64,000 bases of DNA from Norana najaformis. Lineage: Eukaryota > Annelida > Clitellata > Crassiclitellata > Hormogastridae. Position numbers and translations under genes: made by a program. Positions 1 to 64,000 of this stretch are shown in pieces. The first letter of the stretch is position 1. Every line of letters starts with the position of its first letter. The stretch spans positions 57,321,358 through 57,385,357 of the forward strand of contig OZ029913.1 in NCBI GenBank assembly GCA_964023275.1. The letters are read 5' to 3'. The notes under the pieces are model-generated. The model searched no databases and had not been told where the DNA came from. It saw only the letters and a list, made by a program, of their open reading frames with translations.

Positions 1-1423
1 AGTCAGACATATAACACTGCTCGAAAATGCTACTGCCAATATCATTATTAGTACTAGTCAATGCTACTGCCAACACGATTATTAGTGCTAGTAGCTAGGA
101 ATGTCATTAAACAGATGACAGACTGGCTGTTGCTAAGGCTGTTTGCCAGCAGCCCCTCTGAGCTGTTGTTTAACCCATAACTCATTATTTGCCTGAGGGT
201 TCTAATCCGGTCATTACCTTCAAAGTCTCCTGAAAATCAAAGCACCGGCTGGCACCAGGATGAAAATTAAGCCATAAATACTTCCCTAGAATTCCCAGCA
301 GATGACTAGAATGACAATGAGGAAGGGACAGAGCGACACACAAAGCACATAGGAACAACACAGACTACCCTGTGTTCCTTATTTATGTGAACTAAATAAA
401 CACCAGTGTACATACAAGCTGGTGTGCTGGCTGTGTTTATATGTAATTGGGCGTACGGGTTTCAGTGTCTCAGGTCACCAATCTTCATCACCTTATCTAA
501 ATTCAACCTCTAGTGAAATATAGTTAAATCTGATAAATATTGACTATCTCCCTTAGCATGAGGCATCAGTTGAAAGTACGCTGCCAATGTGAATTTTATT
601 CTTTATAGGTAGGGCAGTTCAGTGAGATAACTGCAGTCTGTAGCCAATCCCACCAAATATACGTGCCACACAGACGGCAGAACTCATTTCTACCTAGTCA
701 ACATCCCAATCTGATCTGACTTAATACTGGAACAAAATCAGGATATTTTATTACATAGATTTTCAGGCAACAAAAACTGTACAGTGATATAACAGTCTGT
801 CTATCAGGCGTTACACTTGAGAATGTCACAATTAAGTCCATCACAGTTTAAACTGTGACAGCATACGTCACAGTTTCCCAAGTCTTGCTTTCATGTCGTC
901 TTCTGAATATTTATAATCATAAAACTAAAAGGTTTTTATCAATTAACTGTACTGGGAAGGAAATACTTGGTTCATTCAATACCCAGAAAGATAAATTATG
1001 GCTCTAGGATAAAATTAGATAAAAGCAACTTCCTCCTACTGGTATACAACAACAAAATTGTGTAAACTGCACAGTAGCGCCACCTGCAATGGCCATGCTC
1101 TTGTATAGTCGGGACAGTAGCACTACTCAGAAGTAAAGGTGTCATAAGTTTGGTACCTAAGTCCATTCTCAGTGACTACCCATCACTCCATCATCTGATA
1201 ATAATCACTGACCTTACACTGTACTGCTACACACAAATTTAGGAAAATTACCACACTGACGTTAAACCGATTCCACTCAGACTTTTAAAGAAAATCCTCA
1301 CATTTACAGTAAAAAAGCTATTTTACTTTTAAAGAAGACTATTATAAACAAGTTCAAGGTCTTATAGTGGGGTACACTCACCTGTTCAGGCTACAAACAC
1401 ATTGAGATGCATTTTTTTATTGT
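1..1423. other. Non-coding stretch, nothing recognised
   Basis: No convincing exon, RNA gene or repeat family is visible. It may be intron or downstream sequence of the TLC-domain gene that starts on the minus strand at 5563, but I found no later exon of that gene here. Confidence 0.4.
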
Positions 1424-2125
1424 TTGAAAAACACCAAAATTTGGAGTAACCAGAGGTTTAATGATGATCTCATCATTATCTGGAACAAACAATTAGCTGA
1501 AAGTTTACAATATTGTAACATTCTTAACTCATTCCACTCTAACTTTAAATATGCCCTCAACTATTCATATACAGACATCCCTTTCTTAGATGTCAAAATC
1601 ATTAAAACCAGTGGTCACCTACACACTACCATTTACACCACCTATGACAAAAAACTTTATCTTAATTTTGACAGCAACCATCCTACACATATCAAAAGCT
1701 TCATTTCATTCAGTCAGATGCCTAGACTGAAATGCATTATTTCTGGCCCAGTGGACTTAGAAAACAACATTCAACTGTTAATACACAACCTTAAATTGTG
1801 ACACTATGCAGAAAGTATCCTAACTAATGCAGTCAACTACAAAACCTACAAAGAGAAACACTGCTCAACTACAAGATTAAAACAACTAACATAGATCAAC
1901 CTATTTTCATCCTTATCTTTGAAAACAAATACGAAGACCATAATATTCAGCAAAGAACATTTACTAACTTGATTTAAGAAAACCCATATCTAACACAAGT
2001 TTTCCCCATTAAACCTACGATTACATTCAAAAACAATAGATGCATCAAACACACCATCACCCACTCTAAGTTTCCAGCTCCTTGGCCCAACAATACCAAA
2101 CAAAAAATAGATGACCTACAGTATA
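1424..2125 (+). mobile_element. Penelope-like element remnant (RT C-terminal region)
   Basis: The open stretch 1424-1801 contains IPFLDVKI, a run around HLHTTIYTTYDK and the motif YLNFDSNHPTHIK. These match the conserved region after the reverse transcriptase palm of Penelope-like elements, where FLDV, a short Tyr/Thr block and a SNHP..HK motif occur in that order. After a frame change and a stop near 1976, 1909-2110 continues with the block HTITHSKFPAPWPNN. No GIY-YIG endonuclease is visible downstream. The copy is 5' truncated and broken, so it is inactive. The family assignment rests on motif order recalled from the family, not on a search. Confidence 0.6.
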
Positions 2126-2169
2126 CCGTGAGAATTCTGATACTCTGGTTCCTTTAATGTTAGAAGACA

Positions 2170-2640
2170 ATGCTACTGACTCCTACCTTCCTTTTTAATG
2201 GAGGTGGATTCCCATGTGGAGGCCAGTTAACATTCCACTTAACGTAACTACACCTTCATGGCTGCACTGATGGGTAAATACCCTTCACCTCACATGTTTT
2301 GTATTGAACAGTTTTAGCACCAGACACTCAACCTGCTTTTACTACCTAATTTAATTGCCTACTTTATTACTTTTACTGACTCCTACCTCCATTTTTATGA
2401 GGTTATGTTCCAAGGGGGTGGTCATCTAATATTCAAGTTACAATTACTTGGGTAATATGTTTTACCTCACATGTTTAGTATTGAACAATTTTAGCATCAG
2501 ACACTCAATCTGCTTATACTAACTAATTTAATTGCCTACTTTATTGCTTTTGCTCACTCTTACCTCCATATTTATGGGGTTATGTTCCCCAGAAGTGGTC
2601 ATCTAACACTCCAGTTAGAGAACCTCCACCTTTACGACAA
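2170..2640. repeat. Diverged tandem repeat, about 180-200 bp unit, about 2.5 copies
   Basis: Blocks beginning with a CTCCTACCT-like start recur at about 2178, 2380 and 2557. Each is followed by a GTGGTCATCTAA-like block, then CACATGTTTAGTATTGAACA, then AATTTAATTGCCTACTTTAT. The first block is longest. The repeat directly follows the Penelope-like remnant and could be part of its 3' region. Confidence 0.65.
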
Positions 2641-3330
2641 TGGCACAAAATTTATGCTACATACCCCTGCACATTACTTATGCTACTTACGCTACTTATG
2701 AAGCCTTGAGCTCCTGACTAATATCGTAATATGCTTCAAAATATCTTAGTGTTTCTTTGGTGGGAGGCTTTATGGTATATGATTCATGACCTGGGTTCCA
2801 CCCTTTGGGTTAATGTCACGATAAAGTCTGTGTGTAACGTTTTAAACACCAATGAACAAACTTATAGCTCCTCCAGATGCCCTGCTGTTAAGCTATATGG
2901 CAGTTGTAGCAAGGCACGTCTTTTAAGGACTTTTCACAGAGGATCGACATTAAATGGTTGAAAAGAAATACAACCTTCCTGTGTGCACAACTGAAAAATT
3001 AACATGGATTTCAGATTGTTTCTAACATTTATTCTTTGAAATAATATTCTAATATTCTCTGAAATATTTACATTGCCATCTCTAACATTGCCATTTCTGG
3101 ATATTCAAAATTCTTACTAATTACTGGTAGTTGCTTTAAAAGACCTAGCGCTAAATGGGCAAAAGAATTACACAAAAATCACAAGTGAATTAGATGTTCA
3201 TTTACTTTCAAGAGGTACATCTAGCAAATAGATATAAATATCAGACTTCTTTAACTCCTTAATAGAAGTGAATTCACATATGCAAGTTGGTCTTATAAAC
3301 AGTTAGAAGAAAGAAGGAAAGAGAAGTAGG
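2641..3330. other. Non-coding stretch, nothing recognised
   Basis: AT-rich sequence with only one short, compositionally unremarkable open frame (2731-2961) that resembles no family I know. Confidence 0.4.
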
Positions 3331-3339
3331 AGGTGAAGT

Positions 3340-3545
3340 AGGTGAAGGATGAGGAGGAGTAGCTAACCCAGAGAAAGGCAGCCTCAGATATGAAGTATTA
3401 GCAACTTCATTTCCATAGTCTCAGTATATGATGGCCTCTCCCTCGCTATCTGGTCTCCTCACCGACAGTGTACAGTCAGTGTACTCATTTAATAGTGTAG
3501 TTCACTAGCCTAGCATGCTAACCACTAGATCACTAGATACCCTTA
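3340..3545 (-). mobile_element. tRNA-derived SINE, family A (partial)
   Basis: The reverse complement aligns by eye with the copies at 7515, 35390, 44305, 58245, 60650 and 62300. Shared blocks are a tRNA-like head containing CTAG.ATGCTAG, the central CACTGTCGGTGAGGAGACC-like block (ACACTGTCAGTGGGA in better copies), and the AATGAAGTCGCTAACACTTC block near the tail. Confidence 0.6.
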
Positions 3546-3844
3546 CAACAGCTAGTTTCCTTCAATATATATGCCTTAATAAATCTTTAGCACTAAATTT
3601 GTTCCTTTTTCACTACACTGTACTTGAATTATGTGAGATTTAATACGAGTATAATTAATTAAGAGGCTCCTTCCATTACATTGCTGAACGAAGGACTAGA
3701 TGCCATCCAAACAATTAGTCTCTGATGGGCATAAACAAACTTTCAAATCAATCACAAGTCAAGAAATTAAGCATATAAGTTTACACATATTGAAAGTAAT
3801 TAAATACTTAAATGTTTTACACATACGTGTATAACTGTGTGACA

Positions 3845-4470
3845 GTGTTTCATTCAGCGGTGCATTTGACCTGCAGTGAAACAATTATGGGTTTGAGCCC
3901 CCTCAGTGGATTCCGTTTATTATCTCTCTCCTTCTGGCTGAAATTAACTTCTCCTTGGGAGGGGTCAGCCACATGGCTCATTCTATAACAATTTGTTTCT
4001 ATCTCCAGTATCTTCCTTCTTCAGTCTGAGGAGCTTTAGGTCTTGTGGAATCATGTCTCCCCGTCTCTTCTTTTGTTGACCCGACTGCAGAGTCTGTGAA
4101 GCTCTGCTCTCATAAATCTGTTAATACAGCTTTCCTACTCTGTGCTCATCACATGACCATACCATCCCAACCTGGCTTCTCATAACTTCTCAGATATGCA
4201 TGCCACTCCCAATATCTGTCTGACATACTCATTACTCTGTCTGACATACTCATCTCTTTCCTTGTCTTTCATTTCGGTTTAGTGAGCCTAAACAAGTTGT
4301 TCACAAACACCTGTTTCTCTCACCATTTATTGATATAAGCTGGATAGTCAATGGCACCTCCTGTGAAGCACTGGCCTTGCGATCAGGAGCTTGGAATTCA
4401 TCTACTGCCAGTTTAGGCAATAAGTGTCTCCCATACATCCCATGTAGTAGTTTTACTTTACTTTCACGTA
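3845..4470 (+). mobile_element. tRNA-derived SINE, family D, split by an insertion
   Basis: 3845-3930 looks like the tRNA-like head (GGGTTTGAGCC B-box followed by CTCAGTGGATTCC). 4270-4470 matches the body of the same family as seen at 46260-46480, down to the terminal TAGTTTTACTTTACTTT. The intervening 340 bp (about 3930-4270) is unrelated and would be a later insertion. The family was defined by comparison with 14400, 46185 and 56275. Confidence 0.5.
4080..4280 (-). mobile_element. Possible non-LTR retrotransposon C-terminal fragment
   Basis: On the minus strand about 4140-4180 reads WYGHVMSTE, close to the RWYGHVMRM-type block near the C-terminus of many non-LTR retrotransposon polymerases. 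Downstream sequence is broken. It lies inside the interrupted SINE of family D, suggesting nested insertion. This is a short match and an uncertain call. A duplicated CTGTCTGACATACTCAT lies at about 4217-4251. Confidence 0.35.
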
Positions 4471-4489
4471 TAATTCGGGATTTCAATTC

Positions 4490-5300
4490 TGACCCAGTTG
4501 ATAAGCGTCAGTGACCAGTGAAAGCAGAAGTGATCTTTCTGAATGACGTGTTGTATACACTTCATGGCAGCAGATAACGGTTTGTTTGTTCTGTGGTGTT
4601 TATATACGATGTTTGCCCATCAATGATTTTCTCAGGTGAAGAAAGGTACCAAAAAAATCAAGAGCATTTCCCCCACCACTGAAGACGATACTCAAATCAG
4701 ACAAAACACATGTACAACGTAAGTAAGTAGAATATAACAGAGAACAAAAACATCAATAAAGGGATTCCTGAAGATGTTATGAATCGTATTAGCTTATTTA
4801 TAAACTCTTCACAAGAGAAATTAGTTAACTGAGTCATTCTGAAGACTTCACAACAAAATAATGCAATGTAATATGCTTAATTTACCATGCAGACACCGCA
4901 ATGCATGATCTCAAAATAACCATAGTTCCGAGTGTATACACAAAACCAAGTAGCAACAAGCCACAGAGTTACACACAGGCTTGTCACAATATATTCAATT
5001 AGAAAGATTGGGAATATTAGGAAAGACATTGACTCACAGCAACAATTTTTCTATCAACAGTAACGAATATTTTCACAATTTTTCAACTCAGTGCAGGTCA
5101 ATGGAAAATACCAAATGATGACCTCGTTCATAATGCTAGAAAATTTAAGTTAAAACTGTAACAAGTTAAATCATAAGAACCAATCTCAATTAAAAGATGA
5201 AATTGTTCTATAAATATTGAGATATGTTCGCCACCGAGTCGAGCATATTATATTACAAAAACCAAGAAACATTTCGCTATAAATTTAAATGTGGCCTTAC
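4490..5300. other. Non-coding, probable first intron of the TLC-domain gene
   Basis: This is downstream of the GT donor at 5300-5299 of the minus-strand TLC exon. No further TLC exon could be identified with confidence. A minus-strand stretch near 4900-4960 encodes YGYFEIMH before a GT, but does not continue as a TLC domain. Confidence 0.4.
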
Positions 5301-5563
5301 CATGAAAGATCCCAAGTGCCTACGATAACTGCGTGAATCCATGAGATCAACAAGTTTCGCCACTTCCATAAATCGCCGTCTCCTTTCACGCCTGTCTTGT
5401 TGTCTTCCTTGACGCCGGGTGTGGCCTCAGAAGAAGCGTGGTAGGATCTCTTTAAAATTTCATTCAAAGTCTGGAAAAAAATAACTGACGATACAATGCA
5501 TCCAAAACCGTAAACGAGAGGTATTGGCTCCAGGTGTTCGTAAGTTTCATAAACAACCGCCAT
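5301..5563 (-). CDS. TLC-domain-containing protein, first coding exon
   Basis: The exon codes for an N-terminus beginning MAVVYETYEHLEP, a hydrophobic segment (LVYGFGCIVSSVIFF, first membrane helix), a polar loop, and the block WKWRNLLISWIHAVIVGTWD. That block matches the start of the TLC domain in TLCD proteins (W.WRN...S..H....G.W). TLC proteins are multi-spanning membrane proteins, and the TLCD branch is linked to membrane lipid composition. The exon ends at TTTCATG followed by GTAAGG (donor at 5300), leaving two bases of a codon. An upstream in-frame ATG at 5617 would add 18 residues. I prefer 5563 because the protein then starts just before the first hydrophobic helix, as in family members. 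Later exons were not found, so only about 87 residues are seen. Confidence 0.72.
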
Positions 5564-5775
5564 TTTGAAAATATTCGGCAATTCTGTTAAATAATTACCA
5601 CATACTAAAATATTCAAGCACAGCAGACGCCATCTTTGTTATGTCGGCAAGCAATTCTCGGCCTATGACTCAGGTCATCAGTTACCAATCATTATGTAGC
5701 GCTATGGTTTTAGGTCACGCCGCTCGCGCTGATATCGCATAATACATCACAAACGTACAACCACGATATCCAAAT
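5564..5775. promoter_or_regulatory. Probable promoter region of the TLC-domain gene
   Basis: Immediately upstream of the minus-strand TLC exon, this stretch has a locally raised CpG content (for example ACGCCGCTCGCGC at about 5718). It lies between divergently transcribed genes, the PARP gene starting at 8109 on the plus strand. No clear TATA box. Inferred from position and composition only. Confidence 0.3.
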
Positions 5776-5948
5776 GCTTATGGAGTTTTGGTAATTTTTT
5801 TCGACATGACGCATTTCCACGTTGTCTTCGTTTTGCATCAAGTCAGTTCGTGTGGCTCAATGACTGAGCAACACGAACTGACTTGATGCAAAATGAAGAC
5901 AACGTGGCAATGCGTCATGTCGAAAAAAATTTCCAAAACTCCATAGGC
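5776..5948. repeat. Near-perfect 173-bp palindrome (fold-back element)
   Basis: The left arm 5776-5853 and right arm 5871-5948 are inverted complements over 78 bp with four mismatches. The 17-nt spacer 5854-5870 itself begins GGCTCA and ends TGAGCA, so pairing can continue into it. It encodes no protein and resembles a fold-back/MITE insertion. I see no clear flanking target duplication. Confidence 0.9.
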
Positions 5949-6503
5949 TTTCCCGGTTTACTAACAATTATGTTAATTGCTTTGTTGTAGGCTATATATA
6001 CATGTATGTATAATTTTGATTATAAGAATACCTGTCACACCAATTTTGAAAATAATAAATGCAAGTTTAGTTGTTTGGTGAGCTGCAGACTACAGCTGAG
6101 CGTCGCTGTTTCGTTATACAAGAGCAGAGAACCACGACAAGTCGACGAAAACTATTTATAGATTTTGTGTTTAGACAGCGTAAAACCATTTGGACAATAT
6201 CTAGTTTTCTGTACAAAAATTCCACTGTATAACTGTGATATTCGAATTGCTGTTCCATTTGTTCGGTAAAATAATACCTTTTGTTACTTGTTTTTAGTTT
6301 TCCCATGTAGAAGTAATGCATTGAGGGGTGACAGCGGTACCCTATCACGCTACTTCGGTATCGAAAGTTGTGGGATATTAGCGAGGAAATGACCTGTGGG
6401 ATTGACATTTTACCTTGTACTTTAGCCTGTAATGGGCCTGTATCGCGAATTATTAGAGCATGTGCCAAGAAGACCAAGGAATATGCTGTTGGTCTGGACT
6501 GGA

Positions 6504-7456
6504 CTAAGTTTGAATCCTACAAGTCCAGATAAGTAAGAAGATGGGGTTACAAAGAAGTTAAGGAAAGGGCACAGAACAGAGAGGAGTGGCATCTTTGGAT
6601 TCTTGGACCTGCCTAAGGGCAGAACACTGAAGAAGAAGAACATAAACAGTAACCTGTGCAGGCTTTGTCTCCATGCACTACTTGACACTTGCCTCTGGGT
6701 TCAGTCCTATCTCTCCTCCCATTCTTTCTCTGTTAAAACACCAGTCATGCCCTTTTTCTTGTGGAGTTCCACAGGACTTGCTACATTACCCCACTCAGTT
6801 CACTAACTGAAGCAATTTCAGTTGACCTTCGCCTCTATCCTGATGACACCCAACTATTCATCTCTTTTTGCATTGTTTCAACAACCAATCAGCTTCTTCA
6901 TGTGGTTAAAAAATCTCCTTCTAGATGACATCTAGTCTCTTGTGCCTGAACCCATCTAAAACTGAATTCGTACTTATTGGCCTACATGACCAGCTCACAA
7001 AATTTGTCTTTCCACCCATGACTGTATTATGCTTTCCAAAATAGCACAGATTGGATGAAATGGCATTTTGCTTGGCTTGCAATTACAGTCCTTGTTCTTT
7101 TTTGCTGGAGTGAGGATGATGATATAATTTATAAAACCACATCTTTATGGTGCTACTAGCATTATTCTTCACTTATATAGGCAACATTTCAATGTTGTAA
7201 TAAATCTGCTGTTTTGTTATCGTGAACAAAACATTATGGGGGTTTACATTTCATTGATACTTGTTGTTTTGAACAAGTACTTTAATGAACTGTAATTGGC
7301 CATAAATCAAGACAATTTGATGTTGGTAAATAAGGTTGGTAATCAGTGTTGAAATAGAAAGAATCACCCAAGAAACTGAGCTATAAAAAGTGGTCAGGCT
7401 GCTTGCGAAAATTCACAACAATGAAAAGAACTAAGTTTGAATCCTACAAGTCCAGA
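6504..7456. repeat. 26-bp direct repeats flanking about 900 bp
   Basis: The 26-bp sequence at 6504-6529 (starting CTAAGTTTGAATCC) recurs exactly at 7431-7456. The 901 bp between them contain the CR1-like reverse transcriptase remnant. This could be a target-site duplication created on retrotransposon insertion. Confidence 0.75.
6600..7080 (+). mobile_element. CR1/L2-like LINE reverse transcriptase remnant
   Basis: Across three frames the plus strand shows successive reverse transcriptase blocks: WVQSYLSSHSFSVK near 6697, a decayed GVPQGSVLGP-like segment near 6760, LYPDDTQLFISF near 6833 (the usual YADD is now YPDD) and LNPSKTEFVLIGL near 6950. The order and spacing match CR1/L2-type elements, where ..YADDTQLY.. 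is followed by LNPSKTEF. Frameshifts and stops make it inactive. Confidence 0.75.
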
Positions 7457-7514
7457 ACGATAGTGACTGCTATTGGGCTGAATTTAAAACATTTTTAGAA
7501 CTGTTTGGGGTGCA

Positions 7515-7805
7515 CATTAGTCTAGTTGTCTAGTGATTAGTCTGCTGGACTGTCAACCCACAGGTTCAGGGTTAAAATTTCTGACAGGGGCTGAAAGATA
7601 TTTTGAGATTTCATTTCCTCTTTTGCCTCCCCTTTTGGCAAATTTGGCTATAAAATAATGGTGGGAAGATTAGTTGGCAAGGGAGAGGACTGACCACCCA
7701 CCCCGTATACTAATTCTAAGAAGAATGAAGTCGTTAACACTTCTTGTCCATGGTTGCCTCCTGGGGTTAGCTTAGGGGACTGCTTTTCTTCATCTTTGTA
7801 ACTTA
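7515..7805 (+). mobile_element. tRNA-derived SINE, family A
   Basis: The tRNA-like head (GTCTAGTGATTAGTCTGCTGG, then GGTTCAGGGTT) is followed by the family body with TTTTGAGATTTC, GAGGACTG.CCACCCA and GAATGAAGTCGTTAACACTTC. The tail is CTTTTCTTCATCTT-like. Confidence 0.75.
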
Positions 7806-7825
7806 TATAAGTGAACTGTGGATTG

Positions 7826-7995
7826 TAATCGTAATCATAAACTCAAAATTTCTAAAGTGCTACTCAAAAGCTAAGCGCAAACCACTAGCTTATTCACGAG
7901 TGCTGTCTCAATTCCGTGGGGTTGTCCAAAGATGCCGTGTCAAGAACCAAGTCTGGTTGCCAGGAAACCAGAGAGAGGAGGGAGAGGAGTCTAGG
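7826..7995 (+). repeat. Dispersed repeat shared with 18620-18805
   Basis: Both places carry, in order, a TAATCGTAA run, a CTAAAG.GCTAC..AAAAGCT block, AGCTTATTCACGAG..CTG, a GGGGTTG.C..AGATACC-like block and GGTTGCCAG.A.ACCAGAGAG. This looks like the 3' tail of a LINE, since such tails in this window end in short TAAT/AATCGT runs. Confidence 0.6.
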
Positions 7996-8108
7996 GTGGG
8001 TTGTGTTTAAGCCGAGAGAAGTAGATTGTACTGTGCCATTGGAAACATGATGAAGTCATGCAAATTGTGTATTTTTCTGTGTTATTTTCCAGAGTCCTTG
8101 GTTAAACA

Positions 8109-8157
8109 ATGGCAACGGGTGTGAACAATCTGAAGCCTGTACCATCAGCTGCTTCAG
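8109..8157 (+). CDS. PARP gene exon 1 (start)
   Basis: Starts ATGGCAACGG after AAACA and codes for MATGVNNLKPVPSAAS, a short unstructured N-terminus. The donor is GTAGAG at 8158. One base of the next codon is left over and is used in frame by exon 2. Confidence 0.6.
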
Positions 8158-11100
8158 GTAGAGCATATTTGAAGATTATATGCAATAGCTTTGTCACAAT
8201 ATGAATTAAAATGCTTTTAATTAAAAGTTACGCATTGCTCCCAGGCATTTAAATGTTAATTTGTTTTAGTTTAATTGTCTTGCTGTTTTATATCAAACAC
8301 TGCGATCACAGAGTCAGTCGGTCTGACTCTGAATTGCACATAACGGTCTCACCACAGCCCAGCACAGAGTTGTGCAAAGCCCAGAGTTTGTGTGTTTGTG
8401 AAAGGGTTTGTTGTTTTGAGCCTACATGTGTTTGTGAGATCAAGATGACTGCAAGTCGAGACGTTTGCTGCTTTTAGAGCAACATAAGCCTGTAGACCCC
8501 GTTTCCTTCTTTTTGAACTATAACATCATTGAGAAGGCGCTATATAAATGTTTAGGCACATACATATATGTAATGATACATACAGTACAGTGCATACATC
8601 ACACATACGTACTTACATAATACCTGTGCCATGAAAACATTCTCTTACATATAGTTTGAGGTCCTTTGTAAATGTTTTACCATCTGTAACAGCATCATCT
8701 TCAGTTGCTGCTTCTGCCACTCCATCTGTCTTCATCCCCCCTGCGGACCACACAATTGGAACGTGGCTTTCTCTCGGCAGCTATGAAGAGGTCTTTAACT
8801 CGGACTTCGAGTACTGGGCGGTGACAAAGGTCCTGAATATGGGGGGAATGAAACTGGTGAAGATTCTAAAGATACACAATAACCTGCTGAAAGACAGATT
8901 CGACGAAGAAGTCAATCTTATTAAAAAAGGCCGAAATTCGGGTACTTAACTTATACTTTACCAATTAATCTAACATGGAAACTTCTTTTGCACTGTTATC
9001 CTAATGCACAAGGCATCAGTTGCTGGTCACACTCCTTAAATCCTTAAATTGCTGGTCACCTCTAAAGGAAAATGCATTCGGAAATCACACTCCTTAAATC
9101 CTTAAATTGCTGGTCACCTCTAAGGGAGAATGCATTCTGAAATCACACTCCTTAAATCCTTAAATTGATGGTCACGTCAAAAGGAAAATGCATTCTGAAA
9201 TCACACTCCTTAAATCCTTAAATTGCTGGTCACCTCTGAGGGAGAATGCATTCTGAAATCACACTCCTTAAATCCTTAAATTGATGGTCACGTCAAAAGG
9301 AAAATGCATTCTGAAATCACACTCCTTAAATCCTTAAATTGCTGGTCATGTCTAAAGGAAAATGCATTCTGAAATCACAATCCTTAAATGGACCAGTTAG
9401 CTCTGTTTGTTCATTGTTAAGTTATGCTGTAATCTAGTGGTTAACTTGTAGGACTGCAATTCAGAGGTCTGGAATTCAGTTCTTTCCACGCTAAGGAAGA
9501 TTTTCTAACGGTTAAAACTGACTTGCAATATTATCTATAGAGTATCATAAGTAGCAACCTATTTCTAGGATGTTTTACTTTCTTAATTATGTGTTGTCTG
9601 TATATTTTATTTCCTTGATTCATATTCATGATGTATAATAGTTATTGTTTGCTATACTATTCGATCTTGAAATACTTGTTACAGGATTCGATCCAAACAT
9701 CCAAGATCTCTACCATGGAACGAGTGAGCACTTGGAAAAGATCTGTCACGAAGGCCTTGATGAACGACTCTCCACTAAGGGCCACTTTGGCCGAGGCATT
9801 TACTTCAGGTGGGCAAAGAAATAACTGGAAAGTTTTAGTACTTGTCTTTAATTTTATATATATATATATATAAATATATTATATATATATATAGTGTTTA
9901 TTACTGTTACATAAGGCATTTATTGTTCCAAAGTTATAGGACTTGATCATTGCTTGGCACACGGGATTGTGGATTTTGTTTTAACAGGACGATTGTAACA
10001 ATGCAGGAACTAATGTTTTACTGAAATTACAGTTGGTGCAAATGGTTCCATATTTCTTGAATTACATCTTATGTAAATGATGCCATATTTAAATGTATAT
10101 TTGGTGTAAATAGCATCATAACTTGAGCAGGGTATAGTGTAAGGTTTACCTTACAGTTATTTGAATTGAGAGTAATGCAAGCATTATTAGAGCTCCCATG
10201 TGAAGTAACTCAAAGGCATTTAAGACTAAACCGTGTCTACAGCATATCAACGATAAACAGCTGGGACTGGCATTTGTTCTCTGCTTTCAGTGATAGCCCT
10301 GCATTTTGTCGAATCCACTCAGAAGAGAAGTCTCCTCCAAACCCATATCTCGTTCGATGCAGAGTAATTCTTGGTGATTGTAAGGTAAAGGGAGCTTCAG
10401 TACTGATTTAGTCACTTACGAATGTCATTATTAAAGAAAACTTCTGTACTCATTATTGCATTATTTAATTTAATTGGTCTTTTAATTACTTACGATTATC
10501 ATTAACTTAATCAGCAAAGATGTTTCTGTGCCCTGTAATTGCCTGTCATTGTCATAATTCTGTATCAGTAAAAGAACACTTTTCTGCTGATTATCGTTAT
10601 AATGACCTTCATCGTCAGAGACACCTTTTTTCATCCGACAGATTGTCTTTTGAATGAATTCTAAGATTTATAATTCTATTACAACTACAGCAACTATTGT
10701 ATTCAATTGTTCATTAACATGTGTTGATGAATTGCTACATAACTACACTATGTAAATTCATTAAATTAGGAAATTACTTAAATAAACTGTTTTACAGGAG
10801 CATGAACTACCTCTCTTGTTCCTGTACTGATTTTGTTTTGCTAGGTATCATGTGTACTTCTTGTAAAAAAATAATAAGTTGTGTACTTCTTGTAAAAAAA
10901 ATAATAAGTTGTTTAAAATCTGTGACACAAATGCAGTGACCAGTGTCTTCAGGATTTTTCTGCAATTACAGATTTATCCGCCTGGATCAAGCGATCCCTG
11001 TCTCACTAGGGAACCAGTCAAAGAAGTAGTTAGTGGGAAAAATGTCTTTTACGACTCAGTACAGGTGAGAGTCTTTGTTTTGTGATGTCTTTCCTTAGTG

Positions 11101-14100
11101 TTTTCAGTTTTGGTTTCATCAGAAAGTGAATTGATGAGTGCAGACATTTGTCCTTTTTGCATTTCATTTACCTCAGAATTTCGTTGAATTGGCTCTTTGT
11201 GTTTGTCTGTTTTGGGTTAGCCCAGGAACTTAAAGAATGTGATGTAAATTGTTATGGTTGAAATGTCTTAGAAAATAAAGTGTATTAAATCTTTATTTTA
11301 CATAGTTCAGTAGCAGCAAATTTACAAGGGCAAAGACAGATCAGCAGTTAATGTCAGTATGTGGAAATACATGGCCAGAGTATATGTCAGTGGAGTATAC
11401 ACTATGTCAAATGTCTGGAATACATATCACCTGAATATACACCATAAATGTCAGATGAATCATCGTGTAGACAGTAAATGGTATTGTTTAGTATGTACAC
11501 TAGACTAAACAAAAGAGCTACCTTTTTGGACAGCATATTTAGTAGATTGAAAAGGTGAGATGAACTCAAGAAAGACGATTCCAAAAAACGGTACAGGCTA
11601 GGAAACTTTGAAGGTGATTTTCTTGATCAGCAGCCCAAAATCCATAAGATACACCCAAAAGTGTTTAGGATGACTAATCTTCGTTGTCCAGTGTAATAAG
11701 TCCTTTATATAGCACCATTTTAGGAATCTTCTCAGTGATGCCTCTGACTTCAGAGCACCATGATCCCTTTAATGTACCAGTGCAGGGTGGGAGGTAATAA
11801 TAAGTGTCCTGTTGTTGGGTTGTCTTAGATCAGGGAATAGATCCTTTGACCCTTAGACCTCATTTCTACTGAGTTTGTTGCTGTAGGAGGAAGTAAACAG
11901 GTATGCTACCTTTTTAATGGTTAATGAAGCAAAGGCAGACTGAGTCTTTAGATATCAAGTAGGGTAAGGCTGGGTGACTTTAACTGTATGATTCAGGTGT
12001 TTTGTTTGTTAGGGTATGCCGGGTGGCTTCAAACAGTATGTTGTCTATGAAAAACGGCGTGCACTTATTCAGTATGTCATCTACTACACAGCAAGTGGAC
12101 CTCTTCCTTCTTTGCCCCCCATTCCGTCAACCACAGCAAAATCAGCCAAAAAGAAAAGGCCCAAGAGTAAGGAAAGGAAGTCAAGCACATCGTCACACAA
12201 CAGTGATTCTCGCAGGCATTCGAGCATGTCATCTGGAGATGAAAAAAGGAGCCAGAGAAGTGGAAGTGTGTCTTCTTCAGAAGGATGCGCTTATAGAAAG
12301 TCATCGGATGCAGACAGTGTAGACAGCGATGATGGGGCAACATGTTCTGGTAAAACTTCTCTTGATATAACCAAAAAAGACCAAGTCTTGTTGTCTCAAC
12401 CTCTGACCGACCCAGTTCCTGACGTGCCAAGAGTTCAATCAACAAGAGACCGCACGAGGCGCTTGATGAGTACAGGTAGAATGCTTGAACTGAAATACAC
12501 AAGAAACTCTTTATAAAATCCTCTGTTATAACATGAATTCTGGTATCACAAGTTCAGAGACATGGATCATAAATTTAGTTCAGCTTTCAAAATGATCTCA
12601 GTTTAACTTGACCTCATTGTAAGGTGGTTCCTAATATGATGGTTCCAAGGGCAGTGTTATAATGACTTCTGGTGTAGAAACTTCAGACATATCAAATTAT
12701 TAAACAGCCTGATGCACAACTGTTTAACACCTTCATTTGTTACCTTGAGCCTGTGGCACAACCATGTGCCAGGATCTCTAACTGAGTGATTTTCCACCCT
12801 GAAGTGGTATTTGTCAGTGGACTACTAGATCAGGGTATACATGTGTCATATCAAGTACCCTGCCATGACAGGATTGTATAATACTGAGGTCATATTCCAA
12901 AGCTGATCCATTTTCCCTGACTGCATTGTATCAGAATTTGTGTGTTAAGGAGGCTATATTGTATTTGTATATAAGTAAGTAATGCATTTGATAACACGCC
13001 ATAAATCCATCGACTGAGCAAGGAATCATATATGTACCAGTGTTAATTATAGTAATGCTGTTTATTGCAGGATTTATCGTTTCCCACATCAATCAACTGA
13101 AGTTTGTATTAAATGCCGTGACTCAGTTCAACTGATTGTTGATATACCTCTGTTTGGGCATATATCCGGCTTTCTTGCGGGAGGAACTGTACTGGTTACG
13201 CAAAAATGGATTGAGTTCAAGATCTTATTGCTTATGTGCAAATGTCCTGCAGGCTGTGCTTCATCTTTTCCTAGGGAGCTGTGTCTCAGTCTCTTCTGCA
13301 CCTGGCCACAGTTCCCTTTGCTCTGCTGCACAGAGGAACTTAGTTGTCCCTCCAGCCTGTAAAGTAAGTAAGTAAGTAATGCATTTGTTAACACGCCGTA
13401 TGTCCATCAACTGAGCGAGGAATCGTAGCCTGAACTTCCATGTTCCAGCATCAAAGCTGTGATCAGTCCGTCTTTCTAGGATAGGTTGTCAGAAACCTAC
13501 AGCGTGAGCTCTTGACCTTTCTCTGCCTCTGTTTGATCATGGTTTTGTGCTGTGAGATCAGGAGCACTTCTGATGAGTTTCTTTTAAAGTAGTGCTATAT
13601 AAATTTGTAATTTATAATTGCAATTGCAGTTATGTGAAGGCTTTAAGGTGTCTATAAATGGGATTAAATGTGGTATAAAACGGCTTAATACATAAATATG
13701 TACACGGAGGAAACATGCATGATTATTTCATACATACGTGCATAACTATCGGAGAATAGTGCTTTACTGTTGTATGAAGATAAAACAGTACTTTGGGCCT
13801 ATCAGAGACACCTCAAACTAAGGTGCATTAAGTGGCATTGTATGTATGCGTGTATGTTCTGGCTATTTGTTTTTAGCACTTTTTAGGAATCTTACAAAGA
13901 TGCTAAAGATAGCATCTTCTTTCCATTTCATCTCTGAATGAAAATTATGAGTTTACATTTAAAACCAGTTTTGTTGCATTTCCAGCTACTGCTACTAACA
14001 CTGCTTCTGGTGCTACCAGTGCTGATACTGGTGCTTCTGGAACTTCCATTGGTGCTTCCAGTGCTGTTGCTGGTGCTACCAGTGCTGGTGCAGGCACTAC

Positions 14101-16114
14101 CAGCCTTGCCACCGCAGATCCACGCACTGATGCCTACAAGAAAAAGGTGCAAGAAAATGCCATGAAACAGATGGTATGTGTTCATCTGCAGCACATTTAA
14201 AGAACCTCTCACAGTTGTTTTGGTATTCATTTTTTGACTTTTTGGGTTAGCCACTGTTTTTCTTAATGTGTAAACCACCTGTTATTTTGAAAGTGACAGA
14301 AAACGAGTTGTAACTGAAGAACTGCTTTGTCGTAGGAATTTGTTTTATTTACTATTCATATCCATAAATTGGAAATGAATGTTTAAAATTGACCACCATG
14401 TGACTTGGTGGTCTGTTTAGTAGTGCATTGGGATTGTAATCCAGTGATTGTAGGTTTGAGCCTGCTGAGTGGACTCTGTGTTATGACCTTGGACAAGTTG
14501 TTCTGCGCACTCATCTCACACCTCAGATTTAGATTTACGGACCTTGCACACATAACAAGTGCAGTATGCATAGACAAATATAAAAGTAACAGGATATGCA
14601 GTGCATGCCTATAGGAGTTCAGCTGGTTTGAATGAACCACTTATCCAAAAAAGGTTTGTGTATCTACTTGAATGTTAATAACCTAGTACTGTAATTTGAA
14701 TCCCCTTTAGGAACCCTGGCAATGATCTTTGTAATGTAATGTAGTACATAGTTTTGAAAACCATTCTACTGAGTATCAGATCAGTGATATTTATTTGCTG
14801 AGCAGGAAAAGAGAGTCGTGTAGCTAAAGTTTCATTTTCATTCTAAAACCTGCTTTGAATGATTTCACTCACGACTTGGATTGAAAGAGACACAATACAA
14901 GACAGGAACACCTGAAATTTGAAATGATTGAATGAATGAACTGATATCATCACGTAGAGCAACCTGAATAAATGAATGAAAAATAAATGAATGAATGAAT
15001 ACATGTGTCTGCTTCCAAAGCATCAAAGAGCAAGGAATTGAAGCTGTTTTTAACTCCATTTGCACATTGTGGTGTATCCTGCAGCTGGAACTCAAAGACA
15101 AATTGACAGATCGAGAGATGAACGAACTCTTTCGTTGCTACAGTCAAACATATGGTGGAGCAAATTCTCCTGGTTTACAGGAATTTGTATCTCCAGGTGG
15201 AGAAAGCTCAGTATCATCATCAGGTAAAGAAGTTTTAGTTTCATCAGGTAAAGAAACCTTAGTTTCATCAGGTAAAGAAACCTTAGTTCATCAAGTGGAG
15301 AAACCTTTGTTTCATCAGGTAAAGAAACCTTTGTTCATCAAGTGGAGAAACCTTTGTTTCATCAGGTAAAGAAACCTTTGTTTCAGCAGGTAGAGAAACC
15401 TTTGTTTCAGCAGGTAGAGAAACCTTTGTTTCAGCAGGTAGAAAAACCTTAGTTCATCAAGTGGAGAAACCTAAGTTTTATAAACTGATACATGTGAGGC
15501 ACAGTGGCCGATTGGATAAAGTATTCGGCTTGTATCATGGAGAATGCAGGTTCGAGCCTCCCCTTCGGATGGTTACTGTGTACAGATCTTCAGCAAGTCC
15601 TTTACTCACACTTCCTTAGTGCCATTGATTGATGCTTAGTCATTAGATAGTAGCACTTAATAAATGCAAAATAAATACAATTGGTGATGCCTTGGCTCTT
15701 TGCCTCTGAGTTAAGGGTTTCTGCTCACTCTTACAATTTTGTATAATGCACTTGTATTTAATTATGTGTAAGGTTCTGGAAAATGTAGTAACTGGAAACC
15801 TAGTCTTTGTGCTGTACATTTGGTCCTTTGGGTTGTTCCCCTACTGATATGACTACTAGCTTTGTTGAAGTTGACTATTCAATAAACAGCTTTCATTTCA
15901 GATCAACAGTTACTAAATAATCTGTCTGACAAGAATTTCTTGTTTTATTTTGTTCAAAGGAGCTGCTGATGATGTTCAGCTGATTATTGATACACTTGTG
16001 GAGGACTTTCGGAGTGTTGTCGGTCATGTTGACCCTGCAATAGCTCGAGAATACATCATACAGTTCAACATGGACGTCGAGGTGGCCATTAATGCTTATT
16101 TTGAAAGCATATAA
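8109..16114 (+). CDS. PARP-domain protein with C-terminal UBA-like domain, 9 exons
   Basis: Nine exons (8109-8157, 8705-8941, 9685-9808, 10291-10384, 10972-11064, 12013-12475, 13986-14173, 15085-15223, 15960-16114) have GT..AG borders and matching phases, giving 513 codons and a TAA. Residues about 20-225 form a PARP catalytic domain: HGTS with His106, GRGIYF with Tyr135, NPYLVRCRVILGD, VFYDSV and FKQYVVYEKRR. PARPs move ADP-ribose from NAD+ to proteins or nucleic acids. The position of PARP1 Glu988 is Gln207, which suggests mono-ADP-ribosylation or altered activity. Residues about 226-350 are Ser/Lys-rich with a nuclear-signal-like KSAKKKRPKSKERK. An Ala/Thr/Ser/Gly stretch follows. Residues about 463-513 resemble a UBA-type ubiquitin-binding fold (AREYIIQFNMDVEVAINAYF). 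The start is the only ATG found that opens the frame upstream of exon 2; earlier non-coding exons are possible. Confidence 0.82.
8705..8941 (+). CDS. PARP gene exon 2 (N-terminal part of catalytic domain)
   Basis: Acceptor ATCATCTTCAG, donor GTACTT. It codes for a linker and then the region preceding the PARP His motif, including YWAVTKVLNMGG and KILKIHNNLLKDRFDEEV. The latter corresponds to the 'v.kI.rIqN..L...Y' helix common to PARP10/14-type domains. A second possible acceptor lies 12 bases upstream. Confidence 0.8.
9031..9390. repeat. 58-bp minisatellite in PARP intron 2
   Basis: Units starting ACTCCTTAAATCC occur at 9031, 9089, 9147, 9205, 9263 and 9321, with a broken seventh at about 9379: an exact 58-bp period. 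Two unit variants (GCTGGTCACCTC and GATGGTCACGTC) alternate at units 3 and 5, so blocks of two units were duplicated. Confidence 0.9.
9685..9808 (+). CDS. PARP gene exon 3 (His and Tyr of the catalytic triad)
   Basis: Acceptor TTGTTACAG, donor GTGGGC. It codes for LYHGTSEHLEKICHEGLDER and GHFGRGIYF: the NAD+-binding His (H106) and the Tyr (Y135) of the PARP signature. Both residues are intact. Confidence 0.88.
9855..9893. repeat. TA microsatellite
   Basis: Alternating TA tract in intron 3 of the PARP gene. Confidence 0.9.
10291..10384 (+). CDS. PARP gene exon 4
   Basis: Acceptor CTGCTTTCAG, donor GTAAAG. It codes for SDSPAFCRIHSEE and NPYLVRCRVILGDCK, the beta-strand following the GRGIYF motif in PARP catalytic domains (compare ..LCRVLLG). 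It completes the Ser codon begun in exon 3 and ends in phase 0. Confidence 0.85.
10972..11064 (+). CDS. PARP gene exon 5
   Basis: Acceptor TGCAATTACAG, donor GTGAGA. It codes for 31 residues ending VSGKNVFYDSVQ. The FYDSV motif is the standard strand before the last catalytic strand of PARP domains. Confidence 0.85.
12013..12475 (+). CDS. PARP gene exon 6 (end of catalytic domain, Ser/Lys-rich linker)
   Basis: Acceptor TTTGTTTGTTAG, donor GTAGAA. It begins GMPGGFKQYVVYEKRRALIQ, where Q207 stands where chain-elongating PARPs have Glu, and then YVIYYT ends the fold. The remaining 120 residues are a polar, phosphorylation-prone linker: a basic KSAKKKRPKSKERK block, many SS/SR/SD pairs and an acidic DADSVDSDDGA stretch. 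Confidence 0.87.
13986..14173 (+). CDS. PARP gene exon 7 (A/T/S/G-rich linker)
   Basis: Acceptor TGCATTTCCAG, donor GTATGT. It codes for an imperfect repeat of ASGATSADTGASG type, then DPRTDAYKKKVQENAMKQM, a basic amphipathic stretch. The low-complexity DNA is GCT/GGT/ACT-rich and opens all frames here, so the frame is fixed only by the phases of the flanking exons. Confidence 0.75.
14400..14620 (+). mobile_element. tRNA-derived SINE, family D (short copy)
   Basis: The tRNA-like head GGTCTGTTTAGTAGTGCATT with B-box-like TAGGTTTGAGCCTG is followed by CTTGGACAAGTTGTT, as in the copies at 46185 and 56275 (minus). It lies in PARP intron 7. Confidence 0.6.
15085..15223 (+). CDS. PARP gene exon 8
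   Basis: Acceptor GGTGTATCCTGCAG, donor GTAAAG at 15224. It codes for a charged helix LELKDKLTDREMNELFRCYS and then a Gly/Ser-rich tail ending SSVSSS. The donor lies in the first unit of a 24-bp tandem repeat that copies the same donor downstream. Confidence 0.8.
15212..15478 (+). repeat. 24-bp tandem repeat carrying repeated splice-donor motifs
   Basis: About eleven units of the form TTTCATCAGGTAAAGAAACC follow the end of PARP exon 8. About five keep CAGGTAAAG, three have CAGGTAGA and three have CAAGTGGAG. Most units are 24 bp and a few are 23 bp. Confidence 0.88.
15495..15685 (+). mobile_element. tRNA-derived SINE, family B
   Basis: GTGGCCGATTGGATAAAGTATTCGGC with B-box GGTTCGAGCCTC is followed by the family body (TTCAGCAAGTCCTTTACTCACA, then ATTGATGCTTAGTCATTAGATAGT.GCACTTAATAAATG). 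It lies in intron 8 of the PARP gene. Confidence 0.85.
15960..16114 (+). CDS. PARP gene exon 9 (UBA-like domain and stop)
   Basis: Acceptor TTGTTCAAAG. It codes for 51 residues and TAA. VQLIIDTLVEDFRSVV is a predicted helix, and DPAIAREYIIQFNMDVEVAI with NAYFES has the spacing of a UBA/TAP-C type three-helix fold (A...L..~~~d~e~Ai~~y). This architecture suggests ubiquitin binding or an adaptor role. Confidence 0.82.
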
Positions 16115-17620
16115 AGTGTTTTTTAATCAGTCATCATTTAGCTACCAATATAACCCATTTCACCTTGAGTGGAACAGGAAGACAACCTGTTTTGCCCAGG
16201 GAGGTGAGATTCAAAACATTTCTCTGCTTTCAAAGGTCATTGGGATCAATTTATTATCCAAGGTGTAGGCAAGTCTGTATCTCACACGTGACCTTATCTG
16301 GTGTTTCTTTGGGCCTCTTCCTTCATACATGAGGTCACAGGTTCCTTTGTTAAATTTTAGAACATGTAAAAATATGAAAGTTATAAGTATTAAGCTGTAA
16401 TTGAAACCTAGTTTTAATGATGTTGCTGTGCTGCATCAGCTTTGAGCAAAATGTGCGGTGTGCGATCACAGCATTCTTTGGCATATTTTGGTTTTGTTTA
16501 TTACTGGCTGAACATTTATGTGTTGTGTCTTCACAGCCAATGGATTGTGTGAATTTGCCAGTGTATAGTTGAGCCTGTGAACCATGGGAAAAGGATATTT
16601 TGTTGCTGATTTCGTAGTTTTTCATTGTACAAAAGAGTTTTCAATTCTACTAGGGAATGTGTGAGCTCAAATGCTGACTGAGATTTGTGATTAATTGCCT
16701 AGGTCATGGTAGACCTGTGGCTGAATCAACACATCATACATATGGATTGGTCCTGATTCTGATGCCCTTTGCCGTTGCACAAACTTAAGTCTCTTATAAA
16801 TTGTAGGAAAGTGCCTTAAATGCAGGTCATGCTAAACAGTACTAACTGGGGCTCCAGAATTTCAGCTGTGTAGGGCCCGCAGTGGTCTCTCCAGGTAATT
16901 CAGCCATAGGTGCCAGCAAACACATCGATGAGGATCTTATATGGATCAAAGCTTTGATGCACCGTTCTTTTGCCTTTACCTTTCACCTCTGATTCTAGGG
17001 TTTGAATCCCAGTGTGTAGCATAATGTAAGGTAATATATGTACGTAATTGAATCGTCAGCTGAACTGACATCTTGTATTTCGAGTTATGTAACGTGTAAG
17101 GAGAGGTTGAGCTTAAGCCACGGGATCCTTTGACCACTAGAACATCTTTGATGGCTAATACGTAATAAAGGATCAGTTACGATACTTTCTGTAATCAGAG
17201 CTTGCTGCAAGACTTGTTTTGAAATTCAGTAATCTGATGACGTCGTGGACAGCTAGAAAGTAATCAGGAATCGCTTCCTCAGTTTTAGTGAAACGGAAAT
17301 CTTTGACTGCATGAATTGCCAATCAGTTTCTCTTGCAGTATGGTTTGAAAAATTCTGGTGGTTGCTCTGTTTACGTGATATGATTTTGTCATAACATTTG
17401 CTGCAAATGTTGGAAGAACTGAAAGCAGCAGCTAGACAGGCTTTATTAGCATTTCATTGTAATGTGCTGCCAGTCACTGAGTATGTAAATGAAAATGTAC
17501 ATGTGTTTCTATAGCAACCATATATGGCTTTGACCCTGTGGGTGGTGCACATCAAGCATTATGTTGTACTGTATTGTTGTTACAAATAATTAATTATTCT
17601 AATACACCAGACACTCATTA
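16115..17620 (+). other. PARP 3' UTR and downstream spacer
   Basis: No second gene is visible. The transcript end is not resolved and I could not pick a convincing AATAAA. Confidence 0.4.
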
Positions 17621-17624
17621 TGAT

Positions 17625-17890
17625 GCTGCATTGATATGGTATATGGTATGATATGGCATCATATAGAGCCATAGCATATGCTGTTGATAAGGCATACCAG
17701 TATGATATGGCTTCATATGTGAGCCGTATCATATGCTGTCTTGATATGGCTTATTGTATGATATGGCTTAATATGAGAGCCAAATCATATGCTGTCTTGG
17801 TGTCGCTTATGGTATAATATGGCTTCATATATATCATATGCTGGCTTGATATGGCATATGGTATGATATGGCTTGATATGTGATTCATTA
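17625..17890. repeat. AT-rich self-complementary minisatellite
   Basis: Five imperfect units of about 50 bp contain GATATGGCTTCATATG, GAGCC.TATCATATGCTG and CTTGATATGGC. Because GATATGGC and GCCATATC-like blocks alternate, single strands could fold on themselves. Confidence 0.8.
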
Positions 17891-18334
17891 CATACCGTCA
17901 TTGGCCTCGGAGCAGAAGTGGATGCGTCCCAAGTTTTGCAAAATGTAGTATGTTGGAGTACTTACATGGTATAGTTAACATATATGCGTAGTTTTAGACA
18001 ACATGCTTTTTAGAACTCAAATTACTGTTAGATTCACTATTAAATTGCATCAAACATTTAGGAGGTTCTGAAATTTTCCAAATAAAGCTGCGTCTAGATA
18101 CAGTTGCAGTATTTTTCTTTAATACGGTTATATGTACATTCACAGAAATGATGAAATTGTATGAAAACGATACTAGATATTTCGTTATATTACCGTAAAC
18201 AGTACGTTTATATAATGCTGTAGTCTGACAGGTGACAACTGCTAAAGAGATTATAGCAGTGGGTTATAGGTCATGATGTGTTTACGATATATTCCTGGAC
18301 TAGTTCAAATGGAAACTGGTTTAAATCTGGGTAT

Positions 18335-18425
18335 AAAGGTAAACACAATGTTTTCTATAGCGACTGTGTGGCCTCGACCCTGCTCATTTTTCAATGAATG
18401 TATGGATAACATCATTCACTACCAA
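18335..18425 (+). repeat. Short dispersed repeat (copies at 31975 and 49960)
   Basis: TTTCTATAGCGACTGTGTGG, CCTCGACCCTGCTCATTTTT and AATG..CATCATTCACTACC recur in the same order at 31975-32055 and, more diverged, at 49960-50015. Family unknown. Confidence 0.6.
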
Positions 18426-18619
18426 TGCTTTTAAATGGGTGCCACGCCAGTTAAGTTCCTCTGTTTACAGACCTAGCAAATACTTGATAAACCCTGGTGT
18501 ATTAGCAGAGGCACCATTTTGCAAGGACTTAAAATTTCTTCACATAAGGTCAGCCTTTCTTACTTTTACTGCCACTTCCGTGCAAGTGTTTTAAAGGCGG
18601 ATCACAGCAAATCTTAACT

Positions 18620-18805
18620 TCTTTGTTGTAATCGTAAAGTCTAATGTTCTAAAGCGCTACTTAAAAGCTGAGTGCATGGAACCAGCTTATTCACGAGCAC
18701 TGCATTATTGCACTCTGGCAGCCCCTCTGTAGTGAGGGGTTGCCAGAGATACCATTGAAGAACAAGATCCGGTTGCCAGTAGACCAGAGAGGGGTAGAGG
18801 TGCTT
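18620..18805 (+). repeat. Dispersed repeat shared with 7826-7995
   Basis: Same block order as the copy upstream of the PARP gene: TAATCGTAAAG, CTACTTAAAAGCTGAG, CAGCTTATTCACGAGCACTG, then GGTTGCCAGTAGACCAGAGAG. No coding content. Confidence 0.6.
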
Positions 18806-19329
18806 ATGAGGTACCAGATGTTTTATTTGGCTTTAATAAGTTTATCCATGCATTCAAATGGGGAACGCCTCCTATGTCCCAATGCTGACAGTATTCTTAA
18901 ACATTCTGCTTGTGATAAATCACTGTGATAAATAAAGCATTTGTTCCAAAGTAAACAGGCCGTTATAACAACTCCTGGGTTTGTCAGAGCTTCAACCGTT
19001 ATATTCTGAATCTCAAAAGGTTTTAGTAGAAAGTCAGAAGACTTGAATTTTGTGTAATGTAAATGTCAAAAATTTCCCAGCGCCATACATTTTAAGCCAC
19101 CTTTATAACAAATCAAGTCCGCATTAGCCAGGTTCTGTTGGTCAGTTTTAGCACCAGGTCAGAATCTGGGGAGGAGGAGGAAAGGAGACGGCATGGTGCC
19201 ACAATTGATGTGGCTATCGAAGAGGCAGTCTGTTTTATTATCAAGTAAAGGTCAAAGTCGGCAGAGGTCACGAATATGCATGTAGCAAGTAAAGTAACTA
19301 AGTGATGTGGTCAGCAAGGTAAGTTTTTG

Positions 19330-19990
19330 CACTGTAGAGTCGAAGACTAGGTATCTTTGCTGCCTTTCGACTCACGCCACTAAGTCCGTATCGACGCACT
19401 TACATGGACTTAATCCACGACTTTCTGACGTTGGTTTCTCGACGAAAACTTTGTCATTTCACAACGGAAACACAGGCTAATTACCTGTAAAACATGAGCC
19501 TTTATATGCTCATCATTCGAGAATGCAGTTCGACTTGACAAGTCCGCAACTGACCACTTATTTCGCGGAGTCACGCTGAATCGCAACGAGGACTTTCCTG
19601 TCCAAAATCCAGCCGTGAACTGACAACTTCAACGGTTTTCACAGAGAATCTTCCATCGTCATAAGGTTTCCTATTGGCCGAAATTATCGTCTGCCTCTTT
19701 CACCAATACTAGTCTTGTAGCGATTTCATAGTCCTTCTATGAAATCTTCGTCTGCTCATTTGTTTACAAAGGATAAGGAGTCGCGTCTATTGTGTCCCCT
19801 CATTGGCTGACGACTTCCAATAGCAACGTGTCGCCATTGGTCGAAAATCCCACAAGTAAAATCGCGATTGGCTGGCAATCGAAACATCAGTTTGAAATAT
19901 CATTCGTAATGACTCGCAAACCATGGCAGATTGCGATTAAAATAATCCATCAACATCCACGTTGATCACCCGTAAAATTAGTTCAGAAAA
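19330..19990. promoter_or_regulatory. CpG-raised region with four ATTGG (inverted CCAAT) boxes
   Basis: CTATTGGCC (about 19671), CATTGGCTG (19801), CCATTGGTCG (about 19834) and GATTGGCTGG (about 19866) lie within 200 bp, in sequence visibly richer in CG dinucleotides than its surroundings. The arrangement resembles a housekeeping promoter. It could serve the unidentified plus-strand gene whose exons begin at 23562. Direction and transcript start are not established. Confidence 0.4.
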
Positions 19991-20149
19991 CCATCCTTTG
20001 TTCCCCGTATTTAATATATTTTTAGAACCTATGCTGGCCTTGCTATTTTGATTAGTTTGAACGTCCTAAGCCTATTTTAAGTGAGTAATATATACGTTCA
20101 TTCACCACGAAGGTAGACAATACAGAAAGTACAACAAACTATAATCAAA

Positions 20150-23095
20150 AAAGAAAGAAAAAAAGGAAGAAAAATTAAATGGGCTTAAGTACAGCCCTTA
20201 GCAAAATCAATCATCATAAATTCATCCAATCTATGATGCAACATAGATAACTCAATGTTATAGTCACGACATAAATGCAAAATTTCATCATTATAATAAT
20301 CTCCTGTACAGCAGGTATTTAGAATACTGTTATCATAGCTTCCAAATAAAATCCTAGCAGAAAAATGTATTTTTCGCAGATGCATGATATGTATAAGATC
20401 CATACGTCCCATAAAGTACTGAACAATTCTAACTGATTCCCATTTATGCATCTTGAAAATCTTCCTATAGATATTATTCCAACATACATTTAACTGTTGG
20501 AGTTGAGCTGCTGATATGTTTATAGCCTCTAACGCATAGATTAACACTGGTAAAACAAAAGATTCTAATAGACTCAATTTTACACATTCAGATACAAATC
20601 TCTAGTGACTAAATATGGCATTTGCAGTAGCATAGAACCGTTTAATAGCAACCCATATGTCAATTTTAAATTTTTTATAACAGATAAAGTATAATCCCAG
20701 GTACTTCAACTCACTCACCCATTTCACAGAGTCTGTGCCCATGAATAGATTACTTACTTGTCTACTCCAACATGGACCTACACATAATAAGTTGGATTTT
20801 CTTGCATTGAATATTATATCAACCTCCGCACCCTTCTGAAAGCATATATCAATCATAACTTGAAGTTGGCACAAAGAGGCAGACAGTAAAATTATATCAT
20901 CTGCATATGCAAAACATCCAGCATAGGTGTATCCAATGTGGCAGCCAATATCCAACCCTTCCAAGGCATTGATAACCACATCCATGTAAATATTGAAAAA
21001 GACCGGAGAAAGAATGCCACCCTGCCTAATTCCACTTTTAATTGACGTTTGCGCCGAGAGTGTGTTATTCCATTTTACCATCACAAAGATTTTACCATAC
21101 CAGTCAGCAATAAGTTTAACCATTCTTGCAGTTAAACCTTTATTTATTAGTAGTTCTAATAACTTGACATGATTTACCCGATCAAAAGCTTTCTTTGCAT
21201 CAAGAGATGCCATAAAAACACTGCTCCCATGAGATACAAAAAAATCAACAACTTGTCTTAGTGCAAATATAGCATGTGTACAACTTAAATGTTTCTTGAA
21301 CCCAAATTGCAACTCACTAGATGTTAACTTGTCTCCAAATTTAAATAACAGGCAATATTCAAACACTTTGGATAAGACAGGGCTAATAGTAATAGGCCTA
21401 TAATTGTCAGAAGATGTTATATCACCACATTTATCTTTAATAATGGGCACCGTTATCCCTATTCCAAAGTCACCCGGAACAAAACCATGAATATAAATCA
21501 TTAAACAAAAGCTTTAAGTGAACAATAATAGCTGGATGACAATATATTATGTGTTCCTTGGTTAACCCATCCATGCCACAGGCCTTACCATTTTTTAGTG
21601 AATTAATGCTCTTTTCTACATCTTCTATATTAAATATGTTAAAACTATTGATAGCATCATATTCAGAAAGAAATTTAGAATGAAGACTATCCCAGACCTT
21701 TATAAACCTATCACCATCCTCATAAAAGTCAAAACTATTCTGTGCAAAGCTCCTGTTAAAGGTTTCTGCAATATCTTGATCATTCATCTTACCATTTACG
21801 TTAGTTGGAATATGGTTTCGTTTAGAAAATTTATTATTCCATTTCTTCCAGAATTTATTCATATCTTTGGCAATATAAAGTTGAGCTATTTCGTCATCCA
21901 GATCCATCTCCTTACATTCAGCACCATGTCTAGTAGCTAATTTATATTTGTATTTACAAACTCTACGTAGATTATAAATTATTCCAGATTTCGGTTTACC
22001 ACACACTTCCCACATATTATGAGCATCAACTGACTCTTTCTTCAAATCCCTGAGCTCAGGGCTCCAATAATATTTTAAAGAGTTCTCTTTTAGAAAGGGA
22101 ATTGATCTATCAGCAGCTTGAGACATTGAGTCAACCAAGGAATAGTAATAATCATTTATAGACTGCCAATGATTACATTTGAATAGATCACAATTACAAG
22201 ATAGGTTATCATATGGAACATACATCTTTTGTAACAAGCTACCACTTAGTGCATATTACCCTTATCCCATCTTCTCACTCCCACTTTATTTTCACTAGTA
22301 TTATTCAGGCCCCTCAACTTTATTGGCATATGTAGATCCTTCAAATCTAAACAACAGGTTACTGGAAGGTGGTCAGAGAGATTTAAAATATTTTCATCGA
22401 TATTATATTCTACAAGTCTTACAAACAGCTTCTTGTCCATAAAAATGTGATCAATCCACGAATGATGCCCAGTAGACTCTTTAATGTACGTGTATTTATC
22501 ATCATATGTACATATCTCTTTTCCATTAATTAAACTGAAATCATCAACAAGACTGTGAAACAGTCTAAGTCCCTTATTATCAATTCGACATTCAAAGTTC
22601 ATATCCCCTAAGATAATCAAGCCATTTGCATCACACGACTGAATGTAATTCTCTATAAATCCAAGGCATTCCAACAACTTGGTCTGATATTTTAAACTCG
22701 CCTCATAACATGGAAAATAAACTATAATAATTAACAATTGAAAGCCACCTCTAAGGGTGAGTTTAAGCGATGCACAGCGACAGTCAGATTGAACCATGAC
22801 ATAAGAAACATCAAAATTCAGGCTTTTCCTAACTAGTAGTCCTAACCCTCCAAAAGGCCTTCCCATAAGACCAGTTTCAAGTCTCTCGTCCATTGCTGAC
22901 CAAGCAAAGCCCTGGAAATCACCATGAAAATGCAAGATTTTGTCTAAATCATGTTTCCCAAGCCAATGTTCCTGAACAGCAATAATATCGTTAGAATTAC
23001 ACAACTCCTTTAGAAACACACTACCTTGGTTATACCCATACATATTGTAGGTTGTAATTTTTATGGCCATATCCATCATTGATTATTAGTAGACT
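20150..23095 (-). mobile_element. Nearly full-length CR1-group LINE
   Basis: Read on the minus strand from about 23095. 23079-22246 encodes an AP-type endonuclease (TTYNMYGYNQG at the start, VQEHWLG, ILGDMNFE, and SDHLPVTCCL near the end). 22237-21470 is the linker into the reverse transcriptase (NGKACGMDGL). 21501-20602 holds the palm (LDAKKAFDRVNH, SGIRQGGILSPVFFNIYMD, FAYADDIILLSAS), and 20577-20185 is the C-terminal region. The order EN-RT without RNase H fits CR1/L2-type elements; the exact clade is not settled. Two frameshifts (near 22243 and 21490) and one in-frame TAG (near 20600) break the frame, so the copy is inactive but young. No ORF1 was seen. The 3' end runs into an A/T-rich tract at 20140-20175. 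Confidence 0.88.
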
Positions 23096-23561
23096 GTCCA
23101 CTGAAATACCAATCTCTCACTTCAACTAATTACGTTAGTCAACACAAACGCTTATTCTAATATACGCATAACTAGGTCCATAATACGTACAGTTCATACA
23201 ATAGTAAAATCAAGTGGAATTGATAAACATGTTGAGAATATATATATAGATTCAGTCTACATATGTATGTATGTGTGTATCAAGACACTTTATATAGCAC
23301 CTTTTAAGTACTTCTCAAAAGCACTGCACACATGATTATCAAACAAATCTAAGAAATTGTATGTTTAAAGACAGTTTGAAAATGTTTGGTGCACAGGGAT
23401 GTGCGTTGAAATGTTGAAGATGCGCTTAGATGCTCGTCAAAATAGATTCAGATGTATCGGCATCTCTTTGCATGTGTTGGTTGCTTCATATAGGGAAGGT
23501 TGAGAGTTGACATTCATGTTGCAGGTTTTTGTAAAATCTAAAGCTGCTGTTTGTTTTTCAG

Positions 23562-23603
23562 AAACGATGAGAATTCAGCTGGCAGAAATGAAGCAATGGA
23601 TAG
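23562..23603 (+). CDS. Unidentified gene, internal exon a
   Basis: Acceptor TTTGTTTTTCAG, donor GTAAGA. The 42 bases read NDENSAGRNEAMD in the only open frame and end in phase 2, which joins in frame to the exon at 27777. No family is recognised. An upstream ATG at 19305 followed by TGGTCAGCAAG and a GTAAGT donor would also supply the required phase, but that link is speculative. Confidence 0.4.
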
Positions 23604-23863
23604 GTAAGATGAAAATGTTTCCCAGTTTGGTTACATTGGTTCAAATTGTCACTGATTGGGGTTGTATTTGACATTCATTTTCCACTGTTTCCAACCACGA
23701 ATTGCATGCTGCTTGTCCTGTTCTGCACTGCTAATATGCCTTCTTGGAGTTTTGTAATGAAATGGCAAGTCAATTGCAGGTCTTGTTCAGCTGTTTCTCC
23801 TGTTTTTGATTTTAGTTACTTATGAAATGCTTATTTTTTGCAGGTCTTATTTTGCCACCTTCG

Positions 23864-24479
23864 CACTGGCAGCATGTTAATACCTGAACTCGAGTGAACA
23901 GAGTTACTTTGTTGGAAAACAACAAGGACTACCTGGAGATAAAGGAGAAAATGACAAAGTGTTGCAATACAGCTTCTTGCAAATACTGTCTTGTCTTCGA
24001 ACCGTTCGGTTCAGGATTTGCACCTGTTTCAGCGTCAGCGCCAAGACAGTCTTTCCAGGTTTTAAAGGTAACTGCAATTTAATTCTCTCAGAACATGCAT
24101 TTTTTGCTGACTGCAAAGTGCTTGTAAATAGGAATACGGCAGCTTCTTATTGGAGGGGATACCGATTTTCGCACTGGCAGCATGTTAATACCTGAACTCG
24201 AGTGAACAGAGTTACTTTGTTGGAAAACAACAAGGACTACCTGGAGATAAAGGAGAAAATGACAAAGTGTTGCAATACAGCTTCTTGCAAATACTGTCTT
24301 GTCTTCGAACCGTTCGGTTCAGGATTTGCACCTGTTTCAGCGTCAGCGCCAAGACAGTCTTTCCAGGTTTTAAAGGTAGCTGCAATTTAATTCTCTCAGA
24401 ACATGCATTTTTTTCTGACTGCAAAGTGCTTGTAAATAGGAATATGGTAGCTTCTTATTGGAGGGATACCGATTTTGAG
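23864..24479. repeat. 308-bp tandem duplication
   Basis: Two adjacent copies (about 23864-24171 and 24172-24479), starting at GCACTGGCAGCATGTTAAT, differ at only a few positions. Both encode matching short open frames on either strand (for example GLPGDKGEN on plus), with no family match I can defend. High identity implies a recent duplication. Confidence 0.9.
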
Positions 24480-24609
24480 ATGTTCCTGTTCGAACATTAA
24501 ATGATGAAAACTTTAGGCAGCCTTAGGTGTTACGTCTGGTACATTTAGTACATTTACAGAAGGTGACAACACTGGCAAAATCTGACATATAAAACAAGAA
24601 CAAAAAGGT

Positions 24610-24725
24610 GTAGCTAAAGTTGAGCAACAAGGGATTTTCCCCAGAAGGGCATTTGCTGAACTAGCATGCATGCGTTCTGCACAGGAAAGGCTAGTTATTG
24701 TTGGCAGATATTTATATCGTGCTAA
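24610..24725 (+). repeat. Dispersed repeat shared with 55330-55420
   Basis: GGGATTTTCCCCAGA.GG, then a GCTGAACTAG..TGCATGC-like segment and GGAAAGGCTAGTT occur in the same order at 55335-55405. Family unknown. Confidence 0.55.
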
Positions 24726-24989
24726 TTCGCGAATTCACCTCAGAAGTGTGGTGTACTGGGAAAAGTATTCAGTCGTGTCATCATCATTATCAGTGGCTCT
24801 CTCTCTCCAGAGTTGCCATTTTCAAAACTCTGCGAACCTTTTCAGTCTTGGGCTCTTTCCAGGCTGTGTTAAGCCTACAGTTCAGTATGCATAAATCCGC
24901 GTGCACTTTCCAGTTCCGTGTGTGCCTTGGTCATCTGACCGGTCTCCTCCAGAATTGCAGGGACTGGAAATCAAGACTCCGCCACCACT

Positions 24990-26400
24990 ACTGCCAGATT
25001 TGCAGGACCTTCTCGTCATCGTATCTCATTTTGCAAACAACTGAATTCAATAGATGAGGTTTAGTGTGCAGAAAGGCATGAAAACTACGTATTTCTTTTT
25101 TTGAGATGCTTAACCTTTTAAAATTGCCTCTTCGTTTTACTGGGCGATCAAGTATAAAAATGACTTGAGATGGGCAGAGCTTCAAAATGTTGATGGAACT
25201 CTTAACTGCAGATCGAAAGGCTCGAGAACTTACACCTGCACCAGATTTGTGCTCTGAAGAAGTCACAAATGAATCCTGATCCTTAGAACAAGAATTTATT
25301 TTCATTTCTTACTGGGAATTCTTTCAAAAACTGACACTGGCATCACGTTCACTTCTGCTCCTGTGTCGATTTTGCAGCTGATTTGTTTACCATTCACTAC
25401 TATAACTTTCCACCAAGTACTTTTAGAATCCATATGCTTAGAACAAGAATTTATTTTCATTTCTCCAATATCCAGCTCCTTCTTGTCATGTTCTAGAGTG
25501 TCAGTAGCTGATCCCAATGAGCTGCGGGGTGATCCTTCTTCATCGGTTTCCCTCACGTTCCTCCTGTTGGAAGATCTACACATCTCCAAAATAGTTCTCT
25601 TTTTTACATTTGAAACAAGTTTTTCCAAAGGCTGGACACTGCGTAGGTGAATGTCTGGTTCCACGCTTTACACAAATGCTTCTGTTTGAGCTAAATTCTC
25701 TGTTGTTCCTTCTTGGCAAGGAGTCTTTTTCTAATTTAATTGGATTTATGGCTGTTGTGTCTTCACCTCTGATCATCTTTGCAGTGGCTTCTGCTGCTCT
25801 GCAAATCTGTAGAGCTTTTGTCAACGACAGATCTCGTTCTCGTAGACGAGAGTCTGTACATCCTAGAACCACTCTATCCCGAATTAGTGATTCCTTCTGA
25901 TCACCAAATTCACAGGTCTTTGCACGGTGCCGCAAAGTTGTAACGAATCCATCTATGGATTCACCAGGAGCTTGTGAGAACTTCCAAAACTGGAATCGTT
26001 CAAAAACTACATTTTTTCTTGGCGAACAATATTCTTTAAACTTTACTTTAACTGCCTCAATTTTATTCTTGTCCTCTTCCGGTTCAAAGTTGAATGTGTT
26101 AAGCACACGGAGTCCTTCGTCACCGATCGCGCTCAGGAACATCGCTACTTGAATTTTTCTGGAAGCTCATCAAAGCGCGAGGCAAGAAGGAATAAATCAA
26201 ATTTCTGTAGCCATACTTTCCAAGCTTCTTCTACGTTTCCTCCCTCGAGTTTCAGCGCCGCTGGCGGTTGAAATCCTTTGTAGTGTGCATCGGCCATTGT
26301 TCCAATTTCGATTGCAACGTTATGTTTCAAAATGTTCACAGCGGTCCAGATAATTTCGTTTTCTGATTCTTACGAGAATATCTAGTCGACTGCGCCATGT
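24990..26400 (-). mobile_element. Ty3/gypsy-type retrotransposon remnant (gag-protease)
   Basis: On the minus strand 26339-25576 resembles a gag protein (WKVWLQKFDLFLLAS, FKEYCSPRKNVVFERFQFW, PGESIDGF, then a Cys-rich region FGKTCFKCKK). 25664-25302 holds an aspartic protease core (KIDTGAEVNVMP). The reading frame shifts between the parts. Reverse transcriptase, RNase H and integrase are absent. 25305-24988 starts with a repeat of the MKINSCSK segment already present at about 25440-25466, so the 3' part is rearranged. Just upstream, near 26384-26399, TGGCGCAGTCGAC looks like a primer-binding site. The copy is incomplete and inactive. Confidence 0.75.
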
Positions 26401-26650
26401 AATGTTTGTTTTGGCTCGGTTTTATTAATATTATTAATAAATGTTTCATATTCAATGTCACCACGAGTTCAGTCTAAATCACAATGTCCGCCCTGACTTC
26501 CGACGCCCCCAGACCACGAATGTCAGGAGTCCACATCTATTACAGATGCCTTGTGCATTACACACCGGCGCATTAGAAGTTTCTAATTATTATTATATTA
26601 TATTATTATTAATGCGTGTTCAGTTTTTAAACTTTTAGAACCGACGCATG
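26400..26650 (-). mobile_element. Possible 5' LTR of the gypsy remnant
   Basis: In the element's orientation this segment lies directly before the putative primer-binding site and contains an AATAAA. A matching 3' LTR is not visible around 23.8-25 kb, so the call rests on position only. Confidence 0.3.
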
Positions 26651-27589
26651 GGCTTGTGTTAAAATATTAGGCTTACAGATGATTTGAAACGAAGATATTT
26701 CACTGCAACTTGTTGGCAGCAATGAGACTCATTAATGACCATCCTTGCAGATTTTATAATTACGATAGTTATGCAAGAATTTATGTAGTACCGCATCGAG
26801 ATGTAGAGGCTACGTTTTGGGGCCTGTTCTGAGTACAGAAGGACGGGTTCAGATTCAGAAGGCTTGTTCACATTAAACAGCCTGAAGACTCGACCGGATT
26901 TAGAAGGGTCATCTTCTGCAAACGGAAGATCCAGAAAACGTAGACATAGCCAACTCAGCTTTGCTGTAAGCTTAATGAAATTAATAGTAAAATATGACAT
27001 TTTAGCGCTTTAGACGTATAGCTGTGTAACATAACTTGGCTTAAATATTTCTCATTAAATTTCATTACAGAGACCGATATTCGTTGTTGAGTAATTCTGT
27101 CGTTCACTGTTACAGTTTACGAACACCAACTGTAACATTTTCCATAGCTGAAATCGTACGGCAGAACAAGCTAAGTGAGTTTTTGTGTTTTGTCGTATTT
27201 TTACGAAGGTACTCAGTGTTGCTTTAATTTTTAATTATTCTTTTATGTGGCATGACACTTCATGATATTTTAATTATTTTTTACATGAAATTGACCATGT
27301 GATTGGCTAGAAATCTTTTCATCATTTATCTAATTCCTACTTTGTCACATGGCTAAAACTTACGTTTAGGTTTGCAATAATTTTCTGAAAATTTTTGAGT
27401 TGGTTTTTATGTGCGCACTTTAGCCAGAAGGTGATAACCGCAGCAGGAATGCAAATGTGGGGCCACTGTTGATAGAAGCAATATGCAATGTTTTTCCTAA
27501 CACTTTTGCTTTTGGGAGCTTATTTACGCATTGTAAATTGAAGTGGTTGATTGGGTGGCTGGTTAACAGCCTGACGACTGGATTGTTGC

Positions 27590-27745
27590 TTGCTAGCTGA
27601 CTCACTTGTTGACCTGCTAGCTGGCAGACTGACTGACTGACTTGCTGGATGGATAGATGGTGGCTGACTGACTTGCTGGGTGACTGACTTACTGGACTGA
27701 CTAGCTGGGTGACTGACTTACTGGACTGACTGAATGGCTGGCTTT
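27590..27745. repeat. CTGACTGACTTGCTGG-type tandem repeat
   Basis: Short imperfect units (GACTGACTTACTGGACTGA and variants) lie directly upstream of the exon at 27777. The serine/glutamine-rich open frame on the minus strand here is a product of this repeat. Confidence 0.8.
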
Positions 27746-27776
27746 TAAACTCACTGACAGTCTTTTTCTTCTTCAG

Positions 27777-27836
27777 GGAAATACTCGACTTGTTTAAAGG
27801 TGCTAAACAGATATTCAACGTGCCTGACATGCAGAG
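27777..27836 (+). CDS. Unidentified gene, internal exon b
   Basis: Acceptor TTTTTCTTCTTCAG, donor GTGAGC. In phase it codes for EILDLFKGAKQIFNVPDMQ plus a split Arg codon. Both neighbouring exons fit its phase (2 in, 2 out). It looks helical and charged. Family not recognised. Confidence 0.5.
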
Positions 27837-28014
27837 GTGAGCGTTCATTTCTGTTTTGTTCATGACGGTTCAAAAGCTGAAACAGAAACAGCTCAAGAAA
27901 TATTTTAAGCCCACAGTACATCATACCGTTTGCATCTCTTATTTAACCATGTGAATAAATTGATTGGTTGATGAAAGGATAGATCGATTGATTGACGAGA
28001 TTGTTCCGTAATAG

Positions 28015-28153
28015 GATTGTGACTGAAGTGAAAGGATTTTCGAACTTGGCTAGAGACATGCAGGGCACAGTCGAGAGAATCGGAAATGACTTGTACGTCA
28101 ATGTGTCAATAGTCTTCTGGCGGAACAAAGAGGAAATACGGCGTGGTATCTAA
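28015..28153 (+). CDS. Unidentified gene, exon c (possible terminal exon)
   Basis: Acceptor TTCCGTAATAG. It completes the Arg codon and codes for IVTEVKGFSNLARDMQGTVE, then RIGNDL. It either splices at GTACGT (28093) or reads on through YVNVSIVFWRNKEEIRRGI to a TAA at 28151. A possible later terminal exon (29297-29419, see below) does not fit the phase left by the GTACGT donor, so I favour the read-through. Amphipathic helix, no family recognised. Confidence 0.45.
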
Positions 28154-28164
28154 TCTAGATTTGT

Positions 28165-28515
28165 TTCTTTATTTACTAATTAATTTTGCTTTCTGTGTGT
28201 CTGATTTGTTAGCATTCGGTCATGTATCAACTCTGTACATGTCCCCAGGGTTGGAGTTTCTGTGTGGCTTGATCATCCGATTCACTCACCTTCTTCCTCT
28301 TATCCCTCTTTCCGCTCCAATCCCAGACATCACCCAGCATAGCTGCCATACTGTCTCTGCCTGGCTTTCGGATCTTGACCTTTAACCGAACACTTTTTGC
28401 TTTTGTTCCAAAACCCAATCAGTTATTTTGTTTTGGCTGACTGCCTGTGAATAAGCTGGTTCCCGTGACGTGGCTTTTATTGGGCTCTGTAGAAATCTCG
28501 GGATTATGATTACGA
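28165..28515 (+). mobile_element. CR1/L2-like LINE 3' end
   Basis: Shares with 35760-36085 and 39740-39985 the 3' terminal blocks CATCACCCA, CTGCCTGGCTTTCGGATCTTGACC, a TTTTGTTTTGGCTGA-type segment, GTGAATAAGCTGGTTCCCG and AGAAATCTCGGGATTATGATTACGAT. Non-coding tail with short terminal repeats, as in CR1/L2 elements. Confidence 0.65.
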
Positions 28516-28559
28516 TATAAAAAATTATTAATAAACTGTTCTTAAACCAGTTCAAGTTC

Positions 28560-28700
28560 TGGTTGGCTAACAGAATTGTTCCAAAACCCAATCAGTTATT
28601 TCTGTTACAATGAAATTGTTCTTAAACCAAACCAGTTAATTATGGCTGGCTAACAAAATTGTGCTTAAACCAAACCGAATTTGTTTTTGCCCAGTGCTAA
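28560..28700. repeat. Imperfect tandem of a GTTCTTAAACCAAACCAGTTA-type unit
   Basis: Variants of TGGCTAACAAAATTGT.CTTAAACCAAACC.. repeat three times just after the LINE tail, including a copy at 28536-28570. Confidence 0.55.
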
Positions 28701-29296
28701 TGAAAACATGAAGATGGGTCTATTGCTAGTGGCTTATATATTCCTGTTTAGTCTAACAGTTTATCAGTGGTTCAAAATGATATCACTTGGCTTGGCTTAC
28801 GAGTTTCCTTGAAGTTGTAATTCGTAATTGTAATTTGACATTTGTAAAGCCACTTCAAGAATAAACTCATCTTAGAATAAACTCATCGGGGATATCAGAC
28901 CACTGAATGAAATTTCGCAGAAAACTCGAAGAACGAAGGGGTCAGCACACATGCCTAAGCGCAAACCATCGAAGTTATGCTAGCTGAAATGTACTGCACT
29001 TATAAACGAATTTAATTGACAATGTTTATGAAGATTTTAATTAGTTAATGGTCTTGATGTTGTGTTTGCAGCAGTGTTGTTTCTGTCACACTGTTGTAAG
29101 TTTTTTCTTTCTCTGCCATCAGGGATGGTAAAGTTAATGCATTATGATAATGGTGTTACATGAGAAGAGAAGATGCTGTAGTTTAGTGGTTCTTGATCGA
29201 TTGCTTTTTTAGGTGTTCATTGATTGATGTATTGAAATATAATGCAACATTTATTTATTTTTGAATCTTTTTGTGTGCTAACAAAGCCAGTACAGG

Positions 29297-29419
29297 ATTC
29301 GACGGCTGATCTACTAGATGCAAAGGTTAGGAAGACTGACCAAATGGCACAGTCGACGAACACCACACCTTCGCCAACTACTGGCACTGCAGCAGCAGCA
29401 GCAGTTGATGATAATTAAT
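29297..29419 (+). CDS. Possible terminal exon, unassigned
   Basis: After an acceptor-like GCCAGTACAG the frame reads DSTADLLDAKVRKTDQMAQ, a Thr/Ser/Pro stretch, an Ala run and DDN, then TAA immediately followed by AATAAA. It could end the unidentified plus-strand gene, but the phase does not match the best donor of the exon at 28015, so this is weak. Confidence 0.25.
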
Positions 29420-29702
29420 AAAAGGCTTAGACATGTACATGGTCCATTTAGGAAATTTATAACAGGCCACTTGTTAACTGTTAAAAGCCTGAAATAAAAC
29501 AGGCCTACAGCAAGCCCAGAGACTTAATAGATCCACACATTTCGCATTAAGTTAACTGGCTATTTGAAAATTGTTAATCGCAGCTGTATAATTTTTAGGC
29601 TAATGCGCATGGTCAGATGTGGAATAGCCAAAGTGAAAGCGATTAGGTCCACATGTCCTAGAAAATTTCAAGAATCATTCGATAGTTTGAGAGGACACCC
29701 AC

Positions 29703-30344
29703 CTTAAGAGGCTGAATTAGAATGGCCGATTCGATGAAGGACAGTATGAATGCCTGAAGCCAGGCCTGCGACTTTACACGCCCCAATGCATGCTGTAGAA
29801 GATGGTAAATATGGCTGACAGCGAGATAGAGAGAAGACGAGGACCCAACGGTGTAAATGCACCAGTGGGGCAGTTTGCTCGCTCCCAACGAAGTCACCGT
29901 CTTGTACCCGTCCTCCATAACCCTCGGGCCCTTCTCCTTCGGCTTAGACCTCGAGAAGGGGATGGTGATGGCGAGGATCGGTGGAAGATGATGAGGCTGG
30001 TGATGATGCTGGCGAACAGCTGCGGCCCGGTGATGGCGATCGGACCAACCTGGATCTTCTGCGCTGGCTCCTCTTCGGAGGCGTCCTTGAAGAACATGCA
30101 GTTTGTGATCATCGCCAGGAACAGAGTCGCCATGCAGGCGCCCAGTCGCTGGGCGCGGGTGAAGAGCGACTTCTTGGTCCGGTAGCCTGCCGACAGCCAA
30201 ATATGGTCCTCGAAGGTCCGCTGTGAAAAGTTCTTCCTGACGAGGATGGAAGAGTCTGGGCAGGCGTAGCTTTGGGAGACTGTCAGAAATCGACGGGTTT
30301 GACCCTTCAGGGCTGAGAGCCAGTCATCGCACACAAACAAATAC
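29703..30344 (-). pseudogene. Polycystin-1-like, exon with membrane segments
   Basis: From GTAG acceptor to GTGGGT donor. It starts by completing a Trp codon (WYLFVCDDWLS) left by the previous exon, so splicing phase is conserved. Two hydrophobic segments are visible (CMATLFLAMITNCMFF and LFASIITSLIIF), then a basic SRSKPKEKGPRVM loop in another frame, and LPHWCIYT and ILSFIESAILIQPLK in a third position. At least three frame changes are needed to follow the homology. Confidence 0.78.
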
Positions 30345-30419
30345 CTACTCAAAAACGAACAACCTTTACATAAACAAGTGAAATAACCAACTCTTAGACT
30401 TACGGGTTGTAAGGTAATG

Positions 30420-30560
30420 TAACTTCTGTAAAATAATCGGTGATCTAATGACTTCTACAGCGCCTTTATCACTATGGTCTATGATAGAGTAATTAATTAA
30501 CTAGCAACTTCTACAGCGCCGATATATAATGCACAAGGCATCCACCGATGGCGCAACAAA
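30420..30560 (+). repeat. Partial dispersed repeat (ACTTCTACAGCGCC ... ATGCACAAGGCATC)
   Basis: ACTTCTACAGCGCC occurs at about 30449 and 30508, and AATGCACAAGGCATCCACCGATGGCGCA-like sequence follows at 30527. Related pieces lie at 36555-36610, 9001-9025 and 48895-48940. Probably the 3' tail of a LINE family. Confidence 0.5.
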
Positions 30561-30702
30561 ACTAAGTGTATGGTCTATCGACAATATATGGTGTGTGGAC
30601 TATGTATTTTTTGTAAATGTAATTGTAATCGTCCTTCAAAGAGAAACTTCTCAGACGCGCAATCCTGTGGTCTCCCTCCTTGAAGCGGAAGACAATATAC
30701 AC

Positions 30703-30860
30703 CAGAAGCGCTTCCGAACGTCGACAAGAGCGACCTTGCCAAGGAACCAGTCTGCCTGTTTGCCTCTGCTGTTGTCATTCCAGATCTCCAGCTTCAGTGG
30801 AGTTCCGAGATGTTCGGGTGTCTTCAAGGCAAACGAACTGATCTCTCTTCGCCCAAAGTT
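30703..30860 (-). pseudogene. Polycystin-1-like, exon with second half of PLAT domain
   Basis: Acceptor TTTTCTTAG, donor GTGTAT. It codes for NFGRREISSFALKTPEHLG, TPLKLEIWNDNS and ADWFLGKVALVDV. The PLAT signature 'F.l.t...LG.l..l.iWhDNsg...WyL..V.v.d' is easy to follow and this exon itself is in one frame. Confidence 0.8.
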
Positions 30861-30949
30861 CTAAGAAAACAAGCAAACGTCGTATCAAATCTAACCTATG
30901 CAAGCACGTATGCAAATATATGTTTGCATGTATGTATGCATGCATGAAT

Positions 30950-31142
30950 TGAGTTTTTGATCTCTAGACTCATCTGACGAACTCCTTCCTCCAAGCGGCG
31001 GACTCCGGTCTCCGACTCCGTTCCGAACAGTCGGAAGAAGACTGGATTTCGTTCCGCAATTTCTGACGAACCCCGTGTGGACATGCAACTCATACAAGTG
31101 TTCTTCTTCATCCCAGTTGTCGGCCAGTGGCAGAATGTTCCA
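30950..31142 (-). pseudogene. Polycystin-1-like, exon with start of PLAT domain
   Basis: After GTTTTAG the frame reads WNILPLADNWDEEEHLYELH and VHTGFVRNCGTKSS; homology then resumes in a different frame as VFFRLFGTESETGVRRLEEG. The shift lies at about 31040-31049. The donor is not clear. Confidence 0.7.
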
Positions 31143-31284
31143 CTAAAAACCCAAGATTACCCAGATGTAACATAATCTACAGCGTAATCTGTAAATCTGT
31201 AACACAATCTGTAATGCAATACGCGAATGCGCTGTGAATAGCGCAATCCTATGGTTCTGTATTTGTCTGCCTGTATACCTTGGC

Positions 31285-31520
31285 CTAGTTAGCTACATTG
31301 GTTAAAGCGTACGTCAAGGCGCCTCTGTGGCTGAGGATGCCGGTTCGCATACCGATAGTGGCTTATTTCAGAGATTTGTATCTCGGGCTAGCAAGGTCCG
31401 TACCCGGGGACCTTAATTATCCCATGCGTGACTGCAAACGTTGCGTGGCATAATCCAACTATGTGAGCACTTAAAGGCACGACCAGAGGTTTATTGTAAT
31501 ACCCGGTGTGCGATTAGCTA
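31285..31520 (+). mobile_element. tRNA-derived SINE, family H
   Basis: TTAGCTACATTGGTTAAAGC (A-box-like) and GGTTCGCATACC (B-box-like) are followed by GATAGTGGCTTATTTCAGAG. A second copy is at 46845-47000. Confidence 0.6.
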
Positions 31521-31539
31521 TAGGTTAATAAAGAATATA

Positions 31540-31562
31540 CTTACTTACTTACTTACTTACTT
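31540..31562. repeat. TTAC microsatellite
   Basis: About five TTAC units ending the SINE copy. Confidence 0.85.
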
Positions 31563-31669
31563 AGCCCGTACAGTGCAGAATATCTTCGCCTCAGTTCAGC
31601 AAAAATATCCATTCTGGGGAAATCTACTGTTGCTTTCCCGTTAGCTAAGCTTTCCTCCTTATTGCTGCG

Positions 31670-31800
31670 CTGTCCCTGCATTCCTTCCTTTCTTCTTCCC
31701 TCCCGCTGCTTCCCATTCCTCCCTCCCATTCCTCCCTCCCATCCCTCCCTTCCATCCCTCCCTCCCTCCCTCCCTCCCATCTATCCCTCCCTTCAGAGGC
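31670..31800. repeat. CCTC/CCCAT-type polypyrimidine tract
   Basis: Repeats of CCCTCCCTCC and TCCCATTCCTCCCTCCCA. Glycine/arginine-rich open frames on the minus strand are artefacts of this tract. Confidence 0.85.
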
Positions 31801-31974
31801 AGAATCAGGGAAGGTTGGAGGGGTGGTAGGAAGAAGAATCCTCCTGCTCGCCACTACGTTAGGAAGACCAGCTTCGTCGGCACCTAGTCAAACGGACTGA
31901 AACCAATTCCGCAAATGAATCTACTGTATATTAGCTACAAAGAAGACTGAAAGTAAATGTAAACGTGAATTTAC

Positions 31975-32055
31975 ACGGTTTTCTATAGCGACCGTTTGGA
32001 CTTCGACCCTGCTCATTTTGCAGTGAATTAATAGGGTGAGATCATTCACCACCGC
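31975..32055 (+). repeat. Short dispersed repeat (copies at 18335 and 49960)
   Basis: TTTTCTATAGCGACCGTTTGG, TTCGACCCTGCTCATTTTGC and GAGATCATTCACCACC in the order of the other copies. It lies just upstream of the FCHSD start. Confidence 0.6.
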
Positions 32056-32337
32056 TGAAAGGATGCGATCTGACAAAAATTTCTGGTCAGGCGAGAAGGA
32101 GCTCGAAAGACTTGATTAAAGCTCTGTAATACAAATTTATCACGCGAAAAATCGAGCTGTCCATCGTGTGAATTATGAAATTCTTTGCATCAACACCGGA
32201 CGTTTAACTTTAAGGCAACTGGAGGCTTTTAGATGCAAATTTAATAATGTTCAGCAAACAGGTAAAATTTTCAGTTGTACATTAATGGATAGTTTCCATG
32301 ATAGTGCGCTATGATATTGTTATAATTATGTTTAAAG

Positions 32338-32406
32338 ATGTCACCCATTGGAGAAGATACGAGGTCGTCGTTAAACAGACATGTAGCCTTGATTAGCAAT
32401 ATTACG
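32338..32406 (+). CDS. FCHSD exon 1 (start)
   Basis: ATG then SPIGEDTRSSLNRHVALISN. Donor GTAAGT, phase 0. It has no clear counterpart in other FCHSD proteins, whose extreme N-terminus varies, so it could be one of several alternative first exons. Confidence 0.6.
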
Positions 32407-35400
32407 GTAAGTACCATAGTCTTTGGTAAATGCAATTTGCGGTGAACGTGTGCTTGTCCATCTTTGGTTTACTGTTGGTTACTTATGTTCACATGGGTTT
32501 CATATAAAAAATACAGCTAGGCTACAGATGAATTCGAAATAAATTTTTAAGTAGCGAAAATAAACAAATAGGGGATGAATTCAAACAGTATTAAAGCCTA
32601 CGAAGTATGTTGACAAATACGCCGCACGGGGGGCGTGTGCACCAGTTCAGAGACGACATTTAGGTTAAAACAGTTTCAGTGACTATGTAATAATTGGAAG
32701 TTGGAAATATTTGTCGATAAACTAGGATTACAGGAGAATGCAGACGATTGAGAGGAAGGTTAGTCACTTTCGATAAAAATTAGATTCCATGTGGTGTGAC
32801 TGTTATGGTAATTACATTTGAATAAAATGACTCATTTAAATGTGGTCCTTACGACGGCCGAGTATAGTAAGTACGTCGCACGAGCCCCATCCCTCTCATC
32901 TCGAGTTATGGGACGAGAAACGTTTCGTGTACGAATTGAAATTGCTGTGAAATGATTGCATAAATATTTTAGTCTTAGGGAATGTCAGCCGGAAGTCATC
33001 TGTTATTGAAAGGCCTGTATTGGGAAAAAGCCAGAAGGGTCAACAACGTCATATGTAGGACATATGGTCTCATTTGGTAGGACGTATGAAGCCCATATAC
33101 AGATGTCATCTGGGCATCGTATGTCCTTCATATGAAGTTACTGTTGGAGTAAGGGTGGCCATAGTGGACCGCATGGAACTGCCACTTAGGCATATATGAT
33201 CATCTTTGAAGATGAATTCGATCTGTAGATCTCTGGTCTATGAGTTTAACATGAAAGTGATCATGAATATATCAGTATTTCCAAACTTTTGTTCTGTAAC
33301 CTGAATACATTGTACTGATATTAAGTCTTTTTCGTTTGACCTGTTTTCTGGTGATATGAGGCTATGTCACATATAAATGTTCCATGTTAATCTTGTCCCA
33401 GGGTAAAGTTATGTAAATTACTGAAAAGGTGGCTTGTGGGTTTATGTAGGAGCACTGGAAGAATATGCAAAAAGCTGTTAAGAATATCTAAGGTTATTTG
33501 GCTGTTTTCCCTTTCACGTAGAATGCCCTACCAATGTAAACCAAAACAACCCTCTATCTGTTTTGCGTAGGATCAGTTATTATGCATTATGAAAGGACTT
33601 AGTACTGTCGAACTTTCTAGACTGATTAGAACTTTTTGAATTGAATCTCTTTTTGATTTGAATCTCCAGATCAATCTTGATTTAATCTGACTTAATGACT
33701 TCTAAAGTATCTGAGTGCTGGAACTGGCCAGTGTGATTTGGAGGTGGAATCTTGCATGTGGTTCAATGGTAGAATGTAAATTTTGACATTTCACTGAAAA
33801 AAACTTCTTGACTTTGTGTATCAGAAATGTGTTTGCCTGTTAAAAATCCGGCTTCATTAATTTAGAAGAAACTTAAAATCTTCAGGCGCTCTTCTTGTGC
33901 AGGCTCATGTTTCCGGAAACTCCTTTCTACCTTGCTGACATCTTTCATCAGGTTGCGTAGTCATTTTTGCTTTCCTCGTGTTTTATTCCCATCCATTCTT
34001 TCATGATCATGGTCCTTAAGAAGGAGTCTGGTCGCAACTGTTGCTCCAATATACATTAAATTGTGTGCCCGATGACTGTGCAGCTGCCTACCTGAACATG
34101 TCATATAGTTTCACAACGTCGGGCTTGTTTTGACATTCTTGTTTTGACAGCATAGTAGGCTAAGTATGCTAGCAGCTATAACAATGGGTAAATTTAATGT
34201 TAAAATAATATGGACACACAAAATTTGTGTGCTAGCAGAAAATGGTTGTGTGTGCTATCCACAAAAGTCATGCGCATAGCTTAGAGGAACGTTGGTCCTA
34301 AGATCTAAGAGGTCTAGATTTGGTATTAATGAACGTCACCTTCAGTCACACAGTGACAGTGCGTTGGATCTAATAATTAGAGCCAGTTTGCAGTATCGAA
34401 CTACTCAACCCTATAGCGCTGTTAGCCCTTCTAGATCAACAGGTTAGACTAATCTAGGCCTTAGTACTCTGTTGGAAGGCGGACTTTCATAAAATGGGTG
34501 GGGAGAGGGTAATGCCCAATGCGGACAAAGGGGATGGAGGGGTCAATGCCAAATGCGGACAAAGAGGAGGGAGGGGTCAAAAGTAGGTAATTTTTTGTGG
34601 ACGTTATTTATGGTCAACCCCAAAGACAAACCAGAGAGTGGGTCCCAAATGGGTTACTGCGCGCATGGTAGGCCAGTGCATGCGCGTTGAAAAAATTAGA
34701 TGTTGAAAAAATTGCATGTTTTATTACGTAAATAACACGATCTTATTGGAATGCAGTCTCAGTTGAGGCAGTTCTTGATGTGGCTTCCAAAGACAGAAGA
34801 ATGTGTGAAGGTTGTAAATGTATATGCGATCTCTGAAATTTCTTAATGCCACGTGAAAGCAGCATCACTTAGCCCGGCTTATTCCACAGTACTAGCTTAT
34901 TCATTGAAGCTAGCTAATTCACTGGTACTGATGTTCTTTTTTGGTTTTTTATTCTGTCTCAATTGAATTTTGCCATGCTCTACTACAGGCCTATGTTCAT
35001 GTGGTTGTTCTGCTCAGTCGGTTGTGTCATTTGTTCTCAACTTAAAACTTGCCTTTTTCAAATTGCTTATTCATCACAGGCTGCATCTGTATCTCAGTGG
35101 ACTTTTCTTCTAGATGTTGACCCGATTGCGGCTTGGTTTTGGTGTGCATTTGGTAGATGCCTTTTGCATTAGGCACCGTGCATGATAGAAGTTATTAATT
35201 ATCAATTAATAATGAAAGAAAGCCTCTTGTTGTCTTGGATGGCTGAACACAAAAAGCTAGAATTAAGAGCTGTTAAAAGTTATTTGTTGAGAGGTTATTT
35301 GTAGAAGGGAGTGCATTATAAATTAAGTGTTCCATATCTCACAAGTGAGACGTAGGGGAGGCGCTCATCTCCTTTTATAGCCCCTTGGTGCATGATAGTC

Positions 35401-38400
35401 TAGTGGTTATTATGGTGGACTTTCAGTTGTATGGTCAAGGTTCAAATCCACTCAGGGCAGAATTTCATCTCGTTTTGTGCCCCTAGTCAACTTAGCTATC
35501 ATGAGTACACTGACCATACACTGTCAGTGGGAAGGTCAAGCGATGAGGTAGAGGGCTGGCCACCCACCTTCATATGCGAAAGCTAAGAGAAATGAAGTCG
35601 CTAACACTTCATACCCTTGAGTGCCTCTCAGAGCTATCTTAAGGGAATGTTCTTCTTCTTCTTACTTGTGGTGAGCTTGGAAGGTGGATCCTATACTGCC
35701 AAGGGCTGATTTTAAGAGGTTCATAACTTTGCCCATATGCCATAAATTTAATTCCTGATTCTGACCCATCATACAAACTCACCGATGCTCCACCGCTTGC
35801 AATTTCTGCTTCGGCCTTTCACTCAAAACTCAAAACATTCCTCTTCCACAGATCCTATCCTGACACCCCTTCTTCCTCTTACCTGTCTCTCCTGTCTAAC
35901 CCCAAACATCACCCACCGTTGCTGCCACGCTGTCTCTCTGCCTGACTCTTGGATCTTGACCTGGAACCGAACTCTTTTGCTTATTGATTTTGTTTTGACT
36001 GAGCACCTGTGAATAAGCTGGTCCCCGCGGCGTGGCTTTCGTTGGGCGATGTAGAAATCTTGGAATTACGATTACGATGCCCATGAGTACTGGTTTGAAT
36101 TTAACGATGTTAACACAGACATCATTGTCATTAATGTACTTTTGCTTTTGGTGTTTGTTTTCTGAGGCATAAATTATATGTGAATGGTTTTATTTTTGGT
36201 TCTGATGCTTGTTATTATGAAATTTATGATACTCTATCACATAATTTAGTTCCCTGTGTAATTAGGATGACTGTGACCAGTGGCAGAATCATGTGTCATA
36301 TATTCATGTAAGTCAGATAATATAATCATATAAGTCAAACTATGAGGCTTTGTGGTTGAATGTTGTTTTGGCTGACACCTGAGCTTCCCACTGACCCTGT
36401 TCTGTCCATGCATTCATTTTAGCTGAGTTCACTTGAGTTTCACGGAAATCTCAAAACAAATTTCTGCCTTTTCAGGGATTTGAACCCGTGACCTCTCAGT
36501 TGAAAGTCAGTATGTTAAGTGCTTAGAAGGGCTGGCAACCAGTGTTAGTGTAATTAGTAACTTCTAATGTGCTGGTGTCTAATGCACAAGGCATTAACTG
36601 ATGGCACACCAAGCCCAAGCTGCAGATCTAGAAAGATTGTAGGGCACGGTAGCCAATTGGTTAGAGCGCTCGACTTGTAAAGAGGAGTGTACAGGTTTGA
36701 GCCTCTCCTTGGACGGTTGCTGTGTAGGGAGCTTGAGCAAGTCCTTCACTCACAGTTGCTAAGCGCCATCAATTGATGCTTAGTCGTTAGATAGTGGCAC
36801 TTAATAAATGGAGAATTAATTAATTAGTAAAGATCAGTGCAGGAAGTCTAGAAAATCCACCCACAAATTTTGCAGCCACCTGCTGTACATGATGCAACCA
36901 TCCAATGATATGCCAACTGCAGACCAGCGTATGTGATTGACATGTACTGACAGCCAAAGTTCCCCATTTATGCCCCCCTGGATTTCTAACTTGAAGATTT
37001 TATTATGAAACACCTGTTTATTTCTCCAGCTACAGCTGGGAATTTTATTTCTGAGAATGTTCAGTGTGTTGTTATTTTGAATGTGTGATTTTTTAGCCGT
37101 CTGCTCTGAAGTCGGTTCAGCTTGATCACTGTAACAAACTTCAACAGAAGTTTCAGCAGGACTTAGACCTTCTGGATGATCTAAGGTTTGACATGATCTG
37201 AATTTAACTCTATTTTAGCAACTTATTTTTGAACATTTAGTTTTTTACTGTTTGTATAGCAATGCCATTGGGTTCTTGGGCTTTCTTGGTTGCTGGCCTG
37301 ACGCTCTGGCGTTTTCTTCCTGTGTCTGTCCACTTTGTAAGTTTTGTAATGTCATTTAAGTCTAGACTGAAGTTTCATCTTTTTCTGCTTGTTTATTCCC
37401 TGGAGCCCATCTTCCAGTCTGACTGGCTCTGTCCAGTGGAATGTGATTTTCGATTTTGGTTTTGCTTAGAAGTGATTATTAATTGATGTGTTTTACATTA
37501 CGATAATGGAGTTATAGGCGTTTTGATGTTAGAATAGGCCTACATTAAAAATGTTTGGATGTGTATATGGTTTTATATATGTATGGTTTTTGTATATATG
37601 TATGCATCTGGACCATGTTGACATTTTTAAGGGGTCAAGGGAAACTCCTCCCACTGGTTCTGACTGTCTCTGATTGGAGACATTTTCCCCATACACCACA
37701 AATTACAAAATTGCACCGTGATCTAGAAATTTATTTATTCCATTTCAAGAACCTCTCAAAAGTCTTACCTTAACCTATATGCACTAATGATCTCTGTTTA
37801 AGGTAGGAAATGTTACTCTCTTGGGATTTTGGTAGATGTCCTACGTTTCATTTGGTTCAGTATAATTATTACCTGCTACAGAAATATTCTTGAAGTTTCG
37901 GAGTTGTGACTTTGAGGTTCTGCACATGTAATATGTGGTTAAAATAAACGAATAAGTAACAGACAATATATATATATATATATATGACTGTGTGACAAAT
38001 AGCCATTGTAATTAAGTCTTGAAGGGTTTTAGGACTATAGCTTGTTTTAGCCACTGATTGATGAGTACCAGGCAGCTGCTTAAATGTACTGACACATAGG
38101 TAGGCACAGATTTTTGCATGTGAAGTAAAGGATTACTGTACATGACTGGTTGGGGTAGGCTCAGTTTTTTGCATGTAAAGGATCACCGTACATGACTGGT
38201 TGGGGTGTTTCTGTTGCCTGTGCATTGAATATAAATTCACTGACTGGTACGCGTGACAGACGGGAAGAGTTGAAATAGGGCATGCGGGTAGGGAATTAGA
38301 CTGGTACCAAGGGTAGGGGAGGTTGTGTTTACCTCTTGGGGAGGTTTAAAGTCTTGGGTTTTTCTCACCCACAGAGAAGGCTTCTAACAACTAGTCTTTC

Positions 38401-41400
38401 TTCAACGACTGAGAAGAATGCAACATTTGTGAGCTGCTATTTCATGTGTACAATAGGTACCCTGAACCGAGGACTTTGTAGATTTCGTGCATCTTTGTTG
38501 AAGTTTATTTGCTGAATTGAACTCTCTGAAATCGTCCAGCCGTAGCTTCTGCAGATTTAAGATCAACAGGAAAATCCTTCACAGACTGAATGCAAACAAC
38601 TGAAATGGGAACACGCTTTACTGAAAACCAATTAATTTCATGTACATGTACATTAAAAGCAGTTTTTATTGCAAACCGTCAAAGGGAGACTCGAAAGGTG
38701 CATTGAGTCCTGATAGCATAGCTTCCCATTTTCGATATTATACATTTGCAGATGATGATATCTGTGTGTTGAAAGTTTATGAGTTAAGTTTGATCATGGA
38801 AATGTGCTGTTCAGTTGCAACATTGCAAACTGTGTCGTATTTGTTGTTTATACTTTTACTTATTTTAATTTCAAGCCAAGATAATAAATAGCCACAGCTG
38901 TGCTGGTGTGTCATATTTGATATTATTCTTTTGTTTGGCATTTTATTTTATTCTTTTTTACTAATTTTAATTTTGAGCTAAGACAATAATTAGCCACGTC
39001 TGTGCCGATGTGTTGTATTTGTTGTTTATACTTTTGATTTCACTTGTTTTAATTTTCAAGCCAAGATAATAAATAGCCACAGTTGTGCTGATGTGTCATA
39101 AAACCCAATCAGTCAATCCATTCATGCATTCGTTATTGGTAATGCAGCCTCTTCATTACTTGGTAACATTATATGTGTTCCTGTGTGCAGTTTTAACAGT
39201 CCCTTGAACACAGAAAATGTGTGAAACGCAGAACTTTTCAGTGCATGTTATTGGCTAAATATATGCAGGAATCATGTAAATGTTAAATAATTGTTATGCA
39301 GCAGAATGAAACCTGGTGAATATTGTCTGTTTGTAGGCTGTTTATGCGACAGAGGGCAGTCATTGAAAAAGTATATGCACAAGTGAGTTAATCTGTTTAA
39401 CAATATTAGGAGAGTTCTTAAAGATTGGGTTTCGTTTATTTGGTTAGGCTGAGAGTACTTAGTTTTACTGAAGGGTGTTACCTAATCTGATAACTTGTCA
39501 GTTATTTACAGTCCAAAAACTGTGCAACTCGCTCCTCTTCCACCCTAACAGTTCTCCACCCTTCTGTCACCTCATCCTTAAAATTGTGGAAATCATTCCT
39601 TAGCCTAAGTTGCTGCACCTCTATGGAATGAACTCTTGCTAGAATTACAAGTTATCTGACCCCTCCTATGAACTCCTCAACAATGTACCTGTTGCATCTC
39701 TTGTAATCTCTGCCGGTGTCTTTCATTAAAAACTGAAAACATTCAAGGTCCACTAATCCTATCCTGATTCCTGCTGTTGCCCCTCTCTTGCCACTCCTAT
39801 TCTAAACACCATCCACTGTTGCTGTCTGGCTGTCTCCTGCTTGATCCGTGGATCATGTCCTGGAACCAAACCTGGGCTTGCCTGTGTTTGATTATGTTTT
39901 GACTGATCACGTGTGATTAAGCTGGTTCCCTCAGCTTAGCTGTCTTTGAGTGCTGCAGAAATCTCAAGATTATGAGCACAATTACAACTGTGTTACTAAA
40001 TCAGAACGATTTCCTCGTGTTAGAGAATATGGAGAAGTGGATACTTTTCAGATTCATTGGCTTCCTGTTGAATGGTGCATTAGTTCAAAATTGCATGCTT
40101 GACTGTTAAAGCCCAGAATTCCATCCTTCCATCGTATCTTCATTCATTGCTAACTCCATATCATCCAACATTTTGCAATCTTCTGATTCTGCCTTGTAGC
40201 TAGGGTGTTCCAGACAGTTGTTCCAAGGGATCACTTACTTCCAGTTGATGTGCCCATCATATTTGGAATGTACCACAAAACGCCCAACTTACCCACTTGT
40301 CAACATCCATTATTTTACTCTGGCCGTTGCTTCGTGGCCTCTAGAGAACATTTATGTGTGCCTCAGCTTTTCATTTATTGACTGTGCATGTGTAATAAGC
40401 ACACAAAATAAAAATAAATATAAATAAATAGGAAATGAAGCCTTGAGAATAAATATATTTAGGTTGTCACAGTTTTAGGTAGTTTCTCTTTATGGTTGTA
40501 TTAATGACGTGATTTTGACTAACGAGTAATGTGATGCAGAGTTATATCCTGTTATCAGTTTTTTATTTGTTTTACTGTATCAGTATTATTCACAGATAAT
40601 TGATGCTGATGAAAGAGTTAGTTGAAATGATCCGTTATTGGTGTTACACATATCTGTTTTGAAACGCAATAGTAGCTTTTGGCACAGTATGCGGGCAGAT
40701 TGGACCCACTTTTTGATCATGGTAGCCAGTTGGTTAGAGCGCTCAGCTTGCAGCATGAAATTACGAGTTCAAGCCTCCTCTGAGACGGTTACCATGTAGG
40801 GACCTTCAGCAAGTCCTTCCATCGCAGTTGCTCGGTACTGTTGATGTTCTGTCGTACGGTTGTGTTGAGTGGGCCTGTGATACCCTAGGCTGTAAGAGCT
40901 ACGAAGATGAAATTGCCCATATACTAATGATTTGTGTCTTGGTAAATTTCGGTTTCTCTTACTTGACCATAACGAAAAGCAATTTATTGTTTGTTGTTGC
41001 TGGTTTAGTGTAAGTGGGTACTGCAGATGACCTGATCTTCTGATTTGTATGTGGCACCTGGAGCAAGTGGTGACTTCAGTTGAACTTTGTTATGTGACAA
41101 CTTGAGATCCTGATCTTATGATTTGTATGTGGCACCTGGAGCAAGTGGTGACTTCAGTTAACTTTTGTTATGTGGCACCTGGAGCAAGTGGTGACTTCAG
41201 TTGAACTTTTGTTATGTGGCACCTGGAGCAAGTGGTGACTTCAGATGAACTTTTGTTATGTGACACCTGGAGCAATTTTTGACTTCAGTTGAACTTTTGT
41301 TATGTGGCACCTGGAGCAAGTGGTGATTTCAGTTGTACTTTTGTTATGTGACACCTGGAGATCCTGATCTTATGATTTGTATGTGGCACCTGGAGCAAGT

Positions 41401-44400
41401 GGTGATTTCAGTTGAACTTTTGTTATGTGGCATCTGGAGCAAGTGGTGACTTCAGTTGAACTTTTGTTTTGTGGCACCTGGAGCAAGTGGTGACTTCAGC
41501 TGAACTTTTGTTATGTGGCATCTGGAGCAAGTGGTGACTTCAGCTGAACTTTTGTAATGTGGCACCTGGAGCAAGTGGTGACTTCAGTTGAACTTTTGTT
41601 ATGTGGCATCTGGAGCAAGTGGTGACTTCAGCTGAACTTTTGTTATGTGGCATCTGGAGCAAGTGGTGACTTCAGCTGAACTTTTGTAATGTGGCACCTG
41701 GAGCAAGTGGTGACTTCAGCTGAACTTTTGTTATGTGGCATCTGGAGCAAGTGGTGACTTCAGCTGAACTTTTGTTATGTGGCATCTGGAGCAAGTGGTG
41801 ACTTCAGCTGAACTTTTGTTATGTGGCATCTGGAGCAAGTGGTGACTTCAGTTGAACTTTTGTTATGTGGCATCTGGAGCAATTTTTGACTTCAGTTGAA
41901 CTTTTGTTATGTGGCACCTGGAGCAAGTGGTGATTTCAGTTGTACTTTTGTTATGTGACACCTGGAGATCCTGATCTTATGATTTGTATGTGGCACCTGG
42001 AGCAAGTGGTGATTTCAGTTGAACTTTTGTTATGTGGCATCTGGAGCAAGTGGTGACTTCAGTTGAACTTTTGTTTTGTGGCATCTGGAGCAAGTGGTGA
42101 CTTCAGCTGAACTTTTGTTATGTGGCATCTGGAGCAAGTGGTGATTTCAGTTGAACTTTTGTTATGTGGCACCTGGAGCAAGTGGTGACTTCAGTTGAAC
42201 TTTTGTTTTGTGGCATCTGGAGCAAGTGGTGACTTCAGCTGAACTTTTGTTATGTGGCATCTGGAGCAAGTGGTGATTTCAGTTGAACTTTTGTTATGTG
42301 GCACCTGGAGCAAGTGGTGATTTCAGTTGAACTTTTGTAATGTGGCATCTGGAGCAAGTGATGACTTCAGTTGAACTTTTGTTTTGTGGCATCTGGAGCA
42401 AGTGGTGACTTCAGCTGAACTTTTGTAATGTGGCACCTGGAGCAAGTGGTGACTTCAGTTGAACTTTTGTTATGTGGCATCTGGAGCAAGTGGTGACTTC
42501 AGCTGAACTTTTGTTATGTGGCATCTGGAGCAAGTGGTGACTTCAGCTGAACTTTTGTAATGTGGCACCTGGAGCAAGTGGTGACTTCAGCTGAACTTTT
42601 GTTATGTGGCATCTGGAGCAAGTGGTGACTTCAGCTGAACTTTTGTTATGTGGCATCTGGAGCAAGTGGTGACTTCAGCTGAACTTTTGTTATGTGGCAT
42701 CTGGAGCAAGTGGTGACTTCAGTTGAACTTTTGTTATGTGGCATCTGGAGCAATTTTTGACTTCAGTTGAACTTTTGTTATGTGGCACCTGGAGCAAGTG
42801 GTGATTTCAGTTGTACTTTTGTTATGTGACACCTGGAGATCCTGATCTTATGATTTGTATGTGGCACCTGGAGCAAGTGGTGATTTCAGTTGAACTTTTG
42901 TTATGTGGCATCTGGAGCAAGTGGTGACTTCAGTTGAACTTTTGTTTTGTGGCATCTGGAGCAAGTGGTGACTTCAGCTGAACTTTTGTTATGTGGCATC
43001 TGGAGCAAGTGGTGATTTCAGTTGAACTTTTGTTATGTGGCACCTGGAGCAAGTGGTGACTTCAGTTGAACTTTTGTTTTGTGGCATCTGGAGCAAGTGG
43101 TGACTTCAGCTGAACTTTTGTTATGTGGCATCTGGAGCAAGTGGTGATTTCAGTTGAACTTTTGTTATGTGGCACCTGGAGCAAGTGGTGATTTCAGTTG
43201 AACTTTTGTAATGTGGCATCTGGAGCAAGTGATGACTTCAGTTGAACTTTTGTTTTGTGGCATCTGGAGCAAGTGGTGACTTCAGCTGAACTTTTGTAAT
43301 GTGGCACCTGGAGCAAGTGGTGACTTCAGTTGAACTTTTGTTATGTGGCATCTGGAGCAAGTGGTGACTTCAGCTGAACTTTTGTTATGTGGCATCTGGA
43401 GCAAGTGGTGACTTCAGCTGAACTTTTGTAATGTGGCACCTGGAGCAAGTGGTGACTTCAGCTGAACTTTTGTTATGTGGCATCTGGAGCAAGTGGTGAC
43501 TTCAGCTGAACTTTTGTTATGTGGCATCTGGAGCAATTTTTGACGTCAGCTGAACTTTTGTTATGTGGCATCTGGAGCAAGTGGTGGGAACTTTTGTTAT
43601 GTGGCATCTGGAGCAAGTGGTGACTTCAGTTGAACTTTTGTTATGACCAGTTGATCTTCTGATTTGTATGTGGCACCTGGAGCAAGTGGTGACTTCAGTT
43701 AACTTTTGTTATGTGGCACCTGGAGCAAGTGGTGACTTCAGTTGAACTTTTGTTATGTGGCACCTGGAGCAAGTGGTGACTTCAGTTGAACTTTTGTTAT
43801 GTGGCACCTGGAGCAAGTGGTGACTTCAGTTGAACTTTTGTTATGTGGCACCTGGAGCAAGTGGTGACTTCAGTTGAACTTTTGTTATGTGGCATCTGGA
43901 GCAAGTGGTGACTTCAGTTGAACTTTTGTTTTGTGGCACCTGGAGCAAGTGGTGACTTCAGTTGAACTTTTGTTATGTGGCACCTGGAGCAAGTGGTGAC
44001 TTCAGTTGAACTGTTGTTATGTGACTTCAGATGAACTGATCTGCTTTTGTTTGTGGCACCTTGAACAAGCAGATACTTTAAGTGACTTGATAAATATTGT
44101 TTTTTTATATGACACTTTTATCAGGTAGTCTTAGCTGACCTGGTGTTGCTTTCACACTCAAGTTTCACATGTGGCACTTTGGCCATTTGCTCAAGGATTA
44201 GATTCCAAAATCTTCCCATAGGATCTTGTCTATGAATGTCTGTTGTCCTAGTCTGTACTTTGCAAAATGAATACAGAAAAAATATAGCAGATACGAACTT
44301 GGTGGTGGGTTATATTCTTGTGGTTAGTGTGCTGGATTATGGGGCAGAATTTGGGGGGTTCTAATCCACCCCAAGGCAGAAATTTGTTTTGAGATTTCAG

Positions 44401-47400
44401 CTCCAGTTGTGCCCTAGCCATCTTAGCTATAACATGTACACTGACCATTTATTTTCAATGGGAAGATCAGGCAGCAAGGGAGAGGGAAGACCACTCATCC
44501 TCATATGCTGTAGTTAAGAAAAATGACATAGCTAACACTTCATCACCATGGCTAATTCTTCTTCCTCTTCTTCTTCTTCGGTATAAGTTGGTATAAGTTG
44601 TGAACCATAGTAAGTACCATCTTTTAACTGGGCTGCAGTGGACATCTGAAAGCTGAATACATTGGAGACTCTTTATTACAAACTTCATTATAGCACAAAT
44701 TCTGATATAACAGAGTCCAAAATTTTGTTGGGCTTAAGAAAATTTCTTCCTTATAATGCCACCTCATTATAAGGCTGTTATTGATATGAATCTCAAGACA
44801 GCAACATAATGAGTTTACGGTGTATAATGCAACGAAGAAACTTAATTGCTTTTGAATCCAGCCTACTTGTAATGCTGTCTTATTGTAATAATATGATACT
44901 TGACATAGCTTTACCCAAAGGTTGTTTTGTGTTATAGGAGGTTCGAGTGTATGTATTTTTTCTGTTTACCCTTTGTTCAGTTGGTCCGGTAAAACAAATC
45001 AGCGCTGTCTCTTCGACCCTATTGTTCATTATGTTGCTTATTAAAAATAGGAATAGGCTGACACATCTGCTATAAGCAAAGTCAGTCCTTGAAAGGCATC
45101 GGGCCTAGATCCATGTCACCCGCAATCAAAATGTAACTTTGAAAGAAAAACTCAAACCGTCATTAATGTAGATTGCTTAGAGAATATTATTGTCTGTCAT
45201 TAATGACATAATATGTTTACCTGTAGCCAACTGGTTAATTGTTTGTCTTGTAACATGGAGTGTGCAGGTTTCAAGCCTCTCTTAAGTTGGTTACTGCATA
45301 GGGACCTTGAGCAAGTCCTTCATGCACTACTGGTCAGCACCATCGACTGTTACTTTGTTGTTAGATAGAAGCACTTATTTACTCTATACAGAAATAATAA
45401 TCAATAATACTGATGATGGTGATAGTGAGGAATTCTTTGCCCGAAGGCAGGTCCATTGGCTTTATGCCACCCGCGGATGAGATGAGTGAGGTGGTTTCCC
45501 GTTGCCTTCCTCACAATTGTGGGTGAGCAACTTGTCCAAGATCACTATGCAGTGGCTTGAGGCAGATTCGAACCCGCCCCCTCAGGTTACGAGGCACCAA
45601 CCAGACCACTACACCACTGCGTCCCATAATAATAATACTAATACTACTAATAATAATGACGCTTTAATGCTGTTCCCTTTCGCAGCACTTTCTCTCTGTC
45701 AAAACTTGACGAAGTTAGCCAACCCAGAGATTTAATTTTTCCAGAGCCTTTTTTATAAATCTCGAGGGATCATAGGTACCTTACGGAAAAGTTGATGATG
45801 ATGATGACGATGATGATGTACGGGTATATATCTGGACATTTTTTTATCCCCTTTTAAGTACATCACTAAATGCTTCTTGCTGGCCTAACTGAGTTCTAGA
45901 AGCAATGTAACAATGATCTTTGTAGCATAATGATATTGTTGTTTTAGTCATTATGCAAACTAGTTCAACAGTATTTGGTGAAGAGGCCGTTTCCTGCACG
46001 AAATTCCGGTGATCTAGAGAATGCAGACTCACCAGCTAACAAGTACGTAGCTTTGAAATACGTTATTATTTACTGATCAAATGTCAATTTAGGTTTCAAA
46101 TTTCACTCTACTGTCGCTTTTAAACAGTTAACTGCTGCTGTGTTGTCTTTTTCCGAGAAACAGCCACAATTTTATTATATGTGGGTTGTCTGTTTGGCTA
46201 GCATGCTGGGCCTGTAATCGAATGGTTGCAGGTTTGTGCCACTGATTGGATTCCATGTAACGAAACTGGGCTAGTTGTTTGAGAACACATGACTCTGTCA
46301 CCAGGCAGTAGTGTATTTTGGTGCCTGTGTAAGCTGGGAAGTAAACGGCAAGCCGTGCGATGTGCTGGCCCAGTGTCGAGGACCTTGGGATTCATCTGTT
46401 GTCGGCTAAAGGGCAGAAGAGTGTGAAATGAGTGCATCCCCTACATATCGCTTTAGAACATGGGAGCTTTACTTTGTACTTTACTTTACTTTGTACTGTA
46501 CTTTACTTTGTACTTTACTTGTAAACAGTAAAATTTTATTATATTAACTTTTTGTAAACAAATCTCACTTTGTGTGGTCTCATTTAAAATCCAGTTTTGC
46601 TTTCCCTTTTTAAAAGCGAAACTTGCATTCAATTTTCAAAGTAAAACTTTCTCTTATGACAAGAAAAAGCATGTGATTATAACAATAAAGCTTACCACAC
46701 ATCTCTTTCAACACACCACTGGATATTACAGTTTCAGAGTGAACCGGGTTTGTTGGACCTTTCCTTCAGAGAATTTAAATTCAGTATTAGATAATTAATG
46801 AGATAAGATATGGCTCGAATAGATTTGGCTAGCGTTGTTTGATAGCGTGACTGCCTTGGTTAGCTGCACTGGTTGGATTGCCGTCAAGGCACCTCTGGGT
46901 CGGTTCTTATGCCGATCGTGGGGTATTTGAGAGATTTGAATCTTGACCTAGCACTGTCCATACACGAGGACTTTAAATGGCATGGCACCCATTCAAACAG
47001 GCAGCAGTGGTGAGAGATCTCCCACGATAAATTCATTTAAAAACGGGCAAGGTTGAAGCTATACGGTCACTATACCAATATATATATAAATTTACGTTTA
47101 TGTTTCTACAACTGGTTTGGCATGGTGCAAGGTAGCCGCCCATCTGGACTGCACTGGTTGGACCTCTGTGCTCTCGGGCGCTGTCTTTGTCCTAGAAAAA
47201 TCCTGCTAGCCCTGTTGAGTTTCCTCACATGGAGTGCTGATGTGACTTAGTCTTTCAATTCATTCTATCATTATCAGTCTCACAGTGACCTGAATCATCT
47301 GTGGAAAATGCTGTCCGTGGTGGCTATTGTCTTTCTTGGGCCTTTTTAAAACCGGATGGCTGGCGTGCCCTTATTTGCTTGAGTAATATGTGACTATGCA

Positions 47401-48180
47401 AGGCGGATGCTATGCAACAGAATTGGACAGGTTAATTATTAAGCAAATTTGTTCGTAAGTATCTATTGTAAAAGCAGATGAGTAGGTTAGTTTGTAAGTA
47501 GTCTATAATTTGCTAACCCACTTTTCTCCATGTTGTAATTTTTCTGGCACAAGGGCGTCTGCAGTTGTTAAATTTCTGTTATCAACAGGAATTAATGTGG
47601 CTAGGAAGAAACTTGGGCTATTTGGCAATAAAGGGCTGTTGTCGTGGCTTGCACTCAGACATCAATTTTACTAAAATGCTAAGAGATATCAATTATCTGG
47701 TACAATTCCAGTCACTGTGACAGCTGTATGACTTACTGTAAAGTGGGCTTTGGAATTAATTAGACAGAATGAACTGCTAGTGGGTGTAGTTGTTGCCTGT
47801 GCTTTGACCCCAGTCTCTTTGCTAGTGTCTGATGTTGACCCGGTTTACCCAGGAGCCTCTTTGTAACACATTCTTTATAACATGAATTCTGATATGGCTC
47901 AGTTCCCAGAATATTATTCAGCTGTAGAATGTGAATTGGTTTTGAGGAAACCTGGTTTCAACACTTGCTGTGGCTCCAGAAGTAGCGTTGTAACAGTGTT
48001 CTTTCGTGAGCTAGCTATTAAGAGTGTCAACAAACAAGAACATATTTGATTATTAGGTGTCATTTGTTTATTGGGCTACTTCAAACCATTATGGGTTGGA
48101 GCAGATTAATTGGTGTATTATGTATTATGTAATGTATGCAGTACCTCTTTAGGGCCTCTACATTATGATATCTGCATATC

Positions 48181-48215
<35 letters not shown>

Positions 48216-51200
48216 TTCTTTCTCTCTCTTTCTTTCTCTGTTTTTCTCTCGTTGTCTGTCTGTCTGTCTCTCTTTCTTCTCTGTCTCCTCTGTCTCTCTA
48301 CTCTCTATGCGGTGTGTGTCTGTCTGTCCCTGTCTCTCTCTGGTGGCAAATGCGGCTGAGCAGTGACCTGCTTAACATCATGAAAACTCACTGATGCCCT
48401 CACTCGGTGCTTTTATTCCTTAATTCGGCTTTCAGTCCATCTATTGAAAGTATGACTTGCGTGAAGGCAAAGAATATTTATAGTTATTTGCCAAGTTGGA
48501 TGTAAGCAAGTGTTTACAAATATCCATTGAGCTTCTGTTGTGGTTGATTCCAATGGACACCTGCTGTGCTTTGAAATTGACTGGCATGTTGATACTGATA
48601 GGTTCTGATAAGTGTTCTCTTGAATGGCAGGCATCCGGATCGGTTGTAATGAGTTATAGTCACTGACCAGCTGTTCCTTCATTCATTCAGAGCATTTATG
48701 TAGTGCCTTTTTAAGTTATTTACTCAGAGGCACTTACAGTGTGACCCTGGTGAAAGATAAGAGCTATATATTGCTAGGAAATATATCGAATTCAATCAGT
48801 AATGACATTTATTACATGATCACAGTCTTATCATAAACTGGGTTTGTATGTAACGTCTGCTGTGCAGAGTTTCTGATGTCTGATCTAAATCTAATCTAAT
48901 CTGATGGCTTCTGTAGTGCCCAAAGCATCAATCAGTGATTGCTTCAAGTGAATGAAATCTTAAGCAAAATCATAATTTCTTGGGGAAAAGCCAGGTTGAA
49001 TTCCAACAGGTCAGAGAAGCCAGAAGTTAGGCTACAGTGGACAAGCAAGTTGAAACAAATGAATCTTAAGTTTAGACCTGAATGACATCAAAGAACTGAC
49101 AGATTGAACAGAACTGGTCAACAACTTACAAAGCTTTGGACTGGCCCAACATGACGATCCTGTTACAAGACACACCAAAACTCAGTGTCCAATGATTGGT
49201 AACTAAATATTAGATGGTATGAGGGGTGATATGGAGCCATGGAGCCTTGGTGGTTAGTAATGACCTACGGCAGGAATTTCTTAGTCTCTCTCCCCTCTTT
49301 TCCACAGGCGCTTGAAGACCTTCTTATTTCCCAGTGCTTCTGGGTTTTCGGGCCGGGAGCGCCTCTGAGGAGTCTGTCTTGAAGTGGCGCTTTATAAATT
49401 TTCGATTACAGTACATTACATAGTTGACCTGTATCTGTTCATTACCGGTCTCAGTCAGTCAGGGTGATGATGTTGCACTCTGCAGCCCGTGGTGGTATGA
49501 AGGTGTCCTGCTTTCCAGAATAGATTTCAGCTCTTTCAGATCTAGGTCATGTCTTGAGTCAGAGCATTGACCTACCGCAGATAAGATAACTGGGTCAGGA
49601 TGAAGTTATCATTGTAGCAGATGTGTTAGCATCTGCCTTTGTTCTCTTTATCTTACTGGTGTCATGGTGAGGCTATTAAACGTTCTGCTGTCATTCTGAA
49701 GCTACTAGTCTTCGGCTTAGGCCGCTCTTTTCCCTTCTGCAAGTTTTGTGCTTCACAGTGCATTCTGGTCAATCACATTAACTGCAGTGTCTGTACTCTG
49801 CAGACCTATTCTTTTCTTACTAGATCTTTTCTAACTGCTTATTTACATAAAAAATATAAAATTAGAAATTTGCACAGCAGATGTTATAATACAAACCCAG
49901 TTTATGATAAGACTGTGATCATGGAATAAAGGTCATAAAAAATATATGATGTAAGTGTACACATTTTTCTATAGCCTCGACCCAGCTCATTTTTCAGTGA
50001 AGTGATCTGGTAGTCCAGGTGTGAGTAAAACGTGGGCCAGAGAGACTTTACAGCGGCTTGGCAAAGTTTCTAGACTGTACTTCCTCATTCAGTTCACGCT
50101 TTGCAGAGTCTTCATTTGCATTCCAGTCATGGCCCTAGACTTAACTGAGTCCGTCTGCTAATCCCTCTCGGTCTTTCTGTGTGTCTTACTAGACTGATAT
50201 AAACTGATTGGTTTTGTGCACAGATGTATTGTAATTGTAATTTGTAATTGTAATTTGAGATTTATAAAGTGCCTCTTAGAGGATAAACTCAACAGAGGTG
50301 CTTCCGACCCGAAGGAGTAAAATCACTGTTAAACAGTACAGTCTTCAGGCGCCTATGGAACACTGAGAGGGGGAGATGTATGGCACCTCGTAAGAACCTC
50401 CCAAAGCCAGTGCTGGTGCTTTATGGGCTTTATTTATAATGGTACCAATGAACGTGCAAGATTAGATTAGATTTTGAGATTGGTAAAATATACAGCGCCT
50501 CGTAAGAACCTCACAAAGGTAGTGCTGGTGCTTTGAGTGCTTTATTTAGAGATTGGTAAATTCCTTCTGTGGGAGTTGATGCTATTTAAAGAATGCTAAG
50601 CTTCTCATTTTACCTTTGCGCTATCTTCTGTTACTACTTGTTTATATTGCTAGTATCCTTCTGAGCTAAGTTTTTAAAAAGTGTACCCGTAGAGCGTGCT
50701 ACATCCTGCTTAACAGGATATTACGTGTGTCAAGAGGCTGTTAGTTTTTTCAACTGTCATGGTCTGTGTTGGTAACATTAATTAAATAGTAAAACCAAAT
50801 GTGGGCATTGTAGAAATAACTGTAAAAGGCAGCTTTTGTTTACGCACCTATTACCTGTTGTATATGATAACTTTGGGCTGTTGTAGCACAAGTAGTTGAT
50901 TATTTAGAAGTTGATTGTTTACCCCAAAGAAAGAGGGTGGAGAGGGGAGGCTGGATGAGGGGTAGGTGGATGAAACAAGTAAATGGGAGGAAAAGAAGGA
51001 GCATGAAGAGTGACGGATAGCATTGATGGATTTGTCTCTGTTAATGGCATTGTTATTTGGAGGGGGCTGATCCGGGTGTGTTTCCTGTTCTGGAATTTAC
51101 TCCTCCAGTCCTGCGAAATGTTTAAATTCCTGATTCAGTAGTTGTACACAGAGTTTAAGTAATCTGAGCAAGATTTAATCTGTTATTCAACTGTAATTTT

Positions 51201-54200
51201 AAATCGAGTATTTTTACTCTAGATTATTCATTCAGATATGCCATCCTAGAACACGGGTAACAGCACTGATGCATATGTGCGGTTATGTTTGTGTGTGTGC
51301 CTTGGTATGTAAAACACGTTTGTATACATGCTGGATTTGATGTATGTCCAGCTGGCTTTTTCTTTGTACTTATATACTGTGTATACATGTGTGTAGTTGG
51401 ATGTTTATGGAGCTCATGTATCTCTGTGATTGCTTACGTCTAATGGTCTCGGTCTTTTTCAGGACTTTACTGGAGGTGTGGAAAAATGTTCTTGACGAGA
51501 CAAGGAACGTTGCCATGGTGCGACTGGCAGCAGCCGAAACCTACATTCAGAAAATCTCAGAACAGTGCAAACAGGTCCGAGCGAATCGAAGCCAGATCGC
51601 AAAAATGGTAAGCGATCGACCCAGAGCAGACAGTGGGTATCAGACTTCAAAGCGATGCCTGCTCTTTGAGAACGCATGAGGGTTTCCTCTTGGATTTTGA
51701 CCAGACTTTTGTGCCATGGAGTTTGGCATGCACACTGGTGTTGCTTAGCAACAGTTATCGATTGAACTCTTGAGTATAATTACAGTGGTGCTACGGGAGT
51801 TATCAGATTAGATAAGTGCCATGTACTACGCTAGATAAAGTTCTTCCATTAACTTCTAAAAGGTTTTTTACGCAATCAGGAAATGCCAATGTTGTTGTTT
51901 TGTTGTCAAGTAATAATAATCGGTGAAGGCTAAACAATTTATATTGATTCTTTGGAAATGTTTTTTTGTAAGTTTTTTTTTAAAAGACACTATATTAAGT
52001 GTCTTGATATTTATGACTAAAGGGATTGGAGTGTCTCTGGATGATTGTGTGTTACATTACTTCACGGTAATGGCAATGCTAGCAGCACCACTCTTCTATA
52101 TGATCTCCTGAATCACTGTTTTGTCACGTGTAATGTAGCCAGCCACATGCCGATTAAGTTGGTAAAAAACTGTAGTGATGAATAATGGCTTTGTAAATGA
52201 ACTTTTGCAGTGAACAATTGCTTTGTGATTAAGCAGTTGCGGCTTCACTCTTGCAGCGTCACATCACGACCTTGGCTAAGCTGTTTGCTCATGAATGCCT
52301 CTCTCAGTCACAAAGCAGTAGAATTTGTTACTACTGCAAAGTCAATGACAATTAAATGACAAGTCCTTTAACACTTAATGTCCTTTTCATCGCTGAGTAT
52401 GATCTCAAATGTCAACTCTGGATGGGAATCCATTGGTTAAGCTCTGCACATGTGTGGAGCCCATCACTTGCGACTTTCTGGCCGTCTGAGCATTGCTTTC
52501 TAAGTGATGAATTTTCTGTTCTTAACGACATTTTACAACATTTAGGCCAGTGTAGAGAGCGCTTCTGATAAGTTTATCCTGATATGACACTATGTAAATT
52601 TCTAATATACAATTACGATTTCAAGGCCATTTATCCTGTAGCTGCTCAAGACCTGGGAAAAAAGAAACAGGTTTCTTCAGTATATTGGTTGTATGCAGAT
52701 ATTACTAGTTATATCTGTGGATATCCAGGGATGTCAGAGTAAGGTAAGTTACTGGCATAGTGGAGAGGTTTGTAAAAGGTCCTATGTAAGTTTGCAAACG
52801 CACTTATTAGAACTGGTATTGAACTAGATATTGTCCTGTCATAAGCCATTGTATTTTGATGCTGCTATGTGCAGTATAATGGCTTTTAAAAAATTTAGGA
52901 CTATGTGTATGTTGTTGACCTTTGTGTGGGGCTAATAAATTACTCATTCATAGGAAAGTGAGAACTACGTTGGTTACATCACATATGCTTCTACCAAAAC
53001 ACTGTTGACTGTGTTTATGATGCTCCATTTAAATTTTACGATGCTTAACGCAGGTATTTGACGAGTTGAACAACCTGCAAAAGGACATCGTGCTGTCACT
53101 TCAAGAGATGAATAAGTCGCAGAAAGTCTACCGTGAAGAGGAACACATAGCATACGATGCTCGAGTAAAAGCAACGAATGCGAGCAACAAGTAAACACAG
53201 ACCTTGACTGTCTTTAACAAATACACCATTGCTCCTGTGTGACTTGCTTGTGCTGATAATACACGATCTCTACGTGTCTTCTTGGCTGGATTGCAAGTGA
53301 AGACCTTTTTCAGCATCACTTGTTCTTTTTGAACTACATTTACTTGAAAGGGACTGCAGAGGTGCCAAGATACAAATATGCATACATACATACATACAAA
53401 TACTGATACATACATACATACGTAAATGCATACACATATAGTGTATGTATACATAAATATGTGCATACATACATCAATTCATACTTATAGGCATACATGC
53501 ATGTGTAAATACATTCATACATACATACAGGCATACATGCATGCATACATACATACATATACATCAATGCGTACAGGGATACATACTTATATAAATGCGT
53601 ACATACGTGCATACATAAACACATGTTTAATGTGTAATCAACTGTTTGATTGGCTGCAATCGTTATCATAAAGTCAAGATTTCCACACCGCCCCACGAAA
53701 TCTAAGTCATGAGAACCAGCTTATTCATAGGTGCTCTGTCAAAACAATGTAGAAATATAGCCCTTTGCTTAGAGCATTTATATAGCACCATTTGTTTAGT
53801 TTATATGTTCTATTGAGGCAGTCAGTATGTGGGAACCTTCAGCAAGTCCCTAATACATCAGTATAGGTATTGAATTTGAATAACTTTTGCCATTAGGGAC
53901 TTGTTACATCAGAACCTTCTTATAAGGCTGTCTGGGGATGTATCGGTCGTTTTGTAGAGCTTAAATTTTGGATACATGTACCCGTTCTTGTTATATCTGA
54001 ATGTGCATTATAATGAATTGTAGTAGTGTTTTAAGGGGAGTGGTGTATTGCAAAAAAGAAAATGTTAATTTGTGAGTCATAATTGTCTGCTTTCATTTTT
54101 GCTGTTGTATGAATGTTGCAATGGCGATTCTGGAATTTTGAACTAAACAATAACATCTGATCCTTTTTGTGAAGCTTTTTTTAAATTAATGTTGAATTGT

Positions 54201-57200
54201 TTTGTGGTAAGGATTTCTAATATTTAAATCTTGTTTCTGTTAGAGTTAAAAACAAATCAATTGGCAGATTCACCTCGCTGGCAAAGCTACAGCAACAAAG
54301 TTCGAAGGTATTTTGCATTTTGTTTACTTCGGCTTTTGACTGTTATATGCTGGAGGTCTCTAAATAAGTGTTACTTTGTCCATTGAAAAGCAGTGTTCGG
54401 TCTTATTGTATATTATGTTCAGACTGTTAACATAATTACAAATACCAAATACCAAGTTAACCATGGCCCTTTCTTTCTATTCCTCTGTCATGACTATGCG
54501 TCATACAATCAGCTTATGGTGTAACTGTCCATGATACTGGTTTGCAGTATTTGTAACTGCAATTAAGTGGTTGTTGTTGTTTTAAGTCCCATAGTGTTTT
54601 GTGTTTTTATTTTAAAAACATATTTTGTATATGGTAGAAATGACCTGTCAGGATTTCAAAAATTGAGAGTAGGAGCAAATAATGTATTGGAAACTATTGT
54701 TCCTCTTCCCCAGTGGAGTCTGCAAACGTGCCCTCTCTGTGCTGTGACAGTGAGATGCTGCATTGGAACAAATGGCCTGTCTTGAGGCAGCTTAAGTGTA
54801 TTATTATTGTTGAACCCAAGGCAGAAATGATTCATTAGGATTTTAAAAAGTTGGAGATTGTTGTTTGAAAGTCTGGGATGGCTAGTCTGCATAGCTGTTT
54901 TTCAGAAAAAATATTATTATTATTGTTGTTGTTGTTATTATTTTTTGTGTTTTTGTAGCGCCATTGTCTACAGACAAGTTAGTGCTTGATGATGTTGGGC
55001 GTTTGTGCGTTGATGAGCACTGCTGCTGGCCTTCAGCCACTAAGCACTCCTTATATCCATGGCTTTCCAACATTTGGATATTTATCTGAATTGCCACCTC
55101 ATGGCTGACTAACTGCACCTCAGATTCACATTTCTGTGTGACTTTGTGTTAACAAATTTTATAACAGCATGTGACCTTGCCTAAAAACCCTCACAACGTC
55201 AGAAAAGTTAATTTGCAAGAAATTTGGTTGTTTTCGTGGTCTCTAGCTAACAAAAGAGGGAGGGGCAAGAGAGGGTAAAGGGTGGCAAGTTAGAGAGAAA
55301 CAGGAAGGAAGGAGAAGGAACTTGGGGAGCGACAGGGGATTTTCCCCAGACGGTACATTTTGCTGGACTAGTGCCCAAATGCATTGCAAAGGATAGGCTG
55401 GTTCCTGATTAAAAACACGAGAAATAACAGTGATTCATTAGTTTGATTTGATTGGTAAATCTGAACAAATTAGTCGAGCATGGCATTTGATTTACCGGTA
55501 TGTATATTTTTGGGAACAGATGAATGCCAGAGTGGAGGCTTGTGAAGTGAAGTCTACGGCTGCCAGAAACGAATACGTACTGAACCTCAGAGCTGCAAAT
55601 GCTCACCTCCACCGATATTATACAGTTGACATACCAGATCTAATACAAGTAAGACAAATGATGGTTTTAACTTTGTTTCAACTTTACGGCAGTAATAATA
55701 ATAGTAGTAGTAGTAGTAGTAATAATAATAATAATAACAATAACGATAATTAATACTGGAACGAGGCCTGATTTCTGAGAGATCATTTTATACTCCTAAC
55801 TTAATTTTTTAGTTCCTGAGGGATCATATTTACCTCAGGTAAAAAAATAATAACAATAATAACAACATTAATTAATAATAATAATACACTGTAATAGTTG
55901 TCAGAATTAATATTCACGATCTTCCACTTGGGATGAGTGTGGATATTTGGTTTGGCCCCAGAATGCATCAGAGAGCTCTACATTTCTGTCTAGGTGGACA
56001 ATCTTTGCATCTTTTCTCCAGCCCATGAAAACCTGCTGCCTTTCTGATTTCGAGCCCTTGTACAATGATGCAGGCATATCTTGCTTTCTTACTGGACCTC
56101 AAAGCTGTGAGTGCTCACCTGTGCTGATATTATTGAGTTGACATACCAGGTCTAATGCCAAATGATGCACTGAACCTTCTTTCGGGAACAATCACACTAA
56201 AATATGTACTGAGTTATTGCTACTGTGTACTTAAAGTAAAAGTACAAAGTAAGTATGTCCCATAATGCACATGTGAGACATAGATGAGGCGCTAGTTTCC
56301 TTTTCTAGGCCCTTGAGCAAACAATGGACGAATCCCTAGGTCCTGAACACGGGGCCAGTGATATCGCACGACTTGCCAATTACTTCCCAGCTTATGCTTG
56401 CACCAAATTATGCTGCTTGTTGACAGAGGCATGGTGTGCGCAAACAACTTGCCCAAGGTCGTTACATAGTGTCGAACCCACAACCGCATGATCATTGACC
56501 AAACACGCTACCGATAGACCACTGGGCCACACTGCTTTATGTACATGTTCCTAAGTACAAAAACACTAAAGACCAAGTACTTAAGCACATTTGTCTACTG
56601 GTTTGTGCCTTACTATGTACCTTAAGTGCACCTGTTTAAATGTGTCAGATAGCTGTGTTTCAGTGCATTTGAAAGGTTCATAAAAGGAGCTAAGTAAATT
56701 CCAAGGTACATACATACGTACTATGCTGTAAAAGCCAGATAAAAAGTGCACATTGTGATTTTTGGATCAGGTTCTGGACGGTGAATACTTTGACGTCTGG
56801 AAACATTTCCTGACACTTTTTACGACGACTGAACTGCAGTGTAGCTCAGCTGTGACTCAGTGCTTTGGCCGCGTTGCCACAGATGTGAACAAGGCAAGTC
56901 AACCGTGTCATTTCCTAAGTCATGACGTGGCATACGATGCATCATAAGCATATAGTATTTTCTCTGCTAACAGCAGATTTTTATTACTGACCGAGTAGTT
57001 GCTTGTAATGCAAATTCTGTACTAACTTCATACTCATTCCTAACTGCATTTTCACTGCTAACTGCATACTCATTCCTAACTGCATTTTCACTGCTAACTG
57101 CATACTCACTTCTAATTGCATTTTCACTGCTAACTGCATACTCAATACTAACTGCATTTTCACTGCTAACTGCATACTCATTCCTAACTGCATTTTCACT

Positions 57201-60200
57201 GCTAACTGCATACACACTCCTAACTGCATTTTCACTGCAAACTGTGTACTCATTCCTAACCATTTATTGATTTTATTTCAGTTCTTACCACTAATATTCA
57301 TTCCTAATAGCATATTGTCAAATACATGACAAGGGACATGGTAGTAGAGGGACGTGGTGGTGTAGTGGTTCGGTCAGTGCCTCGTAACCGGAGGGTCGCG
57401 GGTATCAAATCTGCCTCAAGCCACTGCGTAGCGACCTTGGACAAATCATTCACCCACAATTGTCTGTGAGGAAGGCAACGGGAAACCACCTCAGTCATCT
57501 CATCCTCAGGTGGCGTAAAGCCAGTGGACCTGCCTTCGGGCAGAGAATTCATCATCATCATCAATAGCATATTCTGTTCAAACTGAATTATTGCTTATTC
57601 ATTGCTAAGTACAGCTTATGACTTACTGCAGCTAAGTACAGCTAACGACATAATGAGGTACTGCAATCGACCTTTCTACATCAGTGTCCTTACTGCGGAA
57701 TTTGTCGAACAGCGTGCTGCAGCTCTATGTGTCTGGACCGATTTACACTGTGGGCTCCTTTTCTCGTTTTGTGTTTAATCATTCAAACTACCCTTTCACT
57801 CTGTGGAAGAGTAAATCAGCTTTGTAATTATTTTGGTATTTTGTTTGTTTTTAATCATTCAGGCTCTACCCTTTCACTATGGCACTGCATTTATCTCCTT
57901 TGAAATTATTTTCATATATTTGACAATGTTCTGAAACGTGATCTGACATCTGGTATCAGAGACTGTTGTTAGAGAGTGTATTGGGAGAGCAGACAAAATC
58001 TGTAACTTAATACAGTATACAATGCAATTGAAATTTGATACAATACAGTTGAAATTTGATGCAACACAATTGAAATTTGATAAAATGGAATTGAAATTTG
58101 ATACAATACAATTGAAATTTGATACAATACCCCTTTACAGAGATTAGAAAATGCATATTTAAGCCAGGCAATGTTCAGGAAACATTATGAACCATAAAGA
58201 GATTGGTTTTCAGTGTAGAGCAGTTTAGACTTAAGTCTCATATATCTTGTGCAATGGTCTAGTTTTATAGCATGCTGGACTGTCAATCAAAAGGTCAGGG
58301 GTTCAAATCCTCGCCAGGGCAGGGTTTTGAGATTTCTGCTCTACGTGCACCCCATAGCAGACTCGGCTAGAATGAGCGCACTGACCGTACACTGTCAGTG
58401 GGAGTATCAGGCAACAAGGAAGAGGACTGGCCACCCGGCTCATAAACTGTGGCGAAGCAAAATGAAGTCGCTAACATTTCATACCCATTGCAGCATCTCA
58501 GGGCTAGCTTAAGGAACTCCTTCTTCTTCTATGTCCTTTATGTACATTTTTTAGGAAACTGAGTAAAGTCTTGTTGTTCTCAGTTGCCAACAATCTTTTT
58601 TTCTCTTTTTGGATCGCCACATACACGACCGTGGCATCTGTAAGCACGCCTGGTGGTGCCATCTTTCCGGCATTTGATGGGTTTCCAAATGTGAAACATC
58701 AGTTCACAGCCACACAACATTATAAATAAATAAATAAATAAATAAACTGTGGTTTATTGCTGTAATTCATACTTGACACAACATTATATCAAATCAGTTA
58801 CGTTACATTACGGCGTAGCACTGTTGTGACTTTGAAAGTGATCTGTTTCTTTTGGTTTCAGGTTTCACGTCAGTACAGCACAGATATTTTTATGAGAGAG
58901 AATCCTGTTTTAACTGACACACTGCAGTATCCATTCGTACCTCAGGACAATGACCCTGTAAGCTTATACATACTGTATATCAGAAAAATGGCTTAGTTGG
59001 GAAATATTGGAGAAATATCCATATGGTTCTGCCTTTAGGAGCCATATCAAGTATAACGAAGTTGTTTTACAATGAGTTCTGATGGTGAATGAATTGGGGA
59101 TGACAACAGCCTTCAAGTCATAATCACACTGTAGTGGAATTTGAGTTATACCAGAGCATGTGATTAGCAAGTCCTAGTGGATTTCATAAGCTTATCATAC
59201 ATGTTGTAAGCTTAATATAAATGTCTGTGGCGTAGTAAATACTGTTGTGCCTTTGTGAGGAACTTAACACGCTGGACGCGAGGGACGTGTAAACACATCC
59301 CTCAGGTAGCAACCTTTCTAGGCAGTTCAGTGTCCCAGTAATAATTCCTGCCGCTTGGTAATAATAGTGGATATGTTTTGTCACCTATTGAGTACATATA
59401 CGATTATTTTGGACACTCTCTATCATATATATATATATATATATATCACATATATGCCGAAGACTGAATGGACCAAATGGACTGATTTTTAGCCTTACTA
59501 CGGACTTATATACACGTCCCTCTGGTATCAGCTGTTTTTAGGCATTTCAGCGCTTGATAGTAATAGTGCTGCCACCTACCGAATGCATATACGATTATTT
59601 TGGACACTATCATATATATATATCGCATACATGCCGAAGAATGAATGAACCAAATGGACTGTTTTTTACCCTCGTTACGCTCCATTGAGAAAGTTATTGA
59701 ATTGGTACAGAAAGATAGTCCTACAGATGATTTACATGGCTGTAGCAGATGCATATATCCTCTACAAGAAGCTTGGAGGAACTAGGCGCCAGAATATTGT
59801 TCGGCCTCGGCTGTGAAGCCAAGATCGATACATACATATATATATATATATATACACACGGACGTGTATACACGTCCATCTGGTATCAACTATGCCTAGG
59901 CAGTTCCCAGTGTTCCAGTAATAATTCCTGCTGTTTAGCAGTAACAGTGGACATGTTCTGTCACCTACTAAATGCATATACGATTATTTTGGACACTCTC
60001 TAGGGCCTGGTATATCACATATATGCCGAAGACTGAATGTACCACCATGTGTGTAGTACTATGCTTCAAACAGTATCACACTGAACGTGATCTCTAGACG
60101 TCCTACAGTGAGATAGTAAGATAAACTCATAAAAGGAACAGTTATTTTTGATTCTTTGAACAAAAGGATGTCAAAAAAGAATAAAAACAATTGTGGGACG

Positions 60201-63200
60201 TGTTAACACGTCCCTCGTGTGCTCTGTGTTTTTTGGCCTATGTTTGCCGCGCCATTTATAAAAAATTGGCACGTGGCCAATGTGTTAAAAGTACCTATAA
60301 ATATCAAGAGTCTTGATACATGCATACATAAATGCTTACATGCATGCATAAAAACATACTTGTATATGTACATACATAGTTGTTGTCCAGGTGAATAAAG
60401 TGAGGCATAAACTTTGAAAATCTTCTTGAGTTCAGAGTTGGATTAATTAGTGCCTTGAATGCAAGGTAGAGATTACCAATTTCATATGATGTGATCTGCT
60501 GATAAAGGGATGAAAAGCTTAGGGTTTAGTCTCACCATTTGTTTCATAATTACTATTCTAGTTGAGACAATGAATGTGGCCAGTATATCTTCTAATGCAG
60601 CCTCTGTGCAGACCGCTGTGTTGTGAAACAAACTGGAGAACTTGGTTGTACTGTCAGAAAAAGAAGAAGAGGAGGAGGAGGAGGGGAAGGAGAAGAAGCA
60701 GAAGAAGAGTTCCTTAAGCTGATCCATAGAGGCAGCCATGGGTATGGAGTGTTAGTGACTTCACTTTTCTTAGCCTTGGCGTATGAAGGTGGGTGGCCAG
60801 CCCTCTCCCTTGCCACCTGATCTTCCCATTGACAGTGTACGGCCAATGTACTCATTGTATTTGAGTTTGCTAAGGGAGACAAGTTGAGTTGAAATCTTGA
60901 AACAAACTTCTACCCTGGTGATTGTAATGTAAAGAAACCAATAAATACTGTCTGCTTGTGTTGAATAGGTGACAAATATATGCAAAGATCATCAGGCAGA
61001 ACTTGACCTTGATCGTGAAGCCAGAAAATGGGCTACAAAAATTGCACGAGAAAATCGAATGATACGCAGGACTATGAAGACTATGAGCTTGCTAAAAGAA
61101 GAGAAGAACAAAGTATAATAGATTATAAAAGGATTCTAATCTAATCAGATCTAACTGAAGATTTAAATCATGCCAGTTTATTCTGAGAAGTTAAATCCAA
61201 CTGCACTGTAAGTTTAACTTAATTAAATCTAAACGGAAAACTTCTGTCACCACTGGTCACATTTTGAGTAAAACTGATAGATGAACCTAAATTTGGTTTA
61301 ATAATAATAATAATTTAATTATAATAATTCTTATTATTAATAATAATAATTCTTATTATTATTATTATAACAATACTAATAACACAATTTATTTAACGCT
61401 GTAGCACAGCCGAGGCAGAAGAAAAGGGCGCTGTGCATGAGTTCTAAAGTCAATAAACTGTCATAAGATATCTTAAAAAGATATGTCATCTTATTTGCGT
61501 GTTTTGTTTGAAGACTATCAGCTCCTCAACAGAATATTTAGTCAGCGCAACGTATGCTGCATCTGAAGTAAAACTGGAAGAAGAAAGAAGTAATTTGAGA
61601 TTGGCCGAAGTAAGTGACTGGTGTCGTATTCTTTCTTTTATGTCTAAGTAAAATTTTGGGACATTGTGAAACAGTTTTTGAATGAAATGAAACAGATAAA
61701 ATGTATGAAATTCCCATTAAGTCAGAAGATGTTTTGGGCAATTTTTCTCACTGTGGGGATGGGAGATGTAAATTGTTATTTCTTGTTTTTACATTACATG
61801 TTCCTTGCTCATCTTTGGCTAGTGCATGTTCACAGTTGCTGGTCATTCTGTCTGGAATTTTCCCTGTACTCACTCTTGTACTAAACCTATATTTTGCTCT
61901 AAGCAATGAAATTACCTCTTCCTGTCTTCGTATTCTTAACATTTGTTGTTGCCATCCTGTAAAACACACTTCTGAGACATTCTAAAGTTTGCTTTATCGA
62001 ATTTCGATTGTATGTTGTAATGGTAGCAAGAGATCTAAGTACTGTTGGTCTAATTAATTTAGCAGGAAAAATAACTATGGTATTTCAGAGGTGAGTTTGA
62101 ACAAAACCAATTCAAAATAAAAATGATATAATATGCAGAGTATAGCAACAAACTTCAGGGATGTGAAAATATAGGGACAAGATCACGTAGAAGTCTAAAT
62201 TTTGGCACAGACAGTTAGATATTGGATCAGTGCACAAACATGAAAAATTTAGTTATACTGACAAAATAAAAGGTTGAAAACAAACATTTGGACAAAATAC
62301 AAGGACAGATAAGAAGAAGTGTTGTCCTCACAAGGCAGGCATGAGGACGAAGTGCTAACGACTTCATTTTGCTTAACCTTGGCATATAGGAGCAGATGGC
62401 CAGTCCTCTCCCTTGCTGTCTGATCTTCCCACTGACAGTGTACAGTCAGTGCACTCATTTTATAGCTGAGTTGACTAGGGGGCACAAGTGGAGTAGAAAT
62501 CTCAAAACCTCTGTCTGCATGGGAGGGAATTTGAACCTTTGACCTCTTGGTTGACCTTGACATCTTAGTCCAGCATGCTAACAGAATAAAACTGAAAATG
62601 GACGAATGAAATGATGAAACATAACTGCTCTTAAACCAGGAATTTTTTTTAGGAGACTATGAGTTTTAATCATTTAATAATTTTAATTTTAATTGTGAAA
62701 CTCTTCTGTTGTTTACAGACAGGAAAGGCCAAAGCTGAAGCGAGAATAGAGGCGTTACGAGAAGGAGGGGTTGAAGTTGATGTCTGGTTGAACAGTGCAA
62801 ATGCAGATACGGCCTTGGATGACGATGAAACAAGTGAAGGAAGCGCAAAGACTGGTGCCACTAAGGTAATGATTATGGGGGGTGTCATGGCACACTTTTG
62901 TAAGTGACTGGGTAAAACCGGGAGATATGTGTGACTAGAGTGAGATGTATGTAAGTAAGTATGTATGTATATATGCATGTACGTGTGTTTATGTATGTAT
63001 GTATGTGTTTGTGCATGTATGTATGTACCTAGGCACTTAATACAGCATCTTTTAAGGTGCTGATGAAAGCTAGAGTGAGATGTATGTGTATACTTGTATG
63101 TGTGTATGGTTGTATGTATATGTGATACATGTATTTATGTATGTGTTTGTATATGTATTCATGTATGTGTTTAAGTATCTAGACGCTTAATACGTCACCT

Positions 63201-64000
63201 TTTTACGTGCCTCATAGAAGCGATGGTGCCAAGATAAAACTTGGACTAGAGTAAGGTGTAGGAAGCCTAGGTGAGGAATTTTTAAACTAAAAACTTCATT
63301 GATCTTGTTTTCACTAACAGAAATTACGGTCAATCATTGACGCTCCCAAGTGGCTTTACCGAGTAGTTTTATTGTAGGAAATCAACTAAAAATATCATAG
63401 AAAATATCATAAACCAACCGCTAGCCCAACAACTAACCGCCACTATATAAATACTATAGACTACAGTTTGACTTTATGCATTGAACCTACATTGGTATGC
63501 CTATACAAAATGCACACTGCAAAGGGGTCACACTTCATTGACTTTTTATGCAACAAGCCTATTAACATAAGTAGTAAATAAATCACATTAGCTGCGGAAC
63601 TCTGTGCACAGATGGCTTGAACAGTTAGGGTTAGGGCCTCTGCATGTGACATGTGTATATAGTTATGCATGCACACAAGGGCCTTGGCAGCTGATTGGTC
63701 AGAGCGCTTGGCTTCTAACGTGGGGAGTACGGGTTCGAGCCTCTGCTTGGAAGGTCATGGTGTAGGGACCTTATGCAAGTCCTTCACTCACAGTTGCTCA
63801 GGAGTGCCGTATATTGATGTTTAGACGTTAGATAGTGGCACTTGATAAAATACAAATACAAGTGGAAACTGAGTGTGTGCGTTAATTTTTCTTTGACTGG
63901 AGAATTCAGCCCGGCGGTTGCAGCATGCTGAATCAACCGATGACGTGGTCGCCAGCGTGTATTCACAAGTTGGGGATCATCTCATTTGCAGGAGCGATTC
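32338..64000 (+). CDS. FCHSD / Nervous wreck orthologue (F-BAR domain), 13 exons seen, 3' incomplete
   Basis: Coding exons at 32338-32406, 37097-37185, 39337-39382, 45948-46042, 51463-51607, 53054-53190, 54244-54307, 55520-55648, 56771-56893, 58862-58957, 60969-61112, 61514-61609 and 62719-62865 join in one frame (460 codons). They cover the FCH/F-BAR region and the following helical segment of FCHSD1/2 and Drosophila Nervous wreck: QQKFQQDLDLLDDLR, LFMRQRAVIEKVYAQ, AANAHLHRYY, EARKWATKIARE and KAEARIEALREGGVEVDVWL. These proteins bend membranes through the F-BAR dimer and recruit WASP and intersectin/Dap160 through two SH3 domains, acting in endocytosis and receptor traffic at synapses. The SH3 domains lie past the window. 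All introns are GT-AG except intron 9 (GC-AG). Confidence 0.9.
32407..35385 (+). other. FCHSD intron 1, first part
   Basis: No gene or clear mobile element seen. Around 34490-34600 there are two near copies of GGGGGTCAATGCCAAATGCGG-like sequence. Confidence 0.4.
35390..35675 (+). mobile_element. tRNA-derived SINE, family A
   Basis: Head TAGTCTAGTGGTTATTATGG, B-box AGGTTCAAATCC, central ACACTGTCAGTGGGAAG, body AATGAAGTCGCTAACACTTC and CTTCTTCTTCTT tail. In FCHSD intron 1. Confidence 0.85.
35740..36085 (+). mobile_element. CR1/L2-like LINE 3' end
   Basis: The end of the coding part reads FAFHSKLKTFLF-like in a broken frame (CACTCAAAACTCAAAACATTCC at 35820). It is followed by the shared tail blocks seen at 28165 and 39740, ending GTAGAAATCTTGGAATTACG. 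Confidence 0.7.
36555..36612 (+). repeat. Partial dispersed repeat
   Basis: AACTTCTAATGTGCTGGTGTCTAATGCACAAGGCATTAACTGATGGCAC-type segment, related to 30500-30560. Confidence 0.5.
36640..36825 (+). mobile_element. tRNA-derived SINE, family B (best tRNA-like head)
   Basis: GGTAGCCAATTGGTTAGAGC (A box) and GGTTTGAGCCTC (B box) are correctly spaced for an RNA polymerase III promoter. The family body ends GATAGTGGCACTTAATAAATG. Confidence 0.87.
37097..37185 (+). CDS. FCHSD exon 2
   Basis: Acceptor GATTTTTTAG, donor GTTTGA. It codes for SALKSVQLDHCNKLQQKFQQ and DLDLLDDLR, helix 1 of the F-BAR domain (compare 'L..iQ.eq..KLQ.k.q.e.dLLeD.r'). Confidence 0.85.
37270..37500 (+). mobile_element. CR1-like LINE C-terminal fragment
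   Basis: The frame reads LWRFLPVSVHFVSFVMSFKS then RLKFHLF, matching 'LWNSLP.svR...sl.sFKsrLKthLF' at the end of CR1-type polymerases. It is followed by a degenerate tail. Confidence 0.65.
37965..37985. repeat. TA microsatellite
   Basis: Alternating TA tract in FCHSD intron 2. Confidence 0.9.
38865..39095. repeat. Imperfect tandem repeat, about 65-115 bp
   Basis: Three copies of a unit containing AGCCAAGATAATAAATAGCCAC and GTGCTG.TGTGTCAT..TTGTTG-type segments (at about 38873, 38970 and 39058). Confidence 0.6.
39337..39382 (+). CDS. FCHSD exon 3
   Basis: Acceptor TCTGTTTGTAG, donor GTGAGT. It completes Arg from exon 2 and codes for LFMRQRAVIEKVYAQ, the 'R..a.iE..YAq' signature of FCH domains. 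Confidence 0.9.
39485..39990 (+). mobile_element. CR1/L2-like LINE C-terminus and 3' end
   Basis: A broken frame carries WNELLLE and FH.KLKTFK-type blocks (39625-39750). The 3' tail blocks shared with 28165 and 35740 follow, ending GCAGAAATCTCAAGATTATG. Confidence 0.65.
40010..40360 (+). mobile_element. Degenerate CR1-like LINE fragment
   Basis: CAGATTCATTGGCTTCCTGTTGA encodes IHWLPV, the 'LHWLPV..Ri.fKi' block preceding the end of CR1-type polymerases. Further match is poor. Confidence 0.5.
40715..40865 (+). mobile_element. tRNA-derived SINE, family B (truncated)
   Basis: ATGGTAGCCAGTTGGTTAGAGCGCTC and GAGTTCAAGCCTCC head, then GGGACCTTCAGCAAGTCCTTCC. The 3' third is missing or diverged. 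Confidence 0.75.
41030..44035. repeat. 3-kb minisatellite, 44-bp unit, with higher-order repeats
   Basis: About 65 units of the form ATGTGGCATCTGGAGCAAGT followed by GGTGACTTCAGCTGAACTTTTGTT. Variants (CACCTGG/CATCTGG, CAGTTG/CAGCTG, TTATG/TTTTG/TAATG, and a GCAATTTTTGACTTC unit) recur in the same order. A marker segment GATCCTGATCTTATGATTTG occurs at about 41107, 41360, 41968 and 42839, the last two 871 bp apart, showing duplication of a block of about 20 units. The array lies in FCHSD intron 3 between exons at 39337 and 45948. Forty-four is not a multiple of three and stops occur in all frames, so it is non-coding. Confidence 0.97.
44305..44580 (+). mobile_element. tRNA-derived SINE, family A
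   Basis: Head TATTCTTGTGGTTAGTGTGCTGG, then GGTTCTAATCC, body TGAGATTTCAGCTCCAGTTG and GACATAGCTAACACTTC, and CTTCTTCTTCTT tail. In FCHSD intron 3. Confidence 0.8.
45215..45400 (+). mobile_element. tRNA-derived SINE, family B (diverged)
   Basis: GTAGCCAACTGGTTAATTG, GCAGGTTTCAAGCCTC, GGGACCTTGAGCAAGTCCTTC and AGATAGAAGCACTTATTTA in family order. Confidence 0.75.
45415..45630 (-). mobile_element. tRNA-derived SINE, family C
   Basis: The reverse complement starts GGGACGCAGTGGTGTAGTGG and TCTGG.TGGTGCCTCGTAACC, then a B-box-like segment and a body (AAGCCACTGCATAGTGATC, GGAAGGCAACGGGAAACCAC). It matches 57345-57575 (plus). Confidence 0.85.
45790..45825. repeat. GATGAT microsatellite
   Basis: GATGATGATGATGACGATGATGATG in FCHSD intron 3. 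Confidence 0.85.
45948..46042 (+). CDS. FCHSD exon 4
   Basis: Acceptor TTGTTGTTTTAG, donor GTACGT. It codes for SLCKLVQQYLVKRPFPARNS and GDLENADSPANK. In FCHSD2 the same position has a KLASQYLKRDWP-type segment. Phase 0 in, phase 2 out. Confidence 0.88.
46185..46480 (+). mobile_element. tRNA-derived SINE, family D (longest copy)
   Basis: Head GTCTGTTTGGCTAGCATGCTGG, B-box-like GCAGGTTTGTGCC, body GAGAACACATGACTCTGTCACC, GCTGGGAAGTAAACGGCAAG and GGACCTTGGGATTCATCTGTTG, ending at an ACTTTACTTTGT tandem (46468-46525). Confidence 0.75.
46845..47000 (+). mobile_element. tRNA-derived SINE, family H
   Basis: GGTTAGCTGCACTGGTTGGATTG, CAAGGCACCTCTGGGTCGG, GATCGTGGGGTATTTGAGAG and GAGGACTTTAAATGGCATG align with the copy at 31285. 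Confidence 0.6.
47880..48010 (+). other. FCHSD intron 4 spacer
   Basis: Between SINE copies and the pyrimidine tract (47000-48175) nothing coding was recognised. TAACATGAATTCTGATATGGCTC at about 47880 resembles segments at 12530 and 44690, so a low-copy repeat is likely. Confidence 0.4.
48180..48345. repeat. TCTG/TCTC/TTTC polypyrimidine microsatellite
   Basis: Runs of CTGTCTGTCTGT and TCTCTCTTTCTT. The cysteine/leucine/serine-rich open frames here are artefacts. Confidence 0.92.
49290..49425 (+). mobile_element. CR1/L2-like LINE 3' end (short)
   Basis: CGCTTGAAGACCTTCTTATTT encodes RLKTFLF, the usual end block of CR1-type polymerases. It is followed by GGGCCGGGAGCGCC and a GGCGCTTTATAAATTTTCG tail with TACA repeats. 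Confidence 0.6.
49960..50015 (+). repeat. Short dispersed repeat (third copy)
   Basis: TTTTTCTATAGCCTCGACCC and AGCTCATTTTTCAGTGAA as at 18335 and 31975. Confidence 0.5.
50225..50570 (+). repeat. LINE-tail-like repeat with internal duplication
   Basis: TTGTAATTGTAATTTGAGATTTATAAAGTGCC and GATAAACTCA resemble 28815-28880. At 50380-50545 the segment CCTCGTAAGAACCTC.CAAAG..AGTGCTGGTGCTTT occurs twice. Confidence 0.55.
50571..51462 (+). other. FCHSD intron 4, last part
   Basis: No element recognised, apart from a G/A-rich stretch at 50930-51005. Confidence 0.4.
51463..51607 (+). CDS. FCHSD exon 5
   Basis: Acceptor GGTCTTTTTCAG, donor GTAAGC. It codes for TLLEVWKNVLDETRNVAMVR and LAAAETYIQKISEQCKQVRA, F-BAR helix 2 (compare 'vWk..l..t...a..r......i...i'). 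Confidence 0.92.
51608..53053 (+). other. FCHSD intron 5
   Basis: No mobile element recognised with confidence. A LINE-tail-like piece near 52545-52620 (GCGCTTCTGATAAGTTTATC with AATTACGATT) is likely. Confidence 0.4.
53054..53190 (+). CDS. FCHSD exon 6
   Basis: Acceptor ATGCTTAACGCAG, donor GTAAAC. It codes for VFDELNNLQKDIVLSLQEMN and KSQKVYREEEHIAYDARVKA, F-BAR helix 3. K..Y...E..a..Ar.K is the conserved pattern. Phase 2 out. Confidence 0.93.
53375..53640. repeat. ACAT (TACA) microsatellite
   Basis: Long imperfect CATACATACATA tract. Tyr/Met/Cys-rich open frames on both strands are artefacts. Confidence 0.95.
54244..54307 (+). CDS. FCHSD exon 7
   Basis: Acceptor TTGTTTCTGTTAG, donor GTATTT. 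It codes for KVKNKSIGRFTSLAKLQQQS with SK. A short exon, but phase 2 in and 0 out join its neighbours. Confidence 0.85.
54905..54945. repeat. ATT/GTT microsatellite
   Basis: TATTATTATTATTGTTGTTGTTG in FCHSD intron 7. Confidence 0.85.
55330..55420 (+). repeat. Dispersed repeat shared with 24610-24725
   Basis: GGGATTTTCCCCAGACGG, then GCTGGACTAG and AAAGGATAGGCTGGTT in the same order. Confidence 0.55.
55520..55648 (+). CDS. FCHSD exon 8
   Basis: Acceptor TTTTTGGGAACAG, donor GTAAGA. It codes for MNARVEACEVKSTAARNEYV and LNLRAANAHLHRYYTVDIPD. The 'AR.eY.l.l.aaNah..rYy..dlp.l' block is the most typical stretch of the F-BAR domain of this family. Confidence 0.95.
55690..55750. repeat. AAT/AGT trinucleotide microsatellite
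   Basis: AATAATAATAGTAGTAGT and AATAATAATAATAACAAT. A second AAT tract lies at 55845-55885. Confidence 0.9.
56275..56535 (-). mobile_element. tRNA-derived SINE, family D
   Basis: The reverse complement reads GGCCCAGTGGTCTATCGGTAGC, a B-box-like GGTTGTGGGTTCGACA, then CTTGGGCAAGTTGTTTGCGC and GCTGGGAAGTAATTGGCAAG, as in 46185. Confidence 0.75.
56771..56893 (+). CDS. FCHSD exon 9 (GC donor)
   Basis: Acceptor TTTTTGGATCAG. It codes for VLDGEYFDVWKHFLTLFTTT and ELQCSSAVTQCFGRVATDVN. The donor is AAG followed by GCAAGT, a GC-AG intron with an otherwise perfect U1 match. Reading across to exon 10 keeps the frame and the homology. Confidence 0.93.
57015..57260. repeat. 36-bp tandem repeat
   Basis: Units CTAACTGCATACTCATTC and CTAACTGCATTTTCACTG alternate, about six to seven times. 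The period is divisible by three, so the minus strand stays open with a 12-residue repeat (VRNEYAVSSENA). It lies within FCHSD intron 9 and is not considered a gene. Confidence 0.92.
57345..57575 (+). mobile_element. tRNA-derived SINE, family C
   Basis: GACGTGGTGGTGTAGTGGTTCGG (A-box-like), CGGAGGGTCGCGGGTATCAAA (B-box-like), body AAGCCACTGCGTAGCGACC and GGAAGGCAACGGGAAACCAC, ending ATCATCATCATC. Confidence 0.87.
58015..58135. repeat. GATACAATACAATTGAAATTT tandem repeat
   Basis: Five imperfect units of about 20-22 bp. Confidence 0.9.
58245..58540 (+). mobile_element. tRNA-derived SINE, family A (well preserved)
   Basis: Head ATAGCATGCTGGACTGTCAA, B-box GGGGTTCAAATCCTC, central ACCGTACACTGTCAGTGGGAG, GACTGGCCACCCGG, AATGAAGTCGCTAACATTTC and a CTTCTTCTTCT tail. 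In FCHSD intron 9. Confidence 0.88.
58720..58745. repeat. AAAT microsatellite
   Basis: AAATAAATAAATAAATAAAT tract. Confidence 0.9.
58862..58957 (+). CDS. FCHSD exon 10
   Basis: Acceptor CTTTTGGTTTCAG, donor GTAAGC. It codes for VSRQYSTDIFMRENPVLTDT and LQYPFVPQDNDP, matching the 'v.rdy....F..e..vf..p..f.f.p.d.D' segment at the end of the FCHSD F-BAR domain. Confidence 0.93.
59264..60288. mobile_element. Non-autonomous piggyBac-like element (TTAA-bounded)
   Basis: The left end is TTAACACGCTGGACGCGAGG. The reverse complement of the right end starts TTAACACATTGGCCACGTGC. Both begin TTAACAC..TGG, and TTAA is the target site of piggyBac transposases. The interior holds three to four imperfect copies of a unit of about 200 bp: GGGACGTGT..ACACGTCCC-type palindrome, AGTAATAATTCCTGC, CATATACGATTATTTTGGACAC, TA repeats and ATGCCGAAGACTGAATG (about 59265, 59500 and 59860, with a part at 60193). 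No transposase gene is present. It lies in FCHSD intron 10. Confidence 0.65.
59423..59448. repeat. TA microsatellites inside the piggyBac-like element
   Basis: TA runs at 59423-59448, about 59609-59622 and 59836-59855 occupy the same position in each internal unit. Confidence 0.85.
60650..60930 (-). mobile_element. tRNA-derived SINE, family A
   Basis: The reverse complement carries ACACTGTCAATGGGAAGATC, GGCTGGCCACCCACC and AAGTGAAGTCACTAACACTCC, and a CTTCTTCTCCTTCCCC tail (seen as GAAGAAGAGG on plus). The head is damaged. Confidence 0.8.
60969..61112 (+). CDS. FCHSD exon 11
   Basis: Acceptor GTGTTGAATAG, donor GTATAA. It codes for VTNICKDHQAELDLDREARK and WATKIARENRMIRRTMKTMS; EARKWA..vAre is diagnostic for FCHSD proteins. 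Start of the coiled coil after the F-BAR fold. Confidence 0.93.
61300..61385. repeat. AAT/ATT microsatellite, partly inverted
   Basis: TAATAATAATAATTTAATTA followed by inverted ATTCTTATTATTAATAAT runs; it can fold back. Confidence 0.88.
61514..61609 (+). CDS. FCHSD exon 12
   Basis: Acceptor TTTTGTTTGAAG, donor GTAAGT. It codes for TISSSTEYLVSATYAASEVK and LEEERSNLRLAE, aligned with the 'eleqKideare.irkAE' coiled-coil part of FCHSD2. Phase 0 on both sides. Confidence 0.85.
62300..62585 (-). mobile_element. tRNA-derived SINE, family A
   Basis: The reverse complement shows the head (GTTAGCATGCTGGACTAAGA), GAGGTCAAAGGTTCAAATTCC, ACTGTACACTGTCAGTGGGA, GACTGGCCATCTGC and AATGAAGTCGTTAGCACTTC, with a CTTCTTCTT tail. 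Confidence 0.85.
62719..62865 (+). CDS. FCHSD exon 13
   Basis: Acceptor TGTTGTTTACAG, donor GTAATG. It codes for TGKAKAEARIEALREGGVEV and DVWLNSANADTALDDDE. The 'KaeARl..Lk..Gv.vd.WL' block is shared with FCHSD2 and precedes its first SH3 domain. Confidence 0.93.
62950..63160. repeat. GTAT/TGTATG microsatellite
   Basis: Imperfect GTATGTATGTATATGT runs, twice, with a related flank (AGAGTGAGATGTATGT) before each, so the whole stretch was duplicated. Confidence 0.85.
63675..63870 (+). mobile_element. tRNA-derived SINE, family B
   Basis: TTGGCAGCTGATTGGTCAGAGCGCTTGG, GGGTTCGAGCCTCTG, GGGACCTTATGCAAGTCCTTC and GATAGTGGCACTTGATAAA. Confidence 0.87.
63992..64000 (+). CDS. Probable FCHSD exon 14 (start only)
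   Basis: ATCTCATTTGCAG is a good acceptor and the window's last nine bases read ERF in phase 0, comparable to the ERW found in FCHSD2 after the coiled coil. The exon continues past the window. Confidence 0.45.

What the first reader, a model, noticed from the sequence alone, without database searches (positions are those of the whole stretch)
8109..16114. PARP catalytic domain joined to a C-terminal UBA-like domain, with a Gln in place of the catalytic Glu
Nine phase-consistent exons give a compact protein: PARP fold first, then long Ser/Lys and Ala/Thr linkers, then a UBA-like end. The triad reads H106-Y135-Q207. The Gln sits in FKQYVVYE, where PARP1 and tankyrases have Glu in NEY/AEY. Human PARPs with substitutions here (Ile, Leu, Tyr, Val, Thr) are mono-transferases or inactive. 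A Gln triad with a ubiquitin-binding-like tail is not an architecture I know, and suggests an enzyme or adaptor linking ADP-ribosylation to ubiquitin.
Basis: partly seen in the sequence, partly recalled or inferred. Interest (0 to 1): 0.78.

Follow-up and report, generated by a model that had tools for sequence, protein, structure and literature searches.

The report
PARP-like enzyme with ubiquitin-binding-like tail
A gene from what looks like an animal genome appears to encode a small relative of the ADP-ribose-adding PARP enzymes with an unusual glutamine in its active site and a tail that resembles ubiquitin-binding domains, so it may add single ADP-ribose units to ubiquitin-tagged proteins.

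Summary
Nine GT-AG exons (8109-16114, + strand) join in phase to a 517-residue protein with a PARP catalytic domain (PF00644, E 3.1e-11) and a C-terminal UBA_4 domain (PF14555, E 1.2e-6; exon 9 ORF alone 4e-8), above Pfam's cut-offs. Q211 aligns with PARP1's Glu and PARP12's Ile.

The claim of novelty is only partly right. Papers record one Gln-triad PARP (Tetrahymena) and UBA-bearing PARPs (Acanthamoeba, Trichomonas PARP6/8 type). PARP1 E988Q, the same substitution made in the laboratory, is a working mono-ADP-ribosyltransferase. My paper searches showed no animal protein with both features, but they saw listings and passages of open-licence papers only.

Best reading: a mono-ADP-ribosyltransferase with a PARP12-like catalytic domain, steered by ubiquitin; a dead adaptor is the main rival. 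Two more pocket residues may be changed (C147, H150). No orthologue was found in collections that hold no animal genomes, structure prediction was uninformative, and the exon 6-to-9 link lacks transcript proof. New variant of a known kind; interest moderate.

The parts
8109..8157 (+). exon 1 coding part (start codon; in-frame TAA 6 bases upstream)
8693..8941 (+). exon 2: Ala/Ser leader and N-terminal part of PARP domain; alternative in-frame acceptor at 8705
9685..9808 (+). exon 3: H110 (HGT motif) and Y139 (GRGIYF motif)
   Evidence: PARP hit on this ORF alone, E 2.9e-4, below cut-off
10291..10384 (+). exon 4: PARP domain, C147 and H150 in the donor pocket region
10972..11064 (+). exon 5: PARP domain
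12013..12475 (+). exon 6: Q211 in FKQYVVYE, end of PARP domain, then Ser/Lys/Arg-rich linker; read-through ends at 12516
13986..14173 (+). exon 7: Ala/Thr/Ser/Gly linker built partly on a 21-base tandem repeat
15085..15223 (+). exon 8: linker before the UBA-like domain; donor lies in first unit of a 24-base tandem repeat
15960..16114 (+). exon 9: UBA_4 domain (residues 477-516) and stop codon

Best explanation
A single intact gene of what looks like an animal genome encodes a 517-residue mono-ADP-ribosyltransferase. The PARP domain (residues about 68-230) would bind NAD+ through H110 and Y139; with Gln instead of Glu at 211 it should transfer one ADP-ribose and not build chains, as PARP1 E988Q does. 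A long basic, serine-rich and then Ala/Thr-rich linker carries a C-terminal UBA_4 domain (477-516) that would hold ubiquitin or ubiquitylated proteins and so choose the substrate. Shown: open, phase-consistent gene structure, domain matches, residue identities. Inferred: that it is transcribed as one mRNA, NAD+ binding, mono-transfer, ubiquitin binding, substrate choice.
For: Gene model and phases; exon/intron G+C contrast; PF00644 and PF14555 above curated cut-offs; UBA_4 hit on the exon 9 ORF alone; nearest solved structures are three PARP12 catalytic domains, best E 3.5e-9, two of the three named mono-ADP-ribosyltransferase; Q211 in the column of PARP1 Glu, PARP12 Ile, PARP13 Val; HGT and GRGIYF motifs kept; E988Q alters PARP1 to mono-ADP-ribosylation (passages of PMC5552275); most Clade 3 PARPs lack the Glu and are thought by the authors to be mono-transferases or inactive (passages of PMC2964712); no AATAAA between 12516 and 14967, and exon 7 has in-frame ATGs only in its last few codons, which speaks against a separate downstream gene.
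Against: No activity or binding data and no transcript data. Two more positions near the nicotinamide pocket differ (Ser to C147, Tyr to H150) in 3 of 3 four-way runs and 3 of 3 PARP12 runs, although 3 of 3 pairwise runs with PARP1 pair them with Cys and His; the roles of those residues are recalled. ATTAAA sites at 12699, 13108 and 13663 leave room for a short transcript. No orthologue found. AlphaFold without alignment: full length pLDDT 35; UBA piece pLDDT 85 but two long helices, where a UBA has three (recalled), pTM 0.53, and no Foldseek match at E <= 0.001. No PDB sequence match of the UBA piece below E 0.2.
Confidence: 0.5

Rival explanations
1. Pseudoenzyme adaptor: the PARP fold is kept but no longer transfers ADP-ribose (as reported for PARP9), and the protein works as a scaffold that binds ubiquitin.
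For: Third triad residue lost and, in the four-way and PARP12 alignments, pocket Ser and Tyr replaced by Cys and His; low identity to PARP12, 29%; PARP9, of Clade 3, is reported inactive.
Against: His and Tyr of the triad and the HGT and GRGIYF motifs are kept, unlike PARP9 (His lost) and PARP13 (Tyr in the His column, four-way runs); Gln at this place still supports mono-transfer in PARP1.
Confidence: 0.27
2. Two products: exons 1-6 make a PARP protein that ends at 12516 by intron retention or early polyadenylation, and exons 7-9 belong to another transcript or only to a minor isoform.
For: Exon 6 reads through to a stop at 12516; exon 6 donor is only moderate, 93rd percentile; the exon 6-to-7 intron is the longest, 1510 bases; ATTAAA at 12699; ATGs at the end of exon 7 or at 14995 before exon 8 could start a short UBA-like protein.
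Against: Phases fit at 6/7, 7/8 and 8/9; no AATAAA between 12516 and 14967.
Confidence: 0.15
3. Poly-ADP-ribose polymerase in which Gln replaces Glu without loss of chain elongation.
For: Gln is close in shape to Glu; the domain is otherwise PARP-like.
Against: PARP1 with this very change makes mono-ADP-ribose; the nearest solved relative is named a mono-transferase in two of three entries.
Confidence: 0.04

Closest known systems
PARP12 / Clade 3 mono-ADP-ribosyltransferases
   Same: Best match among solved structures (2pqf, E 3.5e-9); non-Glu third triad residue.
   Different: 29% identity; Gln instead of Ile; no WWE or CCCH zinc finger found by Pfam at E <= 1; [quoted passage not shown] lacks the proline two places before the triad residue that PARP12 and PARP13 have.
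UBA-bearing PARP6/8-type proteins of Acanthamoeba castellanii and Trichomonas vaginalis
   Same: PARP domain plus UBA domain in one protein (passages of PMC4245714).
   Different: Those are Clade 6, of an amoeba and an excavate; position of the UBA and triad residue not seen in the passages; the present PARP domain matches PARP12 best among solved structures.
Tetrahymena thermophila Q24C77
   Same: Natural Gln at the third triad position.
   Different: Catalytic domain is C-terminal with no other known domain; a ciliate.
PARP10 (ARTD10)
   Same: Mono-ADP-ribosyltransferase with ubiquitin-binding motifs in the same chain.
   Different: UIMs placed before the PARP domain, with an RRM; Ile triad.
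PARP1 E988Q (laboratory mutant)
   Same: Same residue at the same place; mono-ADP-ribosylation.
   Different: Engineered, in a DNA-damage PARP.

Membership tests
PARP (ARTD) family, PF00644 | profile match above the curated cut-off | tested here: met
   43.6 bits against 26.7
PARP (ARTD) family, PF00644 | triad His and Tyr | tested here: met
   H110, Y139
PARP (ARTD) family, PF00644 | triad Glu (of the polymerase subtype) | tested here: not met
   Q211 in the Glu column; many family members also lack it
Clade 3 PARPs | closest relatives in Clade 3 | tested here: inconclusive
   best solved-structure hit PARP12, but no tree was built and only chains in the PDB were compared
Clade 3 PARPs | proline one residue away from the third triad residue (majority of animal members) | tested here: not met
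   F209 where PARP12 and PARP13 have Pro; feature, its exact place taken from PARP12 and PARP13
UBA_4 (PF14555) | profile match above the curated cut-off | tested here: met
   28.6 bits against 21.8 in the full protein, 33.3 for the exon 9 ORF
UBA_4 (PF14555) | three-helix UBA fold | tested here: inconclusive
   single-sequence model shows two helices; no significant Foldseek match
UBA_4 (PF14555) | ubiquitin binding | not testable with these tools
   needs a binding assay
mono-ADP-ribosyltransferase | transfer of single ADP-ribose units | not testable with these tools
   needs an enzyme assay

The most novel reading that the evidence does not exclude
A previously undescribed animal PARP subfamily has fixed by nature the Glu-to-Gln change known from the PARP1 E988Q mutant and joined it to a C-terminal UBA_4 reader, giving a one-chain writer that mono-ADP-ribosylates ubiquitylated proteins or ubiquitin itself.
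Probability: 0.2. Interest if true: 0.65.

Novelty: new variant of a known kind. Interest (0 to 1): 0.42.

Why it matters
Cross-talk between PARPs and ubiquitin is an active field (ADP-ribosyl-ubiquitin, Deltex ligases, PARP10 ubiquitin-binding motifs, passages of a 2025 review). A small natural enzyme with both a mono-transfer active site and a ubiquitin reader would let the order 'ubiquitin first, ADP-ribose second' be tested directly, and a natural Gln triad would show what selection makes of the textbook mutant.

Tried and rejected
Relatives: tblastn of the PARP domain in 50,697 phage records gave none at E <= 0.1. Three viral-contig scans gave 2 pattern matches (window PARP domain), 248 (alignment of it with PARP12) and 5 (PARP12 segment alone); none of these was confirmed by tblastn at E <= 1e-3. 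One scan of prokaryote genomes gave 11 pattern matches, none confirmed. These collections are viral, phage and prokaryotic, so they do not speak to animal orthologues. The whole genome of the window is not held. PHROGs: 0 families. NCBIfam: only a glutamine amidotransferase model at E 0.018, 14.3 bits against a cut-off of 264, taken as chance. Pfam hits below cut-off taken as chance: eIF_4EBP (E 0.02, residues 206-271) and CBP30, FAM70, PPP4R2, New_glue, Herpes_capsid, FAM199X and Gag_p17 on single ORFs. PDB search with residues 408-517: 57 distinct sequences at E <= 10, best E 0.042, mainly fibronectin-type monobodies matched through the linker, TDP2 at 0.79. With exon 9 alone: 4 hits, TDP2 UBA (E 0.23), DCN1 (0.51) and two sterol-carrier chains (0.61, 0.70); none significant. 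Structure prediction of the full protein is useless (pLDDT 35); of the UBA piece inconclusive (Foldseek 18 matches at E <= 10, none at E <= 0.001, the UBA of EDD at ranks 8-9 and a CUE domain at 16). A search for the names HYQ or H-Y-Q motif or triad: 0 papers.

Full report
Observation. Reading 7000-17500 and rebuilding the exons in a script gives nine exons, 8109-8157, 8693-8941, 9685-9808, 10291-10384, 10972-11064, 12013-12475, 13986-14173, 15085-15223 and 15960-16114. The eight introns are GT-AG, the eight phases fit, and the product is 517 residues with no internal stop. An in-frame TAA lies 6 bases before the ATG. Exons have G+C 0.42-0.52 and introns 0.30-0.38. A second acceptor 12 bases further on (8705) would explain the shift (read; inference).

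Domains. Pfam gives PARP PF00644 at E 3.1e-11 over residues 68-228 and UBA_4 PF14555 at E 1.2e-6 over 477-516, both above the curated cut-offs. So that the result does not rest on chosen splice sites, eight unspliced ORFs were scanned: the exon 3 ORF alone hits PARP at 2.9e-4 (below cut-off), the exon 9 ORF alone hits UBA_4 at 4e-8, and six of eight hit neither. The full protein scores 43.6 bits for PARP against 20.8 for exon 3 alone. Among 177,635 distinct PDB sequences, 34 match the PARP domain at E <= 1: PARP12 best (3.5e-9), then tankyrases (4.9e-5 and weaker), with PARP13 (0.014) and PARP4 (0.24) only weak.

The triad. In MAFFT alignments with PARP12, PARP13 and PARP1 chains, Q211 stands with Ile, Val and Glu in 3 of 3 four-way runs, with Ile in 3 of 3 runs against PARP12 and with Glu in 3 of 3 runs against PARP1; in 3 of 3 runs against PARP13 alone it faces a gap, and there the His is misplaced too. 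His and Tyr are kept. The four-way and PARP12 runs also place C147 and H150 where those chains have Ser and Tyr; the runs against PARP1 alone pair the two with Cys and His, so this is tentative. That the Ser and Tyr touch nicotinamide is recalled.

One gene or two. The link from exon 6 to exons 7-9 rests on splice phases, on the lack of AATAAA between 12516 and 14967 and on the scarcity of starts for exons 7-9: ATGs only at the very end of exon 7, or at 14995 before exon 8. Against it stand a moderate exon 6 donor (93rd percentile), a 1510-base intron, ATTAAA sites at 12699, 13108 and 13663, and an open read-through to 12516. Transcript reads are needed.

Structure. Folding the whole protein without an alignment failed (pLDDT 35). 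The UBA piece folded at pLDDT 85 as two long helices, pTM 0.53, and Foldseek found nothing at E <= 0.001 among PDB chains. This neither supports nor refutes a UBA fold.

Function. PARP1 E988Q is used as a mono-ADP-ribosylating enzyme (passages of PMC5552275). In the 2010 survey of eukaryotic PARPs most Clade 3 members have Ile, Val, Met or Leu, five have Ser or Thr, one has Glu and one, Tetrahymena Q24C77, has Gln; the authors expect mono-transfer or inactivity (passages of PMC2964712). Mono-transfer is therefore the best guess here, with a dead adaptor next. The UBA-like tail suggests recruitment by ubiquitin, as PARP10 has UIMs that recognise ubiquitin (passages). The linker holds a basic run (AKKKRPKSKERK) that looks like a nuclear localisation signal (impression, not tested).

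Novelty. Links of PARPs to ubiquitin domains are well recorded: UBCc, U-box, RWD, UIM, and UBA in PARP6/8-type proteins of Acanthamoeba and Trichomonas (passages of PMC4245714). The 2023 re-annotation of human PARPs holds no word beginning with UBA (word search only). Paper searches for the combination saw, as listings, 20 of 85 papers, 17 of 18, 12 of 12, 20 of 31, 0 of 0, 2 of 2 and 12 of 14; none listed or opened describes it in an animal as far as the titles, abstract starts and passages show, but the library holds open-licence papers only and most were not opened. The catalytic domain in front with a long tail is unusual against human and mouse PARPs, where only PARP4 does not end with it (passages of PMC1266365). 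The proline mark of most animal Clade 3 PARPs is missing, so I do not file it in Clade 3. It is a PARP family protein of unusual architecture: a new variant of a known kind.

Limits. That the genome is an animal's is an impression (many short GT-AG introns; a LINE-like element), not tested; the species is unknown. No animal genomes are in the collections searched. Conservation of the Gln, which decides how interesting this is, was not testable here.

Noticed in passing
15217-15472: The exon 8 splice donor lies in the first unit of a 24-base tandem repeat (10.8 copies). Units two and three repeat CATCAG|GTAAAG at 15248 and 15272 in the same phase, so alternative donors could add 8 or 16 residues before the UBA-like domain, and repeat-length alleles could change the linker (inference).
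   Followed up: partly
14007-14103: Part of the exon 7 linker is coded by a 21-base tandem repeat.
   Followed up: partly
9027-9389: 58-base tandem repeat, 6.3 copies, in intron 2.
   Followed up: no
20185-23082 (- strand): LINE-like element: reverse transcriptase (RVT_1, E 6.3e-31, ORF 20602-21513) and endonuclease (Exo_endo_phos, E 2e-10, ORF 22246-23082); the neighbouring ORFs 20185-20601 and 21470-22255 were not scanned.
   Followed up: partly
25302-26166 (- strand): ORFs that look to the eye like a retrotransposon Gag and protease; no Pfam hit at E <= 0.01.
   Followed up: partly
5297-5638 (- strand): ORF that looks to the eye like the start of a TLC-domain membrane protein, divergent from the PARP gene; no Pfam hit at E <= 0.01 for this ORF alone.
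   Followed up: partly
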